Below are positions 1 to 43,080 of a stretch of DNA of 43,080 bases, in pieces. The notes beneath the pieces were generated by a model. The model was given only the letters and a program-made list of their open reading frames with translations. It did no database searches and was not told the DNA's origin. The position numbers were made by a program, and so were the translations under genes. Origin of the DNA: Actinomycetota bacterium (GTDB taxonomy: Bacteria > Actinomycetota > Acidimicrobiia > Spongiisociales > UBA5794); assembly GCA_013151445.1 (NCBI GenBank), contig JAADIG010000062.1, forward strand, positions 1 to 43,080, written 5' to 3'. Every line of letters begins with the position of its first letter. Within the stretch, counting starts at the first letter, position 1.

Positions 1-1
1 C

Positions 2-616
2 GAGTTCACGGTGTTCACCCCCGACCTCCCCGGTCACGTCGCTGGCAGTGGGGCAAGCCACGACACGGTCGCGGGTTACGCCGATGCCATCGCAGACAGC
101 CTCCCCGAAGGTCCCATCATCCTCGTCGGGCATTCCCTGGGTGGACTCATCTCGTGCGAACTTACCGCCCGTGACCTCGGTATCGACGGGATCATCACAC
201 TCGGTACCGGCGCCGCCATGACGGTGAACGAGGAGCTACTCACGACCGCGAGGAACACCCCGGTGTATGCGATGGCGCCGATCCGGAAGTGGTCGTTACA
301 TCGCGATGCGGCGGAGGACCAGAGAGCACAACTGGAGAACTCGACATCGCACGAGGCGGTGGAGGCGGTATTTGATGATCTCACTGCTTGCACTACCTAC
401 TTCGATGCACCAGCGCGCCTCGCGACATTCGGTGGGCCGGCATTGATTGTGATCGGAGACCAGGACCGCATGGTGCCGCGTGAGCAGGCAGAGAAGCTCG
501 CGGCAGCATCTCCGACGGCCCGACTCGTCATCATCGAGAACTCCGGGCACACACCCCAGATCACCCAGCCGGATACCGTCGTATCTCTCATTACCAACTT
601 CGTCACCGCGGAGTAG
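2..616 (+). CDS. alpha/beta hydrolase, 5' end cut by window edge
   Basis: The reading frame is open from base 2, so the gene starts before the window; the GTG at 11 is internal. The visible part (about 204 residues) has the alpha/beta-hydrolase core: the nucleophile elbow GHSLGG about 30 residues in, an acid residue in IGDQDRMVP and a late histidine in NSGHTPQ, in the family order Ser-Asp-His. This supports a soluble serine hydrolase (esterase, lactonase or C-C hydrolase class). Substrate cannot be told. The oxyanion-hole HG motif expected upstream is outside the window. It ends 87 bp before the aminotransferase gene and could be co-transcribed with it. Confidence 0.85.
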   Translation, partial: EFTVFTPDLPGHVAGSGASHDTVAGYADAIADSLPEGPIILVGHSLGGLISCELTARDLGIDGIITLGTGAAMTVNEELLTTARNTPVYAMAPIRKWSLHRDAAEDQRAQLENSTSHEAVEAVFDDLTACTTYFDAPARLATFGGPALIVIGDQDRMVPREQAEKLAAASPTARLVIIENSGHTPQITQPDTVVSLITNFVTAE

Positions 617-703
617 GCACACCGCCAACAGGGTGTTGCGCATGGTCGGGCCCTCTCGCTCTATCGTTACCCCCACAGTCGCGAGAACTCCCGGGAGGTA
701 CCG

Positions 704-1624
704 ATGGGAACACATGATGCGCTCCCCGACGATCGCAATGCCGATGTCCAAATTTTCATCAACGGCGAATTCTTCCATCGTGCGGAGGCGAAGATTTCGG
801 TGTTCGACTCCGGTTATCTCGTCGGTGACGGCATCTGGGAAGGGATACGGCTCCACAACGGAACGTTTGCGTTCCTCAAGGAACATCTCGACCGGCTGTT
901 CCAGGGGCTCCAGGCGGTGGATATCGACCTCGGGATGACCCGCGAGGAACTTATCGCCGCGCTGTATGCAACGACCGCGACCGACCGCAACGACATGTTC
1001 GATGACGTCCACGTCCGCCTCATGGTGACCCGCGGCATCAAAAAAACACCGTCGCAGCACCCCGACCTCACGATATCTGGACCAAACATTGTGATCATCG
1101 CCGAGCACAAGATCGCCAACACCGCGGTCGCGACCAACGGCATCTCGCTGTTCACCGCGACGATCCGACGGCCACCGCCCGACACGCTTGATCAGAAGCT
1201 GAACAGTCACTCCAAATTGCATGAGGTCGTCGCGTTGATCCAAGCAACCCATGCCGGGGCCGACGAGGCGCTCATGCTGGACACCAACGGCGCCGTTGCG
1301 ACCTGCAACGCAACCAACTTCTTCATCGTGAAGAACGGTGCGGTGTACACGTCCACCGGTCAGCACAACCTGCACGGCATCACACGGGGGAAAGTTATTG
1401 AGGTCGCCCGGGCCGCGGACATCCCCGTCGACCAATGTGACTTCTCTCTCGTCGATGTGTACTCGGCGGATGAGGCCTTCGTCACCGGCACGTTCGGCGC
1501 CCTCACACCGGTACACACGATTGATGGACGTTCGATCGGCGATGGTCGGCGGACCATGACCGATGTGCTCCAATCTCTCTACGCGATCGCAGTGGAACGC
1601 AACGTCCAAGAGTTCGCCCGATGA
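704..1624 (+). CDS. class IV PLP-dependent aminotransferase (BCAT / D-amino-acid transaminase fold)
   Basis: This 306-residue protein has the fold-type IV pattern: an N-terminal strand with VFDSGYLVGDGIWEGIR (about residues 33-49), the likely PLP lysine K165 in DQKLNSHSKL, GADEALMLD with the conserved Glu near 188, and a C-terminal FVTGTFGALTPV phosphate-binding segment. The family includes branched-chain aminotransferases, D-alanine aminotransferases and aminodeoxychorismate lyases; which one is not clear, but the K-L-N spacing is closest to the D-amino-acid transaminase group. Start chosen at 704 because GGGAGG lies at 693-698, five bases upstream. Its stop overlaps the start of the next gene (ATGA at 1621), so the sulfotransferase-like protein is translationally coupled and probably acts in the same pathway. 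Confidence 0.85.
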   Translation: MGTHDALPDDRNADVQIFINGEFFHRAEAKISVFDSGYLVGDGIWEGIRLHNGTFAFLKEHLDRLFQGLQAVDIDLGMTREELIAALYATTATDRNDMFDDVHVRLMVTRGIKKTPSQHPDLTISGPNIVIIAEHKIANTAVATNGISLFTATIRRPPPDTLDQKLNSHSKLHEVVALIQATHAGADEALMLDTNGAVATCNATNFFIVKNGAVYTSTGQHNLHGITRGKVIEVARAADIPVDQCDFSLVDVYSADEAFVTGTFGALTPVHTIDGRSIGDGRRTMTDVLQSLYAIAVERNVQEFAR

Positions 1625-2334
1625 GGATCTCGATGTGGTCGGGGCCGCGCAACATTTCGACCGCGATCATGTATTCATTCCGTGAACGCTCCGACATGGA
1701 GGTGTTCGACGAACCCCTGTACGGCCACTACTTGGTGCACACCGGCATCGACCACCCCCTGCGTGACGCGACCATCGCTGACATGGACTGCGATGCGAAC
1801 TCCGTCATCAACGACCTGCTCCACACCCGTGGCGCAACCCCACATCGCTTCTACAAGAACATGGCCCACCATCTCGCCGGACTCGACAGGGAGTTCCTCG
1901 GAGGTCTCACGAACATCATCCTCACTCGCGACCCACGCGAGATGCTGCCATCACTCGTCGCTGGGTTCCCCGCCGCGAATCTCGACAGTACGGGCCTCGT
2001 GATCCAGGTAGAGCTCCTTGAAGCGATGCAGCGAGCCGGCGAAACCCCGATCGTGCTCGATGCACAGCAGGTGCTGACGAACCCGAAAACCGTGCTCACC
2101 AAACTCTGCGCCAGCCTCGGACTGCCGTGGGACGAGGCGATGTTGTCCTGGCAGCCTGGGCCGAAACCCGAAGACGGTGTCTGGGCCTCCCACTGGTACA
2201 CCAACGTGCATGCATCCACCGGATTCGGAGAGTACCGACCGAAGTCAGTCCCGTTCCCCACCGAACTCGTCTCCCTTTTGGAACAGTGCGAGCCGCTCTA
2301 CGCCAGACTTCGGGAGTTCGCAATCACGGCCTAG
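1621..2334 (+). CDS. sulfotransferase-family P-loop protein
   Basis: The 237-residue product begins almost at once with a P-loop-like PAPS 5'-phosphosulfate motif, WSGPRNIST (residues 6-14), and has a 3'-phosphate-binding-like segment TRDPREMLPSL near residue 102. Both are typical of the cytosolic-type sulfotransferase superfamily. In the first motif the usual Lys/Ser-Gly-Thr is replaced by Pro-Arg-Asn, as in the branch that is often annotated next to class IV aminotransferases, so true sulfo transfer is not certain. It overlaps the aminotransferase by four bases and very likely forms an operon with it. Its TAG stop (2332-2334) shares the palindrome CTAG with the stop of the convergent gene. 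Confidence 0.75.
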   Translation: MRISMWSGPRNISTAIMYSFRERSDMEVFDEPLYGHYLVHTGIDHPLRDATIADMDCDANSVINDLLHTRGATPHRFYKNMAHHLAGLDREFLGGLTNIILTRDPREMLPSLVAGFPAANLDSTGLVIQVELLEAMQRAGETPIVLDAQQVLTNPKTVLTKLCASLGLPWDEAMLSWQPGPKPEDGVWASHWYTNVHASTGFGEYRPKSVPFPTELVSLLEQCEPLYARLREFAITA

Positions 2335-2903
2335 GTGTGCGGGTCGATCACACCCCACATGTCGGCCTGGCTCACCAGCCATTCGCTGACCTCATGACAG
2401 CGGTCCAATATCTGACACAACTTTTCGGCTCCACTCATCACATTGAGCAACGACACCTGCACCTTGCCGACAATGGACAGCCGCAATTCCGGGCCGTCCG
2501 ACAAGGCGCCAAATGTCTCAACCGCAGACACTTCGATCGGCAGATCCGGACCACCGATACCGGCAAGTTCGGCGGCGACGACGACGAGATCGGGTTGGGT
2601 CTTCAGCGGCGGCAACGCCCAATTGAACAACAGCGGCAACCGGAACTCCCCTTCCGCATCCATACTCACGTCATCGAGCTCCGCAACGCGATCTTCGAGA
2701 GCAAGCAGCACCCGAGGCTCGACATCGAAGGCCAGGTTCAAGTCAAGTGGGCCATTGCATGCGGATTCAGGATGGACATCGACCTCCCACGCCTGGCGGA
2801 GGGAAAAAGTCTCGAGAAAATGGCGTTCATCGTGGACGTGGAAACCATGCTCCATGGCATGGTCCTTGAGATATGTGATAAATCCGGCAATATCAATAGC
2901 CAC
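2331..2903 (-). CDS. hypothetical protein
   Basis: I do not recognise this 190-residue protein. It is acidic, has no signal peptide or membrane segment, and begins MAIDIAGFITYLKDHAMEHG, which looks helical; the middle holds alternating hydrophobic strands (LDLNLAFDVEPRVLLALEDRV, written here only as a pattern of beta structure) and a second strand set around residues 95-165. It is probably a small soluble alpha+beta protein. The start is GTG at 2903, supported by GGAG five bases upstream on the minus strand. Its stop overlaps that of the sulfotransferase gene in a CTAG. Confidence 0.65.
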   Translation of the reverse strand: MAIDIAGFITYLKDHAMEHGFHVHDERHFLETFSLRQAWEVDVHPESACNGPLDLNLAFDVEPRVLLALEDRVAELDDVSMDAEGEFRLPLLFNWALPPLKTQPDLVVVAAELAGIGGPDLPIEVSAVETFGALSDGPELRLSIVGKVQVSLLNVMSGAEKLCQILDRCHEVSEWLVSQADMWGVIDPHT

Positions 2904-3010
2904 TGGGTCTCCGTGGGTCCTAAGCGGTGAGGTACAACGCTACACGGATTTGGGAATCTACCCACCTCCACCGACGTTGCATAGGGCATTGATCTCGAAG
3001 GGACACTGAT

Positions 3011-3763
3011 ATGGCAGCCACACGACCAAAGATGCAGATCGAACCCGCGTTCCAGCGGATACGCGCGATCGCCGGACCTCACACCATTGCGGATTCAACG
3101 AACGTGAAACTCGTCTGGGAAACCAAGTATTACCCAACCTTTTTCTTTCCCGCCGAAGACGTCGCGCTGGACCTCATGGTCGGCACCGATGAGGTCGACC
3201 ACAGCCCGCGCAAGGGCGACGCTCAGCTCTACGACCTCACGATCGGCGATGACGTTCGCACCGCCGCCGCCCGGGTCTACCACGAATCACCGGTCGAAGA
3301 CCTCGTCGGCTATGTAGCCCTCCGTTGGGGTGCGATGGATACGTGGTACGAAGAAGACGAAGAGATGTTCGTCCATGCCCGTGACCCATATACCCGTATC
3401 GACATCCTGCAGAGCTCGCGCAACATACGAGTCGAGATCGACGGCGTCACCGTCGCGGATTCCAACATGCCGAGGGTGCTGCTCGAGACCCGGCTGCCGC
3501 GTCGTTTCTACTTGCCGCAAACGGATGTCCGGATGGATCTGCTGACACCGTCGGACCTCCACACCGAATGCCCCTACAAGGGGATCGCGAGCTACTGGAA
3601 CGTCACGATCGACGGCACAGTGCACGAGAATGTCGTGTGGGGATACCCGTTCCCCACACTCGAAAGTGCAGGGATTGCCGGCTACGTCGCGTTCTGGGAT
3701 GAGAAGCTCGATGTGTATGTCGACGGCGTCCTCCAGGGTAAACCGAAGACGGTGTTCTCCTAG
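3011..3763 (+). CDS. DUF427 protein with two tandem DUF427 domains
   Basis: The 250-residue protein has two copies of the DUF427 beta-barrel. The first covers about residues 35-120 (WETKYYPTFFFPAEDV, then GYVALRWGAMDTWYEEDEE) and the second about 130-240, with the family hallmark CPYKGIASYW and a final GYVAFWDEKLDVYVDG. DUF427 proteins are small cytosolic proteins common in actinobacteria, fungi and proteobacteria; their reaction is unknown. The first copy has lost the CPYKG motif (it reads SPRKGDAQLYDL), so only the second copy keeps the conserved Cys. Start at 3011 follows a weak GAAGGGA. The gene stands alone between a convergent neighbour and the DUF885 gene. Confidence 0.88.
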   Translation: MAATRPKMQIEPAFQRIRAIAGPHTIADSTNVKLVWETKYYPTFFFPAEDVALDLMVGTDEVDHSPRKGDAQLYDLTIGDDVRTAAARVYHESPVEDLVGYVALRWGAMDTWYEEDEEMFVHARDPYTRIDILQSSRNIRVEIDGVTVADSNMPRVLLETRLPRRFYLPQTDVRMDLLTPSDLHTECPYKGIASYWNVTIDGTVHENVVWGYPFPTLESAGIAGYVAFWDEKLDVYVDGVLQGKPKTVFS

Positions 3764-3776
3764 TGAGATCTGCCGC

Positions 3777-3795
3777 GCAGCGGTAGAACCGTTGC
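3777..3795 (+). terminator. short hairpin after the DUF427 gene
   Basis: GCAGCGGT and ACCGTTGC pair around a three-base loop with one G-T wobble, starting 14 bases after the DUF427 stop. There is no U-tract behind it (CCCC follows), so it is only a candidate terminator. Confidence 0.3.
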
Positions 3796-3949
3796 CCCGA
3801 CATCGGAGAAGCGAAATCTGCCTCCCCGTACGATGGTTTGAGTGGCACGCGCGTGCCCCGAGCCACCGTACGGGTGCATGAAGGATGCAACCCGCATGCG
3901 GTTGCACCACAATGGGGTCAGAAGGCATCGGCTGGTATGGGCGGAGACA

Positions 3950-5650
3950 ATGCACGACGACCGAACAACCCAAGAAAACCGTCATCCCGTATATGCGTTG
4001 AGCGACGAACTGCTCGACGGGTTAGCGGAGCTCTACCCCGTGGCTGCGACCGCGGTAGGGATCAAGGGCCACGATCACGATTGGGGAGACCTCAGTCCGC
4101 GAGGCGTCGACAACGCGCAACGGACCCTGCGAGCTTGGTTGCGTCGAGTCGAAGCACTACCACCTGGCAACGACGAGTGGGACACGCTCGCAATCATGGT
4201 CGCTACCGACGCTCTCGAAATACCGATCCGTGAGATCGACGAGGGCAAACACTTTCGGGACCTCAACTCCATTGCCTCACCGTTCCAGGAGTTTCGAGAG
4301 ATCTTTGAACACATGCCCAAGGACTCGGTCGAGGCCTGGGAGAACATCGCTTCTCGACTGGTATCTCTGCCGGAGGCGCTTTCCTTCTACCAGGAAACCC
4401 TCGACGCGGGACGAAACCGTGGGGTGACGGTCGCGCTGCGCCAGGTCGAAAGTGTCATGGAGCAGGCGCGTGTCAGTGCATCGGATGATTCGCCGACGCT
4501 GCGAGTCGTGGAACAAGCTCGTGCGGCAGACCATGTCGACCCTGAACTTCTCGCCCGCATCCAAGGCGCTGCGACTGCTGGGCTAGAGGCATTTGCTGCT
4601 TTTGGCGAATGGCTCGCGACAACATATCGGCGCGCAGCAACGGCGGATGACGCCGTCGGCGAAGAACGCTACCTCAGCGAATCGCGTCAGTTTCTGGGAA
4701 CGACGATCGACCTCTTCGAGACCTACGCCTGGGGATGGCAACAAGTCGATGAACTTCGATCTCGAATGGAGTCACTCGCCACGACCATCACTGAGGAAGG
4801 TACCTTGGCCGCCGCACTGCACAGCCTCAACAACGACGCCAAGTGGGGAATCGCCCCGGACCATGCGTCATTCGTGACCGAGATGCAACGCCGGCTCGAC
4901 GACGCACTTGCGCGGCTCGACGGCGCCTACTTTGACGTGCCCGAATCGATCCGGACGGTCGATGTGAAGATCGCACCACCGGGCGGTTCCCTCGGTGCCT
5001 ACTACGTTGGCCCATCGGAAGATTTCTCCCGCCCCGGGAGCGTGTGGTGGTCGTTCAGCGGTGAAGCCGCGGTACCGCTGTGGGCAGAAGTAACCACTGC
5101 CTATCACGAGGGGTTCCCCGGCCACCATCTTCAGGTAGGGATGCAGTCCTCGTTCATGGAGCGACTGAGTCGTATCCACCGACTCTGGACCTGGCTACCC
5201 GGCATGGGAGAGGGCTGGGCACTGTATGCCGAGACGTTGATGGACGAACTGGGCTACTTCGATGAACCCGGCATCGAGTTCGGGTACCTGGCTTCACAGA
5301 TGCTGCGAGCGAGCCGCGTTGTCATAGACATCGGCATCCACCTCCGACTGACGATCCCCGACGACCAGCCACTGCTCGGAGGACAACCATGGTCATTCGA
5401 TGCTGCCGTTCAGTATCTCGAGCACTACGCGGGACTCGATACCGACTATGCCCAAAGCGAAGCAACGCGCTACTCCGGATGGCCGGGGCAGGCCATTGCC
5501 TACAAGGTTGGCGAGAGGGTGATCCTCGAACTTCGAGACGAGCTCCAGCGCCGCGACGGTGAGGACTTCGATCTCAAGGCCTTCCACCACAGACTGCTCG
5601 AAATAGGACCCGTGGGGATCGATACTGTTCGCTCACTCATGCTCGGCTGA
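3950..5650 (+). CDS. DUF885 family predicted zinc metallohydrolase
   Basis: The product (566 residues from the chosen start) belongs to DUF885, whose members look like gluzincin metallopeptidases. The key site is HEGFPGHH, with H386, E387, H392 and H393; a downstream GEGWALYAE segment about 40 residues later supplies the expected acidic ligand. The N-terminal half is helical and includes a long region around residues 150-330 with coiled-coil character. It has no signal peptide, so it should act in the cytoplasm, probably on peptides. The frame is open from a GTG at 3842, but I place the start at the ATG at 3950, which has GGAG four bases upstream and gives the usual family length. The 186 bp before it hold no other gene. 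Confidence 0.85.
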   Translation: MHDDRTTQENRHPVYALSDELLDGLAELYPVAATAVGIKGHDHDWGDLSPRGVDNAQRTLRAWLRRVEALPPGNDEWDTLAIMVATDALEIPIREIDEGKHFRDLNSIASPFQEFREIFEHMPKDSVEAWENIASRLVSLPEALSFYQETLDAGRNRGVTVALRQVESVMEQARVSASDDSPTLRVVEQARAADHVDPELLARIQGAATAGLEAFAAFGEWLATTYRRAATADDAVGEERYLSESRQFLGTTIDLFETYAWGWQQVDELRSRMESLATTITEEGTLAAALHSLNNDAKWGIAPDHASFVTEMQRRLDDALARLDGAYFDVPESIRTVDVKIAPPGGSLGAYYVGPSEDFSRPGSVWWSFSGEAAVPLWAEVTTAYHEGFPGHHLQVGMQSSFMERLSRIHRLWTWLPGMGEGWALYAETLMDELGYFDEPGIEFGYLASQMLRASRVVIDIGIHLRLTIPDDQPLLGGQPWSFDAAVQYLEHYAGLDTDYAQSEATRYSGWPGQAIAYKVGERVILELRDELQRRDGEDFDLKAFHHRLLEIGPVGIDTVRSLMLG

Positions 5651-5710
5651 TGCAACCATCGCGCTCGATACGGTGTTCATACTCCTGATGGCAACCCGAG
5701 ACTCGCACCC

Positions 5711-6256
5711 ATGACTCCGACACGCAACACGATCGCGCAAGCGCTGGCGACCGATCTCGACCGTGCATTCCCCCACCTCGTGACGCTGTACCAACGCGAA
5801 CTATTCAGCGGAATCCGAACGATGGTCCCCTCCCACTCCGACGCGGAGGACACCATGCAAGACGTCTTCCTCAAGGCCTATCAGTCGCTTACCGGATGGG
5901 GCAACGAACGACGGGCAAGTCTCTCCGTACGACCGTGGTTATGGATGATCGCAACGAACACATGCCGCAACCGAGCGCGCACCAAAGGACGACGACCCAC
6001 CGAAGTCGAGCTGCTGATCGGTGTCCAGGATCCCACAGAATCCCAACCGGAACCCAACCTCGAACTCGATGAATGGGCAGACCGGCTCGCAGCCCTCACC
6101 ATGCCAGCACGGACCGCAGTCGTGCTCCGCCACGTCGTCGGTCTACGGATCGATGAGATCGCCGAGATCGTCAAACGACCCGAAGGAACCGTCAAAGCAG
6201 ACATCCACCGCGGTCTCAAGAAACTTCGAACGATGCTTGAGGAGGTATCGCTGTGA
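5711..6256 (+). CDS. ECF-type RNA polymerase sigma factor
   Basis: A 181-residue sigma-70 family factor of the extracytoplasmic-function type. Region 2 lies around residues 20-90 (SDAEDTMQDVFLKAYQSL, then RPWLWMIATNTCRNRARTKG) and region 4 around 115-175 (LTMPARTAVVLRHVVGLRID, then EGTVKADIHRGLKKLR). It should direct RNA polymerase to a small regulon. No ribosome binding site is seen before the ATG and no other start is in frame. The stop codon overlaps the GTG start of the alkyltransferase gene by four bases, the position where ECF factors usually have their anti-sigma gene; no anti-sigma gene is present. Regulation by the coupled repair protein is an inference. Confidence 0.93.
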   Translation: MTPTRNTIAQALATDLDRAFPHLVTLYQRELFSGIRTMVPSHSDAEDTMQDVFLKAYQSLTGWGNERRASLSVRPWLWMIATNTCRNRARTKGRRPTEVELLIGVQDPTESQPEPNLELDEWADRLAALTMPARTAVVLRHVVGLRIDEIAEIVKRPEGTVKADIHRGLKKLRTMLEEVSL

Positions 6257-7032
6257 CATCACTCATCACAAACCAGCTCGAAAACCTTCAGACCGATGCG
6301 CCGCCCGCCACCATCGAACGGGTACTCGTCAGCACGGGTGTTATCGACTACTTCGCTCCCATGTCTTGGAAACACGGCACCCTCTGGGTGTCATGGAATG
6401 GCCACGGCGTGTCGTGTGTTGCCCCGGGTGATGATCCCGAGCCGTTCATCGACCGACACGCTGCCAAAGTTGGCCGGCACGTCGCACGATCCCGGGGTGT
6501 GCCGTTGCGGCTCAGGGATCTGATCTCCCAGACGATCAGCTCCGGTCGACTCGGTACATTGCGCGTCGACCTACGCGGCGTTGGTCCGTTCCAGCTCGAC
6601 GTGCTCACCACCATTCAGGATATCCCGCCCGGCGAACTCCGGACGTACGCTTGGGTCGCCGAACACATGGGCCGCCCGCGGGCAGTGCGGGCGGTCGGTA
6701 GCGCACTCAACCGCAACCCGGTACCGATCCTCATCCCTTGTCATCGGGTTGGCACGTCAGATGGGTCCGTTGGAAACTACGCATTCGGTGCAACGATGAA
6801 ACGTACCCTTCTCGCCGACGAGGGGCTTGATATGCAGACACTCGACGGTTACGTCGCGGCCGGATTTCGCTTCATGGGATCTGTCAACAACACCGTGTAC
6901 TGCTTCCCATCTTGTGTACGGGCGCGATCCATCCACCCAACGAACCGCGTCATGTTCAAGAGCCACGATGCGGCGAGCGATGCCGGATACCGACCGTGCA
7001 CAGTGTGTACGCCACACGGATCACCTTCCTAG
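6253..7032 (+). CDS. methylated-DNA-protein cysteine methyltransferase with C-terminal Ada zinc domain
   Basis: The 259-residue protein joins two DNA-alkylation repair parts. Residues 30-195 form an O6-alkylguanine-DNA alkyltransferase domain with the acceptor cysteine C163 in IPCHRVG and the helix-turn-helix arginine region RAVRAVGSALNRNP before it. Residues 200-255 match the Ada methylphosphotriester-sensing zinc domain: FRFMGSVNNTVYCFPSC, with C217, C221, C249 and C252 as zinc ligands; one of these would take up the methyl group. In E. coli Ada the zinc domain is N-terminal, so the order here is reversed and the AraC-type DNA-binding domain is missing. It starts with GTG inside the stop of the ECF sigma gene, so the two are co-translated. 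The likely role is repair plus sensing of alkylation. Confidence 0.9.
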   Translation: MTSLITNQLENLQTDAPPATIERVLVSTGVIDYFAPMSWKHGTLWVSWNGHGVSCVAPGDDPEPFIDRHAAKVGRHVARSRGVPLRLRDLISQTISSGRLGTLRVDLRGVGPFQLDVLTTIQDIPPGELRTYAWVAEHMGRPRAVRAVGSALNRNPVPILIPCHRVGTSDGSVGNYAFGATMKRTLLADEGLDMQTLDGYVAAGFRFMGSVNNTVYCFPSCVRARSIHPTNRVMFKSHDAASDAGYRPCTVCTPHGSPS

Positions 7033-7067
7033 ACCCAGCCGCGGGGGTAGATCACCGGCCGGACTCC

Positions 7068-7073
7068 TAGACT
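7068..7073 (+). promoter_or_regulatory. possible -10 box of a leaderless promoter
   Basis: TAGACT fits the actinobacterial TANNNT -10 pattern and ends six bases before the ATG at 7080, which has no ribosome binding site. This would place the transcription start at or next to the start codon. No clear -35 is seen. Confidence 0.4.
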
Positions 7074-7079
7074 GATCGC

Positions 7080-8786
7080 ATGAGTTCAGAACAGTTGATC
7101 GAAACCATCCGTCGGTCCGTGATCGGTGACGATGACGTCGTTGATGGACCGTATGGACCGCGTCGGGTGACCTATGCCGACTACACAGCGTCTGGTCGAT
7201 CTCTCGGTTTCCTCGAGGACTACATCCGCGACGCGGTCCTCCCTCTCTATGCGAATACCCACACCGAATCATCGGGGACGGGGCTGCAAACGAGCCGTTT
7301 TCGTGAGGAGGCCAGAGCGGTCATTCGGGAGTGTGTTTCTGCAGATGAAAACCATGCGATTGTGTTCTGCGGGTCTGGGACAACCGCCGCGATCAATCGG
7401 CTCGTTGATATCCTCGGGATTCGGATCCCCAGCCAACTTGATGACGCCCATCACTTCTCCGACCAGTTATCACCCGAAAGTCGGCCGGTCGTGTTCATCG
7501 GTCCGTATGAGCACCACTCCAACGAACTCCCGTGGCGCGAATCCGTGGCCGACGTCATCCGAATATCCGAAAACGATGACGGACACATCGACCTCGCCCA
7601 CCTCGAAAGGGCACTCGTCGAGTACGCCGACCGCCCGCTCAAGATCGGCTCGTTCTCTGCTGCGTCAAACGTCACCGGCATCATCTCCGATGTTCGTTCG
7701 ATCACCATCCTGCTGCACAAACATAACGCCCTGTCTTTTTGGGATTTCGCTGCTGCCGCACCGTACGTTGACGTAGAAATGACGCCGCACGACACCAGCG
7801 ACGATGCCCCACTCAACTACAAGGATGCGGTGTTCATATCACCACACAAGTTCATCGGAGGCCCCGGCACACCGGGTCTCCTCATCGCCCGAAAGGAACT
7901 CTTCCGCAACCGTGTTCCGGCTCTTCCCGGCGGCGGTACCGTGACCTTCGTCAACTCGGAGGAGCATCGCTACGTCGACGACATCGAAAGCCGCGAGGAG
8001 GGTGGCACACCCGCAATCGTCGAATCGATTCGAGCTGGTCTGGTGTTCCAGCTCAAGGACGCCGTCGGTGTCGAAGCCATCCGCAACCATGAGGAAGATT
8101 TCATCAAGCGGGCCATCGCGTCCTGGTCGACGAACCCGAATATCCAGATCCTCGGCAACCCCGACGCCGACCGACTCTCCATAGTCTCGTTCATTGTCAG
8201 GTACGGGGATCGTTTCCTGCATCACAACTTCGTCGTTGCGGTGCTCAACGACCTCTTCGGTATCCAGTCGCGCGGGGGTTGCTCATGTGCGGGACCATAT
8301 GGACACACGTTGCTCGGTATCAATATCGAGGAATCAACGGAGTTCGAACACGAAATCTCCCTCGGATGCGAAGGAATCAAACCCGGTTGGGTGCGCGTCA
8401 ACTTCAACTATTTCCTGTCGGAAACGGTGTTCCAGTTCATCCTCGATGCGGTCCACCTGGTCGCAAACCGGTCGGCCGACCTGCTTCCCTACTACCGATT
8501 CAATGCCGAGTCGGGTCTGTGGCTTCACACCGCCCCGCTCGCAGACCCCCCACTCAGCCTCCACGACATCGACTACTCCTCCGGCGTCATGACCTACCGT
8601 CAGCGTCGTCGACAGGGTCATCAGTCCGAGTTGGCGGGATATCTCACCGAGGCCGTACGCATCCTCGATGAGGCGGCCGCCTCGTCACCCCCCACACCTC
8701 CTCCGCTCCACACAACCGAGGGATTCGAGGGACTCCGCTGGTTCCCGCTCCCCAAAGATGTGATCGGTATCAGCCGTGACTCCTAA
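7080..8786 (+). CDS. class V aminotransferase (cysteine-desulfurase-like PLP enzyme)
   Basis: The 568-residue protein has the fold-type I, class V layout: YADYTASGRSLGFLEDYI at the N-terminus, the GSGTTAAINRLVD PLP-phosphate loop near residue 97, the aspartate in SFWDFAAAAPYVDVEM, and the Schiff-base lysine K257 in SPHKFIGGPGTPG. A cysteine pair C401-S-C403 in RGGCSCAGPYGH sits where cysteine desulfurases carry the active cysteine loop. Related enzymes are usually about 400 residues; the extra 100-150 C-terminal residues (LLPYYRFNAESGLW onwards) belong to a longer subgroup with unknown substrate. It may be a desulfurase or another PLP lyase. It overlaps the following hydrolase gene by 11 bases, so both are made together. 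Confidence 0.88.
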   Translation: MSSEQLIETIRRSVIGDDDVVDGPYGPRRVTYADYTASGRSLGFLEDYIRDAVLPLYANTHTESSGTGLQTSRFREEARAVIRECVSADENHAIVFCGSGTTAAINRLVDILGIRIPSQLDDAHHFSDQLSPESRPVVFIGPYEHHSNELPWRESVADVIRISENDDGHIDLAHLERALVEYADRPLKIGSFSAASNVTGIISDVRSITILLHKHNALSFWDFAAAAPYVDVEMTPHDTSDDAPLNYKDAVFISPHKFIGGPGTPGLLIARKELFRNRVPALPGGGTVTFVNSEEHRYVDDIESREEGGTPAIVESIRAGLVFQLKDAVGVEAIRNHEEDFIKRAIASWSTNPNIQILGNPDADRLSIVSFIVRYGDRFLHHNFVVAVLNDLFGIQSRGGCSCAGPYGHTLLGINIEESTEFEHEISLGCEGIKPGWVRVNFNYFLSETVFQFILDAVHLVANRSADLLPYYRFNAESGLWLHTAPLADPPLSLHDIDYSSGVMTYRQRRRQGHQSELAGYLTEAVRILDEAAASSPPTPPPLHTTEGFEGLRWFPLPKDVIGISRDS

Positions 8787-9657
8787 CGAAACGCCGACCT
8801 GGTTCACGCGGGCCATTGGTCATCGACCGGCGTCGGGTCACGTCGAGGTCGATGGTGCCGACATCCACTATCTAACGTGGGGACACGTCGGTCAACCCGG
8901 ACTCGTATTCGTCCACGGTGGCGCGGCACACGCCCAGTGGTGGAGTTTCCTCGCCCCATTCTTCGCATCCGAGTGGCGTATTGCCGCTCTCGACCTCTCG
9001 GGTCATGGGGATTCGGGGCGGCGCGAGCAGTACTCACACACGACCTGGGCAGACGAAGTTATGGCAGTCGCCGGTGCCGCCGGCATGACCGAGCCGCCGA
9101 TCATCGTTGGTCACTCACTGGGTGGCATGGTCACTATCCAGGTAGGACACGCCTACGGGGACCGCATCGCGGGAGTCGTGATCGTCGATTCGCCAGTGCG
9201 CAGACCAGATCCGGAGTCGGAGGCTGGCTCCACCGGAAGGACCTTTCGCAGCCCGGGAACGTACCCGACTCTCGAGGCTGCCATGCAGCGATTCCGACTG
9301 ATCCCTCACCAGCCGTGTGAGAACCACTACATCATTGAACACATCGCGCGGAATTCTCTGGTCGAAACGGACGCCGGCTGGACATGGAAGTTCGATCCGC
9401 GGGTGTTTGTGCGAACGATCGTCGGACTCAGAGATCAACTTGCTGCGATCGACTCACGCATCGCTCTCATCCGGGGCGACCTTTCGGTCGTTGTGCCACC
9501 TGACACCGCGGCCTATATGTATCAACTCATGGGTGGGCGAGCTCCCGTAATCTCGATCCCGGAGGCGCATCACCACCTGATTCTTGATCAGCCGCTGGCC
9601 TTCGTTTCGTCCCTGCGAACACTCCTCGCCGACTGGGGACATTCTGTCCCGATCTGA
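8776..9657 (+). CDS. alpha/beta hydrolase
   Basis: This 293-residue protein shows a complete alpha/beta-hydrolase set: the oxyanion motif FVHGGAAHAQWW (from about residue 45), DLSGHGDSGRR, the nucleophile S114 in VGHSLGGMV, an acid residue in LIRGDLSVVVPPD and the histidine in EAHHHLILDQP. It is cytosolic, without signal peptide. The start is a GTG inside the end of the class V aminotransferase gene (11-base overlap), which suggests coupled translation and a shared pathway, perhaps hydrolysis of a product or substrate ester of the PLP enzyme; that link is inference. It is unlike the partial hydrolase at the window start outside the common motifs. Confidence 0.9.
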   Translation: MTPNETPTWFTRAIGHRPASGHVEVDGADIHYLTWGHVGQPGLVFVHGGAAHAQWWSFLAPFFASEWRIAALDLSGHGDSGRREQYSHTTWADEVMAVAGAAGMTEPPIIVGHSLGGMVTIQVGHAYGDRIAGVVIVDSPVRRPDPESEAGSTGRTFRSPGTYPTLEAAMQRFRLIPHQPCENHYIIEHIARNSLVETDAGWTWKFDPRVFVRTIVGLRDQLAAIDSRIALIRGDLSVVVPPDTAAYMYQLMGGRAPVISIPEAHHHLILDQPLAFVSSLRTLLADWGHSVPI

Positions 9658-9694
9658 CGCTATCCCTTTACCTAGGGGCTCTGCACGCCGATAA

Positions 9695-9718
9695 CTCGTG
9701 GAACCGACCGCCCACGAG
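9695..9718 (+). promoter_or_regulatory. hairpin covering the ribosome binding site of the zinc-ribbon gene
   Basis: CTCGTGG and CCACGAG pair over a 10-base loop. The 3' arm runs into CGAGGA, the only candidate Shine-Dalgarno before the ATG at 9723, so folding could hide the start. Whether it controls translation is unknown. Confidence 0.3.
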
Positions 9719-9722
9719 GACC

Positions 9723-10457
9723 ATGACGACAGTGCAGCAAGCGTTGGGTTTCACTGAGGTGTACCACGCCGTCACCCAGTGGCTTTCCCACATCGAAGCG
9801 ACACCTGAAAGCCTATCCGAACCCGCCGACGGAATCGTCGAAATGCGGGCACAGTCTCTCATTGCGCGCATCAAATACACCAAACGGCCCGTCGGCCAGG
9901 GTGCCGTGCTGAGCCTGTTGCGGGCCGACACCGACGAGGGATCGGATCGACTGCTATTTGCGGTGACAAGCTATTCAGATGGTGCCGTTGCATTAGCGAA
10001 CTCTCATGTCGTCGCGCTGTATCTTGTTGGCCCCGACGGACTCATCACACCCCAAACATCAGAGGCGCATGCCCTCATGCCGAGACGACCGGTGCCTCCC
10101 CCATTCTCGATTCAAGAGAGGCGGAAGGGTCCCGAGATGGAGCTTGATGCCCCGAATTGGACCGAGGACACCACCGAGTGGCTCACCTGTCCCCATTGCG
10201 GTGCGGCACACCATCCGCATGCCACCGAGTGTGGCCGGTGCAATGTTGCCTTGGCTGACAAGGGCGCTTCCGAAGCGGTCGAGGATTCCGGCCCTGAGGT
10301 CGCGGTACACACCAGAGGCCGCAAGGCCACCGGCAGTATCCAGCTGTCGGATCCATCGATGATCCGGCCGGTTCCGGTCGCCGAACCGGGAAGACCGCAT
10401 CTCCAATGTCGGACCTGTGGGTCGAGCGATATCGAGCTAGTCGACCCGATCAGTTGA
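9723..10457 (+). CDS. restriction-endonuclease-like (Mrr-type) N-terminus with zinc ribbon
   Basis: The 244-residue protein has an N-terminal part (about residues 8-115) that reads like the Mrr/RecB-fold nuclease pattern: DGIVEMRAQSLIARIKYTKR (D36, E40, K51), then PVGQGAVLSLLRAD, then LFAVTSYSDGAVALANSHVV and a closing VGPDGLITPQT. In Mrr enzymes the matching motif is D...QxK; here the residue before K51 by two is Arg (R49), so activity is doubtful. A Pro-rich linker leads to a four-Cys zinc ribbon (C156, C159, C170, C173) and, at the very end, a lone CRTC pair (C229, C232) that could be half of a second ribbon. It overlaps the convergent flavoprotein gene by 21 bases. The nuclease reading is moderate; a structural, DNA-binding role is possible. 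Confidence 0.7.
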   Translation: MTTVQQALGFTEVYHAVTQWLSHIEATPESLSEPADGIVEMRAQSLIARIKYTKRPVGQGAVLSLLRADTDEGSDRLLFAVTSYSDGAVALANSHVVALYLVGPDGLITPQTSEAHALMPRRPVPPPFSIQERRKGPEMELDAPNWTEDTTEWLTCPHCGAAHHPHATECGRCNVALADKGASEAVEDSGPEVAVHTRGRKATGSIQLSDPSMIRPVPVAEPGRPHLQCRTCGSSDIELVDPIS

Positions 10458-11195
10458 CCGTTCCGGGTTCGAGACCGGTTCGTTTGCGGCGTTGACATCA
10501 ACCATTACCTCAGCGAGGGACTTCCGCCTGAGGACGGGGACGACCGCATCCTTCGCCGGATAGCCGATGGGGAACAAGATGAAAGGCCTCTCGTTGCGTG
10601 GTCTCCCCAACAGTGCCGTAAGAAATGCCATGGGTGACGGAGTGTGTGTAAGGGTGACAAGACCCATGGTGTGGAGTGCGGTGATGAACATGCCTGCCGC
10701 GATCCCGACGCTCTCCTTAACGTAGTAGTTCTTCCCTCGCTCACCGTCACCGAGTTCGCGATAGCGTTCCTCGAAAAGGACCACGATCCAGGGCGCGGTT
10801 TCGAGATACGGTTTACGCCACCCGGTCCCGAGACGGGCAATGTCGCTCTGCCAGCCCTCGGGCATCCTGCCATCGACGTAGTTCACCTTCTCCTCCTGCT
10901 CCGCTGCCTGGCGAATGGCGCGCTTCACCCCGGCATCCTGGGTAACGATGAACCTCCACGGCTGCAGGTGAGCACCCGAGGGTGCGGTCGACGCCGCTGT
11001 TATGGCAAGTTCGATCGCCTCCCTACTGACCGGTTCGTCCGAGAACTGGCGTATCGATCGTCGACCATCCATGAGTGCAAGAAATTCACGACCCCGCTTG
11101 AGCGTCTCCGATGGGCTGAGACGAGGCTGCCTGTACGCGGCGTATTCACCGATCCCGGTGTATGGATACTCGCCGTCGAACATGTTGTCAGACAT
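10437..11195 (-). CDS. nitroreductase-family flavoprotein, iodotyrosine-deiodinase-like
   Basis: The product (252 residues) is an FMN-dependent nitroreductase: GRRSIRQFSDEPV (residues 44-56) binds the FMN phosphate, AASTAPSGAHLQPWRF follows, and THTPSPMAFLTALLGRP near residue 183 supports the flavin. An insert between residues 100 and 132 carries E102, Y106 and K128 with nearly the spacing of the Glu-Tyr-Lys triad that grips the zwitterion of halotyrosine in iodotyrosine deiodinase, and the flanking WxKxYLxTAPW matches that family. It may therefore remove halogen from halotyrosines or a similar substrate. I use the ATG at 11195, not the earlier in-frame start at 11270, because GAGGAG lies six to eleven bases before it. 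Its stop lies inside the convergent zinc-ribbon gene. Confidence 0.88.
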   Translation of the reverse strand: MSDNMFDGEYPYTGIGEYAAYRQPRLSPSETLKRGREFLALMDGRRSIRQFSDEPVSREAIELAITAASTAPSGAHLQPWRFIVTQDAGVKRAIRQAAEQEEKVNYVDGRMPEGWQSDIARLGTGWRKPYLETAPWIVVLFEERYRELGDGERGKNYYVKESVGIAAGMFITALHTMGLVTLTHTPSPMAFLTALLGRPRNERPFILFPIGYPAKDAVVPVLRRKSLAEVMVDVNAANEPVSNPERSTDRVD

Positions 11196-11311
11196 GGTCT
11201 CTCCTCTCGTCCCCTGCTCGATGTACCACGACGATAGGGTGGAACATTTCTTGTGACCAACAGGGGCCACGGCGCGTCAAACATTACAAGAACCTAAAAA
11301 GGGAGATCGGT

Positions 11312-11512
11312 ATGAAACAGAATGAAGCCACCTGGGAACGCATAACCCGAGTAGTTATCGGCGTTGCCCTGATTGGATTCGGGTTCGCCTCGCTTGGCGG
11401 CATTGGTGGGGCGGTGCTTGGTGCAATCGGCCTCGTACTTCTCGCAACCGGCGTTGTCGGAACCTGCCCCATCTATGCAGCTCTCAAGTTCAGCACGAAA
11501 CCGACGACCTGA
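11312..11512 (+). CDS. DUF2892 (YgaP-type) small membrane protein
   Basis: A 66-residue membrane protein with two hydrophobic helices (about residues 13-29 and 31-49) and the family end motif GTCPIYAALKFST. It matches DUF2892, the membrane part of YgaP-type rhodanese proteins; alone it is of unknown role but is often found with sulfur-transfer or thiol-redox proteins. The single Cys (C52) in the TCPIY motif is conserved in the family. Start is set at the ATG at 11312 because GGGAG lies at 11301-11305; the longer frame upstream is not coding. Four bases separate it from the thioredoxin gene, so they share an operon. Confidence 0.8.
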   Translation: MKQNEATWERITRVVIGVALIGFGFASLGGIGGAVLGAIGLVLLATGVVGTCPIYAALKFSTKPTT

Positions 11513-11516
11513 CCCC

Positions 11517-11957
11517 ATGACGACCGGGCACCTGTCCTACTTCTGGGCGCCGTGGTGCACACGTTGCACCGCGGTGTCGCCCGTCGTTTCCTCCGTAGCG
11601 CAGTCCAATGACCTCACCGTGGAAATGATCGACGTTGAGCAATCCCCCGACGAGGCACGGCGTCGACGGGTGTTCGGTGTCCCCACGATTATCGCGACCG
11701 CACCAGATGGCAGCACCTACCGACGCTCGGGTTCCCTCACCGACACCGACCTCCAGCGGCTCGCCGACTTCGCAATCGGCGACGGGTCGGGCCGCCCGCC
11801 AATAAATCTCGACGAGGGACTTCGGCTTGCAGCGGGCGTTGCTCTTGCCGGAATTGGGATCGTTAGCTCGACGATCGGGCTCACGGCACTCGGTGTGTTG
11901 TTGGCATTTGCCAGTGTGGCCAATAGGCTGCGACGAGACCGCTACCCCTCATCATGA
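11517..11957 (+). CDS. thioredoxin-like protein with C-terminal membrane tail
   Basis: The 146-residue protein starts with a thioredoxin fold whose active site is WAPWCTRC (C14 and C17 counting from the ATG at 11517), followed by the cis-proline segment FGVPTII. After about residue 95 comes a second part, LDEGLRLAAGVALAGIGIV and a further hydrophobic helix, which looks like a DUF2892-type two-helix hairpin with a basic end (ANRLRRDRY). It is thus a membrane-attached thiol oxidoreductase with the catalytic part first, on the cytosolic side if the tail hairpin inserts with both ends inside. It follows the DUF2892 gene by four bases and its stop overlaps the ECF sigma start (ATGA), so the redox pair and the sigma factor form one unit. 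Confidence 0.8.
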   Translation: MTTGHLSYFWAPWCTRCTAVSPVVSSVAQSNDLTVEMIDVEQSPDEARRRRVFGVPTIIATAPDGSTYRRSGSLTDTDLQRLADFAIGDGSGRPPINLDEGLRLAAGVALAGIGIVSSTIGLTALGVLLAFASVANRLRRDRYPSS

Positions 11958-12475
11958 TGACCCTTCCTAAAACCAAGAATCAACCGATCGTCGAACTCTT
12001 TGATCGACACGCCGACGCGGTGTTCACACTCGCCTACCGCATTGTCTACGATCGGAACCTCGCCGAAGACATCGTCCAGGAGACGTTTCTGGCGGCAATG
12101 CAGAATCTTCATACGTGGCGCGGTGACGGCCCAATCGCTGCCTGGCTGTATCGCATCGGCTATCGAAACGCCATCGCCCAGCTGCGCAAACGCCACGACA
12201 CACCCGTCGACGACGAAACGCTGCAACGGTCGATCCAGCCAACCATGGACACTCCAGAGCATCGGACTGTCGCCAACGAACTGGCCGCGACCATCGACAG
12301 CGCCATACTCGGACTCCCGCCGCTCCTGCGGGCAGTCCTTGTCCTGCGAGACGTGGAGGAACTCTCGACTCGCGACGTTGCCTCTGCCCTCGGTCTCTCC
12401 GAGTCGGCAGTAAAGATGCGACTAACCCGGGCGCGAATGGCGCTCCGAGCCGACCTTCGGAGGTATCTCTCGTGA
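11954..12475 (+). CDS. ECF-type RNA polymerase sigma factor
   Basis: A 173-residue ECF sigma factor: region 2 at about residues 13-80 (DRHADAVFTLAYRIVYDRN, AEDIVQETFLAAMQN, AWLYRIGYRNAIAQLRKR) and region 4 at 110-170 (LPPLLRAVLVLRDVEELSTRDVA, then SESAVKMRLTRARMALR). Two adjacent ATGs at 11954 and 11957 could start it; the first overlaps the thioredoxin stop. The stop overlaps the GTG of the next gene, a zinc anti-sigma factor that is frameshifted. Coupling to a membrane thioredoxin and DUF2892 protein suggests a thiol/redox stress response, by analogy with zinc-binding anti-sigma systems such as RsrA; this is inference. Confidence 0.93.
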   Translation: MMTLPKTKNQPIVELFDRHADAVFTLAYRIVYDRNLAEDIVQETFLAAMQNLHTWRGDGPIAAWLYRIGYRNAIAQLRKRHDTPVDDETLQRSIQPTMDTPEHRTVANELAATIDSAILGLPPLLRAVLVLRDVEELSTRDVASALGLSESAVKMRLTRARMALRADLRRYLS

Positions 12476-12680
12476 CTCTCACCTGTGCTCAACTCGAAAC
12501 ACTGCTCCCCGAGTTCTTTGATGGTTCGCTGCCGACGACGCTTGCTGACGCGGCCGGCGAACATCTGGCGACCTGCACGTCGTCAGCGAACTCGGACAGG
12601 TCCGAAGACTTATCCGTGATCGATCCGCACTCCGACTCGATCAAGAGGTCAAGGAAAGAATCAGGCAGTCTCTTCAATAG
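12472..12680 (+). pseudogene. zinc-finger anti-sigma factor, frameshifted
   Basis: The GTG at 12472 starts a frame whose first 36 residues are a zinc anti-sigma N-terminus: TCAQLETLLPEFFDGSLP, then EHLATC with H31 and C35. After codon 36 this frame loses family character. The frame starting at 12582 continues VSELGQVRRLIRDRSALR and LDQEVKERIRQSLQ and stops at 12678-12680, exactly the expected second half. Restoring four bases (TGCG) after 12582 would give HLATCTSCVSELG, with the full HxxxCxxC zinc motif; loss of one CGT-flanked GCGT copy would explain the change. As it stands the protein lacks its second zinc cysteine and helix. It may be a real mutation that frees the sigma factor or a sequencing error. 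No transmembrane segment: a cytosolic type. Confidence 0.75.
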
Positions 12681-12708
12681 GTCTGACGACCGGTATGCTC
12701 TGATCTCC

Positions 12709-12744
12709 CACAGCCACAGCCACAGCCACAGCCACAGCCACAGC
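12709..12744. repeat. hexanucleotide tandem repeat, six CACAGC units
   Basis: Six perfect copies of CACAGC followed by a partial CAC lie in the 158 bp between the anti-sigma gene and the convergent PhoU-like gene. In the shifted anti-sigma frame it reads as alternating His-Ser, on the other strand as alternating Val-Ala, but neither looks like a gene. It is a simple repeat likely to vary in copy number. Confidence 0.9.
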
Positions 12745-12838
12745 CACGGGCCGTGCGCGATGTGACATCCCCGCAGGACCGATCACACGTCTCCGCTCAG
12801 ATACGCTGCCGAATGCCCAGCTCTGATTCCCCGCGGGT

Positions 12839-13513
12839 TCAGACGTCCCGGTCTTCGGGAGCCTCGTCGTACCGATCAAGTCGATCGACCGGTGCAACAA
12901 GTGCGGTCAGCAGGTTCATGCAGTGAGCGGTGATCCGCTTCAAGAACCTGAAGTACAGGGCGCGCGCAACCGCCTCGGAGGCGACACCGTCGGAGCGATA
13001 CGCCTTCTTGACCAGGGCGTCGTACTCGCTGAGGAACCCATCGGCCTTGTCGATCAGTCGCTGAGCTGCCTCGCCGTCACGATTCCCGAAGACCGCAGCA
13101 ACATCGTCGATAAGCTGACCAACGGCGTCGCGATAGCCGGCAAGGTCATCCACATCGTCGAAGGTTGAGAAGTCCGCACCATACTTCGCCAGGTCGTAGA
13201 GGTTCTTGGCGTAGTCCCCCACTCGTTCGGCATCCTTCACGACGCTCATGTAACTGAGGACGAGAGCAAGATCGAATGCCGGATTGGCGGCAGCGTGCAA
13301 CACCAGCAACCGACGTACTTCTGCCTGAAGTGCGTTGATCTCCTGATCGGTGCCACGCACCTCTCGTTTGGCGGCCTTCGATTTTCCCCCTCCAAACACC
13401 GCAGCATTCGCCGCATCAAACACCCGACGCCCGAAATGCAGCATCTCGACCAGCTTCAACTCGACTTCGTCGAGTGAGCTCTGTGGTTGTGATCGGAAGA
13501 AATCGAGAACCAT
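12839..13513 (-). CDS. PhoU-like protein
   Basis: The 224-residue product is an all-helical PhoU-type protein: MVLDFFRSQPQSSLDEVELK start, a first helical bundle repeat to about residue 110 with the conserved ERVGDYAKNLYDLAKY near residue 95, and a second repeat from about 120 to 215 ending in FLKRITAHCMNLLTALV. PhoU domains bind metal clusters and restrain phosphate uptake. Start is the ATG at 13513 (AGGAGG five bases upstream), two codons after the earlier GTG. It lies nine bases downstream of the Na/Pi cotransporter gene on the same strand, so it most likely tunes that transporter rather than a Pst system. Confidence 0.9.
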   Translation of the reverse strand: MVLDFFRSQPQSSLDEVELKLVEMLHFGRRVFDAANAAVFGGGKSKAAKREVRGTDQEINALQAEVRRLLVLHAAANPAFDLALVLSYMSVVKDAERVGDYAKNLYDLAKYGADFSTFDDVDDLAGYRDAVGQLIDDVAAVFGNRDGEAAQRLIDKADGFLSEYDALVKKAYRSDGVASEAVARALYFRFLKRITAHCMNLLTALVAPVDRLDRYDEAPEDRDV

Positions 13514-13522
13514 GGGCACCTC

Positions 13523-14638
13523 CTACAGCACCAGAATACCGACGATCGGCACGACAAAAAACAGCCCGACCACATAGACGACAGCGACCGCTTTGCGCTC
13601 GACAACCATCGACGCCAACCATTCGGCACCGCGAACGGGAAGATACCGAATACTCGCAAAAGGGTACACCGCCGCTATTGCGACAAGGTTGAACAGCGTG
13701 TGGACTAGTGCGATCGACAACCCGCTGACCTCACCGGCGGCGGTGGCCGCAAGCAAGGCTGTGATCGTGGTGCCGACGTTCGCACCCAGCGTGATCGGAT
13801 ACGCGGAACGAACCGCAAGGATGCCCGACCCGACGAGCGGAATGAGTATCGAGGTCGTGATGCTCGACGACTGCACCGCGATCGTGACGACGATCCCGAT
13901 GGCGATGCCAACGATGCCCGATTTCTGCAGTGCCGCGTTGAGGGAATGTTCAATCCGGCTCACCACCAACAGTCGCATATTCTTGGTGATGAAGGTCAGG
14001 GTGAAGAAGATCAATGCGATGCCCAGAACCAGGAACAGGACACCGAGAACGGTCGTGTTATCCGTGAACGCCTCGGCTGGTGCTTGCAGGCCTTGTGCGA
14101 GCCACTTCACGGCCCCCTTCACGGGAGACTTGAACGTACCGCCGAGATCGTTACCTCCAGCAAGCGTCGTAGCAAGCCATGTCGCCGACCTCGAGAACAC
14201 TCCGGTGACGATCTCTATGGGTAGGAAAACCGCGACGGCCATGACGTTGAAAAAGTCGTGCATCGTGGCAGCAGCAAACGCTCGGCGAAACTCGTCGCTG
14301 CGCCGCGCGTGCCCCAACGACACCAACGTGTTGGTGACCGTCGTACCAATATTGGCTCCCATGATCATCGGGACCGCAGCGTCAACTGACAGCACTCCGC
14401 TCGCAACCAACGCAACAATCGTTGACGTGGAAACAGACGACGACTGGACCAGGACCGTCGCAAGAACACCGACAAAGAGTGCGGCGAGGGGATTACCGAC
14501 GGAGGAGAACAATGCGTCGGTGAAGTCACTACCGAACGACGTGATCCCCGATTCGAGAAGCTTCACTCCCCCGAGGAACAGATAGAGAAGTGCGACGACT
14601 AAGAGCGCACGCGCAGGACCTGGTATGCGGCGGGACAC
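13523..14638 (-). CDS. Na/Pi cotransporter family protein (NptA type)
   Basis: A 371-residue inner-membrane protein with about eight to nine hydrophobic helices arranged as two inverted Na_Pi_cotrans repeats. Each repeat has the QSSS motif (Q65 in VLVQSSSVSTSTIV; the second in AVQSSSITTSILIP) followed by a GAN(I/V)GTT turn. These bind sodium and phosphate in the SLC34/NptA family. It should import phosphate with sodium. The start is a GTG at 14638 with GAGGAG upstream. It forms an operon with the PhoU-like gene downstream. Unlike some bacterial members it has no fused C-terminal PhoU domain; the separate gene takes that place. Confidence 0.92.
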   Translation of the reverse strand: MSRRIPGPARALLVVALLYLFLGGVKLLESGITSFGSDFTDALFSSVGNPLAALFVGVLATVLVQSSSVSTSTIVALVASGVLSVDAAVPMIMGANIGTTVTNTLVSLGHARRSDEFRRAFAAATMHDFFNVMAVAVFLPIEIVTGVFSRSATWLATTLAGGNDLGGTFKSPVKGAVKWLAQGLQAPAEAFTDNTTVLGVLFLVLGIALIFFTLTFITKNMRLLVVSRIEHSLNAALQKSGIVGIAIGIVVTIAVQSSSITTSILIPLVGSGILAVRSAYPITLGANVGTTITALLAATAAGEVSGLSIALVHTLFNLVAIAAVYPFASIRYLPVRGAEWLASMVVERKAVAVVYVVGLFFVVPIVGILVL

Positions 14639-14803
14639 GGGCCGGACTCCTCCTCAAAGGGATCACGTCGCGTATTCAAGCCCGCACACCCGGGGCTGCC
14701 AAATCGCGCACATCCGGGTGCGAAAACCCATCGAACTGAGAGGGGCGATGCCCGGAAAACCATGATCCCATGGACGACACCGGGAATTGCGCCGTGCGGC
14801 CCC

Positions 14804-14859
14804 TTCACTGCTGCCGGTTCAGTGCTGCCAGTTCACTGCTGCTAGTTCACTGCTGCCGG
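14804..14859. repeat. four tandem copies of a 14-bp unit
   Basis: Units at 14804-14817, 14818-14831, 14832-14845 and 14846-14859 follow the pattern TTCACTGCTGCCGG. The first and last are identical; the second and third differ at two or three bases. The block directly abuts the stop codon of the minus-strand sulfotransferase (14860-14862). The 14-bp period is not a multiple of three, so it is not a coding repeat. Confidence 0.92.
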
Positions 14860-15771
14860 TCAGAGATACCCGTAGTGACGCATCACAGGGTACGTGACAA
14901 CAGTGATGACCAGCCTCTTCCACCACGGCAACAACGTTCTCCAGTCCTCCGAGGCATGGAGTTTGGTAGACCCGGTGGCAAAACGATCGGGGTTCCCGGC
15001 CACCGAATGGGCACCACCAACCATGACCCGACCGTCCCGAGAGACGAGACTTGCAGTTGCATCAACCCCTGCGAATCCGCGTATCGCCTCCAACGTGGTT
15101 GTCGGGTCATCGACAAGATCCTCGAGCCGGACCACCATCGTTGGGAAACGCCGCCGAAGGTATTTCAGCCCTATCGTGTTGAAGAACATCCACTCGCGAA
15201 GGACGTGCCCGAGGCTGCGTGCCTCGAGTGACTCCGGATGCTCAACACCGCGAGATTGCTTCTGGCGCGACCAGCTTGCCACCACGGCACGGGGATCACG
15301 CACAAGGTGGACGATGCGCATCGAGACTTCGGGGCTCGACCCGACGAGCATTGCAAAGGCCGGTGTCTTGGACGAGTCGACCAGCGTCGCACATTCTGCA
15401 TGCAATGCCAGTGTCCGGTAGATTCTCGCCGCCGCATCGGTGAACATGCGAAGCTCCGGACTGTCACGCCTGCTCCGCCGACCGATACGCCAAATCTGCC
15501 GGATGCGACCGACAGAAAGACGCAAACCCTCCATCTCGCGAATGCTGTCCGGGGACGGATAGTCCTCGATCACCGGACTCCACAGCGGACAATCCGCAAG
15601 TAACTCGCGACAGCCGCACCGATGATCGACATCTTGAACAACCTTCCAAAAGTGCCACACCTCGCCGAACGCGGATACACCGTTGAGAGTGTCAAGGATG
15701 CCGTTTAGCACCGTTGTGCCGGATCGTCCCGCCCCGGAAATGTAGAGAACGCGCGTTGGGTCTGTGTGCAT
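14860..15771 (-). CDS. sulfotransferase family protein
   Basis: The 303-residue protein carries both PAPS-binding motifs of the sulfotransferase fold: GAGRSGTTVLNGILDTL (residues 13-29, with the P-loop-like SGTT) and VHLVRDPRAVVASWSRQ (about residue 155). Several Cys lie in a short stretch (DHRCGCRELLADCPLW, residues 49-64), a common feature of bacterial sulfotransferases acting on lipids or glycans. No signal peptide or N-terminal anchor is seen, so it is cytosolic. Acceptor unknown. The ATG at 15771 has no clear Shine-Dalgarno. It stands alone, without PAPS-synthesis genes nearby, and is not closely similar to the sulfotransferase-like protein at 1621. Confidence 0.88.
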   Translation of the reverse strand: MHTDPTRVLYISGAGRSGTTVLNGILDTLNGVSAFGEVWHFWKVVQDVDHRCGCRELLADCPLWSPVIEDYPSPDSIREMEGLRLSVGRIRQIWRIGRRSRRDSPELRMFTDAAARIYRTLALHAECATLVDSSKTPAFAMLVGSSPEVSMRIVHLVRDPRAVVASWSRQKQSRGVEHPESLEARSLGHVLREWMFFNTIGLKYLRRRFPTMVVRLEDLVDDPTTTLEAIRGFAGVDATASLVSRDGRVMVGGAHSVAGNPDRFATGSTKLHASEDWRTLLPWWKRLVITVVTYPVMRHYGYL

Positions 15772-15989
15772 GGGTGGGGGATCGAGAATCGGTTGTCAGG
15801 GGAACGGTACGCTCGCGACACCTCATGGAGGTCGGCGCCGGGTACGAGGCACCAGCCTAACAACACCCGCGGGGACGACCGCCGCAGGTACTGTTCTTGA
15901 TCAAGATGAGTTGACAACCCCAGGCAACACCTGGCAAGGTATGGATTGCGCCGATGCATCTATGTGATGCCACGGCCGTAATTGTGAAC

Positions 15990-16004
15990 GGCATGACACA
16001 TGCC
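15990..16004. promoter_or_regulatory. inverted repeat, possible operator
   Basis: GGCATG and CATGCC flank a three-base spacer (ACA), a perfect 6-3-6 dyad. It sits 26 bases before the small ORF at 16031 and could bind a dimeric regulator. Function unknown. Confidence 0.3.
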
Positions 16005-16030
16005 AGGACGTCGAGAGAAGGGACCGCAAA

Positions 16031-16093
16031 ATGGTGACATTAGACACACCTCTGACGCTTATTGCCGGTACCTTCGAGTCAACGCGACCCTAG
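16031..16093 (+). CDS. possible 20-codon small ORF or leader peptide
   Basis: The frame encodes MVTLDTPLTLIAGTFESTRP and has AGGGA seven bases before its ATG, a better ribosome site than that of the exporter gene which begins 86 bases after it. It could be a leader peptide of the exporter transcript or a chance ORF; there is no codon pattern or homology to decide. Confidence 0.2.
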   Translation: MVTLDTPLTLIAGTFESTRP

Positions 16094-16144
16094 AGCTCCG
16101 TCCTCTGTGCGGCCCATCGGCCGCCAACGTGTCACCCCCTGATC

Positions 16145-16162
16145 GAGATCGTTGACGATCTC
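16145..16162. promoter_or_regulatory. palindrome before the ABC exporter, likely operator
   Basis: GAGATCGT and ACGATCTC are perfect inverted arms around TG, ending 17 bases before the exporter ATG at 16180. Size and place fit the binding site of a TetR- or MarR-type repressor, but no such regulator gene lies in the window. A stem in mRNA that affects initiation is the alternative. Confidence 0.45.
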
Positions 16163-16179
16163 ACACCAGAAAGCCTCTC

Positions 16180-17928
16180 ATGATTCCGATCCGTTCCTAC
16201 GTTTCTTTGCTGTCCCGTTACCTTCGCCGCGTCAAGGCCCGCATGACGGTCCTTGCCGGTTTCGCACTCGGCGGCATCGCTCTTCAGCTCCTCCTACCCC
16301 AGCTCATTGGAAGGTTCATTGACGACGCTATCGGTGGCGCGGCTACCGATCAGTTGATCCCTCTCGCTCTTTGGTTTCTGGTTGTCGCGCTCGCGAGGCA
16401 AGCGTTAGCGATCGCAACGACTTGGCTCGCCGAGGATGTCGGCTGGCGATCAACAAACGAACTCCGGTCGGATCTGACACGCCACGTTCTGGACCTAGAC
16501 ATGGATTTCCACAAGGAACATACGCCTGGTGAACTGATCGAACGCGTGGACGGAGACGTCACGGCCCTGTCGGAATTTTTCTCTGCGTTCGTGGTGAAGG
16601 TCGTCGGCAACGGTCTTCTCGTCACGGGTATTTTGATACTGATTACGTTCGAACACGCACTCGTTGGACTCATCCTGTCGGTATTCACCCTCGCCACGCT
16701 TGCGTTAATGATGGCGGTGCAGACAGTGGCGATCCCCTGGTGGAAGACACAACGCGCCAGCTCGGCAGAACTCATGGGATTCCTCGGCGAACAGCTCTCC
16801 GGAACCGAGGATATTCGTGCGAACGGAGGTGTCGGGTTCATGGTGCACACGTTCACCGACATTCTGCGCAGGTGGCTGCCCAGGCGGGTCCGGTCGCGCC
16901 TTGGGTTTGCAATGCTGTGGGGAACCGGCATTGTTCACTTCGTCGTCGGGGCCACTCTCGTCATGTGGCTCGGGACTCGCTACCTCGGTCCGGGTGGTCT
17001 CACGCTCGGTGGTGTCTACCTCATCTTCCACTACACCGAAATGACTCGTAACCCCATGGATGAGATCCGCAGCCAGATGGAGGTATTCCAGAAGGCGGGA
17101 GCTGGGATCGACCGTGTCACAGAGCTCATGGAACGCCGGTCGAATCTCGACACATCGGGGACTACGGCAATTCCATCCGGTGCTCTCAGCGTCGTATTCG
17201 ACCATATGTCATTCGCCTATGCCGACGACGAAACTTCGACGGTTCTCCACGACATCGATATCTCCATCGCCCCCGGGCGGGTGGTCGGGGTTCTGGGCCG
17301 TTCAGGATCCGGGAAGTCGACGATGGCGAAGGTTCTCACCCGCCTCTATGACCCAACGCAGGGCCGCGTTCTCCTCGGCGGGGTGGATCCGCGAGAAGCG
17401 TCACTCCACGACCTCCGCCGCCGTGTGGGCATGGTGACCCAAGACGTCCAACTGTTTCGAACGACGGTGCGCAACAACCTCACCTTCTTCGATGCAGCAA
17501 TCAACGATGAACGCCTCATGTCGGTACTCGCCGACCTCGGCCTCAGCAACTGGTTGGATTCGCTCCCTAACGGGCTGGATACGATGCTCGAATCTGGTGC
17601 CGGGGGCCTCTCTGCCGGCCAGGCGCAACTGCTGGCCTTTACGCGGATTTTCCTCAAGAATCCCGGGTTGGTGATCCTTGATGAGGCATCGTCACGTCTC
17701 GATCCGGCCACCGAAGCCATGATTGAGAGTGCCGTCGCCGCCGTCATCATGGATCGAACGGCATTCGTCATTGCCCACCACCTCGGGACGGTCGCCCGCG
17801 CCGACGACATCATGATCATTGAAAACGGGACAGTCATTGAATTTGGGGAACGCACCACCCTGCAGGCCGACCCCACCTCAAGGTTCTCACGGCTCCTTGC
17901 ATCCGGCATGGAGGAGGTCCTCGCATGA
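16180..17928 (+). CDS. ABC exporter half-transporter, catalytic-site subunit
   Basis: The 582-residue protein has a six-helix ABC exporter membrane domain (about residues 22-310) and an ATPase domain (about 335-575). ATPase motifs: Walker A GRSGSGKST (373-381), Q-loop Q421, signature LSAGQ (477-481, second Gly changed to Ala), Walker B VILDE with the catalytic E502, and switch H533. The next gene encodes the partner, overlapping by four bases. In the pair this subunit gives the intact catalytic Glu, while its own signature is altered, the usual asymmetry of heterodimeric exporters such as TM287/288. Substrate unknown: drug, lipid or peptide. A palindrome lies just upstream. The ribosome site is weak. 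Confidence 0.92.
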   Translation: MIPIRSYVSLLSRYLRRVKARMTVLAGFALGGIALQLLLPQLIGRFIDDAIGGAATDQLIPLALWFLVVALARQALAIATTWLAEDVGWRSTNELRSDLTRHVLDLDMDFHKEHTPGELIERVDGDVTALSEFFSAFVVKVVGNGLLVTGILILITFEHALVGLILSVFTLATLALMMAVQTVAIPWWKTQRASSAELMGFLGEQLSGTEDIRANGGVGFMVHTFTDILRRWLPRRVRSRLGFAMLWGTGIVHFVVGATLVMWLGTRYLGPGGLTLGGVYLIFHYTEMTRNPMDEIRSQMEVFQKAGAGIDRVTELMERRSNLDTSGTTAIPSGALSVVFDHMSFAYADDETSTVLHDIDISIAPGRVVGVLGRSGSGKSTMAKVLTRLYDPTQGRVLLGGVDPREASLHDLRRRVGMVTQDVQLFRTTVRNNLTFFDAAINDERLMSVLADLGLSNWLDSLPNGLDTMLESGAGGLSAGQAQLLAFTRIFLKNPGLVILDEASSRLDPATEAMIESAVAAVIMDRTAFVIAHHLGTVARADDIMIIENGTVIEFGERTTLQADPTSRFSRLLASGMEEVLA

Positions 17929-19703
17929 GCAACCCGCAGACCGTCCCGACCCGAAAGCTGATGGTCCAGCTCGCCAACAGATTCAGATTCAGATATCTGA
18001 TGAACCTGGCCATCTGGACCTCAATGTGGGCGCTGCCGATCATTCCGGGTCTCTTGACACGTCGTTTCTTCGATTCTCTTGAGGCCGGTACTGCCGGGGC
18101 CAACGTCGCCACGATCATCGTGATCTTTCTGGCGTACGGAGTTGCGCGCCTTGCCATGATGTTGATGGGGATGTGGAACGATGCACACATGGGCTTTCGC
18201 TTGGAGTCGCTGCTTCGGCGCAACATGATCGAGCGTCTGTATGCACTGCCCGGCGCCCAATCGGTCGAACACTCCCCCGGTGAAAGCATTTCGCGCTTCC
18301 GGGAGGATATCGAGCATGTGGAGGAGGCCCACGGATGGACCGCAGACACTGCTGGTGCGATCGTATTCTCGGCTGTCGCCGTTGTCGTGCTATCGAGTAT
18401 CGATCTGCGGATGACACTCATCGTGTTCACACCGCTCGTCATTGTCATCGTCATCGCCGAACGGTTCGGTACCAGGATCAAACGCTATCGCCTCGCGGCG
18501 CGCAAAGCGACCGGTGCCGTAACCGGTGCGATCGGTGAGCTGTTTGCGAGCGCTCAATCCGTAAAAGTGGCTGGTGCGGAAGCATCCATGGTCGCCCACA
18601 TCGATGGTCTCTCCGAACACCGCCGGGTGCTCATGGTGAAGGACCGTGCCCTCGGCGCTGCTCTGGAATCGGTTTTCTGGAACGTGCTCTACATAGGGAC
18701 TGCAATCATCCTGATTCTGTCGGCAGGCTCCATGACCTCGGGTGATCTTTCACTCGGCGAGTTTGCGCTATTTATTTACTTCCTCGACTACGTCACCGAC
18801 GCCGTGTATTTCATAGGGCTGTTCATAACCCGGATGAAACAGGCGGGAGTGTCGTTTGACCGAATGATCGGCTTCATGCGTGGTTCGCACTGGAGCGAGC
18901 TAGTACAAGATCGCGACCTGGCGCTGCGTGGGAGTCATCCTCTCCCGGAGATCTCGACTGCCCGTACTGCCCCTGCGTTGGAGACCCTCGTGGTCTCGGG
19001 TCTCGGCTATCACTATCCCGGCACCAGCCATGGAGTCACCAACGTCGATCTGACGGTGCATCGTGGCGACTTCGTCGTCATCACCGGGAAGATCGGCTCC
19101 GGGAAGACGACGCTTCTTCGCGCCATCCTCGGTTTGGTCGACGCCACCGAGGGAGAAGTCCGCTGGAATGGGATGCTCGTACGGGACCGCGCCGCGTTCT
19201 TCACACCTCCGGTGTCGGCATACACACCCCAGGTGCCGCATCTGTTCTCGATGTCCCTACGGGACAACCTGCTGCTTGGTCTCCAGCTCGGCGACGGTGA
19301 TCTCGCACGCGCCGCATACGCGGCAGCTCTAGAGGATGACATCCTCGAGATGCCAAACCGCCTCGACACTCCGGTGGGACCGCGCGGCATGCGGCTCTCG
19401 GGTGGCCAGGTGCAACGCGCCGCCGCAGCCCGCATGTTTCTCCGGGAACCCGATTTGTTGATATTTGACGATCTGTCCAGTGCGTTGGATATTCGCACCG
19501 AACTCACGCTTTGGGACCGTCTGAGATCGGGCAATACCGAGACGACGTCCTTGGTCGTATCACACCGTAAACCAGCGTTGAAGATGGCAACCACCATCGT
19601 CTTGCTCGACGAAGGATCAATCAGTGCTGTCGGAACCGTCGATGAGCTGCTTAAATCCTCACGGCTCTTTCGCGACCTGTGGCACGGCACAACATCGACG
19701 TAG
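17925..19703 (+). CDS. ABC exporter half-transporter, degenerate-site subunit
   Basis: A 592-residue partner of the preceding exporter gene: membrane domain about residues 25-315, a short linker rich in Thr/Ala, then the ATPase domain 353-585. Motifs: Walker A GKIGSGKTT (388-396), Q436, canonical signature LSGGQ (491-495), Walker B LLIFDD where the catalytic Glu is replaced by D516, and switch H547. Its canonical signature would face the catalytic Walker site of the first subunit, and its own Asp site would pair with the altered LSAGQ, giving one working and one degenerate ATP site. ATGA overlap at 17925 ensures equal production. A histidine kinase gene follows after 79 bp. Confidence 0.92.
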   Translation: MSNPQTVPTRKLMVQLANRFRFRYLMNLAIWTSMWALPIIPGLLTRRFFDSLEAGTAGANVATIIVIFLAYGVARLAMMLMGMWNDAHMGFRLESLLRRNMIERLYALPGAQSVEHSPGESISRFREDIEHVEEAHGWTADTAGAIVFSAVAVVVLSSIDLRMTLIVFTPLVIVIVIAERFGTRIKRYRLAARKATGAVTGAIGELFASAQSVKVAGAEASMVAHIDGLSEHRRVLMVKDRALGAALESVFWNVLYIGTAIILILSAGSMTSGDLSLGEFALFIYFLDYVTDAVYFIGLFITRMKQAGVSFDRMIGFMRGSHWSELVQDRDLALRGSHPLPEISTARTAPALETLVVSGLGYHYPGTSHGVTNVDLTVHRGDFVVITGKIGSGKTTLLRAILGLVDATEGEVRWNGMLVRDRAAFFTPPVSAYTPQVPHLFSMSLRDNLLLGLQLGDGDLARAAYAAALEDDILEMPNRLDTPVGPRGMRLSGGQVQRAAAARMFLREPDLLIFDDLSSALDIRTELTLWDRLRSGNTETTSLVVSHRKPALKMATTIVLLDEGSISAVGTVDELLKSSRLFRDLWHGTTST

Positions 19704-19782
19704 TCCTTCACCTCGTGCGTCAGGTGCCGATCTTTCTTACAGGAAGTTCCTCATGTGAAGTCCGGTATAACGAGGAGTACGG

Positions 19783-21537
19783 ATGCAAGCCCGGCGAACA
19801 TCACAAATCGCTACGGTCGCTCTTGCGATCGTCTTTGTCGTGTCCGCTGTTGCTAGGTGGTCGGTCTGGATAACGGTTCTCGTGGGACTTGGTGCGATAG
19901 TGGCCGCCCTCGGTGTTTCCCGGAGCGAAGACACCCGACCTGACATAGAGAACCAAATCGCCCAGGTTGCACACGAGTTGCGCACACCGCTCACCTCAGT
20001 GCGGGCGGCACTCGACCTCCTCGTTGATCCTTCGGCGGGACTCGAACTGACGGAGCGGACGGAGATTCTCGAACTCGCTGGCTCCGAAGCGGGGCAGATG
20101 CTGCACCTCGTAGACAACCTGACACTCGCTGCGAAGATGGCTCAAGAAACCATCCAGCCTGAGGCCATCGGATTCTCGCTGTCGACAACCATTCGCCAGG
20201 CAATCCGCAGAAACCCTTCCGTGGCCGAACGCACTTCGCATACCGAGAGCGTTCCGACCGGTGTCGTTGCAGATCCGCAGCTCGTTACCCAGATCGTCGG
20301 CAACCTCGTACAAAACATTGCCCGGTACGCCCCGTACGGCCGCATCGACGTGGAATACGAGTTGGTCGACGGCAATGTGGTCGCCTGTTTTGCGGATGGC
20401 GGCCCGGGTATCGAACCAGATGCTGCGGAGAAGATCTTCGAGGGAAACAAGTCCCGCATGGGTTTGGGAGTTGGGCTGAAGCTCAGCCGAACGCTGGCCC
20501 GGGCCATGGGGGGTGACCTGACGCTTCGCCAACACGATGATCCGGAAGCCTCCGGCTGTGTGTTCGCCCTGACCCTCCCGGCGGTACCCGCCGGCACCAA
20601 CCCCGACCCGCTTCCCTCCGACATTGGGCCGGCCGATCCTGTGGCACTGTCACCGCGGTCTCGTCTACTTATCGATATCGCTTCGGTACTTTCCGAGTCC
20701 TCGCTCGACATTCTCGTATCCCGCCTGCACGGTTGGTACACGGATCTGCTGGGTGCCCATGGCGGAATCTTGATGGTTCCCAAACCCGAGGGTGCGTGGG
20801 ACCCAGCGGGTTCGTTCGGATCGGTAAACATTGTCGGGCCAGGCATCACCAGTGAGGGCCTCGACTTGGCGCTGACGACGCAAATGCCACTCACGGAGCG
20901 CTCGTTGCCAGACCGGTCACCTTCGTGGGCGAAACGACTCAACTCGGAGGGCGCGATCTTCTTCCCCTTGAAACACCACGGTTCCGTACTCGCGGTTCTC
21001 GTGATCGGGTGGGAGTACGCATCGGAGATGCCCGAGGGAACCGGCGTCCTCGTCGCCGAGGCACTCGCAACATTGACCGGTGTGGCATTCCGGGACACCG
21101 AGGAGGTCGTCGACGGACGCTCGGACCGGGTACTGAGGTCGAGTGTGATGGAGTCGCTCCCACTGGCAATCTCGGTCTTTGAGGGCAACCCGCCGCGGGT
21201 GGTGGACTGGAACCAGGCTGAGCGTGACATGCTCGGGATGAAACACGACACCGATCGACCCCGTGAGGGCCTCGACTCAATGCAGAAGTACCAACTCCGC
21301 TACGAGGACGGTACGTTGTTGCAAACCAAGGACTCCCAAGTCATGCTCGCAATAACCACAGGGCGTTCCACCGGACCGACAACACTCTTCCTGACCAGAC
21401 CCGACGGGGCGGTCGTCAAAACGATATCAACCTGTTACCCGGTCAGGAACAATCGGGGCGACGTGACAGGTGCAGTTGTCCTCTCGGAGGTCGCCGAAAT
21501 CGTCACGCCCACCGTTAAGGGTTCGGACGCTCAATAG
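19783..21537 (+). CDS. membrane histidine kinase with C-terminal GAF and PAS domains
   Basis: The 584-residue protein begins with two close transmembrane helices (about residues 10-25 and 28-45), then HisKA with H64 in HELRTPLT, and a HATPase_c domain with the N-box VGNLVQNIARYA (about 172-183), ADGGPGI (204-210) and GLGVGLKLSR (228-237). All catalytic motifs are present. Behind the kinase come a GAF-like domain (about 295-455) and a PAS-like domain (about 470-575, SVFEGNPPRVVDWNQAERDMLGM). Sensor domains normally precede the kinase, so the order is reversed. No response regulator gene is near, hence orphan. GAGGAG five bases before the ATG supports the start. It follows the ABC exporter and might sense its substrate; that is inference. 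Confidence 0.87.
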   Translation: MQARRTSQIATVALAIVFVVSAVARWSVWITVLVGLGAIVAALGVSRSEDTRPDIENQIAQVAHELRTPLTSVRAALDLLVDPSAGLELTERTEILELAGSEAGQMLHLVDNLTLAAKMAQETIQPEAIGFSLSTTIRQAIRRNPSVAERTSHTESVPTGVVADPQLVTQIVGNLVQNIARYAPYGRIDVEYELVDGNVVACFADGGPGIEPDAAEKIFEGNKSRMGLGVGLKLSRTLARAMGGDLTLRQHDDPEASGCVFALTLPAVPAGTNPDPLPSDIGPADPVALSPRSRLLIDIASVLSESSLDILVSRLHGWYTDLLGAHGGILMVPKPEGAWDPAGSFGSVNIVGPGITSEGLDLALTTQMPLTERSLPDRSPSWAKRLNSEGAIFFPLKHHGSVLAVLVIGWEYASEMPEGTGVLVAEALATLTGVAFRDTEEVVDGRSDRVLRSSVMESLPLAISVFEGNPPRVVDWNQAERDMLGMKHDTDRPREGLDSMQKYQLRYEDGTLLQTKDSQVMLAITTGRSTGPTTLFLTRPDGAVVKTISTCYPVRNNRGDVTGAVVLSEVAEIVTPTVKGSDAQ

Positions 21538-22108
21538 CCATCATCTCGATCTCGAAGATCAGGGTCTCACCAGCGAGCCGGTTGTTCGCATCGACCGTGA
21601 TCATGGTTTCCGAAATTGCGATCACCACCGCTGACTGGCCGTTCCCGACAATGACCTGGTCCCCGACGTTGAATTCACCCTCTGCCTGGTCACGCGGAAT
21701 CTCGACAATGAGGTCGTCGTTCTTGAGACCGTATGCCTGCTCGGGCGGAATCGTCACCGTCTTTGTGTCACCGACGGCCATACCGACAACCCCGGCGTCG
21801 AAACCCGCAATCATCTGACCGGCACCGACCGTGAAGTCAAGAGTCGAGCCCCGCGGACGAGAGGCGTCGAACTCGGTACCGTCGGTAAGAGTCCCGATGT
21901 AGTGCACCGACACAAGGTCGCCGGCCTGCGCGACCGTACCGTCGGGCAGCGACTGTTCCGACTGTGACTGGTCTGGCTGGGTAGAAGACACGGATGCTCC
22001 CGGAGTCGTAGAGGTCTCGCCGACAGTGGTCGTTGTGGCCGTATCTCCACCCCCGCATGCAGCGGCAATGAGGGCGAAGACAACGATGACAATAGCGCTG
22101 CGCTTCAT
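21515..22108 (-). CDS. FKBP-type peptidyl-prolyl isomerase lipoprotein
   Basis: A 197-residue lipoprotein: signal peptide with lipobox AAAC (lipid Cys near residue 18), a Thr/Ser/Gln-rich spacer to about residue 52, then an FKBP domain. The FKBP part has VSVHYIGTLTDGTEFDASRP and AGQMIAGFDAGVVGMAVGDT, followed by an inserted flap (IPRDQAEGEFNVGDQVIVGNG) of the SlyD type, and a last strand LIFEIEMMAI. It should catalyse proline isomerisation or act as chaperone outside the membrane for exported proteins. It overlaps the end of the convergent kinase gene by 23 bases. It may be transcribed after the membrane sigma gene 98 bp upstream. Confidence 0.93.
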   Translation of the reverse strand: MKRSAIVIVVFALIAAACGGGDTATTTTVGETSTTPGASVSSTQPDQSQSEQSLPDGTVAQAGDLVSVHYIGTLTDGTEFDASRPRGSTLDFTVGAGQMIAGFDAGVVGMAVGDTKTVTIPPEQAYGLKNDDLIVEIPRDQAEGEFNVGDQVIVGNGQSAVVIAISETMITVDANNRLAGETLIFEIEMMAIERPNP

Positions 22109-22206
22109 GAGTTGGATTTGCTCCTTGGGGAAAGACAGGACACTAGACGACTCACAAGACTAGATGACCTGCCAAGCCAACGAGATCCGACGGACCCGGG
22201 TCGCGG

Positions 22207-23757
22207 TTACGGAGTGACGATGACGGTGATCTTCGTCTCAGCGACCGCACCAAACTCGTCAGTCACCCGCATCGTGAGAATGTGAATAGTTCGATTCCCC
22301 CCAACGAACAGGAGTTGAACCGTGGCCGACTCCCCGATCGCGAGACGCTGAGATTGCTGGTCGGAGAACCATTCGTAGACCAGCAGAGACGGGTTCTCGT
22401 CGCTGGCGGTTCCGCCAACGGTCCCCTGCCACACCATGGCACTCTTCGCGATCGTTAGGTTTACGGCAAGTTGGGCCCCGTCCTTGGGCGTCTTGATGAT
22501 CAGGTTGGACGGTGGGTTGTTGGGCGCCAACGTTGTCGTTGTTGTAGTCGTGGTCGGCGGTGGCAGTGTCGTCGTTGTAGTCGTTGTAGTCGTGGTTGGC
22601 GGTGGCAGTGTCGTTGTTGTAGTCGTGGTTGGTGGCACTGTCGTCACTGGGTCAGCTGGCGCTCCGGTCGATGAGGTTGAGGCGCCGGCCTCGTCCGCAA
22701 CGGTGCCGTTCGTCAACGGGACGACTGTGTCACCAGGAACGGGGGACGTAACACCGGCGATAGTGCTCGTCGTTGCGGCACTGGCGATCGCTGCCGCCCC
22801 AACATCGTTAGTAGTTGTCGTCGTCCCCACCGGCAAATACTCGGCGGCGACTGTGCCTGCCCCGAGACCGACCAGGATGACCGCCGCAACGATGATCGCC
22901 TTCTTGACGCGACGGCCAAAACGGGACCGGTTGTTGCTCGGTAGCGAGTCCCAGATGACGTCAGCAAGACCATCGGGCGCAGGCACTGCGGCCAGGGCGG
23001 CGAGGACTTGGTGGGGTGCAAGCATTCGCCTCTTGCGGTCGTCGCACTCATCGCAGCCCTCAACATGACGGTCGATCTGCTTGCGGAGTTGATCATCCAC
23101 GGGTGGCATCTCGGCACGGGCAACGACCAACGCGAGTTCGCGACAATGTTTGCTGCCCTTGCGGACTAGAAGATAGGTGCCGATCTGCTCGCCGAGCCGC
23201 GTCCGCATGCGCGACAGCATCGTGTAGGCATTGCCTTTTGTCACACCAAGGACTTCTGCAATTTCGGTGGAATCGAGACCCTGCCGGACACTGAGATCCA
23301 ACAGCATGTACTGTTTCTCGGGAAGAGCCGCTGCGGCCTCCCAGACGAGATCCGCCAACTCGGCCACCGCCGACGCATGGACCGGATCGTCGATCCTGGA
23401 CGCGTCCACGGCGGTGAGCAGTGGATTCAGCGGTCGATCGTCGGTCGCCAACGGAGCCATGGACTGGGCCTTCTTGCGATCCCGTATGCGGTTCAGCGAC
23501 TGTCGCCGAGCAATCGAGAAGATCCAGCCTCGGAATGCTGCCGGCTCGCGCAGCTGTACGAGCTTCGTGTCGACAAGCACAAAGACGTCCTGGGCAACGT
23601 CGGCCGCATCGGCGTCGTTGCGTAACGTCCGCGCTGCGAAGTCGTAGATGCGACTGAAATAGCGTCGATACAGCACCGCAAAGGCATCTCGGTCGCCGTT
23701 TTGGACCGCGACGACAAGGTCCGCATCGCTGGTCTGCTCGTTGTACAAAGTAGTCAT
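22207..23757 (-). CDS. membrane-bound ECF sigma factor with fused zinc anti-sigma-like part and outer domain
   Basis: This 516-residue protein is a one-piece signalling factor. Residues 1-195 are an ECF sigma factor (ADAADVAQDVFVLV and FRGWIFSIARRQSLNRIRDR in region 2; LPEKQYMLLDLSVRQGLDST and TKGNAYTMLSRMRTRLGEQ in region 4). Residues 200-250 hold C205 and the H231-x3-C235-x2-C238 motif of zinc-binding anti-sigma domains. A transmembrane helix follows at about 287-307, then a Thr/Pro linker to about 415, and a C-terminal beta-rich, Ig-like domain (417-516) outside the membrane. Such ECF factors with C-terminal regulatory extensions are known in actinobacteria; release by proteolysis is the likely mode. 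Start at the ATG at 23757, with GGGAGGG upstream; the frame opens further but is not needed. Confidence 0.88.
   Translation of the reverse strand: MTTLYNEQTSDADLVVAVQNGDRDAFAVLYRRYFSRIYDFAARTLRNDADAADVAQDVFVLVDTKLVQLREPAAFRGWIFSIARRQSLNRIRDRKKAQSMAPLATDDRPLNPLLTAVDASRIDDPVHASAVAELADLVWEAAAALPEKQYMLLDLSVRQGLDSTEIAEVLGVTKGNAYTMLSRMRTRLGEQIGTYLLVRKGSKHCRELALVVARAEMPPVDDQLRKQIDRHVEGCDECDDRKRRMLAPHQVLAALAAVPAPDGLADVIWDSLPSNNRSRFGRRVKKAIIVAAVILVGLGAGTVAAEYLPVGTTTTTNDVGAAAIASAATTSTIAGVTSPVPGDTVVPLTNGTVADEAGASTSSTGAPADPVTTVPPTTTTTTTLPPPTTTTTTTTTTLPPPTTTTTTTTLAPNNPPSNLIIKTPKDGAQLAVNLTIAKSAMVWQGTVGGTASDENPSLLVYEWFSDQQSQRLAIGESATVQLLFVGGNRTIHILTMRVTDEFGAVAETKITVIVTP
22528..22635. repeat. low-complexity repeat coding a Thr/Pro linker
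   Basis: Near-identical units of Thr runs broken by LPPP occur two to three times within the coding region of the membrane sigma factor (residues 375-410). The DNA is a run of ACN codons written on the minus strand. Copy number may vary between strains. Confidence 0.8.
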
Positions 23758-23805
23758 GGGCCCTCCCCTCGTTGAAAAGAGTAGGCGCTCGTGAGAAGAA
23801 CGCGC

Positions 23806-23835
23806 CAGAGGGCGCAGCCAACGCTGCGCCCTCTG
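23806..23835 (-). terminator. strong hairpin terminator after the surface protein gene
   Basis: CAGAGGGCGCAG and CTGCGCCCTCTG form a perfect 12-bp stem with a six-base loop, 12 bases past the stop of the minus-strand surface protein. A T-rich stretch (GTTCTTCTC) follows in that direction. It separates that gene from the downstream sigma gene. Confidence 0.7.
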
Positions 23836-23846
23836 TATTTGTTGGA

Positions 23847-24527
23847 TTACGCATCCCTCTTGCCGAGGGCGTGTGCGCCGAACAGTGCGAGGGCGCCAAA
23901 CATACCGCCGAGTGCGGCCATCCAAGCTGGCAGCCCTTGGCTCTGGGTTTCGAACCCGGGGCCGGCGGCCACGGTGTCCTCGACTTCGACCGGCCCGGAA
24001 GCGATGACTGCGTCCGGTGCGGTCCCGGCCGGTGTTGTGGCTTCGATAACTTCCGCGCTCGGTGTCGCGGCGACCGGGGCGGCTTCTTCATCTGAAGGTA
24101 CAGCGACCGGGGCGTCGTCGTGGGGTGCCTCTGCTGGTGGTTCCTCAGCAACCGGGGCGTCGTCGTGGGGTGCCTCTGCTGGTGGTTCCTCGACAACTGG
24201 AGCGTCATCGGCGGGTTCTTCAGCTGGAGCCTCGTCACCCGGCTCTTCGACACCTGGACCCGGGTCCGTGGGAAAGATGAGGCCCGGATCAAAGATCGGT
24301 GGGTCAACAATGACACCATCCCACACGAAACCGCCGGGGAGGGCTGGCGGGGTGGGGGGTTCCTCTTCGCAGGTGCCAAGCGTGCCGTCCGGCTGGATGC
24401 AGAAGATCGGTGTGTGAATCAGCGGACCGATCGGATAGGTATCCGCGGCGAACGCGATTCCCGGGGTCAGGACGGAAACGGCGGTGGTCAGCAGGGCGAT
24501 TCTTGCGACGGTTTTGATGAACTTCAT
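23847..24527 (-). CDS. secreted, membrane-anchored surface protein with Pro/Glu-rich repeats
   Basis: The 226-residue protein has a Sec signal peptide (MKFIKTVARIALLTTAVSVL, cut after AFA near residue 27), a short region with one Cys pair (FCIQPDGTLGTC), a long acidic Pro/Glu/Ala-rich middle, and a C-terminal helix LPAWMAALGGMFGALALF ending in a basic GKRDA tail. The end looks like a wall or membrane sorting signal, but a true LPxTG is missing. Two near-perfect 15-residue repeats (APHDDAPVAEEPPAE) and degenerate copies lie in the middle. Function unknown; likely an extended stalk on the cell surface. AGGAGAG before the ATG supports the start. It neighbours the membrane sigma factor gene. Confidence 0.78.
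   Translation of the reverse strand: MKFIKTVARIALLTTAVSVLTPGIAFAADTYPIGPLIHTPIFCIQPDGTLGTCEEEPPTPPALPGGFVWDGVIVDPPIFDPGLIFPTDPGPGVEEPGDEAPAEEPADDAPVVEEPPAEAPHDDAPVAEEPPAEAPHDDAPVAVPSDEEAAPVAATPSAEVIEATTPAGTAPDAVIASGPVEVEDTVAAGPGFETQSQGLPAWMAALGGMFGALALFGAHALGKRDA
24106..24195. repeat. 45-bp tandem repeat, two copies
   Basis: Copies at 24106-24150 and 24151-24195 are identical except for the last few bases; a third, degenerate copy follows to about 24235. They code 15 residues each in the surface protein on the minus strand. The very high DNA identity, including wobble bases, points to a recent duplication. Confidence 0.9.
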
Positions 24528-24708
24528 GACGCTCTCCTCTTTCGTATCTGTTATGCGTTATGGGTAAGAGACAGCCCGGGGAACAATGTCTTACACAAAA
24601 CGGTCGGATTTCTTTCGGGAGGGATCGACTCGGGTTGGCACCGGCGCGGATGAGGTTGTGGGCTTTGTAGAATGGCCGCAGGTGCAGGCATCAATCCTGG
24701 AGGCGAAA

Positions 24709-25794
24709 ATGCCAACGTTCCGCTCCGATCTTCGGACACTCCGTCCGTACGTCGCTGGCAAACCAATCGAGGAGATCACACGCGAGTTCGGGATCGATGG
24801 CATCATCAAACTCGCATCGAACGAGTACCCGGTATCGCCGGTGCCAGCGGCAATCGAAGCCATCGCGGCGGCGGCTGTCGAGGTAAACCGGTACCCCGAC
24901 AACTCGTATCACGACCTCACAAGCGCGATCGCAGAGATGTACGAAACGACGAGCGAACATGTCTGGGTCGGTGCAGGGTCGTCGGATATCCTCAACTGCA
25001 CGGCGCGCGCCACCGGAGGCACGGATACGTCCGTTGTCTATGCAACCCCGTCATTCGTCCTGTATCGCATCGTGGCAGTACTGGCAGGGTCAACCTATGT
25101 CGAGGTTCCGCTCACTGACGATTGGGTCCATGACCTCACCGCGATGGGCCAGGCGGTGCGTGACGACACAACGATGATCATCGTTTGCAACCCGAATAAT
25201 CCAACCGGAACCTACGTTTCGGATACTGAACTTCGTGCGTTTGTGGACAGCATCGACGAGTCGATCCTCGTGGTCATCGACGAGGCCTATGCCGAGTTCG
25301 CAAGTGCGCCGGATTTCTCAACCTGCGTTGACCTTGCACTGTCCCGACCCAACGTCATCGTGAGCCGCACATTCTCCAAGATCTATGGACTCGCCGGTCT
25401 ACGAGTCGGATACGCCCTCGGCATGCCCGAGACCCTGCGGGAACTTCGTAAGGCGCAGCCACCATTCATCGTTAATGTCGCCGCCGTTGCCGGGGCGATT
25501 GCGGCAATAGCGGACCAACACGAAATCGAGCAACGGCGCACCACGAACGCCGCGCAACGCAAGGTCCTCACCGACGCTCTGGATGCACGTGGCATCAGAT
25601 ACGCGGCCTCGCAGACCAACTTTGTGTACCTGGACCTCGATGTGGACGCTCCCGGTCTGGGCGAGGCATTGCTGCATCGCGGGGTGATCGTGCGCACCCT
25701 CGGGGACCATATCCGCATCACCGTTGGTTCGGCGCAAGAGAACCTCCGATGTGTTGCAGCATTAGATGAAGCGCTGCGTGAAATCAGCCCGTGA
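24709..25794 (+). CDS. hisC: histidinol-phosphate / aromatic aminotransferase (HisC family)
   Basis: A 361-residue fold-type I aminotransferase of the HisC family. Seen: IIKLASNEYPVSP near the N-terminus, NRYPDNSYHDL (60-70), the NPNNPTGTYV cofactor motif (161-170), DEAYAEF (191-197), the Schiff-base lysine K224 in SRTFSKIYGLAGLRVGY, and an Arg near the C-terminus in HIRITVG for substrate carboxylate or phosphate. HisC enzymes make histidinol phosphate, but close relatives act on Phe/Tyr. No other his gene is in the window, and the stop overlaps the GTG of a 2-oxoacid dehydrogenase E1, so an amino-acid-degrading role that yields a 2-oxoacid fits the context at least as well. Start at 24709, with GGAGG six to ten bases upstream; the frame back to 24586 is non-coding. 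Confidence 0.85.
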   Translation: MPTFRSDLRTLRPYVAGKPIEEITREFGIDGIIKLASNEYPVSPVPAAIEAIAAAAVEVNRYPDNSYHDLTSAIAEMYETTSEHVWVGAGSSDILNCTARATGGTDTSVVYATPSFVLYRIVAVLAGSTYVEVPLTDDWVHDLTAMGQAVRDDTTMIIVCNPNNPTGTYVSDTELRAFVDSIDESILVVIDEAYAEFASAPDFSTCVDLALSRPNVIVSRTFSKIYGLAGLRVGYALGMPETLRELRKAQPPFIVNVAAVAGAIAAIADQHEIEQRRTTNAAQRKVLTDALDARGIRYAASQTNFVYLDLDVDAPGLGEALLHRGVIVRTLGDHIRITVGSAQENLRCVAALDEALREISP

Positions 25795-27881
25795 CGGCGT
25801 ACCCCCTACGGCGATCTATCGACGTTGACGGCAGCGAGGTCGGCGATGGACACTCGCTCCCGGACACTCTATTGCTCGAGATGTATCGACTGATGCACGT
25901 CAGCCGTTCGTTCGACCGGCGCGCCCTTTCTGCGCAACGACAGGGCCGCCTCGGAACCTACGCCATGCTCGAGGGGCACGAGGCGGTACAGATCGGCACC
26001 GCCCTGGCGTTCGACGAAGACGACTTCATTTACCCGGCGTATCGCCAGCACGGCGTCCAGATTGCTCGGGGGATGCCGCTCGATGTGATCTTGCAGTACT
26101 GGCGTGGCCTCCCGAACAAGGACTGGGATGTCAACACCTACAACATGATGTCGATTGCGGTCCCGATCGCTTCACAGATCCCGCAGGCTGTCGGCCATGC
26201 GTATGCGGCACGGCTGCGCGGGAACGACATCGTGACCGGAACGTACTTCGGCGACGGTGCCACCTCGGAGACAGATTTTCATTCGGGGCTGAACTTCGCT
26301 GGTGTGTGGAAAGCCCCAACAGTGTTTATCTGTGCGAACAACCAATACGCCATCTCCGTACCGTACGAGAAACAGACCGCGTCGGAAACGATCGCACAGA
26401 AAGCCGACGCCTACGGAATCACCGGTGTTCGGGTCGATGGCATGGACGTGGCGGCGGTGTACCTCGTCACCAAGGAAGCGGTCGCCAGGGCGCGCCGCGG
26501 GGAGGGACCAACCCTCATTGAGGCCGTGTGTTACCGCTTTGGGGCGCACGCCACCGCCGACGACGCTCGGCTCTACCGCAGCGCAGAGGAGGAGGCATCG
26601 TGGGCCGAGAGGGATCCCTTGCTCCGTTTGCGCCGTCACCTCAAGGGGAAAGGCTTGTGGGACGACGACACGCACAAGGCCACGGCCGAAGCCGCAGAGC
26701 TCGCATTCGATGCTGCGCTGGAAGCCGTTGAGGCGATCACCCTCCCCGACCGAGACGATGCTGTGCGCCACGCCTACAAAGCGGTGCCCCCTCTCCTGGT
26801 TGATCAGCTCCACGACATACAGAGACTCGCTGGCGAACGAGAGACGACGTTCGATGACTGCGATGTGTGGCAAGTCGGACACGATATGGTCCCGACCGGA
26901 GCGACCGAACGGTGGACAATGGCCGAAGCAATCAACGCCGCTCTCCACCAGGCCATGGAAGCCGACGATAACTCCGTAATGCTCGGCGAAGACATCGGCG
27001 TTGCGGGCGGTGTGTTCCGAATCACCGAAGGACTCCAGTCGGCGTTCGGAGAGGACCGTGTCATCGACACTCCGCTCAATGAATCAGGCATCGTGGGAAC
27101 CGCAATCGGTATGGCGATCGAAGGAACGACGGCAATCGCCGAAATACAGTTCGAGGGGTTCGTCTACCCGGCGTTTGACCAAATCGTGAGTCATCTTGGC
27201 CGCCTTCGATTCAGAACCCGGGGGCACGCCACGGCCGGTGTTGTGGTCCGATTCCCCAGTGGAGCCGGGATTGGCGCACACGAGCATCACTGTGATTCGC
27301 CCGAGGCGTACTTCACCCACGCACCGGGACTCGTAGTGGTGTGCCCGTCCTCGCCCCTAGATGCAAAGGGGTTGATGGCGGCAGCGATCGAGAGTGACGA
27401 TCCGGTGATCTTCCTCGAGCCAAAGGTCCTCTACAGATCCGGTAGACAGGACGTACCGGTCGAGCACTACACGTTGCCGCTCGGTCGGGCCAGGATTGCT
27501 CGCGCGGGCTCGGATCTGACGTTGGTGACGTACGGGCCGATGGTGATCCAGTCGCTCATGGCTGCAACAGCCGTCGCGACGAGTGGGATCGAGGTCGAGG
27601 TCATCGATCTCCGCACGCTCTATCCATGGGACGTCGAGACCGTCGTTGATAGTGTCACCAGGACGGGGCGCCTACTCGTCGTCCAGGAGCCACAACGTAC
27701 GTCGGGTGTCGCGGCAGAAATCGCCGCTGAGATAGGGCAACGCTGTGGTTATGCCCTCGAGGCACCGATCCGCCGCCTCACCGGCACGGACGCTCCCTGG
27801 CCGCAGTTTGCGATAGAACACCATGCCCTTATCGACGCAACCCACATCGAAGCAGCAATCCTCGAAACGGCACGGGGCTAA
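25791..27881 (+). CDS. 2-oxoacid dehydrogenase E1 component, fused alpha and beta subunits
   Basis: The 696-residue protein is a fusion. Residues 20-350 match E1 alpha: the thiamine-diphosphate motif starts at GDG (154-156) and ends at N183/N184 in ICANNQYAISVPYE; HATADDARLYRSAEE is the phosphorylation-loop region. Residues 370-690 match E1 beta (MAEAINAALHQAMEAD, MLGEDIGVAGGVFR, EIQFEGFVYPAFDQI, GAHEHHCDSPEAYF, EVIDLRTLYPWD). It should decarboxylate a 2-oxoacid (branched-chain, pyruvate or aromatic) and pass the acyl group to the E2 two bases downstream. Fused E1 is found in a minority of bacteria. Start GTG overlaps the hisC-like stop. The E3 gene is not in the window. Confidence 0.92.
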   Translation: MTAYPLRRSIDVDGSEVGDGHSLPDTLLLEMYRLMHVSRSFDRRALSAQRQGRLGTYAMLEGHEAVQIGTALAFDEDDFIYPAYRQHGVQIARGMPLDVILQYWRGLPNKDWDVNTYNMMSIAVPIASQIPQAVGHAYAARLRGNDIVTGTYFGDGATSETDFHSGLNFAGVWKAPTVFICANNQYAISVPYEKQTASETIAQKADAYGITGVRVDGMDVAAVYLVTKEAVARARRGEGPTLIEAVCYRFGAHATADDARLYRSAEEEASWAERDPLLRLRRHLKGKGLWDDDTHKATAEAAELAFDAALEAVEAITLPDRDDAVRHAYKAVPPLLVDQLHDIQRLAGERETTFDDCDVWQVGHDMVPTGATERWTMAEAINAALHQAMEADDNSVMLGEDIGVAGGVFRITEGLQSAFGEDRVIDTPLNESGIVGTAIGMAIEGTTAIAEIQFEGFVYPAFDQIVSHLGRLRFRTRGHATAGVVVRFPSGAGIGAHEHHCDSPEAYFTHAPGLVVVCPSSPLDAKGLMAAAIESDDPVIFLEPKVLYRSGRQDVPVEHYTLPLGRARIARAGSDLTLVTYGPMVIQSLMAATAVATSGIEVEVIDLRTLYPWDVETVVDSVTRTGRLLVVQEPQRTSGVAAEIAAEIGQRCGYALEAPIRRLTGTDAPWPQFAIEHHALIDATHIEAAILETARG

Positions 27882-27883
27882 CC

Positions 27884-29032
27884 GTGGCATACGAACTCTA
27901 TTTGCCCGATATAGGCGAGGGGCTTGCTGAGGCGGATATCGTCGAATGGCATGTAGGGGTCGGTGACCCGATCGCAGCCAACCAGGCGATCGTCTCGGTC
28001 GAAACCGCAAAGGCAGTCGTCGACATTCCCTCACCACGCGACGGAGTGATTCTCCACCGCGGTGCAGCCGAGGGAACCACGCTCGACGTCGGTTCGCTTC
28101 TCGTCGTTATCGGCGACAAGGGCGAACGGTGGGCACCGGCACCTCCGCCTGGTTCCACGGCCCCGCCCGGTTCCATATCCTCGCTCGACGACGTTGCCAC
28201 GGACAGGGAAAGTCCGCCTGCGGTGGCCGAACCGACACCGGTCAAGGCCGTACCGTTGATTCGCAAACTTGCCCGCGACCTCGGTGTCGACCTGGCAACC
28301 GTCACGGCAACCGGCGCCAAGGGCCAGATCACGCGAGACGACGTGTACGCCCAAGCGGCGCAACACCACGAATCACCACAGGTGGTAACTCCGAAGAAGA
28401 TGTCGATGACACGGCGAACGATCGCGGCGAACATGGTGAAGTCGTGGACCGAGATCCCCCACGTCACCGTATGGGGACCGGTCGACGCAACCGCGCTGCT
28501 CGCAGCGGTCTCGGCAACTGGTGTTCCCCTTGAAGTGTTACTCATCGAAGCCGTACTCACAGCCATGCGGCAGTACCCGACGGTGAACGCTCTCTTCGAC
28601 GGTGACCGTGTGACCCGCCCAGATGACATCAACATCGGCATCGCCGTCGATACCGAAGCCGGTCTCATGGTCCCGGTCGTGCATGCGGCGCAGACCCTGG
28701 ACCGCGAAAAGTGCGCAGCGGAGGTTAGGCGCCTTGTGCAGGGGGCCACACACCGATCGCTCACCGTCGATGACTTCAAGGGTGGCACGTTCACGATCTC
28801 AAACGTTGGAGCAGTTGGTGGAGGATACGGAACACCGATCATTCCGCACGGTACGGTCGCGGTCCTATCGGTCGGACGGGCCACCCGCGACGTGATCGTA
28901 CGCGACGACGAGATCGTGATCGCTCCGGTGTTCCCAATGGCGATGTCGTTCGATCACCGGGTTCTCGACGGAGCCGTGTCTTCAAAGTTCTTCGCGGCCT
29001 TCTGTGAGGCGATCCACACCTTCAGTCCTTGA
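27884..29032 (+). CDS. dihydrolipoamide acyltransferase (E2) of the 2-oxoacid dehydrogenase complex
   Basis: A 382-residue E2 with one lipoyl domain (1-78, lipoyl lysine K43 in [11 protein letters not shown]), a Pro/Ser linker, a peripheral-subunit-binding domain (about 119-157, [20 protein letters not shown]), and a catalytic acyltransferase domain (about 165-382) with the active-site H358 and D362 in [10 protein letters not shown]. It forms the core of the complex, taking the acyl group from the fused E1 and giving it to CoA. GTG start, two bases after the E1 stop. It ends by overlapping the convergent ECF42 gene by 11 bases. The lipoyl sequence ETAKA instead of ETDKA is usual in branched-chain and actinobacterial types. 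Confidence 0.94.
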
Positions 29033-30269
29033 GCTGATCGATTCTCGCCCGCAGACGAGACGTCTCACCCTCACTGGTGCCTGCAACGATTGCCCTCTCG
29101 AATGCCCGAATCGCACCCGCTGGATCTCCGGATCTTGCGAGCAACTCACCAACAGTCGAGTGGTACGGTGCATAACTCGCGAGGCTGTCTGCAAGTGTCA
29201 CAAGGGCCTCCAGACCGGCAGCCTCACCGAATGCCATGGCGTGTGCGGCGGCACGGTTGAGGTCAACCACGGGCGATGGAGTCAGGCCGGCGAGACGATC
29301 GTAGAGTCCTGCGATCTGTGGCCAATCGGTCGCCGAAAACGACGCGGACGTGGCATGCACCGCCGCGATTGCCGCCTGCACCTGATACGACCCGACCTGG
29401 CCGCGGCGCAGTGCCGCAATCAGCCGGGCGTCCATGTCCGCAATAGTCGCCGCATCCCAGCGTGATCTGTCCTGATCCTCCAGGAGCACCGGCTGGCCGT
29501 CGTGATCAACCCGGGTAGCTTTCCTGGCATGGTGGAACCCCATCAACGCATTCAGACCAACGACCTCGGGTTCATCGGGCATGAGCTGCTCAAGTAGCGC
29601 TCCGAGACGAATCGCGTCATCGCACAGTTCCCCGCGCACATGGTCTGCGCCACTCGACGCGGCGTAACCCTCGTTGAAGATGAGATATACGACCCCAAGC
29701 ACGGAGGCCAGCCGGTCGGGGAGCTCGTCATCGGTCGGCACCCGGTATGGAATCGTCGCACTCTTGATCTTGCGTTTTGCGCGTACGATCCGCTGCGCCA
29801 TCGTCTTCTCGGGCACCAGAAACCCTCGGGCGATTTCGGCGGTGGTGAGCCCCCCGAGGGTCTTTACCGTCAGAGCCACCTGGGCGTCGACACCGAGCGC
29901 CGGATGACAGCAGGTGAACATCAGCCTGAGCTGATCGTCGCGCAGTTGCGACCCATCGAAACTCAAGTCGTCCATCGGGTCACCTCCGGGGCGATCTATC
30001 TGCTCTCGATACCCAAAGTCCCGCTGCTTGCGCCGATAGTTCGCCGATCTGCGGAGTTTGTCGATCGCCTTGCGTTTTGCGGTGGTCATCAGCCAACCAC
30101 CCGGATTGGGTGGCAGTCCCGAATCTGCCCACTGCTTCAGCGCGGCTTCGCAGGCTTCCTGCACCGAATCTTCGGCGATCTCGAAGTCGCCTACCTGGCG
30201 GATCAGCGACGACACGACTTTGCCATACTCGTCACGGAAGATCTGTTCAATGGGCGATCGTTCAATCAT
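29022..30269 (-). CDS. ECF42-type sigma factor with C-terminal TPR-like domain
   Basis: This 415-residue factor has sigma region 2 ([54 protein letters not shown]) and region 4 ([32 protein letters not shown]), then a helical domain of about 200 residues ([49 protein letters not shown]) typical of the ECF42 group. In that group the C-terminal domain is needed for activity, and there is no classical anti-sigma factor; a YCII/DGPF protein gene is the usual partner and lies upstream here. Start set at the ATG at 30269 because of the GGGGGAG upstream and the family length; the frame extends to 30416 through a hairpin and is not likely coding there. Confidence 0.92.
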
Positions 30270-30294
30270 CAGAGATACTCCCCCGCTCGCCCCC

Positions 30295-30342
30295 GTTCTG
30301 GCGTCCATTTGGGCGGTATATAGCCCAAATGGACGCCAGAAC
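30295..30342. terminator. perfect 20-bp-stem hairpin between YCII and ECF42 genes
   Basis: Arms 30295-30314 and 30323-30342 are perfect inverse copies around GGTATATA. The outer 13 bases (GTTCTGGCGTCCA) are the same as in the hairpin at 33374-33423. It lies 26 bases before the ECF42 start and 17 bases after the YCII stop, so it may end or attenuate the YCII transcript. No U-tract is present, which leaves open a mobile palindromic repeat. Confidence 0.65.
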
Positions 30343-30358
30343 CAGGACTTCGGACTCC

Positions 30359-30718
30359 CTAGAGCTCGACTTTTGTCCAGTCGAACACCGGTCGGACCTC
30401 GACCGACCCGTGCCACGAGCCCGGCAACCGGGCCGCAACCTTGAGTGCAGCATCAAGATCGGGAACATCGATCAGATAGAAACCACCAAGCACTTCCTTC
30501 GTCTCCGCAAACGGTCCGTCGATCATCAGCGTCTCATCGTTGCGAACACGAACCGTGGTCGCGGACTCGACCCCCTCCAACGCCTCGGCGGCGACAAGGA
30601 TCCCCTCCTCGGTGATCGCATCGGTGAACTCCCGATACGCGGTCATAATCGCCGCACCCGTCTCGTCGGGCTGAGGGTCGTTCGCCGGCTCTGAGTAGAT
30701 CAACAACAGGTACTGCAT
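30359..30718 (-). CDS. YCII-related (DGPF-type) protein
   Basis: A 119-residue protein with the YCII-like ferredoxin-type fold and the family hallmark DGPFAETKE near residue 67, preceded by [11 protein letters not shown] and followed by [20 protein letters not shown]. Family members sit next to ECF42 sigma genes across many bacteria; their function is not known, although enzyme-like histidine-aspartate pairs occur in relatives. The start is the ATG at 30718 with GGGAGA upstream. It is on the same strand as, and 89 bases before, the ECF42 gene, with a strong hairpin in the gap. Confidence 0.93.
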
Positions 30719-30920
30719 GGTTTCTCCCTATGAATTGCGGCCCTATCACCAGAACCTACGAAAGACGATACGCTAGTTCGACATCTTCGAAACACGACCC
30801 CAGAATATTCCTTGACAACCGGTACGGGGGGAGTAAATATGAATAGTCGACATCGCGATGTTTACGAACGGTGCGCGACCAAGGCATTTCGGTTCACCAT
30901 GTCCTACCAGGGGAGGGAAC

Positions 30921-31538
30921 ATGATCTTCCAGGCGAAATTCACCGCTCTTCTTCTTATCTCGGGGCTCATCACCGGTGCCACAGTTACCGCGCATACATC
31001 GCAATCCGATGGAGAAGCCCCAGAACCATCGGAAAACCCAGCGCAGATTGTCGTCGGGGACTCCCAATACATAACTGAGGAGGAGCGTACCTACGACTTC
31101 ATCGTCGCGGCGGCGCTCGCCGAGAATGAACCTCCACCAGCGACCCAAAAACTCGCCGATATTGAGGGTGCCCTCAATATCGGTGACCTGAGACACATCT
31201 CATCCAAGACGGAAATGACGACACCCGATCATCGTCGCGAAGAGTCGATGTACCTGATGACAGATGGATCCGTCCTCACGATCTGGTGGCAGGAGATCGA
31301 CCCGGAGTGGGGCGTCATGAGTGGCGAAGAGCTGCTCGCGAGCTGGCCGGCAGGCGTTGAAGCATCGCTCAACAACCAGCGCGACTTTGTCCAGGTACTC
31401 TTCTCAGACGGTGCCGTCCACGGTTCGGTTGTTGTCGAAAGAGACTTCAACGATCCTGACGCCCGCCCGGGACTTTCGTTGCAGCAGACTGTCGATTTCG
31501 CACGAGCTATGTACGAATCACTGACACCGGCAAAGTAG
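30921..31538 (+). CDS. hypothetical secreted protein
   Basis: I do not recognise this 205-residue protein. It starts MIFQAKFTALLLISGLITGA, a Sec signal peptide without a lipobox, and then an acidic mature part with ADIEGALNIGDLRHISS, YLMTDGSVLTIWWQEID and GAVHGSVVVERDFNDPDARP. The strands suggest a small beta-rich exported domain. GGGAGGG four bases before the ATG at 30921 fixes the start; the frame is open to 30858 but has no site there. It stands alone between YCII (divergent) and the acyl-CoA dehydrogenase. Confidence 0.7.
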   Translation: MIFQAKFTALLLISGLITGATVTAHTSQSDGEAPEPSENPAQIVVGDSQYITEEERTYDFIVAAALAENEPPPATQKLADIEGALNIGDLRHISSKTEMTTPDHRREESMYLMTDGSVLTIWWQEIDPEWGVMSGEELLASWPAGVEASLNNQRDFVQVLFSDGAVHGSVVVERDFNDPDARPGLSLQQTVDFARAMYESLTPAK

Positions 31539-31610
31539 ACGACTGCGGCCCGCGTCTCTCGCTCATGCCTCCGCCACAGGTTCGGGAACGATAGGCGCCG
31601 ACGAACGCGG

Positions 31611-31616
31611 TATTCT
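31611..31616 (+). promoter_or_regulatory. -10 box of a probable leaderless promoter
   Basis: TATTCT lies seven bases before the ATG at 31624, which has no Shine-Dalgarno. This is the classic actinobacterial leaderless layout. Confidence 0.5.
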
Positions 31617-31623
31617 TTGGTCT

Positions 31624-33372
31624 ATGAGTGCCTTTATGCCACCCACCGGTGATATCAAGTTTGTCCTGGACTCCATTGCTGACATCGAGATGCTCGCTGG
31701 GCTCGATGGTTTCGAACACGTTGACACCGAGACGGTGCACACCGTCATCGATGAGGCAGGACGGTTCATGGCCGATGTGGTTGCACCTACCAATCGGGTG
31801 GGAGATCTCGTCGGCGCCACCCACCATCCCGACGGCACCGTCACGATGCCACCGGAGTTCCACGCGGCGTGGCGGCAATACGTCGACGCTGGCTGGAATG
31901 CCGTGAAGTGCAACCCCGAGTACGGCGGTCACGGATTCCCGGGAGCGGTGGGTACCGCCGTGCAAGAAATGCTCACCAGTTCCAACATGGCGTTCTCCCT
32001 GTGCCCAATGCTCACGGCGTCCGCGATCCTCGCAATCGACTCCCACGGCACCGATGAGCAGAAGGACACGTACCTGGCGCATCTTATCTCGGGGCACTGG
32101 ACCGGCACGATGGTGCTCACCGAACCCGAGGCAGGAAGCGACGTTGGAGCGCTCCGTACCAAGGCAATCCCCAACGACGACGGGACCTGGAGCGTTACCG
32201 GCACCAAAATCTTCATCACCTGGGGTGAGCACGACATGGCGGAGAACATCATCCACCTCGTCCTTGCACGAGCCCCCGAGGCTCCCCCCGGCACCAAGGG
32301 CATCTCGCTGTTCATCGTCCCAAAATTCCTCGTCAACGACGACGGCACCATCGGCGAACGCAACTCGCTGACCGCGGTGTCAATCGAACACAAGCTCGGC
32401 ATCCACGGCAGCCCAACGTGTGTGATGTCGTACGACGGTGCCGTTGGTTACCTCATCGGTGAGGTCAATAGCGGCATGCGATACATGTTTACGATGATGA
32501 ACGACGCCCGGCTCCATGTCGGTATCGAGGGTCTCGGAATCGCCGAACGGGCATATCAACAGTCGCTCGCCTACGCCCAGGAGCGTAAACAGGGTCGTGC
32601 CATCGGGGCTCCGCAGGGCGAGTCATCGACCATTATCGAACATCCGGACGTGCGCCATATGCTGTTGCAGATGAAGACCCGCATCGAGGCAATGCGGGGA
32701 CTCATGTACGCCAACTCCGCAGCTCTCGACGTTGCCAAACACCACAGTGACGAAACCACGCGCCAGTTTGCCGCCAACCGGGCGGCGCTCCTGACGCCAC
32801 TCTCAAAGGGATGGGGCACCGACCAGGGTGTGCTGATTGCCTCGCTGGGTGTCCAAATTCATGGTGGGGGCGGTTTCATTGAGGAAACCGGTGCTCCTCA
32901 GCACTACCGGGACTCGCGGATCGCCCCAATCTACGAGGGCACCAACGGCATCCAAGCGATCGACCTTGTGATGCGAAAACTGCCGATGGATGGTGGTGGA
33001 GTGATCGCGGAATTTGTCGCCGAGATGCAGAGCACCGCCGACGCCTCGGCCGAACTCATGCCGGCGGCGGCCATGTTTCTCTCCCAGGCGATCGGGGCTG
33101 TCAAGACCGCTACCAACTGGCTGGTGGATCGCAAGGACCCCAACGATGCACTTGCCGGCGCGACAACGTTCCTTGAACTTCTGGGATCCACAGCCGGTGG
33201 ATATTATCTGATGCGCCTCGCACTCGCCGCCGTGGATGCTGGCCGGGACGACGCCGAGGCACGCACCCAGCGGGCTGAGTTCTATGCGAAGGATCTGCTC
33301 GCCACGGTGCCGGGCTTGGTCCCGTCGGTGACCGCCGGAGTCGCATCACTCGAAGGCCTCGACACCACCTGA
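31624..33372 (+). CDS. acyl-CoA dehydrogenase, long FadE type
   Basis: The 582-residue protein is an FAD-dependent acyl-CoA dehydrogenase: an N-terminal extension, then NPEYGGHGFPG, the FAD motif TMVLTEPEAGSDVGALRTKA, KIFITWGEHD, and the catalytic base E438 in IYEGTNGIQAIDLVMRKL. A C-terminal helical extension of about 110 residues (AEFVAEMQSTADASAELMP onward) is the mark of the larger type that includes actinobacterial FadE5-like enzymes and DMSP-type DmdC. It should start beta-oxidation of fatty acyl-CoA, perhaps long chain; DmdC-like 3-methylmercaptopropionyl-CoA dehydrogenase is the other reading. Leaderless start probable. The gene is alone; a long hairpin follows immediately. Confidence 0.93.
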   Translation: MSAFMPPTGDIKFVLDSIADIEMLAGLDGFEHVDTETVHTVIDEAGRFMADVVAPTNRVGDLVGATHHPDGTVTMPPEFHAAWRQYVDAGWNAVKCNPEYGGHGFPGAVGTAVQEMLTSSNMAFSLCPMLTASAILAIDSHGTDEQKDTYLAHLISGHWTGTMVLTEPEAGSDVGALRTKAIPNDDGTWSVTGTKIFITWGEHDMAENIIHLVLARAPEAPPGTKGISLFIVPKFLVNDDGTIGERNSLTAVSIEHKLGIHGSPTCVMSYDGAVGYLIGEVNSGMRYMFTMMNDARLHVGIEGLGIAERAYQQSLAYAQERKQGRAIGAPQGESSTIIEHPDVRHMLLQMKTRIEAMRGLMYANSAALDVAKHHSDETTRQFAANRAALLTPLSKGWGTDQGVLIASLGVQIHGGGGFIEETGAPQHYRDSRIAPIYEGTNGIQAIDLVMRKLPMDGGGVIAEFVAEMQSTADASAELMPAAAMFLSQAIGAVKTATNWLVDRKDPNDALAGATTFLELLGSTAGGYYLMRLALAAVDAGRDDAEARTQRAEFYAKDLLATVPGLVPSVTAGVASLEGLDTT

Positions 33373-33373
33373 C

Positions 33374-33423
33374 CGTTCTGGCGTCCAATAACGCACGATG
33401 GTGCGTTATTGGACGCCAGAACG
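33374..33423. terminator. perfect 23-bp-stem hairpin between convergent genes
   Basis: Arms 33374-33396 and 33401-33423 are exact inverse copies around GATG. It begins one base after the acyl-CoA dehydrogenase stop and its right arm includes the stop of the zinc permease gene, so it can terminate both. Its outer 13 bases equal those of the hairpin at 30295-30342; the inner arms differ. Confidence 0.75.
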
Positions 33424-34260
33424 TGAAATGGTGACCTCTGGTCGCAGCCCTTGCAGATTCCTTGCTGCCAGGGTCACAAAAAACACACCAACAGCGAGCG
33501 CCGCAATCGTCGCTCCCCCGGCGGTCCCGGCGTAGTAGCTGATAACCAGGCCGGCGAACACACATAGACTTGCGATCGCCGAGGACAACATCATCATCAC
33601 CGGAACGCGCCGTGCAATGAGTGCTGCAGTAGCGGGTGGTGCGATGAGCAATCCGAATACGAGTAACGAACCGACCATGTCGAACGTCGCCACCACCGCA
33701 ATCGTCACGAGGGCCATCATGACGAAGTGGGTCCTCCTTGGTGACAGACCGAGCACGTGAGCCTTCTCCTCGTTGAAGGCAAGTACGAGAAGCGGCCGGT
33801 AGAACACCACAACGAGGCTCAGCGTCACGACCAAGGCGATTGCCTGCACAACAACGTCGCGCGGGGTGACACCAAGAATCGATCCGAAAAGAATCGCGAT
33901 CGGGTTCACCGCGAGGGTATCGCTCTTGGAGACCAGAATCATCCCAACCGCAAGCATGCCCACAAACAACAATCCAATGGCAGTGTCCTCGGAGAGTTTT
34001 GAGGAACGATGAATCCACGAAATGCTCGCGATCATGACCCCGGCAGCGATCGCGCCACCCACCAGCGGATTGAATCCGAGGATCAGCGCCCCGGCGACAC
34101 CGGGAAGAATCCCGTGTGCGAGGGCATCCCCGAGAAACGCCATGCCACGCAGCACCACCCAGGTCCCAACAACCGAGGTCGTGATCGCAGCCATGATGCC
34201 AACGAGCAATGCCCGCTGAAGAAGCGCAGAGCTGAAGGGTTCAAATAACCAATCCATCAC
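33406..34260 (-). CDS. znuB: zinc ABC transporter permease
   Basis: A 284-residue membrane protein of the ABC-3 family (ZnuB/MntB type) with about eight hydrophobic helices; typical blocks are WVVLRGMAFLGDALAHGILPG near residue 32, SEDTAIGLLFVGMLAVGMIL, and TFDMVGSLLVFGLLIAPPATA. It moves the metal delivered by the binding protein encoded just upstream. The frame starts with GTG at 34260, directly followed by ATG at 34257; neither has a ribosome site, so translation is probably coupled to znuA, whose stop lies six bases before. The last codons are inside the shared hairpin. The ATPase is encoded on the other strand beyond the Zur box. Confidence 0.9.
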   Translation of the reverse strand: MMDWLFEPFSSALLQRALLVGIMAAITTSVVGTWVVLRGMAFLGDALAHGILPGVAGALILGFNPLVGGAIAAGVMIASISWIHRSSKLSEDTAIGLLFVGMLAVGMILVSKSDTLAVNPIAILFGSILGVTPRDVVVQAIALVVTLSLVVVFYRPLLVLAFNEEKAHVLGLSPRRTHFVMMALVTIAVVATFDMVGSLLVFGLLIAPPATAALIARRVPVMMMLSSAIASLCVFAGLVISYYAGTAGGATIAALAVGVFFVTLAARNLQGLRPEVTISRSGVQ

Positions 34261-34266
34261 ATCACG

Positions 34267-35241
34267 CTACTGGTTCAGACCGTCGACGATGAGCCGAGCA
34301 TTGCTAAGCATCATGGAAGCATACGTCTGAGCGGCACTTCCCTCCGGACCAAGGGCTCCCGTGTACAGCTCAACGATCTCGACCGGACGCCCAAGATCGG
34401 CAACAACAGACTCCAGTACATCGCTACGTGCAGTCGTCTCCGCAAACACCGCCGACACGTTGTGTTCCTCGATCTGGGCAACCAGGAACTCCAGGTCCCG
34501 CGCACTCGGATCTGCCGTTGTTGATGCCGAGGGAATCACCGTGGCGACAATCTCGAATCCGTACCGGTCGGCGAAAGCACCAAGCGCTTCATGATTCGAA
34601 ATCAGAATCCGCTTCTCGGGCGGTAACTCCGCAACAATGCCGAGGATCTGCTCGTGCAGGGCAAGCAACTCGACACCAACCGTGTTCGCCCGATCCGCCC
34701 AGATTCCGGCCCGATCGGGGTCAATCGTCTCCAGCAATCCTCCAAGCACCGAGACCGCTTCGCGCATCCGCAGGGGGTCCAGCCACACATGGGGGTCGAG
34801 GGACTTCGTGTCGCCGCCCGCGTTCGTGTTGTTCTGGTCATGGGGTGCGGTGAGCCTTAGCGGCTCCACAGCCGTCGCTACCTCAAGAACCGGCACACCC
34901 TCCCCCTGTGCCGCATCGATCACGTCGAGCAACCCCTCCTCGAGTCCAAGGCCATTGATCACGATCAGGTCGGCGCTCTGGATGCGGGATGCCTGGGCTG
35001 CAGACAGCGCAAACGAATGGGGATCCTGGCCGGGCGCCATCAACACTTCAACCTCGACGTCTGCGACGTTGCTGGTCACTCGCTGTACAAGGTCGCCGAG
35101 TACCGACGTCGTTACGACGATCGTGAGCGTGCCATCGGGAGAGGTCGCATCGGTTGCACCGCAGGCCGAAACCACAAGGCCGACCGTCAGCAATCCGGCC
35201 AACAGGCGCGGCCCAGAACGAACCTTGATAAATCTACGCAT
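34267..35241 (-). CDS. znuA: zinc ABC transporter substrate-binding lipoprotein
   Basis: The 324-residue protein is a cluster A-I metal-binding lipoprotein: signal peptide with lipobox VSAC (C27), TTSVLGDLVQRVTSNVADVE, and metal ligands H75 (QDPHSF), H151 (LDPHVWLDP), H217 (ISNHEALGAF) and an acid residue after ETTARSD. Three histidines favour zinc over manganese, where the third ligand is Glu. The short loop with H134 (TAPHDQNNTN) is much poorer in His than the ZnuA loop of proteobacteria. GGAG lies before the ATG. Transcription starts from the intergenic Zur box shared with zur; znuB follows. Confidence 0.93.
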   Translation of the reverse strand: MRRFIKVRSGPRLLAGLLTVGLVVSACGATDATSPDGTLTIVVTTSVLGDLVQRVTSNVADVEVEVLMAPGQDPHSFALSAAQASRIQSADLIVINGLGLEEGLLDVIDAAQGEGVPVLEVATAVEPLRLTAPHDQNNTNAGGDTKSLDPHVWLDPLRMREAVSVLGGLLETIDPDRAGIWADRANTVGVELLALHEQILGIVAELPPEKRILISNHEALGAFADRYGFEIVATVIPSASTTADPSARDLEFLVAQIEEHNVSAVFAETTARSDVLESVVADLGRPVEIVELYTGALGPEGSAAQTYASMMLSNARLIVDGLNQ

Positions 35242-35249
35242 TTCTCCAC

Positions 35250-35278
35250 TTGCTGTTAATAATGAGAATGGCTATCAT
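35250..35278 (+). promoter_or_regulatory. promoter of zur with -35 TTGCTG and -10 TATCAT
   Basis: TTGCTG (35250-35255) and TATCAT (35273-35278) are 17 bases apart. The -10 ends eight bases before the zur ATG at 35287, so the transcript is nearly or fully leaderless; no ribosome site is present. The Zur box covers the spacer and -10. Confidence 0.45.
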
Positions 35279-35281
35279 TAT
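35259..35281. promoter_or_regulatory. Zur box between znuA and zur
   Basis: The dyad ATAATGA ... TCATTAT (seven-base perfect arms, nine-base centre) is the classic AT-rich Zur/Fur-type operator and stands out from the GC-rich surroundings. It lies 18 bases from the znuA start and five from the zur start, so zinc-loaded Zur can silence both directions. Confidence 0.8.
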
Positions 35282-35286
35282 ACATC

Positions 35287-35736
35287 ATGCAGCCTGTAAT
35301 GCTTACCGAACTCCACGCCAGGGTCAAAAAACATCTCCGCGAGAACGACGTGCGCTACTCCACGGGGCGGCAAAAGTTCATTGCGGCGCTGCATGCGGCT
35401 GGAGGTCCCCGTTCGGCGACACATCTGCACACGAGCGAGCTCGACGATGTACCGCTCTCGTCGTTATATCGCACACTCACAGTCCTGGAGAACGTGGGTG
35501 TACTCGAACGCACCCATGACGGCGACGGTGTTGCCATGTTCGAACTCGGCGAATGGCTGCTGGGCCATCACCATCACCTCATTTGCACCTCCTGTGACAT
35601 CGTCACCGACATCGACCTTGGCAACGACCTTGAGAATGCGGTCGCCGAAATCAGTGCAACCGTCGCAGCATCGCACGGTTTCACGATGACGGGTCACACA
35701 CTCGATGTTCTCGGCCTCTGCGAGGACTGCGGGTGA
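35287..35736 (+). CDS. zur: zinc uptake regulator, Fur family
   Basis: A 149-residue Fur-type repressor: winged helix in residues 10-85 (RYSTGRQKFIAALHAAGGP, SSLYRTLTVLENVGVLER), then the HHHHLICTSC metal site and dimer domain, with the structural zinc cysteines C100, C103, C145 and C148. The neighbours (zinc ATPase, binding protein and permease) point to Zur rather than Fur or PerR. Starts possible at 35287 or at the fifth codon (35299); I keep the first. The gene is probably autoregulated through the Zur box and overlaps znuC by four bases. Confidence 0.92.
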   Translation: MQPVMLTELHARVKKHLRENDVRYSTGRQKFIAALHAAGGPRSATHLHTSELDDVPLSSLYRTLTVLENVGVLERTHDGDGVAMFELGEWLLGHHHHLICTSCDIVTDIDLGNDLENAVAEISATVAASHGFTMTGHTLDVLGLCEDCG

Positions 35737-36539
35737 GCACCATTACCGCCACCCGGGCCACGCTGGCCTATGGAACGTCCGTCGCCGTTACGGATGCGAC
35801 ATTCAACATTCCCGACCAGAGCTTGACGGCAATCATCGGACCGAACGGTTCCGGGAAATCAACGATCCTCAACGGCATCTGCGGTCTTGCCTCCCTGAAG
35901 AGCGGATCGATCATGATGAATGGCAAACCGACGTCTGCGAGCCTCGGCTCGATCGCCTACGTTCTCCAGGCGACCCGCATGAACGAGACGATGCCCGTCA
36001 CGGTGTCCGAGGTTATAACGATGGCACGTTATGCACGGCTGGGGCGCTTTGGCAGGCTCCGCTCGTCGGACCGACGGATATGTCGGGAAGCTGCCGACAG
36101 AATGAATGTGCTCTCCCTCGCCGACAAACACATTCGAGAACTATCGGGCGGGCAGCGCCAGCGTGTGTTTGTTGCCCAAGGTTTGGCCCAACAGGCCGAT
36201 GTTCTCCTGCTTGACGAACCGGCGAATGCTCTCGACATTGTTTCTCGCCAGCTCATCGTTGACGCGTTGAACCAGGAGGTACATGGGGGCAGAACCGTTG
36301 CGTTCACCACCCACGACCTCGGTGATGCAAAGACCGCGGACCACTTGATCCTCATGTCGGGCACGGTGGCCGCCGAGGGACCCCCGGAGGCAGTGCTCGA
36401 CGCCGACGTTCTTGCCCAGGCCTACGGGATTGCACTCGTGAACCTCGACGAACGTGGCATCGTCGTTGATGACCACGGCCATCCCCAACCAGATCGCCAT
36501 GTCCATTTCGACCGCACTGGCCACGCCACCCATGACTAA
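35733..36539 (+). CDS. znuC: zinc ABC transporter ATP-binding protein
   Basis: The 268-residue ATPase has Walker A GPNGSGKST (about residues 36-44), the Q-loop in YVLQATRMNETMPVTV, signature LSGGQRQR, Walker B VLLLDEPANALD and a switch His in FTTHDLGD. It powers the znuA/znuB importer although it lies in the opposite operon with zur. The C-terminus has a His-rich stretch (DDHGHPQPDRHVHFDRTGHATHD has seven His), which may bind zinc. GTG start overlaps the zur stop; the end overlaps the YihY gene by eight bases. Confidence 0.92.
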   Translation: MSTITATRATLAYGTSVAVTDATFNIPDQSLTAIIGPNGSGKSTILNGICGLASLKSGSIMMNGKPTSASLGSIAYVLQATRMNETMPVTVSEVITMARYARLGRFGRLRSSDRRICREAADRMNVLSLADKHIRELSGGQRQRVFVAQGLAQQADVLLLDEPANALDIVSRQLIVDALNQEVHGGRTVAFTTHDLGDAKTADHLILMSGTVAAEGPPEAVLDADVLAQAYGIALVNLDERGIVVDDHGHPQPDRHVHFDRTGHATHD

Positions 36540-37395
36540 CCGACTAGGTCGAGCACTGCTGATCACCAGACGAGTTGCTCACGACGTCAGCCGCCATCAC
36601 ATCTCGATGATCGCCGCCGCTCTTGCCTACTCGGCGACCCTTGCGCTTTTCCCAACGATGATCGCGGCGATCTCGACATACGGGCTGTTCCTATCGCCCC
36701 AGACCGCCGCCAACGATATCGAAGCGATCTCGCGGGTCCTACCGGCGCCGGTTGCGGAGATCATCTCGTCACAGATCACCGAGCTTGCAAAGGCCTCATC
36801 TTCCGGGTTGACCGCAGGCGCACTGATCTCTATTGCGGTGGCGTTGTGGACCGCATCAAGCGGGGTTCGGGCACTCATGCGAGGCATCAACATCGCCTAC
36901 GGAGTCCGCGAGACGCGCCGATATGCGACCATCCGCCTCATCTCCTACGGTGTCACCATCGCACTCGTGGTCGGCGCCACCGTCGTCATGGCCATCGCAA
37001 CGATCATTCCACCCCTACTCAATGCGTTGGATATCCCGGGAGGCATCCGGACCGCGATTGCGCTACTTCGCTGGCCGCTCATGGTCGGTGTCATCCTGTT
37101 GGGACTCGGTGCGATCTATCGCTGGGCTCCCGCAAAAACGCCAACCCGGTCCAACGTCCTGAGTCCGGGGGCGCTAGTCGGGACCGTCGGATTGGTCGCG
37201 ATCACCCAGGCCTTCAGCACCTACGTCAGTAAGATCAGCTCGCTTAACCAGACCTACGGTGCCCTCGGTGGTGTCATCGGCCTGATGCTGTGGTTCTTCC
37301 TTGCTGGATTTGCGATACTGATCGGCGCCGAGGTGAATGACGCCCTCCTCAACCCCGGGGCCGACACTGAAGACGCCGCTGTCCAAGACGACTAG
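36532..37395 (+). CDS. YihY/BrkB family membrane protein
   Basis: A 287-residue protein with about six transmembrane helices and the YihY/BrkB (formerly called ribonuclease BN) pattern: ALAYSATLALFPTMIAAIST near residue 30, ALWTASSGVRALMRGINIAYG in the middle, and SLNQTYGALGGVIGLMLWFF before the last helix. The family is an inner-membrane protein of uncertain function (possible transporter). ATG at 36532 is chosen because it lies within the end of znuC (eight-base overlap); the frame further up is znuC out of phase. Location in the zur-znuC operon would put it under zinc control, an inference. Its stop shares CTAG with the convergent DM13 gene. Confidence 0.9.
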   Translation: MTNRLGRALLITRRVAHDVSRHHISMIAAALAYSATLALFPTMIAAISTYGLFLSPQTAANDIEAISRVLPAPVAEIISSQITELAKASSSGLTAGALISIAVALWTASSGVRALMRGINIAYGVRETRRYATIRLISYGVTIALVVGATVVMAIATIIPPLLNALDIPGGIRTAIALLRWPLMVGVILLGLGAIYRWAPAKTPTRSNVLSPGALVGTVGLVAITQAFSTYVSKISSLNQTYGALGGVIGLMLWFFLAGFAILIGAEVNDALLNPGADTEDAAVQDD

Positions 37396-37967
37396 ATCTC
37401 GGCTGCGTTGAACGACACATTGAACCGGCGACACCAAATGGCAACCGTCTCGTACCTGCTCAGATCTGTCCCCACCGGAATCTCGTAGTTCTGGTTGCCG
37501 ATGTTGCCCTTGAGGTCGCCAAGATCAAGGAACTCAACGTCGTCGTACACCCCGTCATCTTCGCTCAAGGGGGCTGCGGAGAGGATCACCCGAAGGTCGG
37601 GTCCGTTGAACACGTCAAGGTCCTCAAGACGCAGAATGTATGACCCATCATCAAGTTCAACGATCTGTGCGGTCCCCGTTCCCTCGTGGGCGAGATCAAT
37701 GAACTCGCCCACCGCAAAGGTTGGCTCGACATCCGCTGACGTAGCGGCTCCGGAATCAGACCCCGGAGATTCTCCTACCGGCGTTTGGGTCGTCGACGGC
37801 TGCGCCTCAGCGGGACTGATCGAGGTCGACGGAGGCAAGGTCTCGTTCACGGTCTGATCGAACAATAGTTTCTGTGGTTGAAACCAGACGGCCACGGCGA
37901 CGATACCGAGGACTATGCCCCCTAATGCTGTAAGCTTGACGCGTGTTGAGTTAAACATTCTCGACAT
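37392..37967 (-). CDS. membrane-anchored DM13 domain protein
   Basis: From the ATG at 37967 the product has 191 residues: a short N-terminus, a membrane anchor (LTALGGIVLGIVAVAVWF), an extracytoplasmic Ser/Thr/Pro spacer, and a DM13 domain of about 105 residues with the family features FIDLAHEGTGTAQIVEL, SYILRLEDLDVFNGPDLRVI, LKGNIGNQNYEIP and the conserved VAIWCRRFNVSFN with a Cys. DM13 domains are thought to be redox or cytochrome-like, with Cys-dependent chemistry, in actinobacteria and animals; the role is not settled. A second ATG three codons on (37958) is equally possible. The frame extends to 38081 but that part lacks support. Confidence 0.85.
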   Translation of the reverse strand: MSRMFNSTRVKLTALGGIVLGIVAVAVWFQPQKLLFDQTVNETLPPSTSISPAEAQPSTTQTPVGESPGSDSGAATSADVEPTFAVGEFIDLAHEGTGTAQIVELDDGSYILRLEDLDVFNGPDLRVILSAAPLSEDDGVYDDVEFLDLGDLKGNIGNQNYEIPVGTDLSRYETVAIWCRRFNVSFNAAEI

Positions 37968-38146
37968 CCCCGGTGGTAATCGGTCTTCAACTATGTAACG
38001 ACCGGTCGCCCGTTTCGATTTCAGAACAAACGGTGAACAACCGATGTTGTACCCGTTGTCGATCGAAACAACTGTACGCACCTCTGCGCCAGCGGACCAT
38101 GATTGAGAAATCCGTTGGCCAACTCAATCAGGAAACTGCACACACT

Positions 38147-39388
38147 ATGACCGAAACAACAATGACGTTCGAGGACCTCGGCGTCCACCCATCACTGGTA
38201 GATGCGCTCGCTGAGCAAAACATCACCGAACCGTTTGCGATCCAGACCCTCGCCCTTCCCGACGCAATGGAGGGGCTCGATATTTGCGGGAAGGCCAAGA
38301 CAGGATCTGGCAAGACACTCGCATTCTGCCTACCGATCCTCACGACGATCGCCAAGGCCGAGCCAATGCACCCGACGGCACTCGTATTGGTCCCGACGCG
38401 TGAACTCGCGAACCAGGTCGTGGAAACCATCAAACCACTTGCGAAAGTGCGCGGTCGCTGGATCACTGCCGTCTATGGCGGTACGTCGATGGATAAGCAG
38501 ATCAACGAAATCGCCAACGGCACCGATGTCATCATCGCGACCCCTGGTCGGCTCATCGACTTGATGGAACGCAACAAGGTCAAGCTCGACGAGGTCGAGA
38601 TCGTCGCCATCGACGAGGCCGATCAGATGGCGGACATGGGGTTTCTACCTCAGGTTCGACGTATTCTCCGCGACGTCAATACCAACCGTCAGACAATGTT
38701 GTTCTCTGCCACCCTCGATGGGCAGGTTGGCTCTCTGATCAAGCAATTCATGAGGGATCCGGTGAATCATGAGGTCGAGTCATCGACCGAAACTGTGGAA
38801 ACGATGGAGCACCGCTTCCTCAAGATCCACTACATGGACAAGACCAAAACTGTCGCCGCCATCGCCGAAACCGCCGACCGCGTTCTCGTCTTTGTGCGTA
38901 CGAAGCACATGTGTGACCGAGTCGCGAACGACCTCAAGGAGCTCGGCGTTGAGGCCCGGGCGATTCACGGAGATCTTCCCCAACCGAAGCGGGAGCGCTC
39001 CCTCAAGGCGTTTATGGAGGGTAAAGCGAAGGTCCTGGTTGGCACGAATGTTGCTGCCCGCGGTCTCCACATCGACGGCGTAGATATCGTCGTCCACTTC
39101 GACCCACCGGACGATCCGAAGACGTATCTCCACCGCAGTGGACGCACGGCGCGTGCCGGAGAGAGCGGTCTCGTCGTGACCCTCGTCGAGTGGGACCAGG
39201 TCAATGAGGTGCTCGGCATCCAGCGGGAGGCAGGCCTGGACGTCCCGATCATCAAGATGTTTTCAAACGATCCCCGGCTTCGCAAGCTGATGGAGTGGGA
39301 ACCGAACCCCGAGGAGGCACCATTCCGTCTCGCCGGATCCGGCGGAACTCGCAACCTCTCGGGTCGTCGACGCCGACGTCGAATGTAG
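38147..39388 (+). CDS. DEAD-box RNA helicase
   Basis: The 413-residue helicase has the Q motif (FEDLGVHPSLVDALAEQNIT), motif I AKTGSGKT (50-57), PTRELANQ, TPGRLIDL, motif II DEAD (156-159), motif III SAT (187-189), and in the second RecA domain ARGLHIDGVDIVVHFDPP and HRSGRTARAG. It ends in a basic tail with six Arg in a row, likely an RNA-binding tail. It should unwind RNA in ribosome assembly or mRNA decay (RhlE/DeaD group). The ATG at 38147 gives the usual N-terminus; ATGs at 38099 and 38162 are possible. The 179-base leader region, long for this genome, could allow cold control. Confidence 0.92.
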   Translation: MTETTMTFEDLGVHPSLVDALAEQNITEPFAIQTLALPDAMEGLDICGKAKTGSGKTLAFCLPILTTIAKAEPMHPTALVLVPTRELANQVVETIKPLAKVRGRWITAVYGGTSMDKQINEIANGTDVIIATPGRLIDLMERNKVKLDEVEIVAIDEADQMADMGFLPQVRRILRDVNTNRQTMLFSATLDGQVGSLIKQFMRDPVNHEVESSTETVETMEHRFLKIHYMDKTKTVAAIAETADRVLVFVRTKHMCDRVANDLKELGVEARAIHGDLPQPKRERSLKAFMEGKAKVLVGTNVAARGLHIDGVDIVVHFDPPDDPKTYLHRSGRTARAGESGLVVTLVEWDQVNEVLGIQREAGLDVPIIKMFSNDPRLRKLMEWEPNPEEAPFRLAGSGGTRNLSGRRRRRRM

Positions 39389-39392
39389 CTTC

Positions 39393-39435
39393 CTGCTGGT
39401 TCGGCCGCGGAATGTGCCCGCGGCCGAACCAGCAG
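39393..39435. terminator. perfect 18-bp-stem hairpin after the helicase gene
   Basis: CTGCTGGTTCGGCCGCGG and its exact inverse (39418-39435) flank AATGTGC. It starts four bases after the helicase stop and ends 16 before the stop of the convergent lipoprotein gene, so it can act for both. Its stem differs from the two GTTCTGGCGTCCA hairpins. Confidence 0.75.
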
Positions 39436-39450
39436 AATCTATGGATCTTC

Positions 39451-40404
39451 TTACGGTGCCCACGCCGCCGGTGCCATGCCAGCAATCACCGCTTGCCCAT
39501 CTTCAATGTCGAAGAAGACCAGCCATGTCCACCAGTCGAGGCCAGTGAAGCTCGGATCATCACCCGGGTCAAAGAACGATACAAAGTGGAAGTTCTGGAA
39601 CGGAACCGGAATGGCGGCCTCCGGTGGGAATGGCCCGCCACCACCGATTAGCACGTCATCGAGCAGCGTCTGTGCATCGTTCGGGAGATCGTCATAGACA
39701 CTCAGATAGGTGTCACCAACCGCTTGTGCAAAGGTCCGGTCAACACAAGCCATACACCCAGTTGACGACCACGTTACGATATCGGCGCTCGACATGATGG
39801 TCTGCAGGTCAGCCCTGGAGTAGTGGCGTAGTTCGTCGTCGAAGTAGATCACACTCAGACCGCGCCGTGACATTGGATCAGAAATGTCTCCGCCGGTCGA
39901 CATCAAGTCGCCGAGTTCGACCATTCTCCCCAAGGTATCCATGGCGACGTCAATTTCTTGAGTCGTGTATTGGGGTGTCAGGAAGTAGGCGTTCACCCAC
40001 CCTCCGGTCTCGAACGATGCCAACTCGACCCACCTACTCGATCCGACTGTTTCGAAACGACCGGTCAGAGCAAGATCGCGCTCCGTTGGTGGTGCAGCTG
40101 CCACGATTGGGTTACCCACACCAGGGCCGCTGCGAATATTCAGAACGTCATCAGCGGTTACCAGGACAACCGCCCACAGGCGGTCCTGTAGCAGCGGGTC
40201 AACCTGGGCAGGCTCTGACGTGGTCGTTGTCGGACCGGTGGTTGTAGTCGTGACGGGTGCCACCGTCGTGGATGTGGTCGTGGTAGTAAGAGGAACGGCC
40301 GAGGTCGTCGTCGTAACTACCGGGGCGGTCGTCGTGCTGGATGCTCCCCCACCACAGCTTGCACCGACAAGTGCAAGCACGATGGCCGCTATCACTTTCT
40401 TCAT
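39451..40404 (-). CDS. SH3b-domain lipoprotein with Thr-rich linker
   Basis: A 317-residue lipoprotein from the ATG at 40404: signal peptide MKKVIAAIVLALVGASC with lipid Cys at residue 17, a long Thr/Val-rich linker to about residue 66, then a bacterial SH3-like domain (VLNIRSGPGVGNPIVAAAP, SSRWVELASFETGGWVNAYFL) and a C-terminal part of about 170 residues that I do not recognise (GLSVIYFDDELRHYSRADLQ, a Cys pair GCMACVDR, WWTWLVFFDIEDGQ). SH3b domains usually bind cell wall. The C-terminus could be an enzyme or a ligand domain. GAGAGAG is before the ATG. The frame to 40584 is not needed. Confidence 0.85.
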   Translation of the reverse strand: MKKVIAAIVLALVGASCGGGASSTTTAPVVTTTTSAVPLTTTTTSTTVAPVTTTTTGPTTTTSEPAQVDPLLQDRLWAVVLVTADDVLNIRSGPGVGNPIVAAAPPTERDLALTGRFETVGSSRWVELASFETGGWVNAYFLTPQYTTQEIDVAMDTLGRMVELGDLMSTGGDISDPMSRRGLSVIYFDDELRHYSRADLQTIMSSADIVTWSSTGCMACVDRTFAQAVGDTYLSVYDDLPNDAQTLLDDVLIGGGGPFPPEAAIPVPFQNFHFVSFFDPGDDPSFTGLDWWTWLVFFDIEDGQAVIAGMAPAAWAP

Positions 40405-40630
40405 GGGACTCTCTCTTCGGAATTGGGATATGTTTTCACCGTCTGTCGACGGAATACATGCTTCACGACACTCGTGTTGCACTATCGACATACCTGGAAG
40501 ACACCCGAACCGATTCTTTCTTACACCTTCCACAGGGATTGCTCCGCCGACACAGCAAACTATCGAGATCGAACGGTCCCCCATGTCACTAATGTGTTCA
40601 TACCAACCTCTTCAACAGGAGCACGATCCG

Positions 40631-41137
40631 ATGGCCAACCAATATCAGAGCGCGCCCGAGGTCAGCATCGATCTCGGCAAAACCTACACCGCGACTCTCG
40701 ACACGAATCATGGCATGATCACGATCGAGTTTGACCCGGTAAGGTCGCCAACGGCTGTCAACAACTTCGTGTTCCTTGCCAGGGAAGGGTTCTACGACGG
40801 CGTCATTTTTCACCGCGTCGTTCCCGGCTTCGTTGTCCAGGGAGGCGACCCGACGGGAACCGGAACCGGTGGACCCGGTTATAAGTTCCGCGATGAGCTC
40901 GAAGGTAGCGGGAAGTACGCTCGTGGGGTTGTCGCAATGGCAAACGCCGGACCGAACACCAACGGCTCCCAGTTCTTCATTTGTCTTGACAACGTCGGCC
41001 TCCCGCATGCTTACACCATCTTCGGAACCGTAACCGATGGCATGGAGGCCGTTGATGCGATCGCCGCTGCGCCTCGTCGCGGCGAGCGTCCCACAGAGGA
41101 CTGCACCATCAACTCGGTGACCATCAACGAGTCCTAA
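40631..41137 (+). CDS. cyclophilin-type peptidyl-prolyl isomerase
   Basis: A 168-residue cytosolic cyclophilin: TLDTNHGMITIEFDPVRSP, VIFHRVVPGFVVQGGDPTGT with the catalytic Arg in FHRV, YARGVVAMANAGPNTNGSQF with the conserved Asn-Gly-Ser-Gln-Phe, and HAYTIFGTVTDGMEAVDAIA. It speeds Pro isomerisation in folding. Start at 40631 because AGGAG lies about nine bases upstream and the family begins there; the long frame back to 40220 runs antisense to the lipoprotein. It diverges from that lipoprotein and is followed by a hairpin. Confidence 0.93.
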   Translation: MANQYQSAPEVSIDLGKTYTATLDTNHGMITIEFDPVRSPTAVNNFVFLAREGFYDGVIFHRVVPGFVVQGGDPTGTGTGGPGYKFRDELEGSGKYARGVVAMANAGPNTNGSQFFICLDNVGLPHAYTIFGTVTDGMEAVDAIAAAPRRGERPTEDCTINSVTINES

Positions 41138-41238
41138 AACACCGGGACTCGGGGTTTCGGTCGACTGACACCGCACCCCAGGCGGATCACAACAATCTCC
41201 TGGTCGCTGTCGCCCAGCGAGACATTCGGGCCTACACT

Positions 41239-41275
41239 TTGGTTGGGACGGGTGTTTTACGCACGTCCCAACCAA
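41239..41275. terminator. 12-bp-stem hairpin after the cyclophilin gene
   Basis: TTGGTTGGGACG and CGTCCCAACCAA are perfect inverse arms around a 13-base loop. It sits about 100 bases after the cyclophilin stop and 87 bases before the sensor gene, so it is a candidate terminator or a regulatory dyad. Confidence 0.5.
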
Positions 41276-41362
41276 CACCAACACGACGAGGCGGCAACTA
41301 GGCCAGCCATGCACTGGTCGAACCGGCGTTAACTCCACGCTGTGTGCGCCGATAGGTTCACT

Positions 41363-43080
41363 ATGGAATCAGCGACGACGACTGACCTGTTCGGGTTTGT
41401 TCACCGGGCCGGTACGGAACGTTCACGCGCACGGATCCTCGCGGAACTGAGCCGACTCATTGGAGATCGACTCTCAGCCCATCGCGTGACTGTGTACGCC
41501 CTCGAAGACGAGGGCCTCGTTCCGCTCGTCTCGGAGTACTCGTCCGGCGAGACCGATGTGCCACAGTTTGCTACGTTTCGCGGGACACGGGTGCTGGCGA
41601 AGTCAAAGTTGGCGGCGAGGCTCCGTGCGGGCGCCGATGTGCTGCTAATCGACAACCCTCCCGATGTGCTACCCACAAGAATCGTGGACGCACTGGGCAT
41701 TCAGCCCTTCCTGGTTGCCGCGCTACGCAGCGACTCACAGTTCCTGGGTGCCTTGGTCGTCGAAGGTGATTTCGGAGATCTCACCGCCCAACAAGATGAG
41801 ATTCGCACGCTGGCGGCGGTTGTCGCGTTGACGCTACAAACATCACTGACGTCGGAACGGGCACGCGAGCGGGCACGCGAAACCGAAGCGCTGCTCGAGG
41901 TCGGGGCGGTGCTCACGGAATCCACAAGCGTTACCGAGGTTCTCGCCGCGGTCGCTCGAAACTCTGCCCGGATCTGCGGGTTTGAACGCTGTTCAATTCT
42001 TACCATGGACGAGACCGGTCAGCTCGTGCCCGTGATGAGCCAGTTCGCCGACGGGCATGTTGAACCGGAGCTTTGGGAGCGATTCCGGGTGACCCGTCAC
42101 GACCTACCGGCCGCCCTGCAGGTTATCGAATCCGGCGAACCCGCCATCTTTAGCGAACCAGAAGCACACCCGGAACTCATTCCCTCGCAATGGGTAGAAC
42201 CGTTCGGTATCAGATCGATGCTGCTGGTCCCCTTGATCGCATGGGAAGAGCGCTTCGGGGTGCTCGTCCTCGACCACAGGGAACGACACACGATCGGACC
42301 GGATCGGATTCGGATCGCAATGGCGGTCGCTGCTCAGGGTGCCGCCGCCATCGGCATTAGCAGGCTTCTCGAACGCGAGGGGCAGAGCCGAAGACGTGCC
42401 GAAGAAACGTTGCTCAACCTGCGTGCCCGAGAAGCGCAACAGGCCGCGGTGGCCTCCATCAGCCAACTGGCACTGACCGCACCGAATCTGACACACTTGA
42501 TGGACAGGGCAGTGCGGGTGCTTGCAACGATTCTGGATGTGGCCTGTGTGAAGGTCCTCGCACTCCAGCCGAATGATGACAGTTTCCTTCTGACATCGGG
42601 AGTTGGTTGGGACGAAGGTCTCGTCGGAACCACCGTGATCGAAACGGGCGCGGGTTCCCAGGCCGGGTACACCCTGTCGGCCTTCGCACCGGTGATAGTC
42701 GAGGACCTCGCCACCGAAACACGTTTCGCGGGTCCCGATCTCCTGACCAACCACGAGATAGTGAGCGGTGTCAGTGTTGTCATCGGGGGACGTGACAAAC
42801 CGTACGGCGTTCTCGGTGTGCACACCACCGTCCCACGTGAGTTCACCCCCGAAGACGTCGACTTCTTGCAATCGATGGCCAACGTGCTGGCCAGCGCCGT
42901 CGAGCGCGACCGCGGGGAGAACGCCGTCCTCGAAAGCGAAGAGAGATTGCAGGCAATTCTCGACTCGGCGAGTGATGCGATCATCTCGATGGACGAAGAC
43001 CTCAGGATTGTTCTCTTCAACCAGCATGCATGCGACACGTTCGGGTACACACCCGAGGAGGCCCTGGGCCAGACTCTCGA
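41363..43080 (+). CDS. multi-GAF and PAS sensor protein, 3' end beyond window
   Basis: The frame runs from the ATG at 41363 to the window end without a stop (572 codons seen). The translation has a first GAF-like region (about residues 15-165), a second (about 175-335, RICGFERCSILTMDETGQLV and SMLLVPLIAWEERFGVLVLD), a linker coiled coil (LLEREGQSRRRAEETLLNLR) and a third, clear GAF domain (about 365-515, VEDLATETRFAG, YGVLGVHTTVPREFTPEDVD). A PAS domain begins near 525 (LQAILDSASDAIISMDEDLR). The output domain is cut off; a histidine kinase, GGDEF or phosphatase are all possible. It has no membrane segment so far, so it senses a cytosolic signal. No ribosome site before the ATG; leaderless is possible. 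Confidence 0.85.
   Translation, partial: MESATTTDLFGFVHRAGTERSRARILAELSRLIGDRLSAHRVTVYALEDEGLVPLVSEYSSGETDVPQFATFRGTRVLAKSKLAARLRAGADVLLIDNPPDVLPTRIVDALGIQPFLVAALRSDSQFLGALVVEGDFGDLTAQQDEIRTLAAVVALTLQTSLTSERARERARETEALLEVGAVLTESTSVTEVLAAVARNSARICGFERCSILTMDETGQLVPVMSQFADGHVEPELWERFRVTRHDLPAALQVIESGEPAIFSEPEAHPELIPSQWVEPFGIRSMLLVPLIAWEERFGVLVLDHRERHTIGPDRIRIAMAVAAQGAAAIGISRLLEREGQSRRRAEETLLNLRAREAQQAAVASISQLALTAPNLTHLMDRAVRVLATILDVACVKVLALQPNDDSFLLTSGVGWDEGLVGTTVIETGAGSQAGYTLSAFAPVIVEDLATETRFAGPDLLTNHEIVSGVSVVIGGRDKPYGVLGVHTTVPREFTPEDVDFLQSMANVLASAVERDRGENAVLESEERLQAILDSASDAIISMDEDLRIVLFNQHACDTFGYTPEEALGQTL

Follow-up and report, generated by a model that had tools for sequence, protein, structure and literature searches.

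An extracytoplasmic function (ECF) sigma factor gene of an Acidimicrobiia bacterium is followed, in an operon of its own, by the gene of an O6-alkylguanine-DNA alkyltransferase (AGT) with an Ada-type zinc domain, and both the pair and an ECF-type promoter in front of it are conserved across genomes. This conserved pair and its promoter point to an alkylation-damage response in which a sigma factor would take the role of the classical Ada activator. The stretch of DNA analyzed (here, the window) comprises the 43,080 nucleotides of contig JAADIG010000062.1, assembly GCA_013151445.1. The association of ECF sigma factors with methyltransferases is already reported and is not new (PMC8999054), while the promoter, the regulon, and the dispensability of the zinc domain appear to be new when judged against the sentence on ECF122 in that paper.

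The sigma factor and the alkyltransferase

(i) Sigma factor. The first gene codes for a protein of 181 aa with matches to Sigma70_r2 (5.1e-12, residues 23 to 95) and Sigma70_r4_2 (5.4e-11, residues 122 to 172) in Pfam and a TIGR02937 match above the cut-off. It contains only sigma regions 2 and 4 within a length near 180 aa, as is usual in ECF (group 4) sigma factors, and lacks a regulatory extension. An ECF sigma open reading frame (ORF) had been placed at this same position in the original prediction, and the Pfam families confirm it.

(ii) Alkyltransferase. The second gene starts with a GTG that overlaps the sigma stop codon as GTGA and codes for a protein of 259 aa, in which Pfam identified the AGT domain (DNA_binding_1, 1.4e-28, residues 112 to 191) followed by the zinc domain (Ada_Zn_binding, 5.3e-09, residues 206 to 254). 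We found no Pfam match in this protein to the AraC family (HTH_18) or to an anti-sigma domain (ASD or ZAS), and the arrangement therefore differs from the zinc-AraC-AGT order of the Ada proteins of the EcAda type. The protein has the AGT fold and the PCHRV cysteine (C163) of the AGT/Ogt proteins, together with the C-x3-C and C-x2-C pattern of the Ada zinc domain (C217, C221, C249, and C252), the first cysteine of which is a putative methyl acceptor. These five cysteines are invariant in an alignment of 22 full-length zinc-bearing homologs. The AlphaFold2 model (mean pLDDT of 96.1 and pTM of 0.89) has as its best PDB match 1sfe, the C-terminal domain of E. coli Ada, and no other AGT-type match occurs in the genome (3.07 Mb, 98% complete). 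The domains and cysteines agree with the original prediction, which had described two recognized families, with the AGT before the zinc domain and the AraC part absent, and had numbered the five cysteines correctly.

The pair is flanked upstream by a DUF885 gene (positions 3842 to 5650), which adjoins it in about 12 loci of the family, and downstream by a gene for a cysteine-desulfurase-like class V aminotransferase (positions 7080 to 8786), which does so in about 20.

TABLE 1 Features of the sigma-AGT operon (positions in the window)
Feature	Position	Strand	Basis
-35 element TGCAAC, ECF-type promoter of the operon	5651..5656	+	PWM score 24.1
-10 element GGTGTTC, 15-base spacer to TGCAAC	5672..5678	+	Motif conserved before homologous sigma genes
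ECF (group 4) sigma factor, 181 aa, without regulatory extension	5711..6256	+	Pfam, TIGR02937
O6-alkylguanine-DNA alkyltransferase with C-terminal Ada-type zinc domain, 259 aa	6253..7032	+	Pfam, AlphaFold2, PDB match
N-terminal extension, residues 1 to 31, candidate sigma-binding element	6253..6345	+	Coverage in paired proteins; putative role
Codon of C163, O6-alkylguanine acceptor cysteine (PCHRV)	6739..6741	+	Invariant in 92 aligned paired AGTs
Ada-type zinc domain, residues 206 to 254	6868..7014	+	Pfam; cysteines C217, C221, C249, C252

Conservation of the pair

AGT-type matches at an E value of 1e-10 were present in 55 of 60 related genomes, and each of the 30 best loci, which were fetched first, has an ECF gene immediately upstream in the same orientation. 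We then counted distinct proteins away from contig ends, in loci drawn from approximately 400 genomes of the phylum and from GTDB contigs (the contig loci of close relatives were recovered by an alignment search, as a single-protein search gave none). An ECF gene was directly upstream of 82 of the 83 proteins with the AGT-then-zinc order, versus none of the 22 classical Ada proteins, in which zinc comes first and AGT last. The AGT-only proteins had it in 17 of 40 cases, a figure that is not a census, as the loci were selected for their resemblance to the paired protein. The sampled AGT-then-zinc proteins belong to Acidimicrobiia, other Actinomycetota, Chloroflexota, and Dormiibacterota, and the hosts of the pair include Thermobifida fusca, two Nonomuraea, and Actinokineospora. 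A 4-base overlap (ATGA or GTGA) between the sigma stop and the AGT start is found in the large majority of loci; such overlaps are common to many sigma/anti-sigma pairs. We saw no further anti-sigma gene next to the sigma and AGT genes or between them, which is in line with the earlier proposal that the second gene takes the place of the anti-sigma gene. The pairing is thus far above chance and no accident, and the search for the same pair in other genomes, suggested with the original prediction, ended in its favor.

More distant pairs of an ECF gene and an AGT-only gene were found outside the main clade (L042, L087, L090, L123, L088, and L096). The promoter described below, in the form scanned, is absent from them, and they are perhaps further ECF-alkyltransferase systems.

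Promoter of the operon

A motif of the form TGCAAC-N15-GGKGTTC is conserved before the sigma gene, and its copy in the window (positions 5651 to 5678) is the only strong site there in a scan with a position weight matrix (PWM). In the form TGMAAC-N16-GKKTT, it occurs in 78 of 101 regions upstream of homologous sigma genes, whereas shuffled sequences gave 0.1 on average and never more than 1, and the length of the spacer is nearly always one and the same in these occurrences. An AAC in the -35 element is typical of ECF promoters. As this conserved ECF-type promoter precedes the gene of an ECF sigma factor, autoregulation of the operon is very probable. The start codon lies 8 to 12 bases after the -10 element in many loci, which suggests leaderless messages.

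A weaker site at 35655 was rejected, as it falls inside an ORF (35287 to 35736) and has a poor -10 element. A leaderless 8-codon frame begins approximately 10 bases after the -10 element in the window (5688 to 5714), with a stop that overlaps the sigma start (ATGA); it is absent from the relatives looked at, and we took it as a chance frame. One locus of the Thermobifida fusca genome (L328, from 1501) nearly repeats the sigma promoter together with the opening bases of the sigma gene, with no intact sigma frame behind them; it could be a decayed duplicate or code for a short 92-aa product. One relative (genome G030) has a second sigma gene, preceded by a promoter copy of its own, at the end of contig 29, where the sequence breaks off (L231).

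Genes sharing the promoter in relatives

Throughout 60 tallied relative genomes, the motif had 114 occurrences, versus 32 for the reversed control. We opened 20 strict matches that did not belong to the operon itself, and in 8 of them the gene directly behind the motif codes for an EamA-family transporter, with a probability by chance of about 3e-25 under generous assumptions (20 EamA genes per genome and 60 bases upstream of each). One of the same 20 matches stands before an S26 peptidase-HhH-GPD (AlkA-type) fusion and another before a second sigma copy. More EamA genes with the motif came from homolog searches and from a Chloroflexota genome, and the order sigma-AGT-EamA is found in four Chloroflexota loci (L057, L061, L062, and L090) and in one of another actinobacterial family (L152, family f31). 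An HhH-GPD glycosylase gene directly follows the AGT gene in L063.

The fusion joins an S26 signal-peptidase-like domain to an HhH-GPD glycosylase, and the promoter copy in front of it is perfect (L235, positions 178 to 1083, genome G037). AlkA as a conserved member of the regulon was rejected, as among 30 homologs the motif precedes the AlkA-type gene only in this genome. In Thermobifida fusca a Major Facilitator Superfamily gene lies some 400 bases after the AGT gene (L066, 6162 to 7418), which would fit the theme of export.

In the genome of the window itself, the promoter was not found beyond the operon: the copy in the window is the sole exact match to TGCAACN{14,16}GGKGTTS in 3.07 Mb, and the EamA and HhH-GPD genes of this genome lack the motif. 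The shared promoter motif that the original prediction had suggested looking for before repair genes exists, and in relatives it also precedes EamA exporter genes and, in one case, an AlkA-type gene.

Loss of the zinc domain and the N-terminal extension

The zinc domain has been lost in a clade of eight loci of the window's family, which keep the sigma and AGT genes and are nested, with starred support in the tree, among zinc-bearing relatives. Another loss or losses took place in the paired loci of Pseudonocardiaceae. The promoter persists in zinc-less loci (L031 and L033, for example), and C163 is kept in the zinc-less paired lineages. As the domain was lost while sigma, promoter, and C163 stayed, these comparisons mark it as a dispensable part of the system, and its role as an essential sensor was ruled out. 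The weight that the original prediction had given to it is hence not sustained.

In view of these losses, any sensing of damage by the partner would more likely lie with the AGT core and its N-terminal extension. The extension is made of two predicted helices ahead of the AGT (residues 2 to 11 and 18 to 27 in the AlphaFold2 model) with the pattern LxxLxxxAPxxLxxxVLxxTG, and most paired proteins extend over it, while the classical Ada proteins and nearly all unpaired AGTs start after it. The single unpaired AGT-zinc protein (L083) has neither the extension nor a sigma neighbor. Some outlying paired AGTs, of the AGT-only type, also lack the extension.

Comparison with known systems

In the ECF122 group, 6-O-methylguanine DNA methyltransferases are conserved neighbors and the mechanism is uncharacterized (PMC8999054, citing the 2021 ECF reclassification). 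The window pair has the same neighborhood, a methyltransferase gene adjoining an ECF sigma gene without a known anti-sigma factor, and the likeness rests on this neighborhood; the sentence on ECF122 in that paper names no zinc domain, promoter, regulon, or mechanism. We found no experimental study of such an ECF-AGT pair in the literature searched.

With E. coli Ada (PMC4437013), the window protein shares the AGT domain with its PCHRV cysteine and the four-Cys zinc domain, and in some lineages an AlkA-type gene appears to be coregulated. It differs in the reversed domain order, in the missing AraC part, in the use of an ECF sigma factor, and in that its zinc domain is dispensable. Ada proteins are known in diverse domain organizations, and Cada of Caulobacter is another case of Ada modules rewired for a methylation-damage response; Cada2, in contrast, is described as a methylation-dependent DNA-binding activator, and the part of the source that describes it mentions no ECF sigma partner (PMC10957082). 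The RshA-SigH and ChrR-RpoE pairs resemble the window pair in that the partner gene comes second in an operon with autoregulation and translational coupling and the signal is cytoplasmic, but the window AGT has no ASD or ZAS domain and would be a suicidal DNA repair enzyme.

Possible mechanism

The explanation that we prefer, to which we give only slightly less than an even chance, is an autoregulated alkylation-damage switch in which the AGT would be a soluble anti-sigma factor that alkylation releases from sigma. Starting at TGCAAC-N15-GGKGTTC, the ECF sigma factor would drive transcription of the operon that encodes it; its targets in relatives would further include the genes of EamA-family exporters and, in single cases, of an AlkA-type glycosylase. 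Coupled translation would supply the AGT directly after sigma, and the AGT would hold sigma, probably via the two-helix N-terminal extension and the AGT core. Alkylated DNA would consume the AGT by irreversible transfer to C163 and, in proteins that have the zinc domain, also to C217, and the spent protein would release sigma, so that the promoter fires and fresh AGT is made. Once the lesions are gone, free AGT would shut the switch again. An autoregulatory promoter needs a brake, and the second gene sits at the usual position of an anti-sigma gene. An enzyme that its own substrate consumes lends itself naturally to measuring damage, and alkylated AGT is destabilized in other organisms.

We infer the binding, the inhibition, and the release upon alkylation; the observations that favor such a switch are the pairing in 82 of 83 cases, the overlap, the promoter, which is very probably autoregulatory, its sharing with EamA and AlkA-type genes, the loss of zinc with C163 kept, an extension tied to paired proteins, and a sigma factor with no extension of its own. 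A joint sigma-AGT model, obtained from a natural pair joined by stop read-through (L009), had a mean pLDDT of 91.3 and a pTM of 0.63, which falls short of a confident complex. Against the switch stand the lack of an ASD or ZAS domain in the AGT, the restriction of the promoter to the operon in this genome, and the paired AGTs that lack the extension. That the role of anti-sigma factor falls to the suicidal repair enzyme itself, with its consumption freeing the ECF sigma to produce the enzyme and, in relatives, the EamA exporter and the AlkA-type glycosylase, is a possibility that we put forward with considerable doubt.

The AGT could instead be only an output, with sigma switched on by another signal or by its expression alone and the AGT as its main target, without feedback. 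The single predicted target in the window's genome, the operon itself, would fit this, and many ECF groups lack known anti-sigma partners (PMC8999054), but a near-perfect pairing over several phyla, a 4-base overlap, and an extension of the paired AGTs exceed what coexpression needs, and self-activation without a brake would be unstable; we regard this explanation as unlikely. The same pairing, promoter, and overlap also fit a coactivator, that is, a methylated AGT-zinc protein that aids the ECF sigma in initiating transcription from the shared promoter. A precedent exists in E. coli: Ada there makes contact with the RNA polymerase sigma subunit and interacts with it at the ada and aidB promoters (PMC4437013). 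The parts of Ada that act on DNA or RNA polymerase are, however, either missing here (AraC) or dispensable (zinc), which makes a coactivator quite improbable.

Implications

The adaptive response to alkylation is known via DNA-binding activators of the Ada type, and the pair would represent a version based on a sigma factor and spread over several phyla. With a cultured host, Thermobifida fusca, and a defined promoter, the mechanism is directly testable. If the switch is true, it would provide the first function for an ECF group with an uncharacterized mechanism, and it would link alkylation repair with export of the EamA type. Such an adaptive response would then read the extent of damage from how far its own repair protein has been depleted, and it would combine repair with export.
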